From: Ignavibacteria bacterium RIFOXYB12_FULL_35_14
GTDB taxonomy: Bacteria; Bacteroidota; Ignavibacteria; Ignavibacteriales; Ignavibacteriaceae
Assembly: GCA_001803045.1 (NCBI GenBank)
Contig: MHAR01000080.1
Coordinates: forward strand, 1-64,000
Reading direction: 5' to 3'
Length of the DNA: 64,000 bases
The position numbers and the translations under genes are program-made. How positions within the stretch are numbered: the stretch's first letter is position 1; every line of letters starts with the position of its first letter. Below, in pieces: positions 1 to 64,000 of this stretch. The notes under the pieces are model-generated. The model was not told the origin of the DNA, did no database searches, and saw nothing but the letters and a program-made list of their open reading frames with translations.

Positions 1-60
1 ATATTCATTTAATTAGCCAAAGTAAATTTAGAATTCTTTATAATTACATTTTGAGGAGAC

Positions 61-2139
61 ATGAAATTCGTAAGGCCTGGATTATGCTTTCTTATATCAT
101 TATTATCATTATTATCATTCTGCACCTTGTTTAGTTCAAGAACAGAAGCAAGATTTTTTGCAGATTCAACTTCTTTATTAATTCCTCAAGATTATTTCCG
201 AGAAGAGGAGCAATTAGTTAATACGGTTTTGACCCGTTATCATTTTAAAAAATTTAATCTAAATGATTCGCTTTCATCAGCAATCTTTGACCGTTATATA
301 AAATCCCTGGACTTTAATAAACTTTATTTTTTACAAAACGATATTTCAAATTTTGAATCTTTCAGATTCAATATAGATGATTATTTAATTGATGGAAATC
401 TCAAACTAGCTTATGATATATATAACACTTATCGAGATCGTGTAATTGAACGAATAAATTATGTATCTGAAGTATTGCAAAATGAATTTGATTATTCTGC
501 CGATGAATATTTTGAAGCAAGACAAGATAGTTTCAAGTGGGCATCTAATGTTTCCGTTCTGAATAATATCTGGAGAAAAAGAATTAAATACGATGCGTTA
601 AATTTAAAACTCGCCGGTAAAGATTGGCAATCGATTACAGAAACACTTAAGAAAAGATATGAGAATATTCGAAAAGCAATTTATCAAACCAAAAGTGAAG
701 ATGTTTTTCAATTGTATTTGAATGCCTATACAGAAACCATAGATCCTCACTCAAATTACTTACTACCAATTACATCCGAAAATTTCAAAATAGATATGAC
801 CAGGGCGCTTGAAGGAATTGGTGCACAGCTTCAAGCGGAAGATGAGTATACAAAAGTGGTTGAAATAATTACCGGCGGACCGGCATTCAAGAGTGACTTG
901 CTTCATCGCGATGATAAAATAATTGGTGTCGCACAAGGCGAAGACGGCGAAATGGTTGATGTTGTAGGTTGGCGGGTTAATGATGTGGTTAAGTTGATTC
1001 GAGGACCAAAAGGATCGATTGTGAGATTGCTTATTCTCCAAGCAAGCGAAGGTGTCAATGCGCATCCGAAAGAAATTACACTTGTACGTGATAAAGTTAA
1101 ACTAGAAGATCAATCTGCCAAAAAACAAATTCTTGAGCTAAACAATAATGAAATTCTATTTAGGATTGGTGTTGTTTCCATTCCTGCATTTTATGTTGAC
1201 TATGAAGCTGAGCAAAAAGGTGATCGTAATTTTAAAAGCACTACACGCGATGTTCGTAAATTGATTAAAGAATTACAGTCTGAAAAAGTTGATGGTATTG
1301 TGATCGATCTTAGAAACAATGGCGGCGGCTCGCTTAACGAAGCTATCGAGCTTACAGGTCTTTTCATTAAAGATGGGCCAGTTGTTCAAGTAAAACAATC
1401 CACTGGCTATATTGACGTTGGGGAAGATCCTGATCCAGGAATTGCTTATAGTGGACCATTAGCTGTTTTAGTAAATCGTTTCAGTGCATCTGCATCCGAA
1501 ATTTTTTCTGGGGCAATTCAAGATTATGGAAGAGGTATTATTCTTGGTGAACAAACCTTTGGTAAAGGTACAGTCCAAAATTTAATTGACTTGAATAGAA
1601 TGTGGGGCAAGACTAGCAATAAGCTTGGACAAGTAAAAATTACTATCGCTAAATTCTATCGAATTAGTGGAGGAAGCACACAGCATTTGGGAGTCGTTCC
1701 AGATATAAAGTTTCCCTCACCAATTGATGCCCACGAATTTGGTGAAAGTTCTGAACCAAGTGCATTACCTTGGGATCAGATAATGTCGACAGATTTTCTT
1801 CCTTTTACGAATTTAAGTGATCTCATTCCACTGCTGCAAAATATGCATGAGTCGAGAATTAAGTCCGATCTTCGTTTTCAAGCATTTATCGAAGATGTAA
1901 ATGAAACTAAAGAAATTCGTGGGAAGAATTTTATCTCGCTTAATGAATCGATTAGAAAAAAAGAGAAGAAAGAACAAGATATAAAACGTGAGCAGAGGAA
2001 AAATGCAATGCTAGAATCTGGTAAAGTAAGATTAATAAACAAGGAAGAAGTTCCCCCAAAAGAATTGAATTCCGAGGATGTGTTACTAAACGAATCAGCT
2101 TACATCTTATCAGATCTTATTCTTTTAGCAACAGGATGA
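61..2139 (+). CDS. prc: Tail-specific (C-terminal processing) protease, S41 family
   Basis: Periplasmic serine protease that degrades or trims proteins from their C-terminal ends. The N-terminus has a hydrophobic signal-like segment (about residues 8-30). A long helical N-terminal domain is followed by a PDZ domain (about 245-335, with the ALEGIGAQL start) and the S41 catalytic domain. The motif SASASEIF places the nucleophile at Ser477, and FGKGTVQ places the general base Lys at 502, the 25-residue spacing of the Tsp Ser/Lys dyad. IDLRNNGGGSL is also typical. A charged C-terminal extension (about 560-692) matches the long Tsp/Prc architecture rather than the short CtpA type. GAGGAG lies just before the ATG. 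It is the first complete gene in the window and is convergent with the next gene, 6 bp away. Confidence 0.93.
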   Translation: MKFVRPGLCFLISLLSLLSFCTLFSSRTEARFFADSTSLLIPQDYFREEEQLVNTVLTRYHFKKFNLNDSLSSAIFDRYIKSLDFNKLYFLQNDISNFESFRFNIDDYLIDGNLKLAYDIYNTYRDRVIERINYVSEVLQNEFDYSADEYFEARQDSFKWASNVSVLNNIWRKRIKYDALNLKLAGKDWQSITETLKKRYENIRKAIYQTKSEDVFQLYLNAYTETIDPHSNYLLPITSENFKIDMTRALEGIGAQLQAEDEYTKVVEIITGGPAFKSDLLHRDDKIIGVAQGEDGEMVDVVGWRVNDVVKLIRGPKGSIVRLLILQASEGVNAHPKEITLVRDKVKLEDQSAKKQILELNNNEILFRIGVVSIPAFYVDYEAEQKGDRNFKSTTRDVRKLIKELQSEKVDGIVIDLRNNGGGSLNEAIELTGLFIKDGPVVQVKQSTGYIDVGEDPDPGIAYSGPLAVLVNRFSASASEIFSGAIQDYGRGIILGEQTFGKGTVQNLIDLNRMWGKTSNKLGQVKITIAKFYRISGGSTQHLGVVPDIKFPSPIDAHEFGESSEPSALPWDQIMSTDFLPFTNLSDLIPLLQNMHESRIKSDLRFQAFIEDVNETKEIRGKNFISLNESIRKKEKKEQDIKREQRKNAMLESGKVRLINKEEVPPKELNSEDVLLNESAYILSDLILLATG

Positions 2140-2145
2140 TTTTAA

Positions 2146-2868
2146 TCAATTCTGCATCTGGGTAATTGCAGACATCAATTTTCTTTTAGCAATAGGAAAA
2201 ACTGTTTCGGCAAAAGGAAAATCAAGTTCTGTTTCACATCGAAAAGTTGCGGGGTTAGGTAAGTCATGATATTCTCTTATCAATTCCAGTTTAATGTTAT
2301 CCAGCGATAAACTTAATAAACCTTGATCATAAGTTTTAAGTAATTTTGTTTTAAGTGCTCTATATTTTTCATAATCGGATGAAAAAAGAGAGCACTCGAA
2401 TTTGTGAATCTGTATGGATGAAACTTCATTATTCGGGATAATGAGATAACCCTCGCTTTTATAAATCGGAAGTATTCCGACTTGCTCAATCTTCAAATTA
2501 TTTTCTACATATTCACAAATAACCAATGCTTCTTCGATTACGCTTTTTAGCTGCGGCAGCGACCACTCAATCAATTCAAAAAGACAATTTATTTCCGGCT
2601 GTTCATTTTCCAGTGTCTCGAAAATTATTTTGTTGTTTTTGAAATCAAAGCTTTTAATTTTTTTGGAGAACTTGTATTCAAGGTCATTTTTCTGTTCAAT
2701 TATATCCTGAAGCTGGGACGTAATGTTTAGAATATTTGTGAAAGAAGGATATAGCTTTTTCCTGTTGAATTCATTTCTGAATTCTTTAATTCCCGCAAGA
2801 ATGTGATATTGATTCAATTCCAAATCGCGGTCTGCCGAGTAAAATGATTCAAGACTTAAAAAAGACAA
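2146..2868 (-). CDS. Conserved-looking hypothetical protein
   Basis: I do not recognise this 240-residue protein. It is soluble, with no signal peptide or membrane segment, and mixes charged helical stretches with a middle portion rich in Ile, Leu and Glu. No catalytic motif stands out. The start used here is a TTG at 2868. No ATG exists in frame up to the stop at 2938-2940, so a TTG or an ATT further upstream must be used. A weak GAAAGA precedes the TTG. It converges on the prc gene and lies downstream of the aldehyde dehydrogenase and its terminator, so it probably has its own promoter in 2870-3010. The even codon use over the whole frame suggests a real gene. Confidence 0.6.
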   Translation of the reverse strand: MSFLSLESFYSADRDLELNQYHILAGIKEFRNEFNRKKLYPSFTNILNITSQLQDIIEQKNDLEYKFSKKIKSFDFKNNKIIFETLENEQPEINCLFELIEWSLPQLKSVIEEALVICEYVENNLKIEQVGILPIYKSEGYLIIPNNEVSSIQIHKFECSLFSSDYEKYRALKTKLLKTYDQGLLSLSLDNIKLELIREYHDLPNPATFRCETELDFPFAETVFPIAKRKLMSAITQMQN

Positions 2869-3014
2869 ATTTATTCTTTCAATGATATCTATGTTAAGAA
2901 ATACAACTATTATACCATCGAAGAATTCGTTGAAAAATTAAGTACGAACACATTTTGGCGAGACGAAACTTCCGCTAAATATAAATTATTTCCTTTGCGA
3001 GGAATGATTTGTTT

Positions 3015-3055
3015 TGAGAAAAATACGGGAAGTAATCTTGCGAGACTACTTCCCG
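3015..3055 (-). terminator. Rho-independent terminator of the aldehyde dehydrogenase gene
   Basis: A perfect 9-bp stem (CGGGAAGTA at 3026-3034 with TACTTCCCG at 3047-3055) closes a 12-nt loop. On the minus strand it is followed by a T-run (complement of 3019-3025) and lies 15 bp past the aldehyde dehydrogenase stop codon. Confidence 0.75.
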
Positions 3056-3070
3056 ATTTTGAAGAATTGA

Positions 3071-4612
3071 CTAAATGTCGAACTTAATCCCTTGTGCAAG
3101 CGGTAATTCAGTTGAGTAATTGATAGTATTAGTTTGTCTGCGCATGTAGGCTTTCCAAGCATCTGAACCTGATTCTCTGCCGCCGCCGGTTTCTTTTTCA
3201 CCGCCGAAAGCTCCGCCAATTTCCGCACCTGAGGTTCCAATGTTCACATTTGCAATTCCGCAATCAGAACCCGAACATGAAAGAAATTCTTCGGCTTCTC
3301 TTAAATTGTTTGTAAATATTGCTGAAGATAACCCTTGAGGAACATCATTGTGAACCTTGATTGCCTCATCAATTTCACCTTTGTATTTAATTAAATAAAG
3401 AATTGGAGCAAACGTTTCGTCTTGAACAATTTTGAAATGATTTTCGGCTTCAACTAAACAGGGTTTCACGTAACAACCTGATTCATAACCGGCACCGGTT
3501 AATACTTCGCCGCCGTAAAAGATTTTTCCTCCTTCTTTCTTAACCTGCACGAGGGCATTTTGCATTGTATCAACCGCTGATTTATCAACGAGCGGTCCCA
3601 TATGAATTTTTTCATCTAGAGGATCGCCAATTTTTACCGAGTTATATGCTTTGACTAACGATTCTTTTACTTTGTCGAAGATTGATTCATGGATAATTAA
3701 TCTTCTTGTTGTTGTGCAGCGTTGTCCAGCAGTTCCAACCGATCCAAACAATACTGCTGGAATAGCTAATTTAAGATCGGCATCGGGAGTAATGATGATT
3801 GCGTTATTTCCGCCCAATTCAAGAATTGTTCTCCCAAATCTTTTTGATACCACTTCAGCAGCATGTCTTCCAACAGGAGTTGAGCCTGTTACAGATATGA
3901 GAGGAATTTTCTTACTGTTCAACAGCATTTCACCAACAGTTGAACCTTTACCGACGATTAATGAGAAAATTCCTTCGGGTAAATTATTTTCTTTTAAAAC
4001 TTGAGCTACAATTTTTTGAGTAGCAATTGCAACTAACGGAGTTTTGGAAGATGGCTTCCATAAATTTACATCACCGCAAACTGCAGCAAGCATTGCGTTC
4101 CACGACCATACGGCAACGGGAAAATTAAATGCTGAAATTGTCGCTACAATTCCAAGTGGATGGTATTGATCATACATTCTATGTGAAGGTCTTTCCGATT
4201 GCATTGTAAATCCGTAAAGCTGCCGAGACATACCGACAGCAAAATCGCATATATCAATCATCTCCTGAACTTCTCCCCAACCTTCTTGAATAGATTTTCC
4301 CATTTCATATGAAACTAAAGTACCAAGCGGATTTTTGTAATCACGAAGCCGAACACCAATTTGACGAACAATTTCACCGCGTTTTGGAGCAGGAACTTTT
4401 CTCCACATTTTGAATGCTTCATAACCAATATTAATTATATTTTCAAAATCCTTTGCAGATGCCTGATAAACAGATGCGATGTGTTTACCATTGGTGGGAG
4501 AAGCAATTTTTAATTCTCCATCTGACGTTGTTTTACCCCAGGTTTGTCCGGTTGATGAACCGTAATTTTTTTCTTCTATTCCGAGTTCTTTTAATATTTT
4601 ACCGATTTCCAT
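3071..4612 (-). CDS. Aldehyde dehydrogenase, ALDH7 / alpha-aminoadipate semialdehyde dehydrogenase type
   Basis: NAD(P)-dependent aldehyde oxidation; the likely substrate is alpha-aminoadipate semialdehyde from lysine. The 513-residue length fits the ALDH superfamily. Visible motifs are FNFP near 162, WKPSSK with the cofactor Lys186, ELGGN with the general base Glu265, and GTAGQRC with the nucleophile Cys299. The C-terminal stretch GGGRESGSDAWK and the adjoining RRQTNTINYS resemble antiquitin (ALDH7). It is transcribed away from the two saccharopine-pathway genes across a 320-bp intergenic region, and together the three make a complete lysine-to-aminoadipate route. The substrate is inferred from subfamily resemblance plus context; a betaine or other aldehyde would be the alternative. 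A terminator follows directly. Confidence 0.88.
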   Translation of the reverse strand: MEIGKILKELGIEEKNYGSSTGQTWGKTTSDGELKIASPTNGKHIASVYQASAKDFENIINIGYEAFKMWRKVPAPKRGEIVRQIGVRLRDYKNPLGTLVSYEMGKSIQEGWGEVQEMIDICDFAVGMSRQLYGFTMQSERPSHRMYDQYHPLGIVATISAFNFPVAVWSWNAMLAAVCGDVNLWKPSSKTPLVAIATQKIVAQVLKENNLPEGIFSLIVGKGSTVGEMLLNSKKIPLISVTGSTPVGRHAAEVVSKRFGRTILELGGNNAIIITPDADLKLAIPAVLFGSVGTAGQRCTTTRRLIIHESIFDKVKESLVKAYNSVKIGDPLDEKIHMGPLVDKSAVDTMQNALVQVKKEGGKIFYGGEVLTGAGYESGCYVKPCLVEAENHFKIVQDETFAPILYLIKYKGEIDEAIKVHNDVPQGLSSAIFTNNLREAEEFLSCSGSDCGIANVNIGTSGAEIGGAFGGEKETGGGRESGSDAWKAYMRRQTNTINYSTELPLAQGIKFDI

Positions 4613-4932
4613 AAAAAGCCCTTATTGTTTTTAAATTTGAAATGATTTCCATTACAAAAATAGGAAATTTTTATATGCTTTAACGATTACTTCTTATTGT
4701 AAATAACTCCCTTAATCTTTAAATTGCATGTGAAAATAAAAGTAAACTTTCCAATTCTGATGATGCTTTCAATAAAACATATAATCCTCTTCCAACCAGC
4801 TTCCGAAAAGCATCAAAGCTATTTCATTTCCTCCTGGGAAAACGTTTTTTAATTCTACTATCATTCTTCCTGTCTGCTAAATTCAAGCAGAAATAATTCA
4901 ACGGCTTTTAATTTAATTGCGGAGTTTCGCTT
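4613..4932. promoter_or_regulatory. Divergent promoter region of the lysine catabolism genes
   Basis: A 320-bp AT-rich stretch between divergent genes, presumably holding both promoters. I see no long open frame. Short dyads occur (for example CTGCT/AGCAG at about 4877-4893), and a GCGGAG ribosome binding site lies upstream of the ATG at 4933. No operator can be assigned with confidence. Confidence 0.4.
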
Positions 4933-6228
4933 ATGATAATTGGAATAAGAAGAGAAAATAAAAACGAATGGGAAAAAAGAACACCGATTATTCCCGAAGA
5001 TATAAAATCACTAATCGAAAAATACGGTTTACGTACCATCGTTCAGCCCTCCAAAATACGGGCTTTTAATGATGATGAATACAAATCTTCAGGGGCAGAA
5101 ATAGATGAAGATTTAAATCATGCAGATTTAATTTTCGGCGTTAAAGAAGTTCCCACCGAACTGGTACTTGAGCACAAAACGTATGTTTACTTTGCTCATG
5201 TGATCAAAGGTCAGTCGCATAATATGGCAATGCTTAAAACATTGATGGACAAAAAATGCAATCTGATTGATTACGAACGAATTGTGGATGAAAATAATAG
5301 GCGATTAATATTTTTTGGAAAATATGCTGGCAAAGCCGGAATCATCGAAACATTTCATGCATTTTCTGAAAAATTAAAACTAAATGGAAGCCATACCCAG
5401 CTTGAAAAATTGAAGCAGCCATATCAATATAAATCGATCGAAGAAGCTAAAGTAGAAATCAAGAAAATTGGTGATGAAATAAAAAAGAAAGGATTTCCGG
5501 AAGAAGTAACTCCGATTGTGGTTGGATTTGCCGGCTATGGAAATGTGTCTCAGGGTGCTCAAGATATTTTTGATTTACTTCCGGTAAAGACAATTCAACC
5601 TGAAGAGCTGATTAATAACTATGAGCAGCTTAAGTCAGAACGAAATCATTTCATAAAAGTAGTTTTCAAAGAAGCGCATACAGTTAAAAGCAAAAACGGC
5701 AAGTTTGACCTTAAAGAGTATTTTATTGATCCGGAAAAATATGAATCAAATTTTGACAAGTATATTCCCTATTTGGATGTTTTGGTGAATTGCATCCTTT
5801 GGACAAATAAAAACCCCCGATTAATTACGAAAGATTATCTACGAAATAATTCGAATCTTAAATTAAAAGTAATAGGCGATATAAGCTGCGATCTTCTGGG
5901 TGGAATCGAAATAACAAATAATTTTACAGATCCAGCAAATCCTACTTACACCTATTTTCCAAAATCAGATACTTATGAAGTTGGAACTAAACACGATGGC
6001 ATAACTGTGATGGCGATTGATAATCTTCCATGTGAATTTCCTAAAGAAGCATCGGCAGAATTTTCTCATGTATTAAAGAATTTTGTTTATGAAATCTATC
6101 ATGCGGATTTTGAAAAAAGTTTTGATGAACTCGAACTTGCAGATCCAATAAAAAGAGCGCTTATAGTTCACAAAGGAAAATTAACTAAAGATTATTCATA
6201 CCTTAATCAATATTTAAAAACGGAGTAA
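4933..6228 (+). CDS. Lysine-ketoglutarate reductase (saccharopine-forming), monofunctional
   Basis: Condenses L-lysine with 2-oxoglutarate to saccharopine using NADPH, the first step of the saccharopine pathway. The N-terminus has the alanine dehydrogenase/PNT-like fold signature of this family, with IIGIRRE, WEKRTP and then GVKEVP. The 431-residue protein corresponds to the N-terminal half of the eukaryotic bifunctional enzyme AASS. The middle carries a nucleotide-binding segment (GFAGYGNVSQGA at about 197-208), and the C-terminal part shows ISCDLLGGIE and DNLPCEFP, characteristic of the LKR domain. The next gene encodes the second half and starts 2 bp after this stop, so the two form a tight operon equivalent to the fused eukaryotic gene. 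Confidence 0.87.
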   Translation: MIIGIRRENKNEWEKRTPIIPEDIKSLIEKYGLRTIVQPSKIRAFNDDEYKSSGAEIDEDLNHADLIFGVKEVPTELVLEHKTYVYFAHVIKGQSHNMAMLKTLMDKKCNLIDYERIVDENNRRLIFFGKYAGKAGIIETFHAFSEKLKLNGSHTQLEKLKQPYQYKSIEEAKVEIKKIGDEIKKKGFPEEVTPIVVGFAGYGNVSQGAQDIFDLLPVKTIQPEELINNYEQLKSERNHFIKVVFKEAHTVKSKNGKFDLKEYFIDPEKYESNFDKYIPYLDVLVNCILWTNKNPRLITKDYLRNNSNLKLKVIGDISCDLLGGIEITNNFTDPANPTYTYFPKSDTYEVGTKHDGITVMAIDNLPCEFPKEASAEFSHVLKNFVYEIYHADFEKSFDELELADPIKRALIVHKGKLTKDYSYLNQYLKTE

Positions 6229-6230
6229 TA

Positions 6231-7553
6231 ATGAAAAAAGTACTAGTATTAGGAGCTGGCTTGGTTTCTCGCCCAGGCGTTCACTATTTATTAAAACAAA
6301 AAAATATTCAAGTCACAGTTGCATCTAGAACTGTCAGCAAAGCAGAAGTGCTCGTAAAAGGATTTCCTAACGGTAAAGCCGTTCAAGTAAACGTTGAAAA
6401 CAAGGATGAGTTAACAAAACTTATTAAAGAGCATGATATTGCTATTAGCTTGCTGCCCTGGACTCATCACCTTATAGTAGCAGAACTTTGCATCGAACAT
6501 GGAAAACATATGGTCACAACTTCTTATGTCAGCCCGGCAATGAAAGCACTTGACGAAAAAGTCAGAGCAAAGAATTTATTATTCTTAAATGAAATAGGTG
6601 TCGATCCGGGAATCGATCACATGTCTGCAATGAAAATTATTCATGAAGTTGAAGCAGAAGGAGGAAAAGTTCTTCACTTTTATTCTTATTGCGGAGGATT
6701 GCCTGCACCAAAAGATAATGACAATCCTTTTGGATATAAATTCTCATGGAGTCCACGAGGAGTTGTTCTTGCATCCCGAAATTCAGCAAAGTATTATGAA
6801 AATGGAAAGACTATTGAAGTTGAAAGCAAAAATCTATTTGCTAATCCTGAAGTTGAGGACATAGAAGGACTGGGAAAGTTTGAGGTTTATCCAAATCGCG
6901 ATTCCACTCCTTACAAAGGTGATTACAATTTGAAAGATGCATTAACAGTTAAGCGCGGCACTTATAGAAATATTGGCTGGTGCGAAACTCTCAGAGCAAT
7001 TGTTAACTTAGGTTTGGTGAATGAAACCCCTGTTCCTGCAATTAAAGGCAGCACTTTCAAAAAAGCTATGGCATATGCTCTTCAGGCAAAAGAAACAGAT
7101 AACTTAAAAGAACTCGCTGCAAAAAAAGTGGGCATTCCTATGAATTCAAAAGTGATCGAGCGAATGGATTGGTTAGGACTTTTCAGCGATGAAGTTATCC
7201 CAAAAGCTGATAACCTGCTTGATATGTTAAGCGATAGGATGCAGGAAAAACTTTCTTTCAAAGAAGGCGAAGTTGATTTGCTTCTTCTTAGGCATAAATT
7301 CATTGTTGAGAATAAAGATAAATCAAAAGATTTGATTACTTCAACATTGATTGACTTTGGTATTCCTCATGGTGATTCATCAATGGCAAGAACAGTCAGC
7401 TTACCAATGGCAATTGCAACTGCCATGATGGCTGATGGAAGAATTGAAGCTATCGGTGTTAGAATTCCTAATTCAAAAGATATTTATGAGCCGGTTCTCG
7501 CTGAACTCGAAAATCTAAATATCAAAATGGTTGAGAAGAGAAGTAAAATGTGA
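6231..7553 (+). CDS. Saccharopine dehydrogenase (glutamate-forming), LYS9/AASS C-terminal type
   Basis: Oxidises saccharopine to glutamate plus alpha-aminoadipate semialdehyde, the substrate offered to the divergent aldehyde dehydrogenase. A Rossmann fingerprint opens the protein (GAGLVSRPGVHYL from about residue 8), followed by SLLPWTHH and NEIGVDPGIDHM, both typical of saccharopine reductases/dehydrogenases. The length of 440 residues matches the AASS C-terminal domain. It begins 2 bp after the lysine-ketoglutarate reductase gene, so translation is probably coupled. The catabolic rather than biosynthetic direction is inferred from its pairing with the LKR and ALDH7 genes. Confidence 0.9.
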   Translation: MKKVLVLGAGLVSRPGVHYLLKQKNIQVTVASRTVSKAEVLVKGFPNGKAVQVNVENKDELTKLIKEHDIAISLLPWTHHLIVAELCIEHGKHMVTTSYVSPAMKALDEKVRAKNLLFLNEIGVDPGIDHMSAMKIIHEVEAEGGKVLHFYSYCGGLPAPKDNDNPFGYKFSWSPRGVVLASRNSAKYYENGKTIEVESKNLFANPEVEDIEGLGKFEVYPNRDSTPYKGDYNLKDALTVKRGTYRNIGWCETLRAIVNLGLVNETPVPAIKGSTFKKAMAYALQAKETDNLKELAAKKVGIPMNSKVIERMDWLGLFSDEVIPKADNLLDMLSDRMQEKLSFKEGEVDLLLLRHKFIVENKDKSKDLITSTLIDFGIPHGDSSMARTVSLPMAIATAMMADGRIEAIGVRIPNSKDIYEPVLAELENLNIKMVEKRSKM

Positions 7554-7568
7554 TTAACTCACAATGAT

Positions 7569-7638
7569 GTCATGCTGAACTTGTTTCAGCATCTCAAAAT
7601 GGTGGAAAAAGAAGATTCCGAAACAAGTTCGGAATGAC
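7569..7638. repeat. Interspersed inverted repeat, family A (copy 1)
   Basis: The outer arms GTCATGCTGAACTTGTTTC (7569-7587) and the complement of GAAACAAGTTCGGAATGAC (7620-7638) match at 17 of 19 positions. The left arm also folds on itself (GCTGAA/TTCAGC). The same sequence recurs at 60773-60841. Intergenic, downstream of the saccharopine operon; it probably works as a terminator-like or REP element. Confidence 0.75.
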
Positions 7639-7755
7639 AAATCACGTTATTACTTCCGTTTTTTATTCATGATAAGTAAGTAATTTAACTTGATATTAAA
7701 TTGAAATGTTTTATTTTTCTGGTGTCACATAAATAACTTTTACATAACTACTTGC

Positions 7756-8481
7756 ATGATTCGGCTCTTAAAAGGAGCCGCAATCATTTTAAAACAATTT
7801 AACTTGACAGCAAAGCTTTACATAGTAAGCACTCCAATTGGTAACCTTGGCGATATCACCTTGCGCGCGATTGAAATATTACGCTCTGTAAACTTCATTG
7901 TATGTGAAGATACTCGAGTAACGTCGATTCTCTTACATCATCTTAACATAAAAAAGGAATTGTATTCATTAAATGCAGCAAGCGAAAAATTTAAAGCACA
8001 AAAAGTGATTGAGAGAATTATGCAAGGTGAATCGTGTGCTTTAGTTACTGACGCTGGAACACCAGGAATTTCTGATCCCGGAACTCGCTTAATTAACCTT
8101 ACCATTAAAGAAAATATTGATGTTGTATCTATTCCAGGTGCAACAGCATTGATTGCAGCTCTTTCTTTGAGCGGTTTCCCAAGTGACTCATTTGTTTTTG
8201 AGGGATTCTTACCAAACAAAAAGGGACGGCAGAAAAATCTCAAGCAGCTTGCTGATGAAGAAAGAACGGTTGTTTTATATGAATCTACTTATCGTATTGA
8301 AAAGTTAATTGATGAGTTAGCTGAATTTATGCCTAAAAGATCTATGGTCATTTGCCGTGAGATAACAAAAAAATTCGAAGAGGTCATTAGAGGCACAGCG
8401 AAATCAATCCAAGCCGATTTGAATGAGCATATACTAAAAGGTGAATTTGTTGTTGTAATTGCTTCGAAAAATTTGAAGTAG
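7756..8481 (+). CDS. rsmI: 16S rRNA (cytidine(1402)-2'-O)-methyltransferase
   Basis: SAM-dependent methylation of C1402 in the decoding centre of 16S rRNA, in the cytoplasm. Tetrapyrrole-methylase fold motifs appear in order: STPIGNLGD, CEDTR, TDAGTPGISDPG and SIPGATALIAALSLSG. The length is normal for RsmI. The start is uncertain. The ATG at 7756 gives an unusual 16-residue extension and has no ribosome site before it. An ATT at 7786 sits 8 nt after AGGAG, and a TTG at 7804 begins right before LYIVST, where most homologues start. The gene stands alone between two repeat-rich intergenic regions. Confidence 0.92.
   Translation: MIRLLKGAAIILKQFNLTAKLYIVSTPIGNLGDITLRAIEILRSVNFIVCEDTRVTSILLHHLNIKKELYSLNAASEKFKAQKVIERIMQGESCALVTDAGTPGISDPGTRLINLTIKENIDVVSIPGATALIAALSLSGFPSDSFVFEGFLPNKKGRQKNLKQLADEERTVVLYESTYRIEKLIDELAEFMPKRSMVICREITKKFEEVIRGTAKSIQADLNEHILKGEFVVVIASKNLK
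7762..7780 (+). promoter_or_regulatory. Hairpin overlapping the rsmI ribosome binding site
   Basis: CGGCTC (7762-7767) pairs perfectly with GAGCCG (7775-7780). The candidate Shine-Dalgarno AGGAG spans 7773-7777 and is partly inside the stem. It stands 8 nt ahead of an in-frame ATT (7786), a rare start codon. Confidence 0.4.
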
Positions 8482-8482
8482 T

Positions 8483-8555
8483 AGATATGCCAGATTTACC
8501 ATCATAGATATGCCAGATTTAGCGGTGCTGTTCGTTACGAAAATCTGGTATATCT
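8483..8555. repeat. Interspersed inverted repeat, family B (copy 1, with an extra left arm)
   Basis: AGATATGCCAGATTT occurs at 8483-8497 and again at 8506-8520. The second copy is paired with an inverted AAATCTGGTATATCT at 8541-8555 (one mismatch). The same dyad recurs at 13365-13416 and 35215-35266. It starts directly after the rsmI stop codon. Confidence 0.75.
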
Positions 8556-8875
8556 AAAACTTATAGATTTTACTCTTTTGTGTAATCTATCAACGACTTT
8601 ACTAAAAAAAGTATTGTTTCGGAGATATTTTACCATTTCTATTGAGTTCTTAATACTGACATTTCTACTGAGTTAGTACAGAATTATGTTGAGTTTCATG
8701 CTTCTGTTGTCATTAAATTATTTGTTGGTTAAGTTAGAGACACATCCCTTCTCATGTTTACCAGCCTCCGGCTGGATGGGAAACTGAACGTAGCGTCCTC
8801 TCTGAAGAGGGCCCGCCCCTAAGTTGCCACTTTGCCCCAGGGGGCGAGGGGTGTGTCATAAAGATCAGTTATTAA
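8556..8875. repeat. Intergenic region with a GC-rich inverted-repeat element
   Basis: Between rsmI and apt. The first half is AT-rich without visible structure. From about 8738 to 8857 lies a clearly GC-richer block bounded by GACACATCCC and its near inverse GGGGTGTGTC, with internal dyads CCAGCCTCCGGCTGG and CTCTGAAGAGGG. Its base composition differs from the surroundings, so it is probably a REP/MITE-like unit. No gene is visible. Confidence 0.6.
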
Positions 8876-9403
8876 TTACTCGCTGGTATAATCAACCAAA
8901 GCTTTAACATTATACCCCTTCAATTTTTCTCTGCCGTTCAGAAAGGACAATTCAATTAAAAATAAAATTTGCACAACTTCTCCGCCAAGTTTTTCAACTA
9001 AGTTAATTGCTGCTTTAGCTGTTCCGCCTGTTGCAAGAAGATCATCATGAATTAAAACTTTATCGCCGGGGCTAATTGCATCTTTATGTATTTCAATTGA
9101 ATCTTTTCCATATTCCAAGTCATAGAATTCCTTTTCAGTCTCAGCAGGGAGTTTCCCCGGTTTTCTTACTGGTATAAAACCGACATTTAGTCTTTCAGCA
9201 AGTATCGCTCCGAAAATAAATCCGCGTGATTCGATTCCCACAACTTTGTCAATCTTCAATCCTTCAGTTGAATCATAAAGCTGGTTAATCGCTTCTTTGA
9301 GTGCTACCGAATTCTTGAGTAGCGTTGTTAGGTCCCGAAAGACAATTCCTTGCTTGGGAAAATCTTGCACACTTCTAATGTATTCTTTCAAATCACTTTT
9401 CAT
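8876..9403 (-). CDS. apt: Adenine phosphoribosyltransferase
   Basis: Salvages adenine with PRPP to AMP in the cytoplasm. The 175-residue length is typical. The N-terminal DFPKQGIVFRDLTTLL, the central GIESRGFIFGAILAERL and the PRPP-binding loop VLIHDDLLATGGTA (about 125-138) are all classic for Apt. It lies 9 bp downstream of the enoyl-CoA hydratase gene on the same strand, so the two may share a transcript, though no functional link is evident. Confidence 0.95.
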   Translation of the reverse strand: MKSDLKEYIRSVQDFPKQGIVFRDLTTLLKNSVALKEAINQLYDSTEGLKIDKVVGIESRGFIFGAILAERLNVGFIPVRKPGKLPAETEKEFYDLEYGKDSIEIHKDAISPGDKVLIHDDLLATGGTAKAAINLVEKLGGEVVQILFLIELSFLNGREKLKGYNVKALVDYTSE

Positions 9404-9412
9404 ATTAGATAA

Positions 9413-10159
9413 TTATTTGTTTAGAAATTTTTTAATTCTTTCCTTAAAATCTTCATGTGCTCTGCTTATGGTATTTAGGTTAATGCAGTAATTCACCGCG
9501 TCTTCAACACTCAATGCGCTGATGTTATTGATCATTTGTTTTGTTAGTGAATAGCTAATTTGAGAATTGCTTAACAATTTATTTGCAAATGTAATTGCTT
9601 CTTCCATAACATTTTCTGTAAGGTAATTTGCTAATCCTAAATCTAATGCTTGTTTGGAATCAATAGTATCTCCACTGAGTAAAAGCTTTTTTGCATTACC
9701 TTCTCCAATTTTTCTTATTAAATAAATAGAAACTATTGCGGGAATAAATCCAATTTTCACTTCAGAATACCCGAACTTAGCTTTATTTGTATCGGCTATA
9801 ACAAAATCACAAACAGAAGCTAAACCGCATCCTCCGGCAATTGCAGGACCATTTACCGCAGCGATGGTTGGTATCGGAAGTTTGTAGACGCTTAAAAACA
9901 TTTCTGCAAGAGTCTCTGAGTCTTTTTCATTTTCAATGGAAGAATTGCTTTGCAAAGAAATTAAATATTCGAGATCTGCTCCGGCACAAAAAGCATTTCC
10001 CTCGCCAGTGATTATCAAAGCTTTTGTTTCTTTTTCAATGCTAATTTCTTCAAGTGCACTTTTGATTTGAGAAACCATTGTTGGATGAATTGCATTTCTT
10101 TTCTCTGGTCTGTTTAATGTAAGAATAGCAATTCCATTTTCTTTTGATACTTTTATCAT
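9413..10159 (-). CDS. Enoyl-CoA hydratase/isomerase (crotonase) family protein
   Basis: Acts on acyl-CoA thioesters, probably hydrating an enoyl-CoA. The crotonase fold is shown by LNRPEKRNA at the N-terminus and the two oxyanion-hole segments AFCAGADLEYL (about 57-67) and GPAIAGGCGLA (about 104-114). SEVKIGFIP carries a Glu at the position of the usual catalytic acid. At 248 residues it is of normal length. The exact substrate cannot be read from sequence; a methylglutaconyl-CoA hydratase-like or short-chain enoyl-CoA role would both fit. It precedes apt by 9 bp on the same strand. Confidence 0.85.
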   Translation of the reverse strand: MIKVSKENGIAILTLNRPEKRNAIHPTMVSQIKSALEEISIEKETKALIITGEGNAFCAGADLEYLISLQSNSSIENEKDSETLAEMFLSVYKLPIPTIAAVNGPAIAGGCGLASVCDFVIADTNKAKFGYSEVKIGFIPAIVSIYLIRKIGEGNAKKLLLSGDTIDSKQALDLGLANYLTENVMEEAITFANKLLSNSQISYSLTKQMINNISALSVEDAVNYCINLNTISRAHEDFKERIKKFLNK

Positions 10160-10205
10160 TGGTAATCCTAAAATAAAATAATCAAAATTTGATTTTACTT
10201 TTCAT

Positions 10206-10799
10206 TTATTTCAAAAATATACTTAACTGGATATAAACAGAAATATAGCCGAGAAGTGCACCAGTAAATACTTCCGTGATTGAATGACAATTTAACTTAA
10301 TTCTTGACCAACCAACTGCAAATAATATTGGTAGCAATAACAACGTTTGAAAGCCAAGTATAAAAGTAAAGAGCGCTAATGGACCGGAAACACCCATAGC
10401 ATGTATGCTGATCTTCAAATATCTATTGATTAAGATTACTAAAAACGTATTCGAAATATAGCAAAACCAAAAAGCGATTGAAATATTACTCACCTGACAA
10501 ATAAGCAAAAGTATAAAACCAGCGATATAAATTATGATTGAAACCAGATATGGTATTGTTCTTTCTTTTTTGTTTTTAGCGTCAACATCGCTTACCAATC
10601 CCTTTCTGTAAAAATAAATAAAAGAGGCAATTTGCAAAATAAATCCTAAGATAGTAGCGATGACAATCAAATATATTTTTATATTGTTGTAGTTTTCAAA
10701 TGTTAATGCTAGGTAAATAAAAGAAATTAGAGTAAGTATTGGCGGAATGAATATTGTGGAAATTACTCGTGCAAATTTTTGCAGTAATTTCTCGCTCAA
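10206..10799 (-). CDS. PAP2-like membrane protein
   Basis: An integral membrane protein of 197 residues with about six hydrophobic segments. The order of polar motifs resembles the PAP2 phosphatase superfamily: KNKKERTIP (motif 1-like), SIHAMGVSG (motif 2, with S-x-H) and WSRIKLNCHSITEV (motif 3, S-R-x5-H with Glu in place of the usual Asp). A lipid phosphatase function is plausible but unproven. The start codon is TTG, and its bases TTGA overlap the TGA stop of the upstream dihydrouridine synthase gene, so the two are translationally coupled. Confidence 0.7.
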   Translation of the reverse strand: MSEKLLQKFARVISTIFIPPILTLISFIYLALTFENYNNIKIYLIVIATILGFILQIASFIYFYRKGLVSDVDAKNKKERTIPYLVSIIIYIAGFILLLICQVSNISIAFWFCYISNTFLVILINRYLKISIHAMGVSGPLALFTFILGFQTLLLLPILFAVGWSRIKLNCHSITEVFTGALLGYISVYIQLSIFLK

Positions 10800-11791
10800 G
10801 ATGTATGAAATGTTGGGTTGTGAGAAAGTAATTCATCACCATACTTTGATAAGATATCTTCGATTGAACTAAGCTCTTTTTTTAACATAAGTTCTGAGCG
10901 AATCTTTGATGCATTATGCAATCCTTTCAGGTAACCCGAATAGAATTTTCTATGTTCAATTACAGCTCTTCTCTCACCCTTAATTTTTATCGAAAGATAT
11001 AAGTGTTCTAAGCAGATTTTAATTCGTTCTTGAGCATCTACATGTGAGGAGATTCCACCACTATTTAAAAGTTCTTTTGCTTCTCTAAAAATCCATGGAT
11101 TACCGATTGCTCCGCGAGCAATCATTATTCCATCTGCACCGGTTTCATTAAATGCTGTTTTAACATCTTGAGCAATAAGAACATTTCCGTTCAGAACAAC
11201 TGGAATGTTCACAACACTTTTTACTTTAGGAATCCACGACCAATCAACTTCTCCCCTATTTCCCATGCTTCGCGTTCTGCAGTGAATTGTTATTGCTTTT
11301 GCACCGGCATCTTCAATTCGTTTTGCAACATCCAAAATTTGGATATTGTTTTCATCCCATCCCAACCTAGTTTTAACTGTAACTGGAATTGAAACTGCTT
11401 CTACAACTTCTTTAACTAATTTTTGCAGATAAGGAGGATCTTTAAGTAATGCAGAACCGGCTCCGCAATTAACAACATCTTTAACCCAGCATCCAGCATT
11501 AATATCAATCAACTCAGGATTTTCCGCCTCGGCAATTTTTGCTCCGCCAATCATCGACTCAATGTTTCCACCGTAAATCTGAATGCCTACAGGTCGTTCA
11601 TCATCGCTTATCTTAAGCTTTGCATGTGTTCTTTCAGATGATCTCATCAATCCTTCAGAATTAACGAACTCGGTATAAACCATATCTGCGCCTAGCATTT
11701 TGCATATCAACCTAAATGAAAGATCTGTCACATCTTCCATCGGCGCAAGTAGCACAGCATTTTTGATTTTTATATTTCCAACCGTAAACAT
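10796..11791 (-). CDS. dus: tRNA-dihydrouridine synthase, DusB-like
   Basis: FMN enzyme that reduces uridines in the tRNA D-loop. The TIM-barrel start LLAPMEDVTDLSFR, then VGIQIYGG, VKTRLGW, ITIHCRTR, PVVLNGNV and GIMIARGAIGNPWIF are diagnostic. The catalytic Cys is in DINAGCWVKDVV, where most Dus enzymes have GCPVKKV; the Pro-to-Trp change next to the Cys is unusual compared with proteobacterial DusB. At 331 residues the length is normal. It ends in a 4-bp overlap with the PAP2-like gene. Confidence 0.93.
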   Translation of the reverse strand: MFTVGNIKIKNAVLLAPMEDVTDLSFRLICKMLGADMVYTEFVNSEGLMRSSERTHAKLKISDDERPVGIQIYGGNIESMIGGAKIAEAENPELIDINAGCWVKDVVNCGAGSALLKDPPYLQKLVKEVVEAVSIPVTVKTRLGWDENNIQILDVAKRIEDAGAKAITIHCRTRSMGNRGEVDWSWIPKVKSVVNIPVVLNGNVLIAQDVKTAFNETGADGIMIARGAIGNPWIFREAKELLNSGGISSHVDAQERIKICLEHLYLSIKIKGERRAVIEHRKFYSGYLKGLHNASKIRSELMLKKELSSIEDILSKYGDELLSHNPTFHTS

Positions 11792-11827
11792 TTATTTATT
11801 CATTCACCTTACATATGGATGTGAATA

Positions 11828-11965
11828 GTCCACAAATGAGGGCTGAAGCCCAATGGAGCGTTGTGGATTCAATAACCCCAGCCTCCTGTCTCGCCCTTGG
11901 CGAGCCAAGGCGGATAAGGCTGGGGTTAGGCTAATAACACAATGATTATGGACTTTAGTCCATTT
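11828..11965. repeat. Composite palindromic intergenic repeat
   Basis: Three nested or adjacent dyads: GGGCTGAAGCCC (about 11840-11851); TAACCCCAGCC (11874-11884) against GGCTGGGGTTA (11918-11928), enclosing a CGCCCTTGG...CCAAGGCG hairpin; and GGACTTTAGTCC (about 11951-11962). It is richer in GC than its surroundings and fills most of the gap between dus and the MFS gene. A frame on the minus strand through it is incidental. Probably a REP-like element, possibly several fused units. Confidence 0.65.
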
Positions 11966-12059
11966 TCCTAATCGAATAACTTTGCTACAAGTCTCCAAAA
12001 CTTTAAACGATGCGTATCGTGTGTTATTCATTAAAATGAAATTGTTTGGATAAACATAC

Positions 12060-13262
12060 TTACCCGACTGTACCATGTCTTAACTTTAAAATTTTTGGTA
12101 GATAAAATATGCTTAAAATTAAAATAACCAAACTGAAAAATGATCCTGTAAGAAATGGAAAAGGATAACCTAAAAATTCAAATGCAAAACCTCCCCAAAG
12201 AGGACCGAGAACTCTTGCAAATGCTGACAGTGATTGATTAAATCCAAGAGTAATTCCCTGTTCAGCTTCTGATGCAATCTCGGATATTAAGCTCAACAAA
12301 ATTGGTTGTAAAGTTCCAGTTCCTAAAGAAAGAATGATTCCGATAATTGCCAAACCGAAAAAGCTTCCACCGAAAGGAATCATACCCAGGCCTATCATCA
12401 TGCAAAAGGCACCGATGGAAATGAGCTTACCCTTCGAAAAGAATTTTGAAATTTGTGCTAATAAACCAGCCTGAACGATTGCAGATGATAGTCCAAGAAT
12501 GCCGTAGATATAACCGTTCTGCAAATCTGTGAAGTGGTAAACTTTAAATCCGAGCAACGCAAAAGTACCATAAATATTAGCTACTGAAAATGTTAGAATA
12601 AAGAATAAAATCATCAATAAAGACAAATCGGATTTATTTAAAATTATTTTAATTGAAGATGTATCCAATAATTTTCTTGATCTTTCTAAGCTTTTTGATT
12701 TATCGCGTTTAGGTTCCGGAAGAAAAATTATTGTCAGTACAAAGGCAAAAATTGAAAAGAAAGCACTTCCGAATCCTGTTACAAAATATCCATATTTTGA
12801 TAGCATTCCGCCAATCATTGGTCCAAAAACAAATCCCAGTCCAAATGCAGCTCCAATCATCCCCATTCCTTTCGAACGATTTTCCGGTGTTGTAACATCG
12901 GCAATATAAGCTTGTGCAACCCCAATGCTGCTTCCGCCAATGCCTGCAATCACTCTAGAAAATAGAAGCATGAAATAGCTATGAGTATAGGCAAACAAAA
13001 CATATCCCATTGCGTTTAGAAATAAGCAGATAACTATTATTTTTTTTCGACCGTATTTATCTGATAGATTCCCAAAAATCGGATTGAAGAAAAATTGTGT
13101 TAAGGAATATGCTGCGATGGCTATACCAATTGCAGTTTCATCAACAAGCAATTCTTTTTTAGCGAAGGTTGGAAGAATTGGAATTAGAATTCCAAAACCA
13201 AGAAGATCGACAAATACTGTTAGGAAAATAAGTGAAAGCGCAGAAGCATTTTTTAATTTCAT
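12060..13262 (-). CDS. MFS transporter, TetA-like drug:H+ antiporter family
   Basis: Inner-membrane exporter of the major facilitator superfamily, with 400 residues and about 12 hydrophobic segments. Motif A is clear after the second segment (GNLSDKYGRKK, about 63-73). The first segment contains DLLGFGILIPILP, as in the TetA/DHA1 group, and GAAFGLGFVFGPMIGG in segment five matches the antiporter motif C region. The substrate is unknown; resemblance to tetracycline exporters does not establish resistance. It stands alone between repeat elements. Confidence 0.82.
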   Translation of the reverse strand: MKLKNASALSLIFLTVFVDLLGFGILIPILPTFAKKELLVDETAIGIAIAAYSLTQFFFNPIFGNLSDKYGRKKIIVICLFLNAMGYVLFAYTHSYFMLLFSRVIAGIGGSSIGVAQAYIADVTTPENRSKGMGMIGAAFGLGFVFGPMIGGMLSKYGYFVTGFGSAFFSIFAFVLTIIFLPEPKRDKSKSLERSRKLLDTSSIKIILNKSDLSLLMILFFILTFSVANIYGTFALLGFKVYHFTDLQNGYIYGILGLSSAIVQAGLLAQISKFFSKGKLISIGAFCMMIGLGMIPFGGSFFGLAIIGIILSLGTGTLQPILLSLISEIASEAEQGITLGFNQSLSAFARVLGPLWGGFAFEFLGYPFPFLTGSFFSLVILILSIFYLPKILKLRHGTVG

Positions 13263-13364
13263 TAAAAATGTGTTTAAAATAATTTAACGTTACTTAAATT
13301 TGTTGCCGAGAATAAAATTCCCCTAAAGACTTTACAAAGTTACAAGTTTTAGTGGAATTATTTC

Positions 13365-13416
13365 AGATATGCCAGATGATCGGATGTTCGTATCGGCCTG
13401 GAAATCTGGCATATCT
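13365..13416. repeat. Interspersed inverted repeat, family B (copy 2)
   Basis: AGATATGCCAGA (13365-13376) and TCTGGCATATCT (13405-13416) form a perfect 12-bp dyad. It ends 2 bp from the CapA-like gene stop, so it could serve as that gene's transcription end. Confidence 0.75.
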
Positions 13417-13418
13417 AA

Positions 13419-14561
13419 TTAATTGAAACTTACGTAGTAATAATATTTTGATAAAACTTCCTTAGTATCCCTTATTGATTCTTCCATTTTGTCAATGTGA
13501 TTTTTATTCAGAAATGTAATTGAAGAATCATTCATTGCAGACATGGATGGCAATAGAACAAATTCATTTTTATTCCAGGTATTTCCCTTAAATACCCATG
13601 TCGGAATAAATTCAACATTAGAAATTTTAAGAGTATTATCAAAAAGATTTTTAGTAATGCTTATCGTAAGAATCCCACCAGTATCTGTATATTTTTTTCT
13701 CTGATTTGATATGAAATTACCGAGCGAGTACGCCACCAAAACGGAATCAAAAACACTCTTGTGTGATTTAATAAACTTAACCGGTTGAAGTACATGCGGA
13801 TGACCGCCAATAATTATATCTGCTCCCATTTCAATCGTGCTATCAACAACTTGTTTTTGATAATCTGATGGTTCACGCTCATACTCATCTCCAAAATGAA
13901 AGTGAACTAAAACTATATCGGGATTTGCAGACTTAGCAGCTTGAATATCACGATGAATGGATTCATAGTCAATTAAATTTATGAGATAAGATTTGCCCTT
14001 CGGTATTGGATTACCATTTGTACCGTAACTATAAGCCAAAAAAGCAATTGAGATTCCCTTTATATTAAATATTCTAATAGAGTCATGGTCAGCCTGACTT
14101 ACATAAGTTCCGTTGTAATTTAAAGAACGTTTGTTCAGTTCGTTTATAGTTCGAAGAACCCCAACTTCTCCCCTATCTAAGGAATGATTGTTCGAGGTAG
14201 TTAGAAGATCAAACCCGGCGTTTTTTAAAGCATACAGCAGATCACTAGGAGAATTAAAACGGGGATAACCTGTGTACTTAGCTTTTTTACCGGCAAAGAC
14301 AGTCTCTATGTTTCCGAATGTGAAATCGCTCTTAGAAAGATGCTTAGATACATTTCTGAATACAGGATTAAAGTCAAAGCTGTCTCTACTGACTTTAGCA
14401 TATTCAAATTGAACAGTATGACACATAATATCGCCAACTGCAGAAATTGAAATTGTCACAGTAGATTCAGAAAGACCGGACTTGTGTTTTTCCCCTGAAA
14501 CAAAACAATTACGAAACGAGAAAAATAATATGATTGAAAAAGTGATGAGGAGAATTTTCAT
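13419..14561 (-). CDS. CapA family metallophosphoesterase-like protein
   Basis: The family is named after the poly-gamma-glutamate capsule protein CapA and has a calcineurin-like metallophosphoesterase fold. An N-terminal hydrophobic segment (residues 1-20) suggests export; a Cys at residue 19 follows a poor lipobox. Metal-ligand motifs are GDIMCH (about 42-47), FGNIETVF, TSNNHSLDRG, VHFHFGDEYE and GGHPHVLQP. At 380 residues it has the usual CapA length. No other capsule genes are nearby, so the biological role is open; many members act on cell-surface polymers or are uncharacterised. Confidence 0.85.
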   Translation of the reverse strand: MKILLITFSIILFFSFRNCFVSGEKHKSGLSESTVTISISAVGDIMCHTVQFEYAKVSRDSFDFNPVFRNVSKHLSKSDFTFGNIETVFAGKKAKYTGYPRFNSPSDLLYALKNAGFDLLTTSNNHSLDRGEVGVLRTINELNKRSLNYNGTYVSQADHDSIRIFNIKGISIAFLAYSYGTNGNPIPKGKSYLINLIDYESIHRDIQAAKSANPDIVLVHFHFGDEYEREPSDYQKQVVDSTIEMGADIIIGGHPHVLQPVKFIKSHKSVFDSVLVAYSLGNFISNQRKKYTDTGGILTISITKNLFDNTLKISNVEFIPTWVFKGNTWNKNEFVLLPSMSAMNDSSITFLNKNHIDKMEESIRDTKEVLSKYYYYVSFN

Positions 14562-14572
14562 TAGATATTATT

Positions 14573-14662
14573 AGGGGCTGTAAATATAATCTTTCAAGAA
14601 TTTGCCCAAATTAACATTGGTAACAGAATCAAACTACCAAAAAACTATGTTAAACAGCCCCT
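14573..14662. repeat. Wide inverted repeat downstream of the histone-like gene
   Basis: AGGGGCTGT (14573-14581) and ACAGCCCCT (14654-14662) are perfect inverted copies separated by 72 bp of AT-rich sequence. It lies between the CapA-like and histone-like genes; function unknown. Confidence 0.5.
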
Positions 14663-14679
14663 TAAATGAATCAAAGTGA

Positions 14680-14871
14680 TTATTGTTTTTGACCTTTACG
14701 ATCAGCTTTAACCATTTGGATTTCCTTGCGAACTTCCTGTGCGAGTCTTCGTAAATCGCTTAGCCCTTTTCTTGCTCTTGTTCCGGCCGCTGCTTGACCC
14801 TTGACATAAAACTTTTCGAAATCGGTATGCAGTTCATTAACTGCTTTTAGCAAATCTTCGAAACGTTGCAT
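14680..14871 (-). CDS. Histone H1-like (Hc1/HctA-type) DNA-binding protein
   Basis: A 63-residue basic protein likely to bind and compact DNA. It has the short coiled N-terminal helix followed by AAGTRARKGLSDLRRLAQEVRKEI, split by the AAGTRARK motif that marks the bacterial Hc1-like family common in Bacteroidota and Chlamydiae, and a Lys/Arg-rich tail (KADRKGQKQ). A GGAG-type ribosome site (complement of actcct at 14877-14882) precedes the ATG. It sits alone between the CapA-like gene and the Fe-S oxidoreductase gene. The family assignment rests on overall pattern and size. Confidence 0.8.
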   Translation of the reverse strand: MQRFEDLLKAVNELHTDFEKFYVKGQAAAGTRARKGLSDLRRLAQEVRKEIQMVKADRKGQKQ

Positions 14872-14903
14872 TTGAGTACTCCTTTTTTTTGTGTGTGTGA
14901 TAG

Positions 14904-16943
14904 TTAATTAATGTTTTCAAGAACTATTTCTGCAATATCCTTAACTGAAACCTCTTTGGTTTTCTCTGGGAAGCCTCCAAAGGAGTCCATTGGGACATCC
15001 CTTTGGGAAAAATGCTTAACACCGTCAGTAAGCATTGTCATACAAAATGGACAAGCCGAAGCGATGGTATCTGCTTTAGTTTCAAGCGCTTCCTTTGTGC
15101 GTTCAATATTGATTCTTCCACCCTCTTCATCCTCAAGAAACATTCTGCCGCCGCCGGCACCGCAGCAAAAGCCTCTGCTTTTGTTTCTTTGCATTTCCAC
15201 TAAATCAATACTTTCTATATTCCTTAATGTATTCCGGGGTTCCTCATAAACGTTATTATATCTTCCAATGTAACACGAATCATGATAAGTCACACGGGAT
15301 TTAGCTTTTGTGTTTTTAAATTCAATTCTATGTGAATTTAATAATTCCTCAATTAACTGCGAGTGATGTACAACATCATAATTACCACCAAACTGTTTGT
15401 ATTCTTTTCCTAACGAGTGGAAACAATGCGGACAAGCCGTTACAATTTTTTTTATACCATATTTATTCAGTATTTCAATGTTTTCTTTCATCATCGTCTG
15501 TGCAAGATATTCATTGCCAAGCCGTCTTGCGGTATCTCCGTTACATTTTTCCTCGGTTCCGAGAATTCTGAAATTGATGTTCGCCTTCTGCATAATCGAA
15601 GCAAAAGCTTGTGTCACTTTTTTATAGCGATTATCAAATGAACCTGCACAACCAACCCAGAAGAGAATTTCGCAATTTGGATCTTCGGACATGGTTCTAA
15701 CATTCATTCCTATAGCCCAATTTGCCCTATCCGCCTGATTAAAAACCCAAGGTGTAAAGTTAGTTTCAATGCTTTTGAAGACATTGCTAAGACTATTGGG
15801 AAAGTTCGATTCAGTTAATACGAGATTCCTCCTCATGTCAACAATCGAATCAACGTGCTCAATCATCACTGGACATTCCTGAACACATGCATTACAAGTT
15901 GTACATGCCCATAATTCCGAATCCATGATATAATCATGCACTAAAGTTTTTGATAAAACTTCACTTTCAGTTACACCATTAATCATCAACGGTGCTTTAT
16001 CACCTGTTCTTCTTCTGATATCAACAATGATCTTTCGCGGTGACAGAGATTTTCCTACCGTTGCAGCCGGACAAACTGAATCGCATCTTCCACACTCTGT
16101 GCATGAATAACCGTCAAGGATTTGCTTCCATGACATTTGATCAATATCTGCACTTCCAAAATTTTCCGCATTTTCATCATCAAGATTAAGCGGTTGAAGC
16201 CTATTTCGCTTTGAATCTACATTTGCAAAAAATGTATTAGGAATGGAAGTTAAAACGTGTAGATGCTTTGAGTACGGAAGATAATTTAAGAAACCAAAAA
16301 CCGTTACTATGTGAATCCACCAGGAAATCTCAAATGGGATGTTTGCATTTACACTCGAACTGAATAACAAAGCGCTTATTGCAGATGAAATTGGTCTTAA
16401 TTCATTAGGTTCAAGAATAAAATTTTGTTTTGCAACGTAAGAAATGTTCTGTCCGAACATTGAAATGCAAACAACCATGATGAGCATTAATATCATCAAT
16501 GCATCAATTTTACCCTCATTATCAACCTCTAGTCGTTTAATTTTAAAAACAAAACGCCGGATGAGTGATAAGGTGATCGCGATGATGACCAACATTCCAA
16601 AAACATCTTGAACTAAAGTTATGGGTATGTATAATGCTCCAAGAAACTTAAATGAAAATGGAGAATAGAATCCCTGTAGAATTGATTCTAGAACTGCAAA
16701 AAGAAAAAGCATGAATCCCCAAAAAATTACAAAATGTATAGAACCGGCAATTGGATCCCTCAACAATTTTGATTGTCCAAAGGCAACAGTTAGAACTCTT
16801 TTAATTCTTTCGCCGCTCTTGTCAAACCTATCATCTTTCTTTTTAGCCACAAACATGTATCTAATCAAGTTACGGCAGCTGTAAAAGAAAAATGAAAGCG
16901 CACTAAGAAAGATTAAGATGAAGAAGATATTTTTTAAGGTCAT
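14904..16943 (-). CDS. Membrane-bound Fe-S oxidoreductase with CCG (HdrD-like) domains
   Basis: A putative quinone-linked electron-transfer protein. Residues 1-235 hold about six membrane segments resembling a nitrate-reductase-gamma/HdrE-type cytochrome b domain. Two 4Fe-4S motifs follow: CTECGRCDSVCP at about 281-292 and CTTCNACVQECP at about 347-358. The C-terminal half has two CCG domains with WVGCAGS, TACPHCFHS, DSCYIGR, GFCCGAGGG and SACPFC. This architecture is known for ETF-quinone oxidoreductase-like and heterodisulfide-reductase-like proteins that pass electrons from fatty-acid or amino-acid oxidation to quinone. No etfAB genes are in the window, so the donor is not shown. The bioY gene lies 15 bp upstream. 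Confidence 0.87.
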   Translation of the reverse strand: MTLKNIFFILIFLSALSFFFYSCRNLIRYMFVAKKKDDRFDKSGERIKRVLTVAFGQSKLLRDPIAGSIHFVIFWGFMLFLFAVLESILQGFYSPFSFKFLGALYIPITLVQDVFGMLVIIAITLSLIRRFVFKIKRLEVDNEGKIDALMILMLIMVVCISMFGQNISYVAKQNFILEPNELRPISSAISALLFSSSVNANIPFEISWWIHIVTVFGFLNYLPYSKHLHVLTSIPNTFFANVDSKRNRLQPLNLDDENAENFGSADIDQMSWKQILDGYSCTECGRCDSVCPAATVGKSLSPRKIIVDIRRRTGDKAPLMINGVTESEVLSKTLVHDYIMDSELWACTTCNACVQECPVMIEHVDSIVDMRRNLVLTESNFPNSLSNVFKSIETNFTPWVFNQADRANWAIGMNVRTMSEDPNCEILFWVGCAGSFDNRYKKVTQAFASIMQKANINFRILGTEEKCNGDTARRLGNEYLAQTMMKENIEILNKYGIKKIVTACPHCFHSLGKEYKQFGGNYDVVHHSQLIEELLNSHRIEFKNTKAKSRVTYHDSCYIGRYNNVYEEPRNTLRNIESIDLVEMQRNKSRGFCCGAGGGRMFLEDEEGGRINIERTKEALETKADTIASACPFCMTMLTDGVKHFSQRDVPMDSFGGFPEKTKEVSVKDIAEIVLENIN

Positions 16944-16958
16944 TAAATTCTTTTATAA

Positions 16959-17537
16959 TTACTTTTTCTTAATCCCAGCAATCGCCATATAAACCGATGC
17001 TGCTATGAACACTTTAACAACCATCCAAATTGAAAAGACTGCCGCACCAATTTTTAACGATTCTTCAAAATTTTTGGTGTAAAATGTTGTTAAGTGAAGA
17101 ACTCCAAGAAAAACTATGACTAATTCACCAATAAACATTGAAGCAACTATAGACCAATAATTTTTTCTTCTCTCAATCAAGAACCCCACTAAAAATGCAG
17201 CAACCGGGAAAGCAAGCAAATATCCTCCGGTTGGTCCGATTATTCTGCTAAAACCTAAAGGTGTGTCAGCAATTTGAGCAAAAACAGGTAATCCTACAAT
17301 TCCCATAAACAAATAAAGAAATTGACTGTAAGCTCCATTTCGAGAACCTAAAAATGCACCGGATAATAAAACTAATAATGTCTGTAATGTAAAAGGTACT
17401 GGTTTGGCGGGAATTGCAACTTGTGCAGAAAGTGCCGTTAGAATTGCAAAAGCTGTAATCCAAAAAATCTTTGAACCTGAAAGAATCTGGAGGGTTTGTA
17501 GGATCTTGCTGTGACTTACTTGCTCTTTTGATATCAT
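16959..17537 (-). CDS. bioY: Biotin transporter substrate-binding subunit BioY
   Basis: S-component of an ECF-type biotin importer in the inner membrane. The protein has 192 residues and about six hydrophobic segments. Family motifs are VPAKPVPFTLQTLLVL written here as IPAKPVPFTLQ, GAFLGSRNGAYSQ, YLFMGIVGLPVF and GPTGGYLLAFP. No EcfA/EcfT ATPase or transmembrane genes are adjacent, so it either works alone or uses general ECF modules elsewhere. Its ATG lies 11 bp after the end of the decayed hydrolase gene. Confidence 0.93.
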   Translation of the reverse strand: MISKEQVSHSKILQTLQILSGSKIFWITAFAILTALSAQVAIPAKPVPFTLQTLLVLLSGAFLGSRNGAYSQFLYLFMGIVGLPVFAQIADTPLGFSRIIGPTGGYLLAFPVAAFLVGFLIERRKNYWSIVASMFIGELVIVFLGVLHLTTFYTKNFEESLKIGAAVFSIWMVVKVFIAASVYMAIAGIKKK

Positions 17538-17548
17538 TTTACACCCTA

Positions 17549-18376
17549 TTAAAGATATTTATTAAAAAATGAATTTGTTTTGTCTAATAACAAATCGAAT
17601 TTAGGATTACTTCCGGTAAATGGATGGACTGCATCGAAAGTATGCCCGTAGCCGGAATTTCTAAAAAACTTGTTATATCCTTATTTGCCCATCCGTATAG
17701 ATCTTTTGCTTCTCTAAATGGCACTGATATATCTTGATCACCATGTGCAATGAACAATAGCCTATTTAATCCTTTAATTGCTTTCTCTATGTTCAGCCTA
17801 TCATCTTTATTCTTTTCAATATCTTCCAACAAAGCTAAACTTAATTTCATCATCCGATTAGTTCTACTGTTTAGAACCTCAATGAAGCCTTTTTTTTCCA
17901 TTCAACTTTTTGTTTTCTTGTATAACGGTCTAATTTCGAAATTGATGCCCAAACTGCAACGGCATTCACCGATTTATTTTGTTAAGCCGTTAAGATCGAG
18001 ATTCCTCCACCACGGCTATGTCCAATGATTCCAATTTTTTAATTCTTTCTCTCTCCAAAAAAACCCGAAGTGCATGAATCAATTATTTTAGTTAGCTCTT
18101 CAACCTCGAGAGAAATTGTATTTTTTGCAAATTTATCTAATTCGTCAAATTCAGTTAGCGATTCACCAACACCATTATGCGAAAAATTAAACGTAATAAC
18201 AAAAAACCATGATCAGAAAAATACCTGCCTACAAATGGAATAAATCCCTAATCTTTAAATCCTTTGAAACCATGAACATAAATAAGGCAGGGATTTTTTT
18301 TCGTTTCTTCAGATGTGAAGGTAGAAATCCTTAAAATATTATCTTTTTTTGTTTTAAGGACAAAATCCTGCTTCAT
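17549..18376 (-). pseudogene. Decayed alpha/beta hydrolase (dienelactone hydrolase-like)
   Basis: A full-length gene of about 275 codons can be traced across three frames. It starts at ATG 18376 (MKQDFVLKTKKDN), runs through YVHGFKGFKD and is cut by a TAG at 18248-18250. It shifts frame near 18201-18206, where a run of six bases would need seven, then continues to FSHNGVGES. It meets a TAA near 18040 and shows the nucleophile elbow GHSRGG, then another stop near 17983. It continues through HGDQD (catalytic Asp) and shifts again near 17650 to reach GHTFDAVHP (catalytic His) and a TAA at 17549-17551. All triad motifs remain readable, so decay is recent. The 105-residue frame at 17584-17901 is only a fragment of it. 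Confidence 0.85.
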
Positions 18377-18526
18377 GGTTGCAAAATATGCTCAATATAT
18401 GCTGAAAAGTCAAGAAAAGAAGCTTTATAAAATTTAGCTTGTTTAAAGGACGAATATTAAGATTATTTGAATTTTTACTAAAACTTTCTGCTTTTATTGG
18501 AATTGCTAAACTGAAGCGATTAAAAT

Positions 18527-20513
18527 CTATTTCGAATTGGACGAATATTTTGTTACTAGAGGCAAAGTAAATGAAAAATTAGATCCCTTTGAAGGTTGAC
18601 TTGTCACTTCAATTGATCCACCGTGTTTTTCTATATATTCTTTGACAATGAGAAGACCTAAACCTGTTCCTGTCTCATTTTCCGTTCCGGGTGTAGATTT
18701 TTTTCTATCTAATTTGAAAATCCTTCTGAGAGTTTTTTCATCCATCCCAACTCCGTTATCTTTTACGGAAATTTGGGCAAAACCATTTTTTTTACTCGTT
18801 GAAACGACTATCTCACTACCCCTTTGGGTGAATTTAATAGCATTTGTAATTAGGTTTACTAGAATGGAATTAAGCATATCCTCATCAGCAAAAACCGTGA
18901 ATTCTTCTTTCGAATGGTTATTAATTTTTATTTCCTTTTTTAATGCATTACCGCCCAAAATCGCAATGTTCTTTTCAATAATTTCATTTAGTTTTATTGA
19001 CTTCTGCAAAAATTCAGTTTTACCAATCTGAAATTTTGAGTATTGTAATAAATTATTCAGAAGGTTATAAATATGTCTGCTTGTTTGATAAAGTGAATCT
19101 AAATAAAGTTTTATCTCTTCTTTTGTTAATTCTTCAAAATCATTCTTCAATATCTCGGTGAAACCAAGAATTGAATCGAAAGGACTTCGAAGATCATGCG
19201 AAATTATTGAGAAAAAATTATCCTTAGTTTGATTCAATTCCTCCAATTTTTCCAAAGTTTCCTTTTTTTCCTCTTCAATCATTTTTCTTTCAATAGCGCG
19301 AGTCAGAGGCAAACTGATTGCATTTATTAATTCAACTTCTTTATCACCGAGAAAATCCTCACTCATGTATTCTTTAATGACGAGTACCAATGTCAATTTT
19401 TCATCTAAAGGAACCGGAACACCCATCCATTTCAAAGGAAGTTTTTCATTTACTGAAATAATTTTTCTATCAATTAATTTTTTAATTGCATCTTTGTTTA
19501 AAAGCTGAATTCTTGCTGATTTGATTGTATACTCAATCAAACCATTCTCAAATTGTTGAGGTGGCGGTTTCGCATCGAACTCATCATTGAAACAAGGGAA
19601 AGTGATTTGATCGGTTCTTTTGTCGTAAAAGGCGAAACAAACATTTTTAATTTCAATAAAATCAATCAATGTCTTATGTAGATAATTATACTGCTGATCG
19701 AGAGATTGGGATAAACTAACTGATTGCAGAATTTTAACAGTTGCTTGGTGAATCCTCTCTTTTTTCTTAACCTCGCTAATGTCTCTTATCACAAACTGAA
19801 CAGCATTTATCCCTTCAAATTCAATAGGAATGGCCGAAATTTCAACGTCAAGCTCTTCACCATCCATTCTTATAAGTTTTTCCTCGATGGCTTCTAATTT
19901 TTCTTTCCTTGATATTGCTCGTTTAACCCTTTCCTGAACAATATCTTCAAAACTTGTAAAAACCAACTCCATAATCGGTTTTCCAATCAATTCTTTTTTA
20001 GATTTGGCTCCAAAAAGTTTTACTCCGGCTGAATTTACATAAACGACTTTACCTTCCGAATGTATACCAATCGCAATGGGAGATAATTCAACCAATGCGC
20101 GATAACGATCCTCACTTTCTTTTAACTTCATATTCGTTTCGTGCTTGTGAAGCGCCTTTTCAATTGATGCATACAAACTCCATTCTTCATAGGGTTTAAC
20201 TAAGTATCCAAAAGGATCAGTTGATTTTGTATTTTGAATTGATTTTTCATCAGCATAAGCAGTTAAGTAAATACCCGGGACATCAATTTCTTCTTTGATT
20301 TTGTATACAGATTCAATCCCCGATATTTTTTCCGTTAAGCATTATGTCCCTCAAAATTGCATCAGGTTTATTCTCTATTGCTTTTTTAATTGTATCTTCA
20401 CCGGTTTTCACAACATCGAGAACTTGGTAATTTAATTTTATTAGCGTTTGCTTTAAGTCAATTCCAACAATACTTTCATCCTCAACAACAAGAACTTTTA
20501 CTTTTTTATTCAT
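18527..20513 (-). pseudogene. Response regulator-PAS-GAF-histidine kinase hybrid, frameshifted
   Basis: One gene split by a one-base shift. The first part (20513 to 20313) is a receiver domain (VLVVEDESIVGIDL, then DIMLNGK). A run of six A on the coding strand (20326-20331) takes it to a TGA; with five A the frame reads on as ISGIESVYKIK, IYLTAYADEK and PFGYLVKPYEE, as in the neighbouring paralogue. The rest has PAS (RALVELSPIAIGIH), a GAF-like region, HisKA (SIISHDLRSPFDS, phospho-His) and HATPase (NLITNAIKF, DNGVGMDE, GTGLGLLIVKEY). The second open frame begins formally at 20176. It overlaps the upstream kinase gene by 8 bp. A sequencing error, a true mutation or slippage would each explain the shift. 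Confidence 0.82.
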
Positions 20514-21642
20514 TTCGATTTAATATCGGTAATGTGAATGTGAAAGTTGACCCTTGATGGAGCTTGCTCTGCACTTTTAATATGCCTCCATTTTGCTCAA
20601 TAAATTTTTTAGTTAATACTAATCCTAATCCAGTACCTGTTTCACCTTCTGTCCCTGGCAATGTTTTAGACATTTCAATCTGGAAAAGATTGAATATGGT
20701 TTCATCCGTCATTCCAACTCCATGATCACGAATTGTAACTTCAGCCGAATTTTTTCGTTCCAAAATACTCAATTCAATTTTCCCGCCTCTTCTCGTATAC
20801 TTAATAGCGTTAGTTAAAAGATTCAGTAAAATTGAATTAACCATTGCTTCATCAGCAAAAACTTGAAGCTCTTCCCCTAAGCTTGGCTGAATCGAAATTT
20901 CTTTTTTATCCAAAGTAAGTTTTAGTATCTGAAGATTTTTTTCAATAATATAATTTAAAGATAATACCTTAGGATTAAAATCTACTTTACCCGTCTGAAA
21001 TCTAGACAAATGAAGAAGATTGTTCAATAAGCTAAAGATATGTCTGCTAGAGTGATAAAGAGAATCGATGTAAAGCTTCATTTCTTCTTTTGTAAGTTCT
21101 TCATGATCGTTATAAAGAATTTCTGCAAAACCAAGAATAGAATTAAATGGACTTCTTAATTCATGAGATATAAGAGAAAAAAATTGATCCTTTGAATCAT
21201 TTACATCTTTCAACTTTTCAGCTAAATGCTTGTATCTCTTTTCACTCTCTCTAAGTTTCAACTCCATTTTGAACTTATAGAGGGCTAGCTCAATTGTAGA
21301 TTGCAGTAATCGTTCTTCAAATGGTTTAATTATATATCCGAATGGCTCCGTTACTTTTGCATTCTGTAGTGTCGCTTTATCAGCGTAGGCAGTTAAATAA
21401 ATGATTGGAACATCAATACTCTTTTTTATTTGTTCGGCGGTCTCAATTCCATTAAGCTTACCACTGAGCATAATATCCATCAAAATCAAATCTGGTTTCT
21501 CCTCAAATGCTTTTGAGAATGCCTCTTCTCCAGTACGGACAACTCCTATTACTTCATAACCAAGGTTAAAAATAATATTCTTTAAATCGAAAGAAACAAG
21601 AGTTTCATCTTCAACTATCAATATTCTTGTTTTATTTTCCAA
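20506..21642 (-). CDS. Hybrid response regulator/histidine kinase
   Basis: A 378-residue soluble signalling protein. It has an N-terminal receiver domain (1-120: RILIVEDETLVSFDL, phospho-acceptor Asp in LILMDIMLSGK, TAYADK, PFGYIIKPFEE), a short coiled linker, HisKA (FFSLISHELRSPFNS with the phospho-His at about 160) and HATPase (NLLTNAIKYT, DHGVGMTDE, GTGLGLVLTKKF). No membrane segment or sensor domain is present, so the input probably comes from a partner kinase through the receiver. It is the upstream member of a tandem pair; the downstream copy has added PAS and GAF domains and is frameshifted. The two share clear sequence similarity throughout receiver and kinase, indicating duplication. 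Confidence 0.9.
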   Translation of the reverse strand: MENKTRILIVEDETLVSFDLKNIIFNLGYEVIGVVRTGEEAFSKAFEEKPDLILMDIMLSGKLNGIETAEQIKKSIDVPIIYLTAYADKATLQNAKVTEPFGYIIKPFEERLLQSTIELALYKFKMELKLRESEKRYKHLAEKLKDVNDSKDQFFSLISHELRSPFNSILGFAEILYNDHEELTKEEMKLYIDSLYHSSRHIFSLLNNLLHLSRFQTGKVDFNPKVLSLNYIIEKNLQILKLTLDKKEISIQPSLGEELQVFADEAMVNSILLNLLTNAIKYTRRGGKIELSILERKNSAEVTIRDHGVGMTDETIFNLFQIEMSKTLPGTEGETGTGLGLVLTKKFIEQNGGILKVQSKLHQGSTFTFTLPILNRNE

Positions 21643-21991
21643 ATGACACTCTGAAAAATGATTTTATTTATGGCCAGAAATAATAGTGCATCAAAATAGC
21701 TCAAATTTCATGTGGATGACAACTTTAGAAACTTTTCTTATTCAAAAATCGATTGAAAAAAATTAAAAGTCCACTATTATTGTAATTTTATTTAAAACAT
21801 TAGGGCATTAGCTTTTTCGCATACGATTTAAACAATTTGTAAGATAGATCAACTTCTTCAATACTGCTTGCCAAAATTCGTCGTACGGAATAGTTATTGA
21901 TTCTTTAAAAGGTGACGAATATAAATCTTGACTCATTGAATAATCATTACTATTTTTATGTAGACTAAATCTGAATAATAAAGTAAAGTAA
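21643..21991. promoter_or_regulatory. Intergenic region with the feoAB promoter
   Basis: A 349-bp gap between the kinase pair and feoA. On the minus strand it holds a possible 42-codon frame (21808-21936). On the plus strand at about 21936-21950 the sequence TGAATAATCATTAC shares the core ATAATCATTA with the Fur box consensus, as expected for iron control of feoAB, but the other half matches poorly. Confidence 0.4.
21808..21936 (-). CDS. Possible small protein of 42 residues
   Basis: ATG at 21936 and TAA at 21808-21810 give a 42-residue peptide beginning MSQDLYSSPF, with an amphipathic C-terminal half (DEFWQAVLKKLIYL) and a basic end. I do not recognise it. The frame is open further upstream, opposite feoA, which is a shadow. 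It could equally be noise; its start overlaps the feoA promoter region. Confidence 0.2.
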   Translation of the reverse strand: MSQDLYSSPFKESITIPYDEFWQAVLKKLIYLTNCLNRMRKS

Positions 21992-22213
21992 ATGAAATCA
22001 GCTTCACAATTAAAGTTGGGGGAAAAAGTGGTAATAAAGAATATTGATTCTTCCCATCCTTCCTCTCGAAGATTATTAGAAATTGGATTCACACCGGGGC
22101 AGGAAATCGAATTGATTAACTCCTCAGTTTTTAATGATCCGATGGCGTTTTCAATTCGAGGAACATTGATTGCTTTGAGACGAAACGAAGCCGGTTGCAT
22201 AAAAGTTGAATGA
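21992..22213 (+). CDS. feoA: Ferrous iron transport protein A
   Basis: A small SH3-like cytoplasmic protein of 73 residues that supports FeoB. The segments LKLGEKVVIKNI, RRLLEIGFTPGQEIEL and FSIRGTLIALRRNEAGCI match the FeoA pattern (L-x-x-G at the start, MGF-like ExGFTPG, and RG-x-x-IALR-x-x-A near the end). It overlaps feoB by 4 bp (ATGA), so translation is coupled. Confidence 0.93.
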   Translation: MKSASQLKLGEKVVIKNIDSSHPSSRRLLEIGFTPGQEIELINSSVFNDPMAFSIRGTLIALRRNEAGCIKVE

Positions 22214-24249
22214 ACCTTCCCGCGACTGCACGATCTCCTCTCATCACTTTAGTTGGACCCCCTAATTCTGGTAAAACTACTCTTTTTAATTATTTAAGCG
22301 GTAACAATTTTAAGACTGTTAACTATCCAGGTGCAACAGTTGAATATTCATTAGGAAAATTCCAATCGAAATTTTCTCTAAAAGCAATTTTATTGGATTC
22401 ACCGGGTATCGTAAGCTTAATTCCCAATTCTCCCGATGAAGTAGTTGCAGTAAAATCTTTATATTCCCATCCTGAATTAGGACCCCCGGATTTAATTATA
22501 GTAACAGTCGATGCCAGTCAGCTATCCCGTCACTTATTATTAGTTAGTCAACTCAAAAAATCCAATTTCAGAATTGTCATTGCTCTTACAATGGTGGATA
22601 TTCTTCAGAGGAAAAAATTGGCTATCGATACCATCAAACTAGGCGAATTATTTTCATGTGATGTTGTAAAAATTGACGGGAGAAGCGGTAAAGGTGTTGA
22701 CAATCTCATATCAAAAGTTGAAAATATTTTTTCATCTATGAACCATAAATCAACTGAATCAACGCGTGCAAATTTTTGCAATGATACGAATGATTTAATT
22801 GATACATTTAATAAAATAGAAAAGATTGAGGCGGAAGTTTTAATCAACTTAGTTGATCCTTCTCAACTACCAAATATTTCAAAAGCAAATAAGCAGTTAA
22901 GAATTCTAATAGATCCTAAAAGTAAAATTGAATGCAATAAGATTGATGCGCGTACCTTGAAGATTGATCGGATTCTTCTTCATAGGATTTGGGGTTTAGT
23001 TACGTTCTTTGCCGTGATGACTTTAACTTTCACATCCATATTCTGGTTGGCTGAACCTCTCATAAGTGTTGTCGATAGTCTATTCAGCTTGCTCTCAAGC
23101 GAGTCATTAAAATTATTTGGATATGGTTGGTTTGGTGATTTAGTTGCAAATGGAATTATAAGCGGGACAGGATCAATTTTAGTTTTTGTTCCTCAGATAA
23201 TTATTTTATTTCTTATACTCGGATTGCTTGAAGACACCGGATATCTAGCTCGCGGTGCAATGCTGATTGATAAACCTCTCTCAAAAATCGGATTAAACGG
23301 AAAATCGTTTGTTCCAATGTTATCTGGGTTTGCTTGTGCGATTCCGGCAATACTGGCAACGCGAACGATTCCAAACAGACGTGAAAGATTACTCACAATT
23401 TTTATTATTCCGCTGATGAGCTGCAGCGCTCGGTTGCCTGTTTATGCATTACTTCTAGCATTCATACTTCCATCTGATAAATCATGGCTTGGAGGATTTT
23501 TACTTGCTTCAATTTATATTTTTAGTATTGTTGCTTCAGCCATAATTGCAGGCATTATAAACAAATTGCGTAATAAACTGATTAAAGAAGAGGACAATTC
23601 TTCTTTTATTTTGGAACTTCCTGCTTATAGAATACCCAAGTTCAAAGTAGTTATTCATAATACAATCACAAGCACAACAAGTTATCTCAGGAAAGCCGGA
23701 CCTGTTATTCTAACATTATCCTTGTTTCTTTGGATGCTAACAAGTTTTCCCAATATAAATCCCAGTATCGACAAAACCGGATTAACTAAAGATGAGATAT
23801 TAAACCTAACTAAAGCCGAAAGATTATCAACTTCATATGCAGCAGATTTAGGCAAAATTATTCAACCGATCATGACCCCGATTGGAATGGATTGGAGAGT
23901 TGGTGTATCATTAATTGCAGCATTTGCAGCGCGAGAAGTATTTGTGAGTTCTCTTGCATTAATATTCAAAGTTACGAGTGATGAAACAACTCTGCAGAAT
24001 TCTATTGTCAGCGCAATGCGTAATGCTACAGTTGAAGATACCGAGCAAAAACTTTTCACTGCATCTACAATAATTGGTTTGATTATCTATTTCATTTTTG
24101 CAATGCAGTGCCTTTCCACCATTGCAGTATCGCGAAAAGAGTCCGGAGGATGGCGAATTCCCATTCTACAAATACTAATTTTTACCGCTGCGGCGTATGT
24201 ATTCACCTTCATCTCCGTAAACGGATTGAGAGCTTTAGGATGGGATTAA
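22210..24249 (+). CDS. feoB: Ferrous iron transport protein B
   Basis: Fe2+ importer with an N-terminal G-protein domain and a polytopic membrane domain. G1 is GPPNSGKTTLFN (about 16-27), G2 lies in NYPGATVEY, and G3 is LDSPGI. The expected G4 (N-x-x-D) reads TMVD in ALTMVDIL, so the base-recognition Asn is replaced by Thr, which is unusual for the family. The membrane part has the two Gate-like motifs, the first around GYLARGAM, with SGFACAIPAILATRT and SCSARLPVYALL. The 679-residue length is usual. It lies between feoA (4-bp overlap) and a fur-type gene 75 bp downstream. Confidence 0.94.
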   Translation: MNLPATARSPLITLVGPPNSGKTTLFNYLSGNNFKTVNYPGATVEYSLGKFQSKFSLKAILLDSPGIVSLIPNSPDEVVAVKSLYSHPELGPPDLIIVTVDASQLSRHLLLVSQLKKSNFRIVIALTMVDILQRKKLAIDTIKLGELFSCDVVKIDGRSGKGVDNLISKVENIFSSMNHKSTESTRANFCNDTNDLIDTFNKIEKIEAEVLINLVDPSQLPNISKANKQLRILIDPKSKIECNKIDARTLKIDRILLHRIWGLVTFFAVMTLTFTSIFWLAEPLISVVDSLFSLLSSESLKLFGYGWFGDLVANGIISGTGSILVFVPQIIILFLILGLLEDTGYLARGAMLIDKPLSKIGLNGKSFVPMLSGFACAIPAILATRTIPNRRERLLTIFIIPLMSCSARLPVYALLLAFILPSDKSWLGGFLLASIYIFSIVASAIIAGIINKLRNKLIKEEDNSSFILELPAYRIPKFKVVIHNTITSTTSYLRKAGPVILTLSLFLWMLTSFPNINPSIDKTGLTKDEILNLTKAERLSTSYAADLGKIIQPIMTPIGMDWRVGVSLIAAFAAREVFVSSLALIFKVTSDETTLQNSIVSAMRNATVEDTEQKLFTASTIIGLIIYFIFAMQCLSTIAVSRKESGGWRIPILQILIFTAAAYVFTFISVNGLRALGWD

Positions 24250-24324
24250 TTGTTAATATTGATTTGATATTCAGCTACCGTACATATATTTTTATTTTAG
24301 TTAAAACAAATAACAAATAAAAAC

Positions 24325-24780
24325 TTGAGACATAAACAGGCTGCAGAAATCCTCAGAGAATTTCTTAAAAAAGGCAAAAACAGAATTACACCTGAACGCT
24401 TTGAGGTTATGGATTCCGCATTGGATTATGACGGCCATTTTGGTGCTGATGATCTTTATGTTATTATGAAGAATCAGAAATCCCGAGTCTCGCGTGCAAC
24501 AGTTTATAAAACTCTTGAGCTGCTTGTACAATGCGATCTGCTGAGTAAGAGAAATTTCGGCGATAATATGACTCGTTATGAAAGCAGCTTTAAAAGACAA
24601 AGTCATGACCATTTAATTTGTATGGATTGCGGTCGAATTGTAGAATTCACCAATACTTCCTTAGAAAATATTCCACAGGAATTAAGTAAGAACCTTGGTT
24701 TTAACTTTGAGAACTATTCCTTTAATATTTTTGCACGATGTAGAAATATTAAGACATGCAAGTACTATCGTAATAAATAA
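24325..24780 (+). CDS. fur: Fur family ferric uptake/metal-dependent repressor
   Basis: A DNA-binding metal sensor of 151 residues. The winged-helix domain (RITPERFEVMDSAL, then SRATVYKTLELL as recognition helix) is followed by the dimer and metal domain with HDHLICMDCGRIVEF, carrying the first CxxC zinc pair, and a terminal CRNIKTCK pair. It follows feoAB on the same strand, so it probably senses Fe2+ and feeds back on that operon. The start is a TTG at 24325; no ATG lies in frame close by. PerR or Zur specificity cannot be excluded from sequence alone. Confidence 0.9.
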   Translation: MRHKQAAEILREFLKKGKNRITPERFEVMDSALDYDGHFGADDLYVIMKNQKSRVSRATVYKTLELLVQCDLLSKRNFGDNMTRYESSFKRQSHDHLICMDCGRIVEFTNTSLENIPQELSKNLGFNFENYSFNIFARCRNIKTCKYYRNK

Positions 24781-24802
24781 TTTTAACTTTTTACGTTAAT
24801 TG

Positions 24803-25519
24803 ATGAAACAGAATAAAAAATATCCCATCATCTGGAAAAAAGACGATTTCTCCATTAAGATTTTTTGTTCGATACCAAATATTGCAACCGGAATTTTACT
24901 TAAAGCGGGAAGCTTCCATTTTATTATTGATCCTGGCGATGGAATTCTGCGCGATTTAAATAAAGAAATAGGTACTAAAAAAATTTTAGAGATCTCGGAT
25001 ATATTTGTTTCACACGGACACCATGATCATGTCGGTGGAGTTTGGTCATTATTAACTTATCTTCGAGTAATGAATAAGAAATCTCCTTTAACAATTTTTT
25101 TCCCAAAGGGATGTGTTGAGATTGGAAGTATTTACAATGCTTTTAAGAAGGTTTATTCTAAAACGATAAGTTATGAAATAAATTTACAAAAGCTTAATCA
25201 TACAAACTCATTCAGAAGAAAATCTGTTTTGATTAAACCATTTCCTGTAATTCATAGAGAATATTTGCATGATGGTATTAAGACCAGACAAGTTCCTGCA
25301 TTCGGATACACATTCACTTATCAAGGAAAGAAAATTTGCTATGGCGGTGATACTGCCTATTGCAAGGAGATCGTCTTAAATGCAAAGAATTCCGATCTTG
25401 CAATTTTGGAGGCAGGACATGATGATGAAACTCCTGACGAAATGCATATGACTTTAGCCGAAGCAAAATCTATCGGTGAAACTGCAAAAAAATATTTTCT
25501 TGTTCATGTTCCGGAATAA
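24803..25519 (+). CDS. Metallo-beta-lactamase fold hydrolase, RNase Z-like
   Basis: The metal motif SHGHHDHVGG (about 72-81) and the second-half motifs YGGDTAY and LEAGHDD, then HMTLAEA, are those of the RNase Z/MBL-fold group. The length is 238 residues from the ATG at 24803; a TTG immediately before it could also serve. It is shorter than typical RNase Z enzymes and the C-terminal LVHVPE replaces the usual LTHFS, so tRNA 3' processing is uncertain. It starts 22 bp after the fur gene and may be cotranscribed with the iron genes. Confidence 0.75.
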   Translation: MKQNKKYPIIWKKDDFSIKIFCSIPNIATGILLKAGSFHFIIDPGDGILRDLNKEIGTKKILEISDIFVSHGHHDHVGGVWSLLTYLRVMNKKSPLTIFFPKGCVEIGSIYNAFKKVYSKTISYEINLQKLNHTNSFRRKSVLIKPFPVIHREYLHDGIKTRQVPAFGYTFTYQGKKICYGGDTAYCKEIVLNAKNSDLAILEAGHDDETPDEMHMTLAEAKSIGETAKKYFLVHVPE

Positions 25520-25569
25520 TCCTCATAAACCTTTATTAACTTTTTTCAATAATTACTGTTTGATCAACC

Positions 25570-26628
25570 ATGAAAAAAATACTATTCTTGCTCTATCTAT
25601 CATTCGGCTTAACAAATGTAACTGACACTTATGGTCAAGACTCAGATGCATTAGATACATTGCAATTTAAAGGTGAAAAGCATTTGACTAATATCAAAAT
25701 GTTAACTCCTGCAGGAGAAAACGCAGAAGCTTACTTATCTTTTGATGAGCAAAAATTGATTTACCAAAGCACATTCGATGATTTAAAGTGCGATCAAATA
25801 TTCACAATGAATATCGATGGCTCGGATAAGAAGTTAGTATCTACAGGGTTTGGCAGAACTACATGTGCATATTTTTTACCAGGAGATTCAACAATTCTTT
25901 ATGCTTCAACTCATTTAGCCGGTGATGAATGTCCTCCCCCACCGGATAGATCAAATGGCTATGTTTGGAAGCTGTATGATTTGTTTGATATATTTTTAGT
26001 AAATGCCGATGGATCCAATGTAAGAAGATTAACCGATGTGTATGGATATGATGCGGAAGCAACTGTTTCCCCTATTGGTAATAAAATAATTTTTACTTCA
26101 ACAAGAGATGCTGATCCCGAACTTTATGTGATGAACTTAGATGGATCGGACCAAATACGATTGACGTATGAAAAAGGATATGACGGCGGCGCTTTCTTTT
26201 CACGCGATGGTAAGAAAATTTGTTTTAGAGCCAGTCGGCCAAAAACTGAAAAAGAATTTGCAGATTATGAGGAGTTAGCTAAAGTTGGAATGTTTCGTCC
26301 TACAACTTTGGAAATTTATATAATGGATGCAAATGGAGATAATATTCAGCAGGTAACAAACGCTGGAAAAGCATCATTCGCTCCTTTCTTTCACCCAGAT
26401 GGCAATAGAATAATATTTTCCTCAAACATGAATAGTCAGAATGGAAGAAATTTTGATCTCTTCATTGTAAACACTGATGGAACCGGTTTAGAACAAGTTA
26501 CATTTAATGAAACGTTTGACGGATTCCCAATGTTTACGAGCGACGGAAAGAAACTCGTGTTTGCATCAAATAGATTTAATCTAAAACAGGGTGATACAAA
26601 TATTTTTATTGCGGACTGGATTGATTAA
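25570..26628 (+). CDS. Secreted beta-propeller protein with PD40/TolB-like repeats
   Basis: An exported protein of 352 residues. Residues 1-22 form a signal peptide (cleavage about after TYGQ). At least five blade repeats of the PD40 type are visible, with segments such as MNIDGSDKKLVS, VNADGSNVRRLTD, MNLDGSDQIRLTY, MDANGDNIQQVTN and VNTDGTGLEQVTF, each followed by a DGKKIxFxS-type strand. Such propellers usually mediate protein binding in the periplasm or outside the cell; no catalytic domain is present. The M28 peptidase gene follows 59 bp downstream on the same strand. Confidence 0.82.
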   Translation: MKKILFLLYLSFGLTNVTDTYGQDSDALDTLQFKGEKHLTNIKMLTPAGENAEAYLSFDEQKLIYQSTFDDLKCDQIFTMNIDGSDKKLVSTGFGRTTCAYFLPGDSTILYASTHLAGDECPPPPDRSNGYVWKLYDLFDIFLVNADGSNVRRLTDVYGYDAEATVSPIGNKIIFTSTRDADPELYVMNLDGSDQIRLTYEKGYDGGAFFSRDGKKICFRASRPKTEKEFADYEELAKVGMFRPTTLEIYIMDANGDNIQQVTNAGKASFAPFFHPDGNRIIFSSNMNSQNGRNFDLFIVNTDGTGLEQVTFNETFDGFPMFTSDGKKLVFASNRFNLKQGDTNIFIADWID

Positions 26629-26687
26629 CATTTAATCGAATTATCAACATAAACTGTTATTTTTTTATTATACAAAAAGTAATCTAT

Positions 26688-28490
26688 ATGAAAAAATTCT
26701 TTTTTAATTTTGTTTTGATTTCAATCTTATCCCTAGGATTCAATTTTGACGGTGACAAGGACAGAAATCCTGAAATCACTGTAAGCGAAATAAAATCGCA
26801 CATCGAATATCTCGCTTCCGACGATTTGGAAGGAAGATTCACCGGTTCAGAGGGATGCAAAGAAGCAGCCGAATACATTTCCGATGAATTTGAAAACTAC
26901 GGATTAAAACCATTGTTTGATGGTGATTATCTTCAATCCTTCCCTTTCATCTCAGGTTTAGAACTCGGTAATAATAATTATGTGCAAATTATTAATGAAA
27001 AGAAAAAGTCTGAATTGAAAATCGAGAAGGATTATATCACTGCTCCATTCTCAGGCTCAAATAATGTATTTGGAGATTTAGTATTTGCAGGCTATGGTAT
27101 TTCTGCTCCAAAATTAAACTATGATGATTATGCAAATATTGACGTGAAAGATAAAATAGTATTGGTTATGCGGTATAATCCCGATTATGATAATCCTCAT
27201 TCCAAATTCGATGAGCACTCTTCCTTCAGACAAAAGGCCACTGTTGCAAGAGATAAAGGTGCTGTGGGAATTATTTTTGTGAATGGATACTTTCCAAAAG
27301 ATGATGAAGATAAATTAATGGAATTCAGATATGATCGAGGATCATTGCTTAAAGATATTTCAGCAGTTCATTTAAAAAGAAATTTTGCCGATGAATTATT
27401 TAAATCTCAAATGCTCAATTTTAACGATTATCAAAAGCAAATATCGGAAAGTTTAGCTCCCGCCTCATTTGAGTTCAAGAACACAAATGTAAAACTATCT
27501 ACAGATCTTAAAGAGATACAAAAGACAAGCTGGAACGTTGCCGGTTATTTAGAAGGAAACGATCCTGAACTTAAGAATGAATATATAGTAATCGGAGCTC
27601 ACTTCGATCATCTTGGTTATGGCGAAACAGGTTCATTATATAGAGGCGAGGATAAACAAATTCATAATGGCGCCGATGATAATGCTTCCGGTACTGCTGG
27701 AGTTCTTGAATTGGCTGAGAAATGTTCTTCACTGAAAAATCAGATCAAACGAAGCATGATCTTTGTAACTTTTTCTGGTGAAGAGTTAGGGCTGCTCGGT
27801 TCGAATTATTTTGTAAATAATTCATCAGTATCATCTAACAAGGTGATTACAATGATAAATATGGATATGATAGGGAAGCTTGATAATGAAAAGAAGTTAA
27901 TCGTGTACGGCACCGGAACTTCCTCGACATGGAAAGATTTATTAAACGATAAAAATACTTATGACTTTAAGCTCACATTCAATGATGAAGGATTTGGACC
28001 TAGCGATCATTCATCTTTTTATGGCAAACAGATTCCAGTTTTGTTTCTCTTCACCGGTACTCATCAGGATTATCACAGACCAAGCGATGATGCTGATAAA
28101 ATAAATTTTGATGGTGAAGAGAATATTGTCAAATATGTTTTCGATATTGTTTCATCAATAGTAAACAAAGAAGTTAAACCCGATTACGTAAATGTCCCTC
28201 GAAAAGAAGGTGAGAATGTTGGCGGCTGGAAAGTTTATGTGGGAACTATTCCCGATTATTCGACGAACGTTGAAGGATTTAAAATATCCGGGGTTAGTGA
28301 AGGCGGACCTGCTCAAAAAGGTGGATTAAAAGGTGGAGATGTCATGATAATGTTTGGTGATAAAAAGATTACAAATATTTATGATTACGTCTATGCCTTG
28401 AAGGAATTCATTCCCGGTGATGAAGTTAATGTTGTGGTCCTACGAGATGGTAAGGAATTAACATTTCATCTTGTGTTGGGTGCGAGATAA
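26688..28490 (+). CDS. Secreted M28 family aminopeptidase with PA and PDZ domains
   Basis: A two-zinc exopeptidase of 600 residues. A signal-like N-terminus is followed by the start of the M28 domain (DDLEGRFTGSEG), a PA insert (about 100-270) and the catalytic core. The zinc ligands are readable: His in GAHFDHLGYG (about 304), Asp in NGADDNASG (about 328), Glu-Glu in SGEELGLLGS (about 365), Asp in INMDMIG (about 393) and His in DYHRPSDDADK (about 463). A C-terminal PDZ domain (about 515-600, with GGPAQKGGLKGGDVMIMFG) probably binds substrates or partners. The PD40 propeller gene just upstream may encode a co-secreted partner. Confidence 0.92.
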   Translation: MKKFFFNFVLISILSLGFNFDGDKDRNPEITVSEIKSHIEYLASDDLEGRFTGSEGCKEAAEYISDEFENYGLKPLFDGDYLQSFPFISGLELGNNNYVQIINEKKKSELKIEKDYITAPFSGSNNVFGDLVFAGYGISAPKLNYDDYANIDVKDKIVLVMRYNPDYDNPHSKFDEHSSFRQKATVARDKGAVGIIFVNGYFPKDDEDKLMEFRYDRGSLLKDISAVHLKRNFADELFKSQMLNFNDYQKQISESLAPASFEFKNTNVKLSTDLKEIQKTSWNVAGYLEGNDPELKNEYIVIGAHFDHLGYGETGSLYRGEDKQIHNGADDNASGTAGVLELAEKCSSLKNQIKRSMIFVTFSGEELGLLGSNYFVNNSSVSSNKVITMINMDMIGKLDNEKKLIVYGTGTSSTWKDLLNDKNTYDFKLTFNDEGFGPSDHSSFYGKQIPVLFLFTGTHQDYHRPSDDADKINFDGEENIVKYVFDIVSSIVNKEVKPDYVNVPRKEGENVGGWKVYVGTIPDYSTNVEGFKISGVSEGGPAQKGGLKGGDVMIMFGDKKITNIYDYVYALKEFIPGDEVNVVVLRDGKELTFHLVLGAR

Positions 28491-28584
28491 GATTTAAAGT
28501 ATCAGACGCCAAATATTACATATTAACTAAGTTTGAAAATTTAATAATCAGACTATTCGTCAAATGAAATCTGAGTAATATTTT

Positions 28585-29223
28585 TTAATAGAAGAATCTT
28601 AAACCGACACGAGCCATAATACCACTCATATCAAAGCTTCTTTCAAAAATTCTTTTTCCGATGCCGCCATCGTTCACTTCATACTCCCAGCTTGGTTCGG
28701 AGGAATGATAATCGATCTGTCCAAAAATTTCCGAACGGCTGCCAATTCTGTACAATACTCCGGCTCCAATTCGCCAGCTAAAATCGAATGCCGCTTTGAA
28801 TTCATCATTCTCGGGATTTTGAAAACTTCGATAATTAATAAGCAGGAATTCAATTCCAACACCACCTGTTGCATAAAAACGAGTTAAAGGAGCAACCGGA
28901 AACTCACCTCTAAAATTTAATAGGATTGGAAATTCGTGAAGATTCGTTTTGGCTCTTAGTTCATTTACCTGACCAATACTAATTGGATAAACTTGATTGA
29001 ATTCACTTACAAGTTTTTTGTCAACATAATTGGAGTGAAACCAATCAATACTCCAGCCAAATAGTAATCGCTCATCAATAATTTTTCCCCCCTCATAGCC
29101 AATAATAAAACCACCATCTGTAGCGGTAGGATTAAAATATCCCAGCTTAATGCTTGCGCTGTTCAATTGCGCAAAAGAATTTGAAGTTAACATTAAAATA
29201 AAAACTAAAATTGCTTTTTTCAC
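28585..29223 (-). CDS. Outer membrane beta-barrel protein
   Basis: A 212-residue exported protein with a signal peptide (1-18, ending NSFAQ). The rest alternates polar and aromatic residues in short strands (for example FYATGGVGIEFLLI, FSWRIGAGVLYRIG and the last strand GIMARVGLRFFY with a terminal aromatic residue), as in small eight-stranded barrels of the OmpA-like or porin-family type. No OmpA peptidoglycan-binding domain. Function unknown. It converges with the M28 peptidase gene. Confidence 0.7.
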   Translation of the reverse strand: MKKAILVFILMLTSNSFAQLNSASIKLGYFNPTATDGGFIIGYEGGKIIDERLLFGWSIDWFHSNYVDKKLVSEFNQVYPISIGQVNELRAKTNLHEFPILLNFRGEFPVAPLTRFYATGGVGIEFLLINYRSFQNPENDEFKAAFDFSWRIGAGVLYRIGSRSEIFGQIDYHSSEPSWEYEVNDGGIGKRIFERSFDMSGIMARVGLRFFY

Positions 29224-29397
29224 CTTTTACCTCTAGAAATTTTTATATGCATATGCAACTAAAGTGCCACACAAAAATACTTAGTTAGAAAGTAAATAAG
29301 AAGATTAGAAATCTTAGTTGTCTAACTCTTGATACAAAAACTAATTTTACTGTCTAATTAATTCGTTATGAAATTGTTCGATTAAAGAAACATTATT

Positions 29398-29515
29398 TAC
29401 TCAGTCACTTTACGCAAAAGTGAGTAATACAAACCCAGTTCCTAATACCTGGTCCTAAAAATCAAAGAAATTGGGTTTGTTTGCGAATTTCTTTCATTAC
29501 CTTGCGCAACGTGAG
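29398..29515. repeat. Intergenic inverted repeats downstream of the GHL10 gene
   Basis: Two dyads occur together. TCACTTT...AAAGTGA around 29405-29430 is a tight hairpin, and ACAAACCCA...TGGGTTTGT (about 29429-29482) is a wider one. They follow the stop of the GHL10 gene on the minus strand and could act as its terminator or be a REP-like unit. Confidence 0.45.
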
Positions 29516-31018
29516 TTACTCAATAATAACAATAGGATTTTCAATACTTTCATTTTGCACTTTATCTAAAGATGAAATCGCAAAACAAATTTGACCTTCA
29601 TAATCAAACTCGGGAATATGAATTAACTCAGTAGCATTTCCATCTACAATTGTGAAAATATTTTGCGGATCATCGAAATCCATATCATTATTCGAAGCCG
29701 ATATATAAACAACAAAATATTTAGCAGCATCTCCATCAATAGCTAAATCCGGCGGTTCCCATTCCAGATGATAGTATTTTTCCTTTTTCTCAACATAAAA
29801 CGATTTTGGTGCGTACGGTAGAATATTATCTTTCCAATTCATTAAGGGAACCAAAGCAGGATATTTATAAAAATTATTTTTTAATGTATCCGCAAATCCC
29901 GAGTAATTATTAGTGATTGACTTTGCACTAAAAAAAACTGATCCGCCAGCATTGGAATACTCACGGTTCATTCTTAGCTGATCCCCCATTTCAGATTTTT
30001 TCCCCTCATATCTTTTAGCTGTAAATCGGCTTGAGAAATGCCCAATATAAAGATGCCTGTCTCCAATAATCGAAACCCACCAGGGAAGAAGTAAAGAGTA
30101 ATCAGCTAAATTATGACCGATCTCCCAATAGATTTGCGGCGTAACATAATCCACAGTTTTATCTTTTATCCATGTTAAGGGATCGCAAAATAGAATCGAA
30201 TACGAATTAAATCCATTTGTTCCCGCATACTTATTTTCGACTATACCAAAAGGACTTATACCAAATTTAATGTGAGGTTTGAATGAATTTATCTTCTCGT
30301 TAACGAGTGCAACCATGGAGTTAATGTTGTGCCGCCGCCAATCGTCAATATTAATAAAGTTATTTCCATAATTAATAAAAGTAAGCGAATCTTCGTTCGA
30401 TACTTTGGGTGAATAAGGGTAGAAGTAATCGTCAAAGTGAATTCCATCAACATCATAATTTCTTATTACTTCTTCAACTATTGATACAATGTATTCTTTC
30501 ACTTCAGGAATACCTGGATCTAACATTTTATAATTTCCGAAAGTAAGAATCCATTCAGGATGAACTTTTGAAACGTGAAAATCTGAAACTATGTAGTCAT
30601 CTACACTTTTTACTGCTCGATAGGGATTAAACCATGCGTGCAGTTCCATCCCCCGTTTATGAGCTTCATCAATTGCAATTTGAAGAGGATCGAAAAAAGG
30701 TTCAGGAGCTTTACCTTGTTCACCGGTCAACCAATAAGACCAAGGTTCAAAAGATGAACTATAGAGCGCATCGCACTCCGTTCTTACCTGGAAAATTACT
30801 GCATTTATTCCAGCTTCTTTTAATTTGTCAAAAGTTACTTTTAATTCTGTAATCTGATTTTCGCTCGAGGATAATTTTGATGATGGCCAATCAATGTTTG
30901 CAACTGTTGCTACCCAAACTCCACGAAATTCTCTTTTTGGATGGTTTACTTGCGCTAAAATTTCAATGAACAACAGTACCGTAAATAAAATTTGAATAAC
31001 TATTTTTATCATGTTCAA
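29516..31018 (-). CDS. Secreted GHL10 (DUF187) family glycoside hydrolase-like protein
   Basis: A 500-residue exported protein with an N-terminal signal peptide (about 1-22). The family start FRGVWVATVANIDWP and the segments INAVIFQVRTECDALY, ELHAWFNPYRA and VDGIHFDDYFYP are typical of the GHL10 TIM barrel, which resembles family 10/13 glycosidases and is associated with cell-wall glycan processing. A fibronectin-III-like segment (about 405-500) closes the protein. The Asp pair in HFDDYF is at the usual barrel active site. Exact substrate unknown; peptidoglycan is the best guess from related proteins. It is divergent from the phosphatase gene. Confidence 0.87.
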   Translation of the reverse strand: MNMIKIVIQILFTVLLFIEILAQVNHPKREFRGVWVATVANIDWPSSKLSSSENQITELKVTFDKLKEAGINAVIFQVRTECDALYSSSFEPWSYWLTGEQGKAPEPFFDPLQIAIDEAHKRGMELHAWFNPYRAVKSVDDYIVSDFHVSKVHPEWILTFGNYKMLDPGIPEVKEYIVSIVEEVIRNYDVDGIHFDDYFYPYSPKVSNEDSLTFINYGNNFINIDDWRRHNINSMVALVNEKINSFKPHIKFGISPFGIVENKYAGTNGFNSYSILFCDPLTWIKDKTVDYVTPQIYWEIGHNLADYSLLLPWWVSIIGDRHLYIGHFSSRFTAKRYEGKKSEMGDQLRMNREYSNAGGSVFFSAKSITNNYSGFADTLKNNFYKYPALVPLMNWKDNILPYAPKSFYVEKKEKYYHLEWEPPDLAIDGDAAKYFVVYISASNNDMDFDDPQNIFTIVDGNATELIHIPEFDYEGQICFAISSLDKVQNESIENPIVIIE

Positions 31019-31090
31019 TTTCCGCTAATTTGAAATATCTTACAAATAAAACTATTGAATATCAGGCTGAAAATCAGTTAAAAAATTATT

Positions 31091-31561
31091 ATGAAAAAAA
31101 TATTATTTGTGTGTCTTGGAAATATCTGTCGGTCACCTGCTGCTGAAGGAATACTAAAAAAATATATTGAGCATCAAAATCTAATTGTGAAATTTCAAGT
31201 CGATTCAGCCGGATTGCTCGATTACCATGAAGGAGAGAACTATGATCTAAGAATGATTAAGCATGCAGCGAAAAGAGGATTCAATTTGAAAGGAACCTCA
31301 AGACCTTTCTTATCCGAAGATTTTAAGAAGTTCGATTTGATCATCGCAATGGATAATGAGATTAACGATTCTCTAAAATCATTAGACAGAAACAAGATAT
31401 ACCATAAAAAAATATTTAAGATGACCGATTTTTCCTTTCAAAAAGATTATGATGAGGTTCCTGATCCTTATTATCTTGAAGCAGATGGCTTTGAGCTTGT
31501 ACTGGATATTGTTGAAGATGCCTGTAAAGGATTATTTGAGAAACTGAAAAATGACGGCTGA
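31091..31561 (+). CDS. Low molecular weight phosphotyrosine protein phosphatase family (possible ribulosamine-5-phosphatase)
   Basis: The catalytic loop VCLGNICRSP places the nucleophile Cys8 and Arg14, and the general acid Asp lies in VPDPYY at about 129. The 156-residue length is standard. The last 11 bases overlap the start of the fructosamine kinase-like gene, a very tight link. Members of this family paired with fructosamine kinases have been shown in other bacteria to dephosphorylate ribulosamine/erythrulosamine 5-phosphates, so a deglycation role is inferred here in preference to protein tyrosine dephosphorylation. Confidence 0.92.
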   Translation: MKKILFVCLGNICRSPAAEGILKKYIEHQNLIVKFQVDSAGLLDYHEGENYDLRMIKHAAKRGFNLKGTSRPFLSEDFKKFDLIIAMDNEINDSLKSLDRNKIYHKKIFKMTDFSFQKDYDEVPDPYYLEADGFELVLDIVEDACKGLFEKLKNDG

Positions 31562-32423
31562 AAATGAAATATTAAAAACTATTGAGTATCATCTCAATAA
31601 GAAGATCATATCTCAACAACCACTTTCAGGCGGTTGTATAAGTGATTCTTCAATTATTCAGACAAGTTCCGGGAATAAATATTTTTTAAAAGTTAATCAT
31701 AACGTTCCGAGTGATATGTTCACAAAAGAAGCAAACGGACTAAAAGAAATTGAATACAGTAAATCAATCCGGGTTCCATCCGTAGAATTAGCCGGCGATA
31801 ACTTCATTTTGATGGAATGTATTGAAGGAAAAACAAAATCAAAAAATTTCTTTAAGGATTTTGGAATTCAATTTGCCAAGATGCATAAATATGAATGTTC
31901 ATATTATGGATTTCATGAAGACAATTACATCGGTTCAACCGTTCAAAAAAATATATCGGATGAAGAAGAGAGAAATAACTGGATAAAGTTCTACTTCAAC
32001 AAGCGATTACTGTTTCAGTTTAAGCTCGCAGAAAGTAATGGCTACATTGATTCAGAATTCAGAAAATGTTTTAATCGAATAGAAAATAAGATCGAGAATA
32101 TTCTTGATAGTGAAGCAGATAAGCCCTCCCTTTTACATGGGGATTTATGGGCAGGAAATTATATTGTCGATGAAAATGGAAGGGCTTGCTTAATAGATCC
32201 AGCCGTATATTATGGAAACCGTGAAGCTGATCTTGCAATGACCAAACTTTTTGGCGGCTTCACACAAGTATTTTACAATAGCTACAACGAATTTTATCAG
32301 CTAAACGAGGGTTACGAGTATAGAGAGAATATTTACAAACTCTATCATGTGTTTAACCATCTAAACCTTTTCGGAGGAGGATATTACCAACAAGCCCTAT
32401 CTTTAATTAAATTTTATTTATAA
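31551..32423 (+). CDS. Fructosamine/ribulosamine kinase family protein
   Basis: An APH-like sugar kinase that phosphorylates ketoamines formed by glycation of proteins; the phosphorylated adduct then falls off. Evidence is the N-terminal QQPLSGGCISDS (nucleotide loop), KYFLKVN with the ATP-binding Lys, MECIEGK, the catalytic loop LLHGDLWAGNY and the metal motif LIDPAVYYGNREADLAM, all typical of the fructosamine-3-kinase family. At 290 residues the length is normal. It overlaps the phosphatase gene by 11 bp. Bacterial members prefer ribulosamines and erythrulosamines. Confidence 0.92.
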   Translation: MTAENEILKTIEYHLNKKIISQQPLSGGCISDSSIIQTSSGNKYFLKVNHNVPSDMFTKEANGLKEIEYSKSIRVPSVELAGDNFILMECIEGKTKSKNFFKDFGIQFAKMHKYECSYYGFHEDNYIGSTVQKNISDEEERNNWIKFYFNKRLLFQFKLAESNGYIDSEFRKCFNRIENKIENILDSEADKPSLLHGDLWAGNYIVDENGRACLIDPAVYYGNREADLAMTKLFGGFTQVFYNSYNEFYQLNEGYEYRENIYKLYHVFNHLNLFGGGYYQQALSLIKFYL

Positions 32424-32441
32424 CAGAACTAACTAAACACT

Positions 32442-33269
32442 TTACATTTTTTCAATGTCGAGCACTTCAACATCAAAAATTAATGTTGAATTCGGAGGAA
32501 TGCTTCCAACGGGAACGGCTCCATAACCTAGTACCGGCGGAATAATTAATTTTGCTTTTCCTCCCTTTCCAACAAGCTTAATTCCCTCCTCCCATCCGGG
32601 TATTACAGGCTGAAGCTTTAATCTGAACTTAAACGGTTCATCTCTTTCAACAGAACTGTCAAATATTTTTCCGCTGGTAAGAAATCCTGTATAGTGAACA
32701 GTTACCAAATCTGCTGAATCCGCTTTTTCACCTGTACCTGGCTGAAGAATTACATATTTCAATCCGCTTTTTGAAGTAACAATTTTTGTAGAATCAACAT
32801 CCCATGATTTTGAAACAATAGGATCATTAGCCTCAAGTAAATTAATAACAACTTTTAAACTTGAATTAGGCGGAACAGGCCCAAATCCCAATTCACCGTA
32901 AGCTTTGTTTGAAGGTATAATGATTGTTCTTGTACCGCCCACTTTCATTCCAACGATAGCTTCATCCACACCTTTGATGAATGCAGAATCTCCGAGCTTG
33001 AATTTTACAGGCTGACCGAATTCAATCGAACTGCCGATTGTTGAAGCTTGCCTGATTGAATCTTGCGACCAATCCTTATAAATATTAGTAGAATCTTTGA
33101 TGACCCATGCTCGGAAATGGACAGAAACCAAATTGCCAAGTTTTGCTTCTTTTCCTGTTCCCAACGAATCATTAGCATAATTTACTCCCGAAGCTAACTC
33201 AACTACATCAGCATCTTTACTGCATCCGATAAGACCTAGAACCAATAACACAAATACTATGTACTTCAT
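32442..33269 (-). CDS. Lipoprotein with two FKBP-type peptidyl-prolyl isomerase domains
   Basis: A 275-residue periplasmic lipoprotein. The signal ends in the lipobox LIGC at residue 16. The first FKBP domain (about 45-130) shows VSVHFRAWVIKDST, FKLGDSAFIKGVDEAIVG and GELGFGPVPPNSSL. The second (about 165-275) shows LVTVHYTGFLTSGKIFDSS, VIPGWEEGIKLVGKGGKAKL and GYGAVPVGSIPPNSTL. The second has the more complete active-site set (Y, F-D, W, I-P); the first lacks several aromatic positions and may be structural. Convergent with the kinase gene, 18 bp away. Confidence 0.9.
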   Translation of the reverse strand: MKYIVFVLLVLGLIGCSKDADVVELASGVNYANDSLGTGKEAKLGNLVSVHFRAWVIKDSTNIYKDWSQDSIRQASTIGSSIEFGQPVKFKLGDSAFIKGVDEAIVGMKVGGTRTIIIPSNKAYGELGFGPVPPNSSLKVVINLLEANDPIVSKSWDVDSTKIVTSKSGLKYVILQPGTGEKADSADLVTVHYTGFLTSGKIFDSSVERDEPFKFRLKLQPVIPGWEEGIKLVGKGGKAKLIIPPVLGYGAVPVGSIPPNSTLIFDVEVLDIEKM

Positions 33270-33386
33270 GATTTTCCTTTATTTTTTGATTGTGCAAATA
33301 TATTTAATTTGTAACAGAACTCTAAATTTTTAATCAAACTAAAACGAAAAAATCATTTGTTTGCGAGCATAATTTCACATTTTAGT

Positions 33387-34016
33387 GTGGCTGACAAACT
33401 TGTCTCTTTCATTCCGATATTATTTCTGTTGTCTTTACTTACCGCAAAAGAAAATCAGAATCTTTTGCAAAAAGATGAAATAATAATTGATAGCAACTAC
33501 ACCTTTGAGGAAATTTTTTCAGAAAGTCAATTTCCTGAAAAGATTAGGAAGAATCTCAAGCTTGTTTCAGTTGAATATTTTTCTTTTGATGATAAGCTTC
33601 ATCGTGGACAGATACTAATTCATAAGAATTTGGCAAATGATATTATTGAAATATTTAAAGTCATTAAAGAAAAGAAATTTCCCGTTAGCAAAGTAATTCC
33701 TATCAATAAGTACAATTGGTCAGATGAGCGCTCAATGAACGATAACAACACATCCGCCTTTAATTTCAGATATATAGAGGGAACAAGTAAATTATCTTCT
33801 CATGCTCATGGACGTGCCATAGATATTAATCCAAGGCTTAATCCGCAGTTTAAGGATGGAAAATATTTTCCAGCAAATACAAGCTATGATATCAATATTA
33901 CAGGAACCATCGCGAGAAATTCATTTTTGGTTAGAGAATTCACCAAGCGCGGTTGGAAATGGGGCGGATTATGGAGAAGGAATAAAGATTATCAGCATTT
34001 TGAAAAACTAAATTAG
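33387..34016 (+). CDS. M15 family (extensin-like) peptidase
   Basis: A probable D-Ala-D-Ala or L-Ala-D-Glu type cell wall peptidase. The zinc motif SSHAHGRAIDIN has His and Asp with the H-x6-D spacing, and the last ligand is in YQHFEK near the end. WGGLW supports the M15 C/D group. I favour the GTG at 33387, which gives a clean N-terminal hydrophobic segment (ADKLVSFIPILFLLSLLTA); the frame is open to a TTG at 33357, which would add ten residues. Length is about 209 residues. It is followed 11 bp later by an esterase gene on the same strand. Confidence 0.8.
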   Translation: MADKLVSFIPILFLLSLLTAKENQNLLQKDEIIIDSNYTFEEIFSESQFPEKIRKNLKLVSVEYFSFDDKLHRGQILIHKNLANDIIEIFKVIKEKKFPVSKVIPINKYNWSDERSMNDNNTSAFNFRYIEGTSKLSSHAHGRAIDINPRLNPQFKDGKYFPANTSYDINITGTIARNSFLVREFTKRGWKWGGLWRRNKDYQHFEKLN

Positions 34017-34027
34017 TACCATCAATT

Positions 34028-35170
34028 ATGAAAAATTTATTTGTTCTATTGTTCATTACGATTTTATTTCAAAGCATCACTCCACAATCCAATACATGTG
34101 AAATTGCTTTTGTCATCATCTCAACTGAAGTAAAGGATAGCGAATCCGTATTTATTGTTGGAAGTGATTCACTGTTAGGCAATTGGAATCCTAGCGCTGT
34201 TAAACTCGTTAAAGTTAACGATTCGACCTGGACAAAATCTATTAAGTTCGAAGTTGGAAAAAATTTTGAATACAAATTCACAAAGGGTTCGTGGGAGAAA
34301 GAAGCATTAGACGCAGATGGTTTTATTCCTAATAATTCTATTCATAAAGTAATTCGTGATACTGTAATCACATTAGAAATCAAGAAATGGAGAAATTTAG
34401 AAAGACGAATTAATCACGGACAAATTAGCGGTACAGTTAAGTACCATTTACAATTTGAAGGAGAGGGTTTAAAGCCACGTGATATTGTCGTTTGGCTTCC
34501 ATCAAATTATGAACAAGATAATAATAAACGTTATCCGGTTTTTTATATGCACGACGGTCAAAATGTTTTTGATCCGGCAACCTCTTCATTTGGTTATGAT
34601 TGGAGAATTGATGAAGTAGCCGATTCTCTTAGTAAAGTCGAAGTCATCAACGATATTATTATTGTCGCTATTTATAATACTTCAGATAGAGGATTGGAGT
34701 ACACTCATTCAGCTTTAGGTTACAAGTACATGGATTTCATTGTTTCGAAACTTAAGCCATTCATCGATGCTGAATACCGAACACTAACAGATTGTGAGAA
34801 TACAGCAATTGCCGGTTCGTCATTGGGCGGTTTAATTTCATTTATGTTAGTTTGGAATTACCCTCAAGTATTTTCCAAAGCTGCATGTTTATCTCCAGCT
34901 TTTAAAATACAAGAATTAAATTATGTTGATTCGATAGCTTGTTATTCCGGAACGAAGAAGGCGTTAAAACTCTATATTGATAATGGCGGTATAGGCTTGG
35001 AATCTGAATTGCAGCCCGGAATTGATGAAATGATAGTTGCTCTGCAAAACAATGGTTATGTATTAGGTAAAGATTTATTTTGGAGCGTCGATCCGAATGC
35101 TATTCACTCTGAATCTGCGTGGGCGCAAAGAATATGGCAGCCTTTAGTTTACTTTTTTGGTAAGAATTAA
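34028..35170 (+). CDS. Secreted esterase (enterochelin esterase/CE1-like) with N-terminal starch-binding-like domain
   Basis: Exported (signal 1-19). Residues about 22-118 resemble a CBM20 or glycogen-binding domain (VFIVGSDSLLGNWNPSAVKL, then FEYKFTKGSWEKE). Residues about 135-380 are an esterase D-type alpha/beta hydrolase: VWLPSNYEQ, YPVFYMHDGQNVFDP, and the nucleophile elbow IAGSSLGGLIS (Ser at about 257). The catalytic His probably lies in NAIHSESAW near the end. Substrate unknown; carbohydrate esters would fit the binding domain. Confidence 0.82.
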   Translation: MKNLFVLLFITILFQSITPQSNTCEIAFVIISTEVKDSESVFIVGSDSLLGNWNPSAVKLVKVNDSTWTKSIKFEVGKNFEYKFTKGSWEKEALDADGFIPNNSIHKVIRDTVITLEIKKWRNLERRINHGQISGTVKYHLQFEGEGLKPRDIVVWLPSNYEQDNNKRYPVFYMHDGQNVFDPATSSFGYDWRIDEVADSLSKVEVINDIIIVAIYNTSDRGLEYTHSALGYKYMDFIVSKLKPFIDAEYRTLTDCENTAIAGSSLGGLISFMLVWNYPQVFSKAACLSPAFKIQELNYVDSIACYSGTKKALKLYIDNGGIGLESELQPGIDEMIVALQNNGYVLGKDLFWSVDPNAIHSESAWAQRIWQPLVYFFGKN

Positions 35171-35214
35171 CCTTCGCAAAACACAATTCCTAAAAACCGC
35201 AATTTGCAGATATG

Positions 35215-35299
35215 AGATATTCCAGATTTTCACGAACAGACTATGCGGTTCAAATCTGGCATATCTAAGAAATTTTCGGAACGACCGGGAGGTCGTTCC
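35215..35299. repeat. Interspersed inverted repeat family B (copy 3) plus a second hairpin
   Basis: AGATATTCCAGATTT (35215-35229) is opposed by AAATCTGGCATATCT (35252-35266), a family B copy with one mismatch. It is followed by a perfect 9-bp hairpin GGAACGACC/GGTCGTTCC (35278-35299, loop of 4). The pair lies between the convergent esterase and amidase genes and may terminate both. Confidence 0.75.
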
Positions 35300-35334
35300 C
35301 TACGAATTGCTCGTTAGGAATTGCATGCATAGTT

Positions 35335-37539
35335 TCATTTCAATAGCATTACTTTTTCAGATAAGTTCACTAGGTCCGATCGAACATTTACCAGGTAAAT
35401 CCCGGAAGGAAAATCATTCATTCGTAATTCAAATGTGTGGCTGCCAACTTCGAGATAATCGTCAAACAAATTCATAACTTCCTCACCAAGCAGATTGTAA
35501 ACTCTTATCTCATACTTCCCTGCTAGATCATTTGTAAAATTAACTTTCGCAGATGGATTAAATGGATTTGGGTAAACTGAAAGTGAATAATCTTTTGGAA
35601 TTATTTCTGATTCATTATCGACTGAGACTAGTGTTGTAAAAAATGTATGTGCTCTTGAAAGAATTTCTTTCCGAATTGAATCGGAAGCGATAGTTTCAAA
35701 TGCAAATCCAACATAAATTAGTTTACCTTCATTCGCACCAGCCGGAAAAGTACCGCTGAATAATATTGCTGCATTTTGTGTTGAATTATATCGCATGACT
35801 GCTGTACTGCCGCCAAATTGAGTTATCACATCAGGCCAATCTTCAGGATAGGTTTGTCCAAAATTAATATTCAGTCCATCAAATATTGAACCTGGCACAC
35901 CTGAAGCAAACGGAGTATTCGGCGTTGGATTATCTGCACTGTAAACAGATTTCAAATAATTAATGAAAAAATTTTTATCGTTTGCAGTTCCTTTAAAATC
36001 AAGATCCCACGCAATTTCGGAACCTGTTACAAATAAATTTCCTCCTCCATCTAAAAATGTTTTTAGAATATTTTGCTCATCTTCATTGAAAGTTTCATCT
36101 GCAGTTGATTCATCGCCAAGGAACCAAATAACGTATTTATAATTAGTCAATTGGCTTGTAGTTGTGACTAATGAATTAGATACAGTTTCAAATCTAATTC
36201 CCAACTCTCCTAAAGGATTTCCATAATATCTAGTAAAGTTATGAGCAGGATTAGGATTACTTCCCGATCCGCCATACCTGTTAAATCCATCGACAATTAA
36301 AACCTTTGATGTATTTACTGATGTGTATCCGCCATAAGTTTTTGAAAAGTTCGGACTTTCGCTGATTGCATTTTTTGCTTTGAGTTTTACATAGTAACTT
36401 TTCCCCTCTATTAGTCCGTTAATCACCGTGCCTGTTGCAGCACCACTAACTTTACGATATGGAATTGTGTCCCATGAAATTCCATTTTCAGATAGATAAA
36501 TATAAAAACTGTCCGGTGTACCTGATGGTTTTTGCCATAATGCTTGAATTGATGTAGATGACGATGACAGTACTCCGGTTAATTTAACATCGCCCACAAT
36601 TTCAGTTTGCTGGATGGATAAATTCTTTACATTAATTTTTCCGCCCTGAATAGTCACAGTTGCAAATGTACTATCTAGCGGACCAGTAACACGAATTGTA
36701 TAATCACCTGGCACAAGCGAATCTATCCTGTAAAATCCGTTTCCTAATGAGTCAACCAAATAACCCTGGTTTGCTCCTTCGATAGAAACTAAAACTTTTT
36801 TTGCCGGGGAATTTGTAGTTGTGTTTTGAATAAAACCTACTAGACTACCATGCGCAGGAAACCCAGCATTGTAATATTGAAGGAAAGCATGATAAAGAGC
36901 TTCAGCTTCAGTTTTAAGATATGCAAGATTTTTTAATCGCAATATTTCCGCAGGATAATCAAAGAAAGATGCTTCACTAAGGGTGCCAGGCATATTCAAC
37001 GTGCTTAATACGCCAAGATTAAAGCCCAAAAAACATAAATCTCCACGACTTAGGCTTGAGGGTGTCTGCAGACCTTGAAAAATTTTAGCTGCCAAAATGT
37101 TTGCCATCAAATCTGCTTGTCCTGGCCAAGCTGGATTTCCACTTGGACAATCATTAGCGTTTAGTTGTTTGAATAAAGCCAGAGTGTAATTTGAAGTTCC
37201 AAGAAATGCATTGTGATGAACTGAGTGAAAGAAATTTACGTTCGCATTGTTTGCAATTGCCTTTCGTTGAGTTAATGTTATGCATGATCCGGTTGAATCA
37301 TAATCTGCGCGTGTGGTAATTACTGAAGCACCGGCATTTTGGAGACAAATCCTTAACTGAGGCACAACATAGTGGTTTATCCAGCTTTCAAATCTCTTAG
37401 TTTCAGCATCATTGCAATTTGCTGCTTGGCCGGGAATAAATCCGTGTCCAGGATCTAAACAAATTTTTATTCCGTTCAAATTTTGGGCTGATGCGATTAG
37501 CGCAGTGAAAATTATGAAGATGAAAAGCATTTTTTTCAT
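35335..37539 (-). CDS. Secreted N-acetylmuramoyl-L-alanine amidase with Fn3-like and T9SS sorting domains
   Basis: A 734-residue secreted cell wall hydrolase. Signal peptide 1-18. The Amidase_3 domain (about 22-220) keeps the zinc site: His in CLDPGHGF, Glu in ETKRFESWINH (one of the two Glu), His in FHSVHHNA and the catalytic Glu in GTLSEASFF. A carboxypeptidase-regulatory-like segment (about 230-300), an Fn3-like module (about 310-410) and a Rossmann-like region (about 410-630) follow. The C-terminus is a type A sorting domain (SVYPNPFNPSAKV, then GIYLVNVRS and a KVMLLK end), which directs export through type IX secretion. Such a fusion suggests action outside the outer membrane or on prey/neighbour walls; that is inference. 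Confidence 0.88.
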   Translation of the reverse strand: MKKMLFIFIIFTALIASAQNLNGIKICLDPGHGFIPGQAANCNDAETKRFESWINHYVVPQLRICLQNAGASVITTRADYDSTGSCITLTQRKAIANNANVNFFHSVHHNAFLGTSNYTLALFKQLNANDCPSGNPAWPGQADLMANILAAKIFQGLQTPSSLSRGDLCFLGFNLGVLSTLNMPGTLSEASFFDYPAEILRLKNLAYLKTEAEALYHAFLQYYNAGFPAHGSLVGFIQNTTTNSPAKKVLVSIEGANQGYLVDSLGNGFYRIDSLVPGDYTIRVTGPLDSTFATVTIQGGKINVKNLSIQQTEIVGDVKLTGVLSSSSTSIQALWQKPSGTPDSFYIYLSENGISWDTIPYRKVSGAATGTVINGLIEGKSYYVKLKAKNAISESPNFSKTYGGYTSVNTSKVLIVDGFNRYGGSGSNPNPAHNFTRYYGNPLGELGIRFETVSNSLVTTTSQLTNYKYVIWFLGDESTADETFNEDEQNILKTFLDGGGNLFVTGSEIAWDLDFKGTANDKNFFINYLKSVYSADNPTPNTPFASGVPGSIFDGLNINFGQTYPEDWPDVITQFGGSTAVMRYNSTQNAAILFSGTFPAGANEGKLIYVGFAFETIASDSIRKEILSRAHTFFTTLVSVDNESEIIPKDYSLSVYPNPFNPSAKVNFTNDLAGKYEIRVYNLLGEEVMNLFDDYLEVGSHTFELRMNDFPSGIYLVNVRSDLVNLSEKVMLLK

Positions 37540-37570
37540 GGTTGTTTTATTCTTTACAGTTGAGGTGAAA

Positions 37571-38638
37571 TCACAAATGCTTATTCATTTTGCTGTACTT
37601 TAGATGTTCAATAATCTTTTTAACATCCTGGGCTTTATCTCTTCTGCAAATCAGCAATGCATCATCTGTGTTAATTACAATAAAATTCTCCGCACCAATT
37701 ACCGCCGTAAATTTATCTGGAGAATAAATATAAGATTCCGATGTCATATCCGTAAAAACTTTTCCAACAATAGCATTTCCATCTTCATTTTTTTCAGACA
37801 GCTGATATACTTCTTCCCAGCTTCCAACATCACTCCATGAGAAATCGCCTTTTGTTAAAAATACTTTTTGAGATTTCTCCATGACTCCGTAATCAATTGA
37901 AATATTTTTCAGTTGACCATAAACCTTGTTAACTACTTCATCAAAATTTGGCGCGTGCATACTTTTTTTAATGGTTTCCAATCCTTCATAAAGCTCGGGC
38001 ATGTATTTTCTGGTTTCCTCTAGGATAGAATCAATTCTCCAAATGAACATACCGCTGTTCCAAAGGAAATCTCCGCTTTCCAGAAACCGGACTGCAGTAG
38101 CATAATTTGGTTTTTCAGCAAATGTTAAAACTTTATGAATGTTATCGGTTACAATGCTATCGTCAATTTGTATGTAGCCGTAACCAGTTTCGGGCCTAGT
38201 AGGAATAATTCCAATTGTTACTAATCCTTTTGATTCGTTTGCAAATCTTGCAGCAGATATAAGAGTGTTGTGGAAGGAAACTTTGTCTCTAATAATGTGA
38301 TCGGCAGGTAAAACAATCGTAAGGGCATCCTTTGATTTTTCCTCTATCATAATTGATGCTAATCCGATACATGCTGCAGTATTTCTTCCGAATGGTTCTT
38401 CGAGAATATTATTCGGGGGAATTCCGGGAAGCTGCTTAATAATTTCGTCTCGCTGAACTTTATTGGTAATAACAAAAATATTTTCGTTTGGAATAACTCC
38501 ATTCAGTCTTGCAGACGTATCTTGAATCATTGTATTATCACCGAAAATTTTCAGAAGCTGCTTTGGAGTTTTTTCTTTACTTCGAGGCCAAAATCTTGAA
38601 CCAATTCCTCCTGCCATTACTAGAGCAAATAAATTCAT
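37571..38638 (-). CDS. manC: Mannose-1-phosphate guanylyltransferase
   Basis: Makes GDP-mannose from mannose-1-phosphate and GTP for glycan synthesis. The nucleotidyltransferase signature is FALVMAGGIGSRFWPRSKEKTPKQLL at the N-terminus (sugar-nucleotide loop). VLPADHII, ETGYGYIQ, EKP, FLWNSGMFIWR and SIDYGVMEKS are the typical later blocks. The 355 residues are the short form without the isomerase domain. Its start overlaps the stop of the upstream unknown gene by 4 bp (ATGA). Confidence 0.93.
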   Translation of the reverse strand: MNLFALVMAGGIGSRFWPRSKEKTPKQLLKIFGDNTMIQDTSARLNGVIPNENIFVITNKVQRDEIIKQLPGIPPNNILEEPFGRNTAACIGLASIMIEEKSKDALTIVLPADHIIRDKVSFHNTLISAARFANESKGLVTIGIIPTRPETGYGYIQIDDSIVTDNIHKVLTFAEKPNYATAVRFLESGDFLWNSGMFIWRIDSILEETRKYMPELYEGLETIKKSMHAPNFDEVVNKVYGQLKNISIDYGVMEKSQKVFLTKGDFSWSDVGSWEEVYQLSEKNEDGNAIVGKVFTDMTSESYIYSPDKFTAVIGAENFIVINTDDALLICRRDKAQDVKKIIEHLKYSKMNKHL

Positions 38639-39531
38639 TTGTGTTCCTCTGTTTTAATTTTTTGTAAAAACTTACCAAATACTTCGGCACGATTTAAATA
38701 ATTTTTAATGTCTATTTCTTTTGATTTTACTACGGCAACTATCACAATCAAGCATGCCCGGATTGATTCCGTTACTTCTTTTGATGGCACAAGCGATTTG
38801 TTCTTAAGGTGAATCAGCCCTTCGGAAATTATTGTGTGCATTTGAGATAAAATATCGAAGCCATTTTGTAAAGATAGATCGGCATTGGCAGCCATTACTT
38901 TTGAATATTCTTCAACCTCTGCCGGAATTTCAGAATCAATATTAATTTCATTCAGAATAGAATCAATTGATTTTATCGGCTTAAGGATTGTGCTTTCGAA
39001 GCTGTTAAAGGGATGCAAATCATCTTTATCTTTTTCCTCTTCAAGCAAAATCATTTCTTTGGCTTTTTCAACTGCAGAAATGGAATTACCTAAATTGTCT
39101 AATTTCCTTGATAGAAATTCAGTCTCCAATTCGTTTTCTAATTTACTTTCCGGTTCAATAATAATCTCAACAATTTTCCTTTCAGGTTCGATTAACCGGT
39201 CAATTGTATGCCTGAAAGTATATGGATTAACCATATCGAGCATGTGATTAATTTCTTTAATAAGATTGTAGCTGTGCGCTTTAAAATTATCTGTTGCTTT
39301 AAGAAAATCTATCGATCCTTCGCTCAAGTAATGATGTATTTCACTTAACTTGATGGCAATTTTGGAAAGTTCTGTAATCTTTTTCATCTGGTTGAGATCT
39401 TGCTGGATATTTTTAGATTTCAAAATCACTTCTTTAAGCATTGCTAAAACTTCTATCCGTTGATTATTCAAACGCAAATTACCAGATGCAGTAGTTATGC
39501 TTTGAACGATATATTGTTTAATCAAATCCAT
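38635..39531 (-). CDS. Hypothetical helical protein
   Basis: I do not recognise this 298-residue protein. It is soluble, strongly helical and acidic in the middle (around 120-180), without signal peptide or membrane segments, and has heptad-like leucine patterns in the first 100 residues. It overlaps manC by 4 bp, which implies coupled expression, but nothing shows a role in GDP-mannose synthesis. The family may be limited to this lineage. Confidence 0.65.
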   Translation of the reverse strand: MDLIKQYIVQSITTASGNLRLNNQRIEVLAMLKEVILKSKNIQQDLNQMKKITELSKIAIKLSEIHHYLSEGSIDFLKATDNFKAHSYNLIKEINHMLDMVNPYTFRHTIDRLIEPERKIVEIIIEPESKLENELETEFLSRKLDNLGNSISAVEKAKEMILLEEEKDKDDLHPFNSFESTILKPIKSIDSILNEINIDSEIPAEVEEYSKVMAANADLSLQNGFDILSQMHTIISEGLIHLKNKSLVPSKEVTESIRACLIVIVAVVKSKEIDIKNYLNRAEVFGKFLQKIKTEEHK

Positions 39532-39602
39532 TAGTCTTCTTCAATACAGAAATTACTTAAAGTAGTTTTAATTTTTAACGTAAGTTGACCGCTAAAAATT
39601 AT

Positions 39603-39674
39603 TTCGCCACAAAATTACACTAATTTTCACGAATCATGATCGAAAATATTAAACTCATATTAGTGTTTATTCGT
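39603..39674. repeat. Intergenic repeat with ACACTAAT/ATTAGTGT dyad
   Basis: ACACTAAT (39617-39624) and ATTAGTGT (39659-39666) form an inverted pair, each followed by a CACGAAT- or ATTCGT-like stretch. The unit lies in the 250-bp gap between alanine racemase and the unknown helical gene. Probably one more REP-like family; only one copy is in this window. Confidence 0.4.
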
Positions 39675-39781
39675 CTCCGTTTGCTGACGGATCGTGTCAT
39701 ATTCTAAACTCCTTTTATGGGTGGTCAACTTTAGTTTTTTAAGTTATAGCTAATCCGATAAGAATAAAATCGCTTCATAAA

Positions 39782-40900
39782 TTAAAAAGTATAAACTCTC
39801 CGCACCCTTTTACTAATGCCGCAAGTAATTTCATAAGGAATTGTGTTTAGCATTTTACACCAATCCCAGGCAGTAATTTCTAATTTATTTTTTTTACCGA
39901 GCAATATAACTTCATCACCGATGTTTATATTATCGTTTTGAACATCGAACATTATTCTATCCATTGTAACTGTTCCAACTTGAAAATAATACTTTCCTTT
40001 GATGATTGCTTTGAATCTATTTGTGAATGAACGGCTAAAGCCATCGGCATAACCAATTGGAATTGAAATTATTTTTGTTTTTTTCTTTGCAATAAATTTT
40101 CTTCCGTAGCTAACACTTTCGCCTTTGGTAATATTTTTTACGGAAGCCACATGAGAAATTAATGACATCACAGGAAATAACCTGATCGATTCAGTTGTTT
40201 GTAATGAAGGGTAATTACCATACAAAGAAACTCCAGGCCTCACCATATCAAAATAGGCATCAGGCATATCAAGTATAGCTCCACTGTTTGCAGCATGAGC
40301 TAATCCATAATTTATGTTATTCCTTTTCAATCCTTCAAGTATTTCCTTGAATCTATTCAACTGAAGTTTGGCAAAAGACTTATCCTCTTCATCCGATGTT
40401 GCAAAGTGTGTATAGATTCCATCAATTATAAAATTCTCATCTTTGTTAAGCTTACTCACAAATTCAACCGCATCATTAAAGTTAGTTCCAAGCCGATTCA
40501 TCCCCGTATCTACTTTAATATGAACTTGTAATTTACGCTCCAAGCCAGCAGGTTTATACTTACTTAGAATGTCCAAATGCCTTTTAGTAAAAACAGTCGG
40601 GATCAAATCAAAACGGTAAATCGATTCTGCATCTTGCTCGAACACCGGTTCAAAAATTAAAATGGATTCTGTAATTCCTAAAGACCTTAACTCAATTGCC
40701 TCATCAATAAAAGCAACCGCATAATAATCCGGTTTTTTATCATCAAGTGAGTTAAGAGCAGAAACAGTTTCTTTTACGCCATGTCCATAAGCATCGGCTT
40801 TTACAACAGCCATTACTTTGGCAGGTTTAACCTTCTTTCTAATATTAAGGAAATTCTTTTTAAGATTTGTAAGATTTATAAGAGCGTAAGTTGGACGCAT
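39782..40900 (-). CDS. alr: Alanine racemase
   Basis: PLP enzyme making D-alanine for peptidoglycan. The PLP Lys is in VMAVVKADAYGHG (Lys34), ALINLTNLKKN is the usual start, and the second catalytic base is the Tyr of VSYGRKF. GYADGFSRSFTNR and GTVTMDRIMFDV are further alr signatures. The length of 372 residues is normal. It stands alone, divergent from the aminotransferase gene across 281 bp that holds an inverted repeat. Confidence 0.95.
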   Translation of the reverse strand: MRPTYALINLTNLKKNFLNIRKKVKPAKVMAVVKADAYGHGVKETVSALNSLDDKKPDYYAVAFIDEAIELRSLGITESILIFEPVFEQDAESIYRFDLIPTVFTKRHLDILSKYKPAGLERKLQVHIKVDTGMNRLGTNFNDAVEFVSKLNKDENFIIDGIYTHFATSDEEDKSFAKLQLNRFKEILEGLKRNNINYGLAHAANSGAILDMPDAYFDMVRPGVSLYGNYPSLQTTESIRLFPVMSLISHVASVKNITKGESVSYGRKFIAKKKTKIISIPIGYADGFSRSFTNRFKAIIKGKYYFQVGTVTMDRIMFDVQNDNINIGDEVILLGKKNKLEITAWDWCKMLNTIPYEITCGISKRVRRVYTF

Positions 40901-40980
40901 TAAAATTTATTTTTTTCTGTGCAAAATATACTGGTAATCCGTTTTATTTACAATTTGATACGCTCGCCAACCGTTGCGTT

Positions 40981-41060
40981 TGGTCTCCAGTCTTCAGTCA
41001 ACAGGCTGCAAAAGTTGAGAATTATTTTAGAGTATATTGCTAACCGCTAACTGGAGACTG
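40981..41060. repeat. Inverted repeat in the alr/aminotransferase intergenic region
   Basis: TGGTCTCCAGT (40981-40991) and ACTGGAGACTG (41050-41060) are near-perfect inverted copies separated by 58 bp. The unit lies between divergent genes. No coding content is visible. Confidence 0.5.
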
Positions 41061-41181
41061 CAGATTTTTACTCTAGTCGCCTAATCTAAGGTACACAATT
41101 CTTAGTTTCCAAAATTTGTTTAGCCGTTATTAGGTTCTTAATTTTGAGTATAGATTTTTTACAATTATTTCCGGTAATAAC

Positions 41182-42513
41182 ATGAGCTTGCAAACCAAAA
41201 GTACCCCAATTGATTATCAGATTGTTACCCAACAGATATTAGAAAATAAAATGGAAAATCTCGGTAAAGCATCAATACGTGAGATAAAAAAATTAATTGA
41301 TGATATTGAAAAAGCAAGCGGAGAAAAATTCGTTCGCATGGAAATGGGAATCCCTGGACTCCCACCAACCAAAGTCGGTGTTGATGCAGAAATTGAAGCA
41401 TTGAAAAAAGGTGTGGCTTCGGTATACCCTGATATTTTTGGTATTCAGCCGCTAAAGATTGAAACATCAAGGTTCGTAAAATTATTTCTGGATATTGATG
41501 TAAGTCCAGAAGGATGTATTCCAACGGGCGGTTCCACAATGGGTAGTTTTGCCTCTTTCATAACGATACACAAATGTAACCCTCTAAAATATGTATCGCT
41601 GCTAATCGATCCGGGTTTTCCTTTGCACCACCAACAGTTAATGGTTCTTGGACAGAGATTTGAGTCATTTGATGTTTACAATTATCGTGGTGAAAAACTT
41701 AAGGATAAGCTTGATTCAATATTGAGCAAAGGAAATATATCTTGTTTACTTTATTCAAATCCAAATAATCCATCCTGGATTTGTTTTACAGAAAGAGAAT
41801 TAAAAATCATAGGCGAATTATGCAGCAAATTCGACGTCATACCAATTGAAGATCTTGCGTACTTTGCTATGGATTTTAGGCGTGATATGTCTAAACCCGG
41901 AGTTCCTCCCTATCAACCGACGGTTGCAAAATATACCGACACATACATCCTTACCATTTCCAGCTCCAAAGCTTTCAGTTATGCGGGTCAAAGAACCAGC
42001 ATGATGATAATATCCGATAAGCTTTTCAATAGAAGATATCCCAGTCTGAAAAATTTTTATTCCACGGATATTTTCGGTCATTCAGTTATCTTTGGAACTA
42101 TTTATGCTATTTGTGCAGGAGTTTCCCATTCCGCTCAATATGCACTTGCAGCAATATTCAAAGCTGCAAATGACGGTAAACTGAATTTTGTTGAAGAAGT
42201 AAAAGAGTACGGTGAAAAAGCTAAAATCATGAAAAAACTTTTTATCGATAATGGTTTCAAGATTGTTTACGATAAAGATGAAGATGAACCAATTGCAGAT
42301 GGATTTTATTTCACATTTTCATATCCAGGCTACACAGGCGAGGAATTATTAAAAGAACTACTATACTATGGTATTAGTGCAATCTCCTTATCAATAACCG
42401 GAAGCGAGAGATTAGAAGGAATTCGCGCATGTGTTTCTCTTGTTCAACGTTCCCAGTTTCCTGATCTGGAATATCGCTTAAAGAAATTCAATGCGGATCA
42501 TAAAAATTTTTAG
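41182..42513 (+). CDS. PLP-dependent class I/II aminotransferase
   Basis: A fold-type I aminotransferase of 443 residues. GIPGLPP near 53, SNPNNPSWICFT (Asn and Pro of the PLP pocket), PIEDLAYF (Asp binding the pyridine nitrogen) and SSSKAFSYAGQR (Schiff-base Lys) are visible. It resembles the aspartate/aromatic aminotransferase group, but the substrate cannot be read. A lysine-aminoadipate type role might suit the nearby catabolism only loosely, as the genes are far apart. Its 3' end faces the mce gene across a family-A-like repeat. Confidence 0.85.
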   Translation: MSLQTKSTPIDYQIVTQQILENKMENLGKASIREIKKLIDDIEKASGEKFVRMEMGIPGLPPTKVGVDAEIEALKKGVASVYPDIFGIQPLKIETSRFVKLFLDIDVSPEGCIPTGGSTMGSFASFITIHKCNPLKYVSLLIDPGFPLHHQQLMVLGQRFESFDVYNYRGEKLKDKLDSILSKGNISCLLYSNPNNPSWICFTERELKIIGELCSKFDVIPIEDLAYFAMDFRRDMSKPGVPPYQPTVAKYTDTYILTISSSKAFSYAGQRTSMMIISDKLFNRRYPSLKNFYSTDIFGHSVIFGTIYAICAGVSHSAQYALAAIFKAANDGKLNFVEEVKEYGEKAKIMKKLFIDNGFKIVYDKDEDEPIADGFYFTFSYPGYTGEELLKELLYYGISAISLSITGSERLEGIRACVSLVQRSQFPDLEYRLKKFNADHKNF

Positions 42514-42528
42514 GTGGTTGTTTGTAAT

Positions 42529-42591
42529 GTCACACTGAGTCTGTCGAAGTGTGACTGCAAGTCTTCGATGGCATTGCCACTCAGACTGACA
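42529..42591. repeat. Interspersed repeat between convergent genes (family-A-like)
   Basis: GTCACACT and AGTGTGAC form a perfect 8-bp dyad at 42530-42554, and the unit ends with CACTCAGACTGACA, the rough inverse of its start. It lies between the convergent aminotransferase and mce genes, as expected of a bidirectional terminator or REP element. The arms differ from the GAACTTGTTTC family, so it is related in form rather than in sequence. Confidence 0.55.
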
Positions 42592-42601
42592 AACTACATA
42601 T

Positions 42602-43009
42602 TCACTCAGGTTTTTCACACAACTCGGTTAAAACACCGAACGTGGATTTTGGATGAAGAAATGCAATGTTCAATCCTTCGGCTCCTTTTCTTCCCTTTTC
42701 ATCAACAAGCATTACATTTTTTGACTTAACTTCTTCTAGAGATTTCTGCAATTCTTCTACAGCAAATGCTATGTGATGAATTCCCTCTCCTCTTTTCTCA
42801 ATAAATTTTCCGATAGGTCCATTAAGAGAAGTTGACTCGAGCAGTTCAATCTTAGTTTGACCAACCATGAAGAATGCAGTTTTTACTTTTTGATCTTCAA
42901 CTTCTTCAACCGCATAGCATTTCAAACCGAGGACATTTTCGTAATACTTTTTTGCTTCATCAATACTTTTGACTGCTATACCAATGTGTTCTATGTGGGT
43001 AATCTTCAT
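42602..43009 (-). CDS. mce: Methylmalonyl-CoA epimerase
   Basis: A VOC-fold metalloenzyme of 135 residues that interconverts (R)- and (S)-methylmalonyl-CoA in propionate metabolism. HIEHIGIAVKSIDEA has the first metal His, KIELLES the middle Glu, GEGIHHIAFAVEEL the second His, and FGVLTELCE the last Glu. These four ligands and the length are characteristic. Methylmalonyl-CoA mutase is not in the window. Confidence 0.93.
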   Translation of the reverse strand: MKITHIEHIGIAVKSIDEAKKYYENVLGLKCYAVEEVEDQKVKTAFFMVGQTKIELLESTSLNGPIGKFIEKRGEGIHHIAFAVEELQKSLEEVKSKNVMLVDEKGRKGAEGLNIAFLHPKSTFGVLTELCEKPE

Positions 43010-43061
43010 TCTAATTCTCTTGATTTTTTATGAACAAAGTTAAGCAAATTTAATAGTTGAA

Positions 43062-43088
43062 TAATAATTTTAGAGAGGAAAATTATTA
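43062..43088. repeat. AT-rich palindrome upstream of the restriction operon
   Basis: TAATAATTTT (43062-43071) and AAAATTATTA (43079-43088) are perfect inverted copies around AGAGAGG. It lies in the 269-bp gap between divergent mce and hsdM. It could be an operator or a weak hairpin; no other features were seen in this gap. Confidence 0.4.
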
Positions 43089-43278
43089 CCGTGAAGTGAG
43101 AACATTGAGAAAATTCATATTTATAACTTTTATGTACTATTAGACTTAGAGTTGGTAATTATTTAATTTGAAGCGGATATTTAAACAAGTTTTGATGATA
43201 AAGTCAGTTTGATATTCTTTTCGAATCAAATCTTAAAGTGTAAACAGCAATTCTAAAATTATAGTTTAAAAAGTTCTC

Positions 43279-44889
43279 ATGGCAAAAAAAACGAAAACCG
43301 AACAAGAACCTGCCCGTCCGCAAGGCGGGGAACCACTCGAAAAAAAACTTTGGAAAACTGCCGATAAACTCCGCAAGAATATGGATGCAGCCGAATACAA
43401 GCACGTTGTATTAGGTTTGATATTCCTAAAATACATTTCCGATGCACATGAGGAGCTTTATCAAAAATTGGTTGAACAGAAAAGTGAAGGAGCGGATCCC
43501 GAAGACAAAAACGAATACACTGCTGAAAAAGTTTTTTATGTTCCACCCTCAGCAAGATGGAAATGGATACAAGGCAGAGCAACTTTGCCAACCATCGGAA
43601 AAGATGTTGACGATGCAATGGAAGCAATCGAAAAGGATAATCCCAAATCTTTAAGAGGTGTTTTACCTAAAGTATATGCGCAGGAAAAACTTGATAAAGC
43701 AACAGTTGGTGGTTTAATAAATTTAATTGGTACTGCGGTACTTGGTACAAAAGAAGCACGAAGTAAAGATATTCTTGGCAGGGTATTTGAATATTTTCTT
43801 GGTGAGTTTGCTCTTGCTGAAGGTAAGAAGGGCGGACAATTCTATACTCCTTCAAGTGTTGTTAGATTATTGGTCGAAATGCTCGAACCTTATGAAGGAA
43901 GAGTATTCGATCCTTGTAATGGCAGCGGTGGAATGTTTGTACAAAGTGAAAAGTTTATTAAAGCACATCAAGATTATTATAAAACAAAAAAGAAAAAAGG
44001 TCTGTCAATAAATCCATCCGACTATGTCGCTATTTATGGCCAAGAAAGCAACCAGACAACTTGGCGTTTGTGTAAGATGAATCTTGCAATACGCGGAATT
44101 GATAGCAGCAATGTATTGTGGAATAATGAAGGGAGTTTCTTAAACAACGCACATAAAGATCTTAAAGCAGATTATGTTTTAGCTAATCCGCCTTTTAATG
44201 ACAGCGACTGGAGCGGTGAATTATTACAGAACGACGCACGCTGGAGTGTCTTAGGTGAGAAATTTATTCCTCCATCCGGCAATGCAAATTACGCATGGAT
44301 CATGCACTTCCTTTATCATCTTGCACCGACGGGACAAGCCGGTTTTGTTCTTTCAAAAGGTTCACTTACATCACAGACAAATACTGAAGGAGATATACGG
44401 AAGGCACTTATTGAGAAAGGTTTGGTTGATTGTATTGTTAATCTTCCGACGAAATTATTTTTGAACACTCAAATTCCAGCGTGTCTGTGGTTTGTATCCC
44501 GTAATAGAGCAAATGGTAGGTTCAGAAACCGTGCGAATGAAATTCTTTTTATCGATGCTCGAAATCTTGGGTTTTTAGTTAATAGGCGTAACCGTGATTT
44601 AAGTGAAGATGATATAAATAAAATTGCCAACACATATCATAATTGGAGAAGTAAAGATGGTAAGTACGAAGACATCCCAGGATTTTGTAAGAGTGAAACT
44701 TTAAATAGAGTAAAAGAATTAAATTATGTTTTAACTCCGGGCAGATATGTAGGGTTACCAGATGACGAGGATGATTTTAATTTCGTTGAACGTTTCACTT
44801 CTTTGAAAGAAGAGCTAGAAAAGCAGCTTGCTGAAGAAAATGATTTGAATAAGACTATCATTGAGAATCTGAATAAAATAAAATTATAA
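43279..44889 (+). CDS. hsdM: Type I restriction-modification system, methyltransferase subunit
   Basis: N6-adenine methyltransferase that works with HsdS to protect self DNA and with HsdR to cut. It has the HsdM N-terminal helical domain (LWKTADKLRKNMDAAEYKHVVLGLIFLKYIS), then motif I FDPCNGSGGMF (about 210-220, where many relatives have DPCCGSGG) and motif IV NPPF at about 304, which binds the target base. GGQFYTPSSVVRLLVEML is also diagnostic. The length of 536 is usual. It is the first gene of a five-gene island. A charged C-terminal coil binds HsdS. Confidence 0.95.
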   Translation: MAKKTKTEQEPARPQGGEPLEKKLWKTADKLRKNMDAAEYKHVVLGLIFLKYISDAHEELYQKLVEQKSEGADPEDKNEYTAEKVFYVPPSARWKWIQGRATLPTIGKDVDDAMEAIEKDNPKSLRGVLPKVYAQEKLDKATVGGLINLIGTAVLGTKEARSKDILGRVFEYFLGEFALAEGKKGGQFYTPSSVVRLLVEMLEPYEGRVFDPCNGSGGMFVQSEKFIKAHQDYYKTKKKKGLSINPSDYVAIYGQESNQTTWRLCKMNLAIRGIDSSNVLWNNEGSFLNNAHKDLKADYVLANPPFNDSDWSGELLQNDARWSVLGEKFIPPSGNANYAWIMHFLYHLAPTGQAGFVLSKGSLTSQTNTEGDIRKALIEKGLVDCIVNLPTKLFLNTQIPACLWFVSRNRANGRFRNRANEILFIDARNLGFLVNRRNRDLSEDDINKIANTYHNWRSKDGKYEDIPGFCKSETLNRVKELNYVLTPGRYVGLPDDEDDFNFVERFTSLKEELEKQLAEENDLNKTIIENLNKIKL

Positions 44890-44946
44890 TTGTGCAAGTA
44901 CAACCTGCACAATTAACCAATACTTAGATATAGAAAATAATGAACT

Positions 44947-44963
44947 GGTCGCAAATTGCGACC
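44947..44963. promoter_or_regulatory. Palindrome 1 upstream of the ORF6N gene
   Basis: GGTCGCAA, A, TTGCGACC: a perfect 8-bp dyad around one central base, 64 bp ahead of the ORF6N gene's ATG and just after hsdM. It is a probable operator or recognition site; the core TCGCAAATTGCGA recurs at 45246-45258. Confidence 0.6.
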
Positions 44964-44979
44964 ACAAACAAGAATCTTT

Positions 44980-45000
44980 AAGGTCGCAAATTGTGACCTT
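44980..45000. promoter_or_regulatory. Palindrome 2 upstream of the ORF6N gene
   Basis: AAGGTCGCAA, A, TTGTGACCTT: a ten-base dyad with one mismatch, 26 bp ahead of the ATG at 45027. It is spaced 33 bp from palindrome 1 (centre to centre about 35), roughly three helical turns, which suits cooperative binding of a repressor. Confidence 0.6.
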
Positions 45001-45026
45001 AGAAAACAATTATATTGAAATGAAAG

Positions 45027-45935
45027 ATGGAAGAATCTAAAAACAGTTTGATCGTTTACGACTCTACGACTATTCAAAGGAAAATTTATACCGTTCGTGA
45101 TGTTCAGGTAATGCTTGATAGTGATTTAGCGAAATTTTACAATGTAGAAACGAGACGACTAAATGAACAGGTCAGAAGGAATATCGACAGATTTCCTGAC
45201 GAATTTATGTTTCAATTAACAAAGGAGGAATATGAAAACTTGATGTCGCAAATTGCGATATCAAGTTCGGGATATGGGGGAAGGAGGAAGTTGCCTCTTG
45301 TCTTTACCGAGCAAGGTATTGCTATGCTCTCCGGTGTTTTGAAAAGCGATACTGCAGTTAAGATGAGCATTCAGATTATCAGAGCTTTTGTTGCTATGCG
45401 GAAATTTATAATTAACAACGCTCAGCTCTTTCAAAGGATTGATACTGTTGAGAAACGTCAGCTAAAGCATGAAATTGAAACCGATGAGAAGTTTGAAAAG
45501 ATTTTCAATGAAATGCAGAGAAAAGAATTAGAACCCAAACAAGGAATCTTTTTTGACGGGCAAATATTTGATGCTTATAAATTTGTCGCCGGACTTATCC
45601 GTAGGGCAGAAAAATCTATCGTTCTAATTGATAACTACATTGATGAAACCGTCCTCACTCTCTTTTCTAAAAGAAAGAAAAAGGTTGCCGTTACAATTTT
45701 TACTAAAGAAATCTCTAAGCCGCTTGCTCTCGATATAAAAAAATTTAACGCCCAGTATCCGTTAGTTGATGTAAAAGTATTTAAAGACGCCCACGACAGG
45801 TTTATGATAATTGATAATGAAGATGTTTATCACTTTGGTGCTTCGCTGAAGGACCTTGGTAAAAAATGGTTTGCGTTTTCTAAGTTTGATAAGAATGCAA
45901 TTAAACTGCTTCAGAAGTTGAATGAGAAAAGCTAA
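45027..45935 (+). CDS. ORF6N domain protein with a phospholipase D-like C-terminal domain
   Basis: A 302-residue DNA-binding accessory protein inside the restriction operon. The N-terminal ORF6N domain (about 15-125) shows VRDVQVMLDSDLAKFYNVETRRLNEQV, FPDEFMFQLTKEEY and the C-terminal block LPLVFTEQGIAML. A coiled stretch follows (about 130-175). The C-terminal part (about 185-300) has VLIDNYIDETVLTLFSKR and a HDRFMIID segment near residue 254 that resembles the PLD motif H-x-K-x4-D with Arg for Lys. It lies between hsdM and hsdS; its TAA shares a base with the hsdS start (TAATG). A regulator or a nucleic-acid processing enzyme are both possible; the role is inferred. Confidence 0.88.
   Translation: MEESKNSLIVYDSTTIQRKIYTVRDVQVMLDSDLAKFYNVETRRLNEQVRRNIDRFPDEFMFQLTKEEYENLMSQIAISSSGYGGRRKLPLVFTEQGIAMLSGVLKSDTAVKMSIQIIRAFVAMRKFIINNAQLFQRIDTVEKRQLKHEIETDEKFEKIFNEMQRKELEPKQGIFFDGQIFDAYKFVAGLIRRAEKSIVLIDNYIDETVLTLFSKRKKKVAVTIFTKEISKPLALDIKKFNAQYPLVDVKVFKDAHDRFMIIDNEDVYHFGASLKDLGKKWFAFSKFDKNAIKLLQKLNEKS
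45237..45267. repeat. 31-bp palindrome inside the ORF6N coding sequence
   Basis: Arms AACTTGATGTCGCAA (45237-45251) and TTGCGATATCAAGTT (45253-45267) match at 14 of 15 positions around a central A. The core TCGCAAATTGCGA is the same as in palindrome 1, and here it encodes SQIA of the ORF6N domain. Confidence 0.7.
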
Positions 45936-47107
45936 TGACTGAGTGGAAAGAATATAAATTAGGTGACTTGTTACAAGTAAATCAGAAATCAATTGCAAAG
46001 GATTTTCCATTCACTAAAATTGAATATCTTGATACAGGTTCAATTACTCTTGGTAAGATTGATGGATTTCAAATTTTTAATTTAGCAGATGCGCCTAGTA
46101 GAGCTAAAAGGTTATTAACTAATAATGATATTATCTATTCAACTGTGCGACCTATTCAAAGACACTATGGAATTATAAAAAATCCCAATCCAAATATTGT
46201 TGTTTCAACTGGTTTTGCCGTTCTATCTTGTGATGTTCATGTGACTGATCCATATTTTATTTATTATTTTCTGACCCAAGATGACGTTGTAAATTATTTA
46301 GATTCTGTTGCTGAGGGTTCTACCTCTGCTTATCCTTCATTGACGCCAGATGTGATTACTGATATTGATATTTTACTACCTGAACTTCCCGAACAACGCA
46401 CAATTGCCTCAATTCTTTCCAGCTTAGATGACAAAATAGATTTACTCCACCGTCAAAACAAAACTCTTGAAGCCTTAGCAGAAACACTTTTTAGGCAGTG
46501 GTTTATAGAAGAAGCTGAGGAGAGTTGGGAAGAATGTAGTTTATTTGATGCAATGGAAATTGTTGGCGGAGGGACACCCAAAACAGAAATTATAGAATAC
46601 TGGAACGGAGAAATCAATTGGATGTCGGGGAAAGACATTTCTTCAAACCACAAACAGTTTATTTTATCCACTGAAAAGAAAATTACTGAAGAAGGGTTAA
46701 AAAATAGTTCTGCAAAAGTTTTACCAAAATATGCTTCTGTTGTTTCTGCTCGCGGGACAGTAGGAAAAATTTGTCTTCTTTCTATACCTATGGCGTTTAG
46801 TCAAACTAATTATGGCATACTACCTAGAATTAAAGAGAGTTTCTTTTTTACATATTTATTATTGTCTTATTCAATTGAAGAACTTCAGTCAGCGTCTTAT
46901 GGAAGTGTTTTTGATACGATAACAACTAACACATTTAAGGAACACAAAATAAGTATTCCGAAAGAAACTGAGATTATAGAATTTGAGGAGAAAGTGTCTC
47001 CCTTATTTCATAAAATGAATTCAAACACCAATCAAATCCACACACTCACACAACTGCAGGATACACTATTACCCAAGTTGATGAGTGGAGAAGTGAGAGT
47101 AAAGTAA
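45935..47107 (+). CDS. hsdS: Type I restriction-modification system, specificity subunit
   Basis: A 390-residue subunit that chooses the bipartite DNA target. Two target-recognition domains are visible: the first begins WKEYKLGDLLQVNQ, the second begins WEECSLFDAMEIVGGGTPKT, and each ends in a conserved helix (PELPEQRTIASILSSLDDKIDLLHRQNKTLEAL; LTQLQDTLLPKLMSGEVRV). The two helices form the spacer coiled coil. It overlaps the upstream ORF6N gene by one base and abuts the next gene (ATG at 47108, no gap). Both domains look intact, so methylation specificity should be functional. Confidence 0.94.
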   Translation: MTEWKEYKLGDLLQVNQKSIAKDFPFTKIEYLDTGSITLGKIDGFQIFNLADAPSRAKRLLTNNDIIYSTVRPIQRHYGIIKNPNPNIVVSTGFAVLSCDVHVTDPYFIYYFLTQDDVVNYLDSVAEGSTSAYPSLTPDVITDIDILLPELPEQRTIASILSSLDDKIDLLHRQNKTLEALAETLFRQWFIEEAEESWEECSLFDAMEIVGGGTPKTEIIEYWNGEINWMSGKDISSNHKQFILSTEKKITEEGLKNSSAKVLPKYASVVSARGTVGKICLLSIPMAFSQTNYGILPRIKESFFFTYLLLSYSIEELQSASYGSVFDTITTNTFKEHKISIPKETEIIEFEEKVSPLFHKMNSNTNQIHTLTQLQDTLLPKLMSGEVRVK

Positions 47108-48346
47108 ATGCAAGAACATTTATTTTATAAATATGATTTATCAAACGTGATTCTGGAGCAAGACAAAAAATTATCAATTGAAATACAAAGTCTAAGTCAA
47201 GATTATATTTTTAATTCTGATGAATCAAAATTAGTAGAGTATTTTGTATCAAAGTATACAATTGATCCAATAATCTTAGATAAGGACAATGTCACGATCG
47301 ATCAATCTGAGGTTGATATTGATGTTCGTAATGATCGTACAAGAGATATTAGGGACAGAAGTAAACCATGTTACTTCAAAGGCAATAGAATAACTTTTTT
47401 TATTCCATATAGCGGAGATAAAATTCTCTTTTTTTGCAGGGCATCAACATTTTCTTCATTATTACCATCAGCTGATGTCAGAGAAACTGAAATTGTATAT
47501 TCAATAGATACTATTGAATATGATGAGTCAAAAATTAAGAGTGATTATCAACATAATGTGGCCAACATACTCCAGCATATAGAATGGGTTAATAATGATG
47601 TGCAAAGGTTTAACAATTCTTTGGAGGCAAAAGTATATTCGCAAATCCATCAGCGTAAGGAAAAACTCAACCACAATTTATCATTGATAAATAAGTTAGG
47701 TTATCCCCTTAGAAGACGAGAAAATATTCCTCAAACTTATACTGTCCCAACTGTTAAGAAAAAAATAATTCCTTCTCTACCAACAATAAAACACAAAAAT
47801 TTACCACCAGAACCCATTCTTGATAATTTAGCTTATGATTCCATTTTAACAACAATCACCAATATGTCATTAACGATGGAAAGGAGTCCAAAGACTTTTG
47901 CAAAATTGAAGGAAGAGGAATTAAGGGATCATTTTTTAATTGTACTAAATTCACAATTTGAGGGTGACGCATCTGGTGAAACGTTCAATTATGAAGGCAA
48001 AACTGATATTCTAATTAGAGTAAATAATAAAAACATTTTTATAGCTGAATGCAAAATTTGGAAAGGTGAACAAGTATTATTAGATACAATAACTCAACTC
48101 TTAGGATATGTCAGTTGGCGTGATACTAAAACAGCGATTCTTATATTTAATAAGAATAAGGAATTCACCAAAGTTTTGAATCAGATTGTAAAAATTGTAG
48201 AATCTCATCCTAATCATATAAAGAAAATAAAATATGACAATGATACCGGTTTCAGATTTATATTACATCACAGAGATGACAAAGAAAAAGAGTTAATCTT
48301 GACAATTTTATTATTCAATATTCCTATAGAGTCTGGAAAACCCTAA
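47108..48346 (+). CDS. Unrecognised PD-(D/E)XK nuclease-like protein in the restriction operon
   Basis: A 412-residue protein that I cannot assign to a named family. The N-terminal part (about 1-140) is beta-rich (RITFFIPYSGDKILFFCRAS), then a coiled helical stretch (about 150-215, with many Gln, Asn and Lys), a Pro/Lys-rich linker (about 235-265) and a C-terminal domain. There GKTDILIRV and FIAECKIWKG place Asp300, Glu314 and Lys316 in the order of a PD-(D/E)XK active site, followed by TQLLGYVSWRD, a typical helix. It lies between hsdS and hsdR with 0 and 14 bp gaps, so it belongs to the operon. A second effector nuclease would be consistent, but is inference. Confidence 0.75.
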   Translation: MQEHLFYKYDLSNVILEQDKKLSIEIQSLSQDYIFNSDESKLVEYFVSKYTIDPIILDKDNVTIDQSEVDIDVRNDRTRDIRDRSKPCYFKGNRITFFIPYSGDKILFFCRASTFSSLLPSADVRETEIVYSIDTIEYDESKIKSDYQHNVANILQHIEWVNNDVQRFNNSLEAKVYSQIHQRKEKLNHNLSLINKLGYPLRRRENIPQTYTVPTVKKKIIPSLPTIKHKNLPPEPILDNLAYDSILTTITNMSLTMERSPKTFAKLKEEELRDHFLIVLNSQFEGDASGETFNYEGKTDILIRVNNKNIFIAECKIWKGEQVLLDTITQLLGYVSWRDTKTAILIFNKNKEFTKVLNQIVKIVESHPNHIKKIKYDNDTGFRFILHHRDDKEKELILTILLFNIPIESGKP

Positions 48347-48360
48347 GAATTTTATTAAAA

Positions 48361-51300
48361 ATGGAACCCATTACTGAAGATAAAATAGAATATTTGGCGA
48401 TTGAAGAGCTTCAATTACTCGGTTGGGAATATATTCATGGTTTAGCGATTGCTCCCGAAGCAGAAAAAGCAGAGCGCCAGAGTTTTGAGCAAATTATTTT
48501 AACTGAACGACTGCGTAAATCAGTTTCAATCATCAACCCTCACATTCCAAAAGCAGCACAAGAGCAAGCAATTCAAAAAATATTACGTATCTATTCTACC
48601 GATCTTCTTCACAATAATGAAACATTTCACCAGCACTTAGCAGAAAAAGTTAAAATTCCATATCAGCAAGACGGTTACGAGCGAAGCCATGAAGTAGCGC
48701 TTATTGATTTTGAAAATGTTGAGAACAATCAGTTCCTTGCCGTTAATCAGTACACGATAGTTGAGAATAATCCCGCCTTCGGAACGGGCAGGCAGAATAA
48801 ACGTCCGGATATTTTATTATTTGTAAATGGCATTCCATTAGTAGTAATAGAGTTAAAAAATGCCGCAGATGAAAATGCAACAGTTGAAACTGCGTTTAAT
48901 CAGATCCAAACTTACAAATCAACCATACCCAGTTTATTTACTTATGATTCCATCTGTGTTATCTCAGACGGATTAGAATGTAAAGCCGGAAGTGTGTCTG
49001 CGGGATTCAAACGTTATATGGCTTGGAAGACTGTGGAAGGGGAAAAGGAAGCTTCTCGTTTCAAACCACAGCTTGAAACCTTAATTAAGGGGATGTTAAA
49101 TCCTAAAACTCTGCTTGATATTACAAGGAACTTTATCGTCTTCCAAAAAACAAAGAAAGAAGATCCAAAAACCGGTATAACACTAATAAATACCGAGAAG
49201 ATTTTAGCAGCTTATCATCAGTATTATGCTGTAAAAAAAGCAGTACAATCAAGTATTAAAGCATCAAGTATGCAAGGCGATAAACGAGGCGGGGTTGTTT
49301 GGCATACGCAAGGATCGGGTAAAAGTTTAAGCATGGTTTTCTATGCAGCGCTTCTTATTACTGCATCAGAAATGGAAAATCCAACTATTGTTGTAATAAC
49401 AGACCGTAACGATTTGGATGATCAACTGTTTGATACGTTTGCAGCTTCAACACAATTACTAAGACAAGATCCAATTCAAGCAGACAGTCGAGAAGATCTG
49501 AAGAAATTGTTAAAAGTTGCAAGCGGCGGAATTGTTTTTACTACTATTCAGAAATTTCTTCCGGAGTATGGTAAGGAAGAGTACGATCAGCTTTCTGAAA
49601 GAAGGAATATAATTGTAATTGCGGATGAAGCGCATCGCACCCAATATGGCTTTGAAGCTGTAATGAGAGATGTGAAGGACAAAGAAAGCAAGGAAGTGAT
49701 TGGTAAACGCATCGCTTACGGCTTTGCAAAGTATATGCGTGATGCTTTACCAAATGCAACTTATATCGGCTTCACGGGCACACCCATTGAAGGAACGGAT
49801 GTTAATACTCCGCAAGTTTTCGGAAACTACGTAGATATTTATGACATAGCCAAATCTGTTGCTGATGGTTCAACTGTTAAAATATATTATGAGAGCAGAT
49901 TAGCAAAAGTAAATCTTGATGAAGAAGGTAAACGCTTAATCAATGAATTTGACGAGGAGCTTGAGTGGGATGAGGAAATTGACAATAAGCAAAAAGCTAA
50001 AGCAAAATGATCTAAGTTAGAAGCGATTGTAGGTAACAAGCATAGGGTAAAGAATTTAGCGAGAGATATTGCCGATCATTTTGAAAAGAGACAAAAAGTG
50101 TTTGATGGGAAGGCAATGATAATTGCAATGAGCCGGAGAATTGCAGTTGATCTGTTTAATGAGATAGTTGCATTAAAGCAGGAATGGAAAGATGATGATC
50201 TTACTAAAGGAACAATTAAGGTTGTGATGACAGCTTCCAGTGCTGATGGTCCGGTAATGGCAAAGCATCATACAACCAAACAGCAGAGAAGAGATTTAGC
50301 TGATAGAATGAGAGATCCTTCTGATCCATTAAAAATTGTAATTGTAATTGATATGTGGCTTACCGGTTTTGATGTTCCGTGTTTGCACACAATGTACATT
50401 GATAAACCGATGCGTGGTCATAACCTAATGCAAGCAATTGCGAGAGTTAACAGAGTATTCAAGGATAAACCGGGTGGATTGGTTGTTGATTATTTGGGAA
50501 TTGCAACCGACTTAAAGAAAGCATTATCATTTTACTCTGACTCCGGTGGAAAAGGTGATCCTACAGAGGACATTGAACAAGCTATTGAAGTGATGCTTGA
50601 AAAACTTGAAATAGTTCAGCAGATGTTTAATGAGGAAAGTAAAACTCAGAAAGATATTTTAGTTGAAGAACCCGCAGCGTATTACAAAGGCAGTTATAAA
50701 TTTAATTACAATCGCTTTTTTACTGGTACACCACAAGAAAAACTTTCAATCATACTTCAAGCTGAAGAGCATATCTTGGGATTGCAAGACGGTAAGAATC
50801 GTTTCATTAGAGAAGTAACATTATTAAGCCAAGCGTTTGCATTATCAATGCCGCATGAAGAAGCTATGGCGATTAAAGAAGAAGTAGCATTCTTTCAAGC
50901 TGTAAAGGCAAGGTTAATAAAGTTTGATACACCGGGTAAAGGAAAACCATATTCTGAAATTGAAACTGCGATCAAACAGATAGTTGATGAAGCAATTACA
51001 TCAGATAAGGTGATAGATATATTTGAAGCAGCGGGAATAGAAAAACCGGAGCTTTCGATTCTATCGGATGAGTTTCTTTTGGAAGTTCAAGGGATGAATC
51101 ATAAAAATTTAGCAATTGAACTCTTGAAGAAAATACTTAATGATGAAATAAAATCACGATTAAGAACCAATCTAGTTAAAAGCAAAAAGTTTTTAGAAAT
51201 GCTGGAATCAGCAATCAAGAAATATCAGAACAATCTATTAACGACCGCGCAAATAATTGAAGAGCTTATTCGCATTGCCAAGGAAGTCAAGGAATCCGAT

Positions 51301-51609
51301 AAGGAAGGTGAGAAGCTTGGATTGTCAACAGAAGAGGTCGCATTTTATAATGCGCTTGAAACAAATGATAGTGCTGTTAAAGTTTTGGGAGATGAGATAT
51401 TAAAAACTATCGCGAGAGAGATTGCCGATAAGGTAAAAAGGAATGCAACGATTGATTGGACGATTCGGGAAAGCGCAAGAGCAAAGCTGATGGTGCTTGT
51501 TAAACGAACACTCACCAAATACGGTTACCCACCAGATAAGCAGCAGAAAGCAATTGATACGGTCCTAAAGCAAGCAGAGTTGTTTGCTGATAGTTTGGTT
51601 GATCAATAA
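48361..51609 (+). pseudogene. hsdR: Type I restriction-modification system, endonuclease/translocase subunit, interrupted by a TGA
   Basis: A complete HsdR in one frame (1082 codons) except for TGA at 50008-50010 (codon 550). The stop falls in KAKAK-stop-SKLEAIVG, where relatives have KAKWxxLEA, so a Trp codon TGG to TGA change is likely. N-terminal nuclease motifs RPDILLFVNGIPLVVIELK (about 160) precede the helicase part: Walker A WHTQGSGKSLS (about 317), DEAH in VIADEAHRTQ (about 422) and YIGFTGTPIEG. After the stop come DMWLTGFDVPC and QAIARVNRVFKDKPGG. A GTG at 50098 could start the second half alone. Modification genes upstream look intact. The system may modify but not restrict, unless the stop is read through or an error. 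Confidence 0.93.
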
Positions 51610-52058
51610 AAATATTCTCTTATTCTATCTACTTCTAATTTACCCTAGCAAACCAATAAATGCCATACAATTCTACTCATCTCCAAATAAAATTCCGATC
51701 CATCCTCCTGAGAATGAATTGAAACGACCCATAATCCCCGTCTACCGCCACAAAGATTACAGTCTATCCCTTCCTAAGATTTCTAATTACAAATCAGAGA
51801 TAAAAAGAATTCTAACGGACTCTTAGAGCGGAGTTGGTACGGAGCAGGTACGGAGGGAATGTGGAATTTCTATCGCTTTCTTAGCTTACCGCTTGCTTGC
51901 AAGCTTTACTACAATATTTTATAATTAAACAAAACACATTTGGTTTAATTATAACGAAGCTTATCGGCTCAACCTATAATAAGATTTGGCTTATTTTAAG
52001 TAAAAGCGTTAAATTAAAATAAGCCAAAAGTTAATTTTAAGTAAAACATCGAAAAACA
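51610..52058. promoter_or_regulatory. Intergenic region with two palindromes upstream of the Fic gene
   Basis: A 449-bp gap after hsdR. TTATAATTAAAC and GTTTAATTATAA form a perfect 12-bp dyad at 51919-51954. TTTGGCTTATTTTAA (51985-51999) and TTAAAATAAGCCAAA (52014-52028) form a perfect 15-bp dyad ending 30 bp before the Fic ATG, and a further half-site (AATTTTAAGTAAAA) lies at about 52033-52046. A frame across 51584-51826 has no support as a gene. The dyads probably bind the Fic protein's own winged-helix or a partner. Confidence 0.6.
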
Positions 52059-53204
52059 ATGAAAATCGAAGATTTCAAAGCCGGACAGTACCGGCAAGAG
52101 TTCCAACACAAAAGTTTCATCCCAAACATAATAAACATTGAATGGACATGGGTAGATCCCAAAATCAACTCGCTTTTATCCGAAGCCGATCAAAAGGTCG
52201 GGAGCTTGAACGCATTCTCGCTTTACGTACCGGATGTTGATATTTTCATCAGAATGCACATTGTAAAGGAGGCAACGCAATCCAGCCGGATTGAAGGGAC
52301 AAAAACAGAAATTCAAGAAGTGCTGTTAAAAAATGAAGAGTTGTTGCCTGAAAGAAGAGAGGATTGGCGGGAGGTACAGAATTATATCGAAGCGATGAAT
52401 CACTCTATCTCAATGCTTGAAAAGTTACCACTGTCCACACGATTGCTTAAAGAAGCACACAAGATATTAATGCACGGAGTTCGTGGCGAGCATAAAACTC
52501 CTGGAGAATTTAGAAAAAGCCAAAACTGGATTGGTGGCGCGACAATAAATGATGCTGTATTCATTCCACCACCGCATACTGAAGTACCAGGATTGATGAG
52601 TGATTTAGAGAAGTTTTTGCATAACGAAAACTTAAATGTGCCACCTTTGATTAAGGCAGCATTAGCTCACTATCAATTTGAAACCATTCACCCTTTTCTC
52701 GATGGGAATGGGAGAATAGGAAGATTGCTAATAACACTTTTTCTTGTTAGCTCAGGCGTACTGGCAAAACCAACTTTGTATTTATCAGATTACTTTGAGA
52801 AACACCGCAGTCTATATTATGATAATCTTAACAATGTAAGAGCAGCGAATAATCTCACTCAATGGATTAAATTCTTTATAGTAGCCGTAATCGAAACAAG
52901 TAAGAGAGGTATTCAAACATTTAATCATATTCTAAAGCTCAAAGAAGAAGTTGAAAATGAAAAGATAATATCGTTAGGTAAAAAGTTGCCCAAAGCTAAA
53001 AAGCTTATGAATTACCTGTACGCAAATCCTTTAGTCTCATCAGGCGATATAACAAAAAAACTAAATGTAACTCCTGCTACTGCAAATGCGTTAATTGAGG
53101 ATTTTGTGAAGCTCGGAATTCTTACAGAAATAACCGGCGGGAAAAGATATCGCACTTACTCTTTCCATAAATATTTAAATCTCTTTACAGATAAAAAATC
53201 TTAG
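52059..53204 (+). CDS. Fic family protein (AMP-transferase type) with C-terminal winged helix
   Basis: A 381-residue protein that probably transfers AMP to target proteins. The Fic motif HPFLDGNGRIGR lies at about 210-221. An N-terminal inhibitory-type motif S-x-x-x-E-G occurs at Ser75-Gly80 (SSRIEG), the class II arrangement in which a Glu blocks ATP binding. The last about 70 residues form a winged helix (VSSGDITKKLNVTPATANALIEDFVKLGILTE), which suggests DNA binding and possible autoregulation through the palindromes just upstream. It is downstream of the restriction island but on its own promoter. Targets unknown; toxin-like activity cannot be judged. Confidence 0.92.
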   Translation: MKIEDFKAGQYRQEFQHKSFIPNIINIEWTWVDPKINSLLSEADQKVGSLNAFSLYVPDVDIFIRMHIVKEATQSSRIEGTKTEIQEVLLKNEELLPERREDWREVQNYIEAMNHSISMLEKLPLSTRLLKEAHKILMHGVRGEHKTPGEFRKSQNWIGGATINDAVFIPPPHTEVPGLMSDLEKFLHNENLNVPPLIKAALAHYQFETIHPFLDGNGRIGRLLITLFLVSSGVLAKPTLYLSDYFEKHRSLYYDNLNNVRAANNLTQWIKFFIVAVIETSKRGIQTFNHILKLKEEVENEKIISLGKKLPKAKKLMNYLYANPLVSSGDITKKLNVTPATANALIEDFVKLGILTEITGGKRYRTYSFHKYLNLFTDKKS

Positions 53205-53381
53205 GGATTTAAAGAGTTGGAATCCTACCATTCATGAGAAAATAACATTTGTGTCTTCTTATTTATGAAAAAAGATAAGACTTGCCAATTGAAAAATGTT
53301 CATGAATCAACACTAAATGAATATTTTCGCTCGGCATATATCTTGTAAAAATTTTGCAAAATAATTTGTTAAGATAAACAT

Positions 53382-53408
53382 TACTCTTATTTTTGAGTAG
53401 CTTTTTTT
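53382..53408 (+). terminator. Weak hairpin with T-run upstream of nuoA
   Basis: TACTC (53382-53386) and GAGTA (53395-53399) with seven T at 53402-53408. The stem is only 5 bp, so it is a weak terminator or an attenuator-like leader at most, 47 bp before the nuoA start. No other signals are clear in 53205-53454. Confidence 0.25.
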
Positions 53409-53454
53409 CAAATCTTAATTGTTGTCATCATTTTCGCCATAGTCATTCTTTTTA

Positions 53455-53895
53455 ATGCTAACTGAATTCGGCAAAATATTCGTCTTCATCCTGATTGCAA
53501 TCCTTTTTGTTGTTGTTGCATTAATTGCCGCAAAAATAATTCGACCAGCCCGCCCAACTCACGAAAAACTTCTTACTTATGAATGCGGTGAAAATCCTGA
53601 AGGCAGTCCTTGGGTAAAGTTTAACATTAGATTTTACGTTGTTGCGCTAATCTTTTTAATATTCGATGTTGAAGTTGTATTGCTTATTCCTTGGGCATTG
53701 GTTTACCAGGATTATGGATTTACCGGATTTGCAGTTGGAGCAATCTTTTTACTTTTGCTTGGTTTAGGAATGGCTTACGAATGGAGAAAAGGCGATCTCG
53801 AATGGGATCGTCCTCATCCTATTCCCCCTGTTCTTAAGAAAAGTGAAACAGACAGCAATCTTAAAATTCCTAAAGAAGAAATTGAAGTAGTATAA
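53455..53895 (+). CDS. nuoA: NADH-quinone oxidoreductase subunit A
   Basis: A small membrane subunit of complex I (146 residues) with three hydrophobic segments. The family motif [32 protein letters not shown] is nearly complete around residues 43-74. A charged C-terminal tail extends beyond the usual length. It opens the operon; nuoB starts 5 bp later. Confidence 0.96.
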
Positions 53896-53900
53896 AATTT

Positions 53901-54392
53901 ATGGGATTACTTGACAAACAATTCGCGGACGATAACATTGTAATTACGACTGTTGACGATCTTTTTAATTGGGCTAGATTATCATCTCTCTGGCAAGTTG
54001 GTTTTGGGCTCGCATGCTGTGCTATTGAAATGATGGCAACTTCAGCATCACATTATGATTTTGACAGATTCGGTGTTATTCCTCGTCCATCGCCAAGACA
54101 ATCTGATGTTATCATTGTTTCAGGAACAGTGACATTGAAAATGGCTTTGCGAGTTAAACGGCTTTACGAACAAATGCCCGATCCAAAATATGTAATCTCG
54201 ATGGGAAGCTGTTCAAACTGCGGAGGACCTTACTGGGAACATGGTTATCACGTTTTAAAAGGAGTTGACAGAGTGGTTCCCGTCGATGTTTATGTGCCGG
54301 GTTGTCCCCCCCGTCCCGAAGCTCTTCTCGAGGGATTGATGAAGCTTCAAGAAAAAATTAGAAATGAATCTTTGGTTAAAAAAACTGCATGA
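53901..54392 (+). CDS. nuoB: NADH-quinone oxidoreductase subunit B
   Basis: Carries the terminal N2 cluster of complex I next to the quinone site. [12 protein letters not shown] (tandem Cys), [14 protein letters not shown] and [12 protein letters not shown] supply the ligands. 163 residues. It overlaps nuoC by 4 bp (ATGA), coupling the two. Confidence 0.97.
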
Positions 54393-54919
54393 AATCACCG
54401 GAAGAAATATTCAAAATATTAAAAGATAAATTTGGTGAATCAATCATTGAATTGAAGAGCGGTGTTCCCGTTGAATCATATATCGTCGTCGATCCTATGA
54501 AGATTGATGAAGTTTGTTTATTCCTTAAAGATGAACCGGAATTAAAATTCGATAACTGCATGAACTTATCCGGTGTTGATGATGCGAATGGAAAAAAGGA
54601 AGCTCAAACAGATGGAAGTTCGGTTATCATTGGAGGTACTTTAAGTGTTGTCTATCATCTTGAATCCGTTTACCTAAAACACAAGTTAACTCTTAAAGTT
54701 GCTGCACCGAGAGAGAATCCGCAAGTAAAATCGGTCGCAAATATTTGGCGCTCTGCTGATTGGAATGAACGTGAAGCATACGATTTGTATGGAATAAATT
54801 TTATGAATCATCCCGATCTTAGACGAATTTTAATGCCGTACGATTGGGAAGCAGGTTATCCGTTAAGAAAAGATTATAAGAATCCTGAGTTTTACCAGGG
54901 AATGAAAGTACCGTATTAA
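54389..54919 (+). CDS. nuoC: NADH-quinone oxidoreductase subunit C
   Basis: The peripheral-arm subunit of 30 kDa type (176 residues). The signature [26 protein letters not shown] is present near 118-148, with the end [12 protein letters not shown]. It is separate from nuoD, which lies 616 bp downstream after an inserted four-helix-bundle gene, whereas nuoC and nuoD are normally adjacent or fused. Confidence 0.96.
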
Positions 54920-54924
54920 GGAAA

Positions 54925-55508
54925 TAACAAATCACAAAAAATAATATCCAAACAATACTCAATATTAAAAAATCAATACTCAAACATTTAGTTCAATGAA
55001 TAAAGTATAAGACAATATCAATGAGCAAAGAACAAAATTCGAATAAATATGATTTGGAGGAGAGAACTTTTCAATTTGCGAAAAGCGTATGCCTTTATAC
55101 TAAAACATTAAAAAGAACTGACTCAAATATTGAGTACTCAAGACAAGTAATTAAGTCATCAAGCTCAACTGGAGCAAATTATATTGAAGCAAATGAAGCA
55201 CTCAGCAAAAAAGATTTTAAAATGAGAATAAAAATTTCGAGAAAAGAAGCTAAGGAAGCTGCTTACTTTCTAAGATTGATTGTTGAAACCAATGAAGAAG
55301 AATATCAAGAAAAAGGATTGGAATTAATGATTGAAGCAGTTGAATTAAAGAAAATTTTTTCTGCCATCTTGCTAAAATCCGAATGACTTTAAAAATTGAT
55401 TATTTGAAATAAAAATTCATCTGTTTTTTATGCTTTGAATTTTTGATCATTGTTTTAGGATTGTTTGGGATTTTTAACTTGATTTTTGAAAATTATTTGT
55501 GATTTGTG
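54925..55508. mobile_element. IVS-like insertion between nuoC and nuoD
   Basis: A 585-bp AT-rich unit holding the four-helix-bundle gene. Its ends carry imperfect inverted matches: AACAAATCACAAA at about 54926-54938 against TTTGTGATTTGT at 55497-55508, and TCCAAACAATAC at about 54947-54958 against ATTGTTTGGGA at 55460-55470. This resembles the intervening sequences found in 23S rRNA genes, here placed in a protein operon. Boundaries are approximate. Confidence 0.45.
55021..55386 (+). CDS. Four-helix bundle protein (23S rRNA IVS-encoded type)
   Basis: A 121-residue helical protein, KSVCLYTKTLKR and SRQVIKSSSSTGANYIEANEALSKKDFKMRIKIS being the typical family blocks, with EAKEAAYFLRLI near the end. 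The family is best known from intervening sequences of 23S rRNA genes, and its members form pentamers of four-helix bundles of unknown function. Here it sits between nuoC and nuoD in the same direction and has no role in complex I that I know. The flanks show imperfect inverted repeats, so it came in as an element. Confidence 0.9.
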   Translation: MSKEQNSNKYDLEERTFQFAKSVCLYTKTLKRTDSNIEYSRQVIKSSSSTGANYIEANEALSKKDFKMRIKISRKEAKEAAYFLRLIVETNEEEYQEKGLELMIEAVELKKIFSAILLKSE

Positions 55509-55535
55509 TTTTGATTTTTAGAATTTAATTATAGA

Positions 55536-56687
55536 ATGTTAACAGAAACCCATAAAAATATAACCTATACGCCCGTTGTTAAAACCGAGGAAATGATCCT
55601 CAACATGGGTCCTCAGCATCCATCAACACATGGTGTGCTGCGATTGGAGCTTCAGCTTGAAGGTGAAATAATCACAAAGGTGATTCCTCACATCGGTTAT
55701 CTTCATCGCTGTTTTGAGAAACATTGCGAAGCAATGACTTATCCTCAAGTAATTCCTTACACTGATCGAATGGATTACCTTGCTTCAATGGGAAATGAAT
55801 TGGGGTATGTGGTTGCTGTTGAAAGATTACTCAACATTCAGGTTCCAGAAAGAGTTGAATACATTCGTGTAATCATGGCTGAACTTCAGAGAATTGCTTC
55901 TCACTTAGTTGCGCTTGGTACTTATGGCGCAGATATTGGTGCTATGACACCCTTCCTGTTTTGCTTTAGGGACCGCGAAATGATTTTAAGCTTGTTTGAA
56001 ATGACATGCGGTGCCCGGCTTTTATACAATTACATTTGGGTTGGCGGACTATCGCATGATCTTCATCCAGATTTTGTAAGACAAACGCGCGACTTTTGCA
56101 ATTACTTCAAACCAAAGATAAAAGAGTTGAACGATCTTCTTACCTACAATAAAATTTTTATTGATCGTACTGCACATGTTGGAATATTACCGCTTGATAC
56201 TGCAATAAACTTTGGAATTTCAGGCCCGATGCTCAGAGGATCAGGAATGAAATGGGATTTGAGGAAAGATGATCCTTATTCAGTTTATCATAAATTTGAT
56301 TTTGATATTCCGGTTGGAGAAGGTAAAGTTGGAACTGTAGGCGATTGCTGGGATAGATATTATGTACGTGTTCTCGAAATGGTTGAAAGCTTAAAAATTA
56401 TTGAACAGGCACTCGATCAGCTTCCTGAAGGTGATGTCATGTCTGCAATTCCCAAAAGAATTAAGCCACCAGTTGGACAAATTTACACACGTATTGAAAA
56501 TCCTCGCGGAGAACTTGGTTACTTTATTATAAGTGACGGAAGTGTAAATCCGTTTAGAGTTAAAGCTCGCGCTCCTTCGTTTGTAAATTTAGGTGTGATG
56601 GATGTTCTCTGTCGGGGTCACATGGTTGCTGATATAATTGCAATTCTTGGCAGTGTTGATATTGTACTTGGCGAGGTTGACAGATGA
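55536..56687 (+). CDS. nuoD: NADH-quinone oxidoreductase subunit D
   Basis: The 49-kDa-type subunit that forms the quinone pocket with nuo[22 protein letters not shown] near the start and [14 protein letters not shown] are family markers, and the C-terminus has [13 protein letters not shown]. The length of 383 is normal. Overlaps nuoH by 4 bp (ATGA). nuoE, nuoF and nuoG, which lie between nuoD and nuoH in many bacteria, are absent at this place. Confidence 0.97.
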
Positions 56688-57754
56688 TGTACGATTTTTT
56701 TGTTGATCTATTCGGAAATGAGATTATAGCCGCAATTCTTAGTGGTGTTCCCCCACTTCTATTTATTTTAGTGTTTGTTCTGTTTGCTGTTTGGCTTGAA
56801 CGAAAAGTTTCTGCTCACATGCAAGACCGATTAGGCCCGATGCGAACAGGCTGGCACGGTTATCTTCAAACTATTGCTGATCTCATAAAGCTGATCCAGA
56901 AGGAAGATATTTTAGCAGCGGCAAATGATAAACCTTTATTTAATTTAGCGCCTGTTTTGGTTTTTGCTGGAACTTATGCTGCTTTTGCTGCAATTCCATT
57001 TTCAAGTTATTACATCGGTTCCAACATTGACCTTGGAATATTTTTTATTATTGGGATTTCGGGTTTGGTTGTTGCCGGAATATTGATGGCAGGCTGGTCA
57101 TCAAATAATAAATACTCAATGCTCGGTGCAATGAGAGCCGCTGCACAAATTATTAGTTATGAAATTCCTACGATTCTTGTCGTGTTGACTGTCGTAATGA
57201 TCACCCGAACATTAAACTTGCACACTCTAAGTGAAATGCAAACCGGCTACATTTGGAATTGGATGATATTTGGTGGACCAACAGTCGGCTGGCAAAAGTT
57301 TTCACTCATTCCTCTAATGTTCATTGGATTTCTCGTAATCTACATGAGCACACTTGCCGAAGTAAACCGTACACCATTCGACATTCCCGAAGCAGAATCA
57401 GAATTAGTCTCGGGTTACCACACAGAGTATTCAGGGATGAAGTTCGCTATGTTTTTTCTTGCTGAGTATGCAAACATGTATGCTGTTTCAGCGATTGTTA
57501 CAGCTTTGTTTCTCGGAGGGTATCAATCCCCCATTGGATATTTCGGAAATCTAGTCGATGTTCCTTGGCTAATTCCAATCGAACAATTTCTGTGGTTTAC
57601 AATTAAAGGTACTTTCTTTGTATTTGTTCAAATGTGGCTTCGTTGGACTCTACCGAGATTACGAGTTGATCAGCTAATGGCTTTGTGCTGGAAATATTTA
57701 ATTCCCATCGCTTTTGTAAATCTTATAATAGTTGGACTAATTACCGTTTTGTAA
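56684..57754 (+). CDS. nuoH: NADH-quinone oxidoreductase subunit H
   Basis: Membrane subunit at the junction with the peripheral arm; 356 residues and about eight hydrophobic segments. [20 protein letters not shown] is at the N-terminal side, and [26 protein letters not shown] is the diagnostic loop. ATGATG at the start leaves two possible Met codons. The next ATG, 1 bp after the stop, belongs to a truncated nuoI copy. Confidence 0.97.
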
Positions 57755-57755
57755 G

Positions 57756-57925
57756 ATGAAAGAATACTTTTCAAATATCTGGATCGGATTGTCAACGGTG
57801 GCAATTGGCATGAAGGTAACTTTTAAACATTTGTTCGTTCCAGCAGTAACAATTCAATATCCAAGTGTTCGAGTTGAATTACCTGAAAGAGAAAGAAACC
57901 GGCTTTATGTGAATATGGATGATTG
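57756..57925 (+). repeat. Direct repeat of nuoI 5' end, left copy
   Basis: Positions 57756-57925 match 59315-59484 with one mismatch (C at 57772, T at 59331). The repeat starts exactly at the ATG in both copies and the two are 1559 bp apart. The high identity says the duplication is recent. Confidence 0.93.
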
Positions 57926-57956
57926 TATTGGACATGATCAATGTTGGTGTGCATGA
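57756..57956 (+). pseudogene. Truncated 5' copy of nuoI
   Basis: The first 57 codons repeat those of the intact nuoI at 59315 with one base difference in 170 bp, up to the first cysteine motif, where the sequence diverges (GHDQC instead of GCDQC) and stops at a TGA. It has no complete Fe-S motif. A T9SS domain fragment in another frame begins at 57943, so the gene copy was joined to foreign sequence there. Confidence 0.92.
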
Positions 57957-58038
57957 ACTGAAATTTGATGGATACAGTCAGTCAAGTGGAATTTATTTCT
58001 ATCGCTTGGTTTCCGTTGATAATAAAATTCTTAGTTAA
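57943..58038 (+). pseudogene. C-terminal fragment of a T9SS sorting domain
   Basis: In the frame from 57943 the sequence reads VGVHELKFDGYSQSSGIYFYRL and ends at a TAA at 58036-58038. The pattern of FDG...SSGIYFYRL is that of type A sorting domains. The rest of the parent gene is missing; the fragment is fused to the truncated nuoI copy. Confidence 0.75.
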
Positions 58039-58061
58039 AAAATTATTTTGTTACGATAACA

Positions 58062-59318
58062 ATGAACAGAAAAATTAATAAAATAGCAGTTCTCTTTTTT
58101 ATTATTGTAGTTACTGTTCCTGATTTTTCTCAAACTGTAGCACAAGAAAAAATATTTTTTGCGGCAAGGCGAGACAGTAATTCCATTTATCCATTGCTCT
58201 ATATGATGAACGTTGACGGCAGTAATATTCACGCGATAAAGGATTCTATTATAGGTTACGTTCCTCGGCTTTCACGGGATGGTAAAAGGATTGCTTACAT
58301 TGGAACCTATAGCGACCAAATAATCGGACCCCCGCAGGTGAGAGTAATGAATGTTGACGGAACAAATAATCACGTTGTTTCTTTGTGCAAACATCCGATT
58401 ACTGGACAAATCAGCCCTTGCGAGGATAGTTTTAGTCCTGCTTGGTCAGCGGATGGAGAAAAGATAGCGTATGATCGGTGCAATAATTGCGAGGCCGGAG
58501 GGGATAATTTTGATATATACATTGTCAATACTGATACTACTCAAGGGTATGTTCAAGCAAAAGTAACTCAAAGTTTGTACAGTGAGCGTCTGTATGATTG
58601 GTCGCCTGATGGGAGCAAATTACTGTTTAGGGCTCATTATTTTAATAATACGTACGATTTTGATGGGGAATTATTCTTAATGAATACTGATGGAACAAAC
58701 TGGAAACAACTCACAAATGGTATTGGTACAATTGGTCCTCGCTACTCGCCGGATGGAGCCACAATAGCTTTTTTCTCAAACCATGAAAATAAACAACTCG
58801 AAATATATTTGATGGATACAACTGGTGTTAATATCCGAAGATTGACAAACTTAAATTTGGAGCCAAAATATGCGACTCTTTCTTGGTCACCAGATGGCAA
58901 AAAGATAGTTTTTGAGTCTGATTTTAAAATTTTCGTTTTAGATGTTCTGTCCCTTGCTGTAATTCAAATACCCACTAATATGCGAGAGAGCGAAACCCCG
59001 GAATGGGGAAACATGGTGGTAACCAACGTGACAACTTCAAATTATCAGAATGTGAATAAATATTTTTTGTATCAGAATTATCCCAATCCATTTAATCCTG
59101 AAACTCAGCTTAAATACTCACTTAAGGAAGATGCATTAGTAACATTAAGACTGTTTGACATTCTTGGTAATGAAATTGTAACTTTAATTCATGAACCAAA
59201 AAGTCAAGGTAGTCACACTTTGGATTTTAACGCTGGTAATCTTTCAAGCGGGGTTTATATTTATCAGATTAAAGCAAATAATTTTATTGCTTCGAAGAAA
59301 ATGATAATCACAAAATGA
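58062..59318 (+). CDS. Secreted PD40 beta-propeller protein with T9SS sorting domain
   Basis: A 418-residue exported protein inserted in the complex I operon. Signal peptide about 1-28. Blades of the PD40/WD40-like type follow (MMNVDGSNIHAIKD, FSPAWSADGEKIAY, YDWSPDGSKLLF, RYSPDGATIAFFS, SWSPDGKKIVFES), then a linker and a type A sorting domain at about 335-418 (YQNYPNPFNPETQL, SSGVYIYQI and a KKMIITK end). Its stop codon overlaps the nuoI start (ATGA). The contents are unrelated to respiration, and the ORF lies between a broken and an intact copy of nuoI, so it is an inserted segment. Similar propellers occur at 25570-26628 but without this domain. Confidence 0.88.
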   Translation: MNRKINKIAVLFFIIVVTVPDFSQTVAQEKIFFAARRDSNSIYPLLYMMNVDGSNIHAIKDSIIGYVPRLSRDGKRIAYIGTYSDQIIGPPQVRVMNVDGTNNHVVSLCKHPITGQISPCEDSFSPAWSADGEKIAYDRCNNCEAGGDNFDIYIVNTDTTQGYVQAKVTQSLYSERLYDWSPDGSKLLFRAHYFNNTYDFDGELFLMNTDGTNWKQLTNGIGTIGPRYSPDGATIAFFSNHENKQLEIYLMDTTGVNIRRLTNLNLEPKYATLSWSPDGKKIVFESDFKIFVLDVLSLAVIQIPTNMRESETPEWGNMVVTNVTTSNYQNVNKYFLYQNYPNPFNPETQLKYSLKEDALVTLRLFDILGNEIVTLIHEPKSQGSHTLDFNAGNLSSGVYIYQIKANNFIASKKMIITK

Positions 59319-59938
59319 AAGAATACTTTTTAAATATCTGGATCGGATTGTCAACGGTGGCAATTGGCATGAAGGTAACTTTTAAACATTTGTTCGTTCC
59401 AGCAGTAACAATTCAATATCCAAGTGTTCGAGTTGAATTACCTGAAAGAGAAAGAAACCGGCTTTATGTGAATATGGATGATTGCATCGGATGCGATCAG
59501 TGTTCTAGGGCTTGTCCGGTTAGCTGCATTGAAATTGAAACCGTAAAAGGACTTCCAACAGAAGACTTGGGTAAAACTTCAAATGGAAAGAAAAAAGCTT
59601 TATGGGTCACTAAGTTCGATATTGATTTTGCAAAATGCTGCTACTGCCAGCTTTGTGTTTTTCCATGTCCAACAGAATGTATTTACATGACAGACGTTTA
59701 TGAGTTCTCTGAATTCCAGCGCAATGATTTGGTTTATGATTTCGTAACTCTCACTCCGGAAGAACGTGAACAGAAAAAACTTAATTACCAAAAATTTGAA
59801 GTTGAAAAAGCTGCCGAGAAAGCAGCAAAGAAACCGGTGACTCCGCCAGCAACACCAGAAGCTAAACCAGAGGTGAAAGTTAAAACAGAAACGCCTCCGC
59901 CAGGTGCTGATAATCCAGGAGAAAATAAGGTAAGCTAA
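59315..59938 (+). CDS. nuoI: NADH-quinone oxidoreductase subunit I
   Basis: The two-[4Fe-4S] ferredoxin subunit (TYKY type) carrying electrons within complex I. CIGCDQCSRACPVSC (from about 57) and CCYCQLCVFPCPTEC (from about 109) supply eight Cys. The C-terminal 50 residues are an Ala/Pro/Lys-rich tail not found in shorter homologues. It is the intact copy; the ATG overlaps the stop of the inserted propeller gene by 4 bp (ATGA). nuoJ begins 2 bp after its stop. Confidence 0.96.
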   Translation: MKEYFLNIWIGLSTVAIGMKVTFKHLFVPAVTIQYPSVRVELPERERNRLYVNMDDCIGCDQCSRACPVSCIEIETVKGLPTEDLGKTSNGKKKALWVTKFDIDFAKCCYCQLCVFPCPTECIYMTDVYEFSEFQRNDLVYDFVTLTPEEREQKKLNYQKFEVEKAAEKAAKKPVTPPATPEAKPEVKVKTETPPPGADNPGENKVS

Positions 59939-59940
59939 CT

Positions 59941-60429
59941 ATGACACTTTACGATATAATATTTTACCTTTTTGCACTTGTTACAATTTCTTCGGCATAC
60001 TTGGTTGTAACCGTTCGGAATATTGTTTACTCTGCTTTCTCTTTGCTCTTTACACTATTTGGAATTGCCGGACTTTATGCTTTGCTGGGAGCTGACTTTG
60101 TTGCGATTGTTCAACTAATAGTATACGTCGGCGGCATCTTAATTCTGATGATCTTCGGTGTAATGTTAACGAACAAAATCACAAATGTTCAAATCAAAAC
60201 AGGAGTATTCCAAATCCTGCCTGCCACAATTGGTGTTGGAATATTTGGTGGATTTTTACTCGCTGTACTATTAAACACAAACTGGCTGAATCTCAATGTT
60301 AAAGATTCCCCGGCAACCACTTTTCAATTGGGACAGCTTTTAATGAATGAGTGGGTATTACCGTTTGAATTGCTGGGAATCGTATTGTTAATTGCACTTC
60401 TTGGTGCAGCATCAATTGCGAGGAAATAG
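59941..60429 (+). CDS. nuoJ: NADH-quinone oxidoreductase subunit J
   Basis: A five-helix membrane subunit of 162 residues. VRNIVYSAFSLLFTLFGIAGLYALLGADFVAIVQLIVYVGGILILMIF is the family block. It lies directly between nuoI and nuoK. Confidence 0.95.
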   Translation: MTLYDIIFYLFALVTISSAYLVVTVRNIVYSAFSLLFTLFGIAGLYALLGADFVAIVQLIVYVGGILILMIFGVMLTNKITNVQIKTGVFQILPATIGVGIFGGFLLAVLLNTNWLNLNVKDSPATTFQLGQLLMNEWVLPFELLGIVLLIALLGAASIARK

Positions 60430-60441
60430 GAAATTTATTTT

Positions 60442-60753
60442 ATGGTAACCGTAAGTTTATATCATTATTTATTTGTCAGCACAATTCTTTTCTCCTTAGG
60501 AATTTTTGGAATTGTAACCAGGAAAAATGCAGTGATGGTTCTAATGGGAATAGAATTAATTCTCAATGCTGCAAACATTAATTTTGTTGCTTTTGCACGA
60601 TATGGAAATTTTGGATTTCAAGGTCAGCTGATGGCTTTGTTTGTAATAGTGCTTGCTGCTGCAGAAGCAGCAATCGCACTTGCGATCGTTCTCAATATAT
60701 ATAAAGTTTTTTCATCTGTTAATGTTGATGAAATAGACCGGCTTAAAGAATAA
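60442..60753 (+). CDS. nuoK: NADH-quinone oxidoreductase subunit K
   Basis: A three-helix membrane subunit of 103 residues, the Mrp-like proton channel part. LMGIELILNAANINFVAFAR, with the essential Glu in the second helix, and VLAAAEAAIALAIVLNIYK are diagnostic. Normal length. A repeat element (60773-60841) separates it from nuoL. Confidence 0.96.
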   Translation: MVTVSLYHYLFVSTILFSLGIFGIVTRKNAVMVLMGIELILNAANINFVAFARYGNFGFQGQLMALFVIVLAAAEAAIALAIVLNIYKVFSSVNVDEIDRLKE

Positions 60754-60772
60754 ATTTTATATAAACGAACAT

Positions 60773-60841
60773 GTCACCCCGAACTTGTTTCGGGGTCTCA
60801 TCAGAATGCAGATTGGGATGCTGAAACAAGTTCAGCATGAC
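60773..60841. repeat. Interspersed inverted repeat, family A (copy 2)
   Basis: Starts GTCACCCCGAACTTGTTTC (60773-60791) and ends with the near inverse of copy 1's left arm, GCTGAAACAAGTTCAGCATGAC. The same element as 7569-7638. It lies inside the nuo operon between nuoK and nuoL, where it could act as a stem-loop that tunes expression of the downstream genes. Confidence 0.8.
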
Positions 60842-60922
60842 GGCAAAATTTTCAGTACAGACGATAAATCGTGGGGTTAGAGCATGTTCAGAAAAAATAA
60901 TTTCGTAAAATAAATTTTAATA

Positions 60923-63010
60923 ATGGATTTAATCACTTTATCAGTAATAATCTTATTCATTCCCCTATTAGGATTCGTTCTAACTCTCTTTACCGGAATG
61001 AATTTCAAATGGGCATTCTTAATCGAGAATGTTTTGATTGTTTTAGGATTTATCCTTTCCGTTGTTCTACTTTATAATAAGTTATCAGGTTACTTAGATA
61101 CAGATATTGTATCAGAATTTAATTGGATAAATCTGGGAATTATTCCCTTCTTTGGTGAAATAATTATTAAGCTCGGAATTAAGCTCGATAACGTTGCTGT
61201 GATCATGAACTTCACAGTATTTCTAATCAGTATGGTTGTGCATCTGTTCTCGATTGATTACATGAAAGGCGACAAAAGATACAGCAGATACTTTGCTTAC
61301 TTAGGACTATTCACTTTCTCAATGACCGGAATAGTTGTAACCAACAATGTCTTAATGATGTATATTTTCTGGGAGTTGGTTGGATTATCATCTTATCTTT
61401 TAATTGGTTTTTGGTTTGAGAAAAAGTCCGCCTCCGATGCAGGAAAAAAAGCATTCATCGTTAATCGTATTGGTGACTTAGGAATGTTTGCTGGAATATT
61501 AATACTTTTTGTTACATATAAAACTTTTTCTTTCCAGGAAATTTTTAATGCCGTTGCTGCCGGGCAATTACCTTTTAATAGCGAGTTTTGGTTAACAATT
61601 ACCGGTTTACTTTTATTCTGCGGAGCAATTGGAAAATCTGCACAATTCCCTCTTCATGTTTGGCTGCCGGATGCAATGGAAGGTCCAACTCCTGTTAGCG
61701 CTTTGATTCATGCAGCTACAATGGTTGCCGCGGGCGTTTATTTCATCGTGAGAATTTTCCCTATTCTTTCGGGAGATGCTTTACTTATCATAGCTATAAT
61801 TGGTGCAATTTCGGCATTCATTCCAGCAACAATTGCATTAACTCAGAACGATATTAAAAGAGTTTTAGCTTACTCCACTGTAAGTCAGCTTGGTTACATG
61901 ATAATGGCTTTGGGAATTGGCGCTTATGTCTTTGCATTCTTCCATCTGATTACTCATGCATTTTTCAAAGCATGCTTATTTCTTGGTTCAGGTTCGGTCA
62001 TACACTCGATGCATCATGAGCAGGATATTCAAAAAATGGGTGGGTTAAGAAAGAAAATGCCAATTACTTATGCAACATTTTTACTAGCTACACTTGCGTT
62101 GTCTGGTATTCCATTAACATCAGGTTTCTTAAGTAAAGATGGAATTTTAGCAGGCACTTTAGCATACACATCACTTACCGGGAATTGGTTTTTTACTTTT
62201 ATTGGATTTACTGTCGCTATGCTAACCGCATTCTATATGTTTAGATTAGTAATTCTAACTTTTCATGGTGAACCGAAAAACAAAGAGAAGTACGATCATG
62301 CTCATGAATCTCCTTTCTTTATGATTATGCCCTTGGTTCTTCTTTCCGGCCTATCAATTTTTATTTGGTACACACCAAATCCGTTTAATGCCGATTCAGG
62401 TTGGGTATTATCCAAATGGGTTAAAGCACCAACACTTTCAGTTCCTGAGTCAGCCCGTTATCCTTTTATGGTTGAAGAACAGAAACAAGAAAGTATAGTA
62501 AAGCAGGAAGAAGAAGTAACATTCTCACACGAATATACTCACGCAATGCACTCTGCACATGTTCCGACAATATTCTTATCCGGTTTTGTAGCAGGTTTAG
62601 GAATTTTATTCGCCTTTTTGTTTTATCAATGGAAAAAACTTGATCCCAATAAATTAGCAGCAAAGGTTAAACCACTCTATAATTTATCATACAACAAATG
62701 GTACTTCGATGAATTCTACAATTCTGTTTTTGTTGGAGGAACTCTTGCATTCAGTAATTTTTTGAGATGGATTGATAACACAATCATCGATGGAATTGTT
62801 AATGGATCAGCAACGCTCACCAGAGGAGTTTCAAAGGTAAGCGGAAAATTTGATAACGGTGTTGTTGATGGTCTCGTTAATTTCACAGCTTATTTCAGCG
62901 GTTTTATTGGTCTTTTATTTAGAAAATTTCAAACAGGAAAAGTTCAAACGTACATTGTGCTCGTGATCTTTTCGTTATTGATACTATTATTTTTATTTAA
63001 GTCATTCTAG
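60923..63010 (+). CDS. nuoL: NADH-quinone oxidoreductase subunit L
   Basis: The large antiporter-like proton pumping subunit; 695 residues with about 15 hydrophobic segments. WELVGLSSYLLIGFWFEK, FIVNRIGDLGMF, VWLPDAMEGPTPVSALIHAATMVAAGVY and STVSQLGYMIMALG are the family blocks, and the lateral amphipathic helix region is present in the C-terminal half. Separated from nuoK by the family A repeat. Confidence 0.96.
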   Translation: MDLITLSVIILFIPLLGFVLTLFTGMNFKWAFLIENVLIVLGFILSVVLLYNKLSGYLDTDIVSEFNWINLGIIPFFGEIIIKLGIKLDNVAVIMNFTVFLISMVVHLFSIDYMKGDKRYSRYFAYLGLFTFSMTGIVVTNNVLMMYIFWELVGLSSYLLIGFWFEKKSASDAGKKAFIVNRIGDLGMFAGILILFVTYKTFSFQEIFNAVAAGQLPFNSEFWLTITGLLLFCGAIGKSAQFPLHVWLPDAMEGPTPVSALIHAATMVAAGVYFIVRIFPILSGDALLIIAIIGAISAFIPATIALTQNDIKRVLAYSTVSQLGYMIMALGIGAYVFAFFHLITHAFFKACLFLGSGSVIHSMHHEQDIQKMGGLRKKMPITYATFLLATLALSGIPLTSGFLSKDGILAGTLAYTSLTGNWFFTFIGFTVAMLTAFYMFRLVILTFHGEPKNKEKYDHAHESPFFMIMPLVLLSGLSIFIWYTPNPFNADSGWVLSKWVKAPTLSVPESARYPFMVEEQKQESIVKQEEEVTFSHEYTHAMHSAHVPTIFLSGFVAGLGILFAFLFYQWKKLDPNKLAAKVKPLYNLSYNKWYFDEFYNSVFVGGTLAFSNFLRWIDNTIIDGIVNGSATLTRGVSKVSGKFDNGVVDGLVNFTAYFSGFIGLLFRKFQTGKVQTYIVLVIFSLLILLFLFKSF

Positions 63011-63018
63011 GTAGTAAA

Positions 63019-64000
63019 ATGGCAAGCTTTCCAATTCTTTCATGGATAACACTTCTTCCAATTTTGGGGATGGTGATAATCTTATTCATTCCTAAAAACC
63101 AGGAAAAGATTATTAAAGGTTTAACTCTGCTCATAACAAGCATTCAAGTTATTCTCGCGATTGTTATTCTTGCAGGTTTTAATTACGCCAAAGGCGGAGT
63201 GTTCGATGCAAGTTCATTTCAATTCATAGAAAAATTCAGATGGATTGATATTGAAGGATTTTCCTGGATTGGAAGAGTTAAGATTGATTATTACTTGGGA
63301 ATTGACGGATTGAGTGTTCCTTTAGTTCTCTTAACTGCGATCATTTGTTTTATTTCAACGCTTTCATCATTCAGCATAAACAAATCCGTTAAAGGATATT
63401 TTGCAATGTTCCTTCTACTCGATACCGGAATGATGGGAGTTTTTGTTTCATTAGATTTCTTCCTCTTCTACATTTTCTGGGAATTGATGCTTCTCCCGAT
63501 GTACTTTTTAATTGGTATTTGGGGAGGCCCTCGCAAAGAATATGCAGCTATAAAATTCTTCCTTTACACTTTGTTGGGAAGCGTATTCATTCTCCTAGCA
63601 GTGATCGGATTATACTTTAGTACTACCGAAACTTTAGCTGATGGAAGCAAAGTATTTACATTTAACATGATTGCGATGATGGATCCTGCCAACTATTCTG
63701 CTGATGGAATACTATCCCCATTCAATCCAGACAATTTACGGTTCATTGCCTTCCTCGGTTTGTTCATTGGATTCGCAATTAAAATTCCGATGTTCCCCTT
63801 CCACACATGGTTGCCCGATGCACATGTTGAAGCACCTACTGCAATAAGCGTTATTCTTGCCGGTGTTTTGCTGAAGATGGGAACTTACGGAATTTTGCGA
63901 GTCAACTATACAATGTTTCCCGAAATCACAAAACAACTAATTTGGTACATCGCCTTGTTCGGCATGATAAATATTATTTATGGTGCGCTAACTGCAATGG
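63019..64000 (+). CDS. nuoM: NADH-quinone oxidoreductase subunit M (partial, runs off the window)
   Basis: Open from the ATG at 63019 to the last base of the window (about 327 codons). MASFPILSWITLLPILG opens the protein, then DYYLGIDGLSVPLVLLT, YIFWELMLLPMYFLIGIWGG and FPFHTWLPDAHVEAPTAISVILAGVLLKMGTYG are the classic NuoM blocks. The 3' end, and presumably nuoN, lie beyond the window. Confidence 0.96.
   Translation, partial: MASFPILSWITLLPILGMVIILFIPKNQEKIIKGLTLLITSIQVILAIVILAGFNYAKGGVFDASSFQFIEKFRWIDIEGFSWIGRVKIDYYLGIDGLSVPLVLLTAIICFISTLSSFSINKSVKGYFAMFLLLDTGMMGVFVSLDFFLFYIFWELMLLPMYFLIGIWGGPRKEYAAIKFFLYTLLGSVFILLAVIGLYFSTTETLADGSKVFTFNMIAMMDPANYSADGILSPFNPDNLRFIAFLGLFIGFAIKIPMFPFHTWLPDAHVEAPTAISVILAGVLLKMGTYGILRVNYTMFPEITKQLIWYIALFGMINIIYGALTAM

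Follow-up and report, generated by a model that had tools for sequence, protein, structure and literature searches.

How does the gene for a secreted surface protein come to lie within the operon for complex I, between a broken and an intact copy of nuoI? The question is raised by a stretch of 64,000 nucleotides from an Ignavibacteriaceae genome (G000), here called the window. A sequence-only reading of this DNA had pointed out that the 5′ end of nuoI occurs twice, with the tail of one T9SS protein gene and a complete T9SS propeller gene between the copies, and had suggested either integration by homologous recombination or a duplication-insertion. We have followed these suggestions through the window, its relatives and a sample of other T9SS gene neighbourhoods.

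The repeated nuoI start and the genes between its copies

nuoH (56684–57754, + strand) is complete, and is followed after a single base by a first copy of nuoI nucleotides 1–170 (57756–57925, + strand). The second copy (59315–59484, + strand), found by repeat comparison, opens the intact gene, and the two are identical at 169 of 170 positions, exactly as had been counted from the letters. The repeat begins at the ATG, with the preceding base unlike between the copies (G versus A), and the copies diverge beyond nucleotide 170; an ungapped search returned the match as 193 nt at 96%. The sole mismatch, at nuoI nucleotide 17 (C on the left, T on the right), exchanges Ser for Leu at codon 6. Two relatives, L033 and L034, share the left-copy base, and the position is variable among relatives. 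A 170-bp repeat with one mismatch cannot have arisen by chance; its near identity fits either recency or gene conversion. The search of positions 50000–64000 reported no further direct repeat of 30 bp or more.

The left copy is a truncated remnant in the ancestral position, and its TAA-G-ATG spacing from nuoH is the arrangement seen in the nearest relative, L033. It is read for 66 codons and then meets a TGA, so that the cysteine clusters are missing, as against the 207 aa and two 4Fe-4S motifs of the intact nuoI on the right (59315–59938, + strand; ORF and domain search). Beyond the intact gene the operon continues with nuoJ (59941–60429, + strand). The description of the two copies as broken and intact was therefore correct.

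The first of the two genes between the copies, which we call gene A, is represented by a decayed T9SS-type tail (57933–58059, + strand). It is read in a frame differing from that of nuoI and carries the motif DMINVGVHELKFDGYSQSSGIYFYRLVSVDNKILS, in which an in-frame TAA (58036–58038) occupies the position where the motif expects lysine; KIILLR and the natural stop (58057–58059) follow. The tail was recognized by this motif and by a T9SS gene in another genome (G001) that it matches over 61 bp at 84%; taken alone it fell below Pfam detection. Gene B (58062–59318, + strand; ORF and domain search) begins two bases after the natural stop of gene A, and the two therefore look like a pair that was taken together. 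It encodes a 418-aa PD40 (TolB-like) propeller with a T9SS sorting tail (PD40 repeats, 1.5e-18; Por_Secre_tail, 1.4e-11). A hydrophobic stretch is visible by eye at its N-terminus and, together with the C-terminal sorting domain, gives it the features of T9SS cargo; we predict that the product is secreted. The same genome encodes a SprA_N protein (3.4e-46) and has 116 Por_Secre_tail matches at E ≤ 1e-6, while the single-contig genome G002, considered below, has at least 150. Both elements of the insert are thus of the kind that had been proposed.

In the left junction zone (57926–57957, + strand), the nuoI and gene A sides match in register at 18 of 30 positions (57928–57957), a similarity with a probability of about 2e-4 when compared with random 30-mer pairs from the window. 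This is consistent with joining within a patch of chance similarity, and part of the zone may still be nuoI. At the right junction, the gene B stop overlaps the intact nuoI start in ATGA (59315–59318, + strand), an overlap that had been noticed in the earlier reading. Translational coupling of nuoI to gene B is possible; ATGA overlaps are ordinary in this complex I operon, occurring also at nuoB/nuoC and nuoD/nuoH. Gene B has a third-position GC of 0.30, similar to the 0.31–0.34 of the nuo genes. No terminator-like site was found on the operon strand within the insert, so the operon is predicted to be readable throughout, in line with the suggestion that it had been left transcribable, and gene B would be co-expressed with complex I.

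Empty sites among relatives

In the nearest named relative, Ignavibacteriaceae bacterium L.E.IG.6 (L033), nuoH is followed directly by nuoI with the same TAA-G-ATG spacing, and the two genes are also adjacent in G001 and in nearly all other loci examined. Of 164 genomes examined in the order, 143 gave a match to the nuoI start. Two copies on one contig occurred in G000 alone; in two further genomes the second copy was on a different contig. The nuoH–nuoI distance, compared by eye from coordinates, exceeded 1 kb only in G000 and G029, which carry unrelated inserts, and was about 370 bp in G104. In about 140 other genomes of the order nuoI stands straight after nuoH. The empty site that comparison with related genomes had been expected to reveal is therefore present, and the arrangement is far from common to all relatives, since a gene of more than 1 kb stands at the joint in two of about 140. 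Because the genes are adjacent in relatives and the duplication in cis is confined to G000, we conclude that the window arrangement is a derived insertion.

No donor copy of the insert was found, as DNA or protein, in its own genome or in 40 relatives, in which only the sorting-domain part matches. Viral, phage and plasmid sets likewise held no close relative of gene B, and returned distant propellers only. The inserted DNA is therefore probably foreign, unless its source has been lost. The sample covers two species of the genus, with one genome per species.

T9SS blocks in other nuo operons and at other gene ends

A T9SS gene is present in all four kilobase-scale blocks that we saw inside nuo operons. 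One of these, at a locus that is like G029 in arrangement and spacing (L047; JAGUYG010000026.1), consists of an unrelated 560-aa T9SS gene at the nuoH/nuoI joint; this L047/G029 insert has ATGA overlaps with nuoH before it and with nuoI after it, and no duplication. The one-contig genome G002 contributes two more: between nuoD and nuoH it has genes for a 244-aa protein and a T9SS protein of 1198 aa, and between nuoI and nuoJ it has genes for a beta-barrel and a T9SS protein of 887 aa. Both of these sites are empty in G030, G082 and G084, which belong to the same genus as G002. On either side of the 4.4-kb nuoD/nuoH insert stands a direct copy of the end of nuoD with the start of nuoH, GATATTGTTTTAGGAGAAAT-GACAGATGATGTACGA; the two copies align over 76 bp at 80% (about 75 bp), and the inserted 244-aa gene consequently opens with the first nuoH codons. 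When the G029 insert and the second of the G002 nuo inserts were searched for pieces of nuo genes, only short words matched.

Sampling of T9SS neighbourhoods, 20 from G000 and 40 from G002, yielded two more duplication-flanked insertions, both in G002. At the start of an aminotransferase gene (L184), a 93-bp repeat at 100% identity, comprising 69 bp of upstream sequence and the first 8 codons, encloses 7.06 kb with T9SS genes. The truncated aminotransferase copy keeps the ancestral distance from lysC, and G082 and G084 have a plain lysC–aminotransferase neighbourhood with a single copy, the empty site. G082 has a relative of the block, 74–77% identical, on other contigs, with one piece next to pyrG; the block has thus moved. 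Inspection by eye places the left joint at a short word (AATTCC-like) that the aminotransferase codons have in common with the leader of related blocks. The second insertion, at the end of pckA (L223), has a 117-bp repeat at 95% that includes the pckA end and its terminator, with 8.04 kb containing a T9SS gene in between; in G084 the pckA end abuts the sequence that is found after the right copy in G002, again an empty site.

As a control we used 103 nuo neighbourhoods (1.18 Mb), in which three direct repeats reached the grade of 40 bp and 80%, and none of the three was a gene-end duplication; since this control is unmatched in gene content, it gives a background impression rather than a rate. 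The remaining direct repeats from the T9SS neighbourhoods were set aside, being mostly sorting-domain paralogs, tandem copies, IS copies and intergenic repeats. The recurrence comprises few cases, of which three of the four with duplications come from G002, and the nuo cases came from a nuo-centred search.

When the duplicated segments of all four cases (170, 93, 117 and about 75 bp) were compared, they shared no att-like core above shuffle level. Comparisons of the inserts for terminal inverted repeats and for common ends likewise stayed at shuffle level, and no integrase or transposase was recognized among the proteins of the inserts. Together these results argue against site-specific recombination and transposition, and an insertion sequence or transposon was rejected for want of both a transposase and terminal inverted repeats.

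Two observations concern the aminotransferase locus itself. About 170 bp of the G002 block (L184 5926–6097) has four more genomic occurrences at 98–99% identity, and may be a small non-autonomous element; a T9SS gene appears to be split by it. In G083, the aminotransferase that bears the insertion in G002 is immediately preceded by a T9SS gene of 811 aa (L220 2–2437).

Origin of the insertion

We believe that the window arrangement is probably a recent derived insertion with a long target duplication, and one case of a process that recurs in the family, a recurrence that the earlier reading had missed. A piece of DNA that did not belong to the present genome, and in which the last part of one T9SS gene was followed by an entire T9SS propeller gene, would have been joined illegitimately within nuoI. 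The first 170 bp of nuoI would thereby have been duplicated, leaving a truncated copy behind nuoH and the whole nuoI after the insert. For the joining step, the likeliest candidates are template switching guided by microhomology and end-joining with repair synthesis. An intact nuoI would presumably have been needed for survival, and with gene B ending on the nuoI ATGA both frames would be readable. Across the family, blocks with T9SS or outer-membrane protein genes would repeatedly have entered housekeeping genes at their ends and duplicated some 75–170 bp. The fit between the gene B stop and the nuoI start is too precise for random joining, and calls for selection, for microhomology in the ATGA, or for an older fusion of gene B to nuoI in a donor. 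Of the two modes of integration suggested originally, a duplication-insertion into nuoH/nuoI therefore stands, whereas plain homologous recombination is unsupported because no donor copy was found and the left junction joins unlike sequences of weak similarity.

The older fusion would suit a different joining step, in which a circularized donor fragment (gene A–gene B–nuoI, its ends joined by microhomology between nuoI nucleotide 170 and the gene A tail) entered nuoI by a single crossover, making the intact start the donor allele. Such a route yields the observed product exactly and accommodates the one-base difference between the two nuoI starts. It has a precedent in E. coli, where duplications of 109–950 bp were assigned to single-crossover integration of recircularized, partly degraded linear DNA (PMC3240628). 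The exact ATGA fit keeps it alive, as does G029, which shows a T9SS gene linked to nuoI through ATGA within the family. However, it requires a donor with gene B already before nuoI, which none of 143 genomes provided, and the same donor assumption has to be repeated for each G002 case. One-step illegitimate insertion needs no such donor and is preferred on that account; the crossover is a real possibility that we judge somewhat improbable on balance. Perhaps no special process is required at all: if illegitimate insertions are random, only those that restore the gene would survive beside essential genes, and duplications would be seen for that reason. This would account for the variable duplication length and for the location at gene ends, and T9SS genes are abundant in these genomes, as the sorting-domain counts above indicate. 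That all four nuo-operon blocks include a T9SS gene, when such genes make up an estimated few per cent of all genes, speaks against it, and we would give it a little less than an even chance. The likelihoods that we attach to these two explanations overlap with that of our preferred one, because the crossover differs from it only in the joining step and random insertion only in whether T9SS genes are favoured.

Two further explanations appear very unlikely. Phage-like islands at tRNA or icd genes usually betray themselves by a duplicated gene end with restored function, and integration by a site-specific recombinase would leave just such a trace here; but no integrase was recognized in the inserts, and the duplicated units are unlike in both sequence and length, with no core, which makes this the least probable of the explanations considered. 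Barely more credible is a strain chimera or an artefact of assembly. The window genome was assembled into 95 contigs and the repeat is of short-read scale, yet one base distinguishes the two nuoI copies, the insert sits well within an 88.5-kb contig (C80), both novel junctions would need real reads, and the same architecture occurs in the single contig of G002.

Insertion with long target duplication has been described for restriction–modification genes in Helicobacter pylori (Nobusato et al., 2000, as cited in PMC1643837 and PMC3154945), and the target duplications have been reviewed as long and variable, in the order of 100 bp (PMC3874152). The T9SS insertions resemble these in that the block is present or absent between relatives, the direct target duplications are of that order and variable in length (170 bp in the window; 93, 117 and about 75 bp in G002), and there is no known mobile element. 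The corresponding empty sites are in L033 for nuoI, G082 and G084 for the aminotransferase, G084 for pckA, and G030, G082 and G084 for nuoD/nuoH. They differ in their cargo of T9SS or outer-membrane protein genes and in their host, a member of the Ignavibacteria; the restriction–modification cargo absent here is the usual association of such insertions and not part of the mechanism. A further difference is that three of the four cases duplicate a gene start and that, in the window, the frames are fused by ATGA. A limited literature search found no report of long-target-duplication insertion for T9SS genes. Homology-facilitated illegitimate recombination, in Streptococcus, Acinetobacter and Pseudomonas stutzeri, is similar in combining one homologous with one illegitimate junction and in capturing foreign DNA. 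It typically deletes about as much as it inserts, whereas here the target is duplicated and there is no resident deletion at the illegitimate junction. The displacement arrays of Vibrio cholerae T6SS effector–immunity genes (PMC5361080) also involve inserted genes for exported proteins and truncated or displaced relics of resident genes, but are anchored on conserved upstream regions at T6SS loci rather than at genes of respiration or metabolism.

Insertions with long target duplications have so far been tied mainly to restriction–modification genes, and polarized cases with surface cargo, from a little-studied phylum, would suggest a general swapping of surface genes free of mobile elements. 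More tentatively, and as a proposal we consider rather unlikely, the T9SS genes of the Ignavibacteriaceae may travel as integrase-less blocks that prefer the ends of housekeeping genes, duplicate about 100 bp and borrow start or stop codons, promoters or operon transcription, a restriction–modification-like mobility route for the cell surface. A 170-bp repeat at a spacing of 1.56 kb is expected to recombine back to the exact ancestral operon. Without selection the inserted state should therefore be transient, and such looping out would make its gain, loss and cost directly measurable.

Several other genes were observed in or beside the nuo operons. Between nuoC and nuoD the window has a 23S_rRNA_IVP four-helix-bundle gene (55021–55386), flanked by short imperfect inverted repeats; a 92% identical gene occupies the same joint in L047, and at least 10 other genomes have diverse four-helix-bundle (S23-like) genes in this gap, which is a shared hot spot for them. 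Directly upstream of nuoA lies a gene for a Fic-domain protein (52059–53204; Fic_N and a winged-helix end), and just upstream of the operon is a probable HsdR-like type I restriction subunit, recognized by eye (48361–51609), with one in-frame TAG at about 50008. In another genome (L139 2537–3185), a small GIY-YIG-like gene is found between nuoI and nuoJ.
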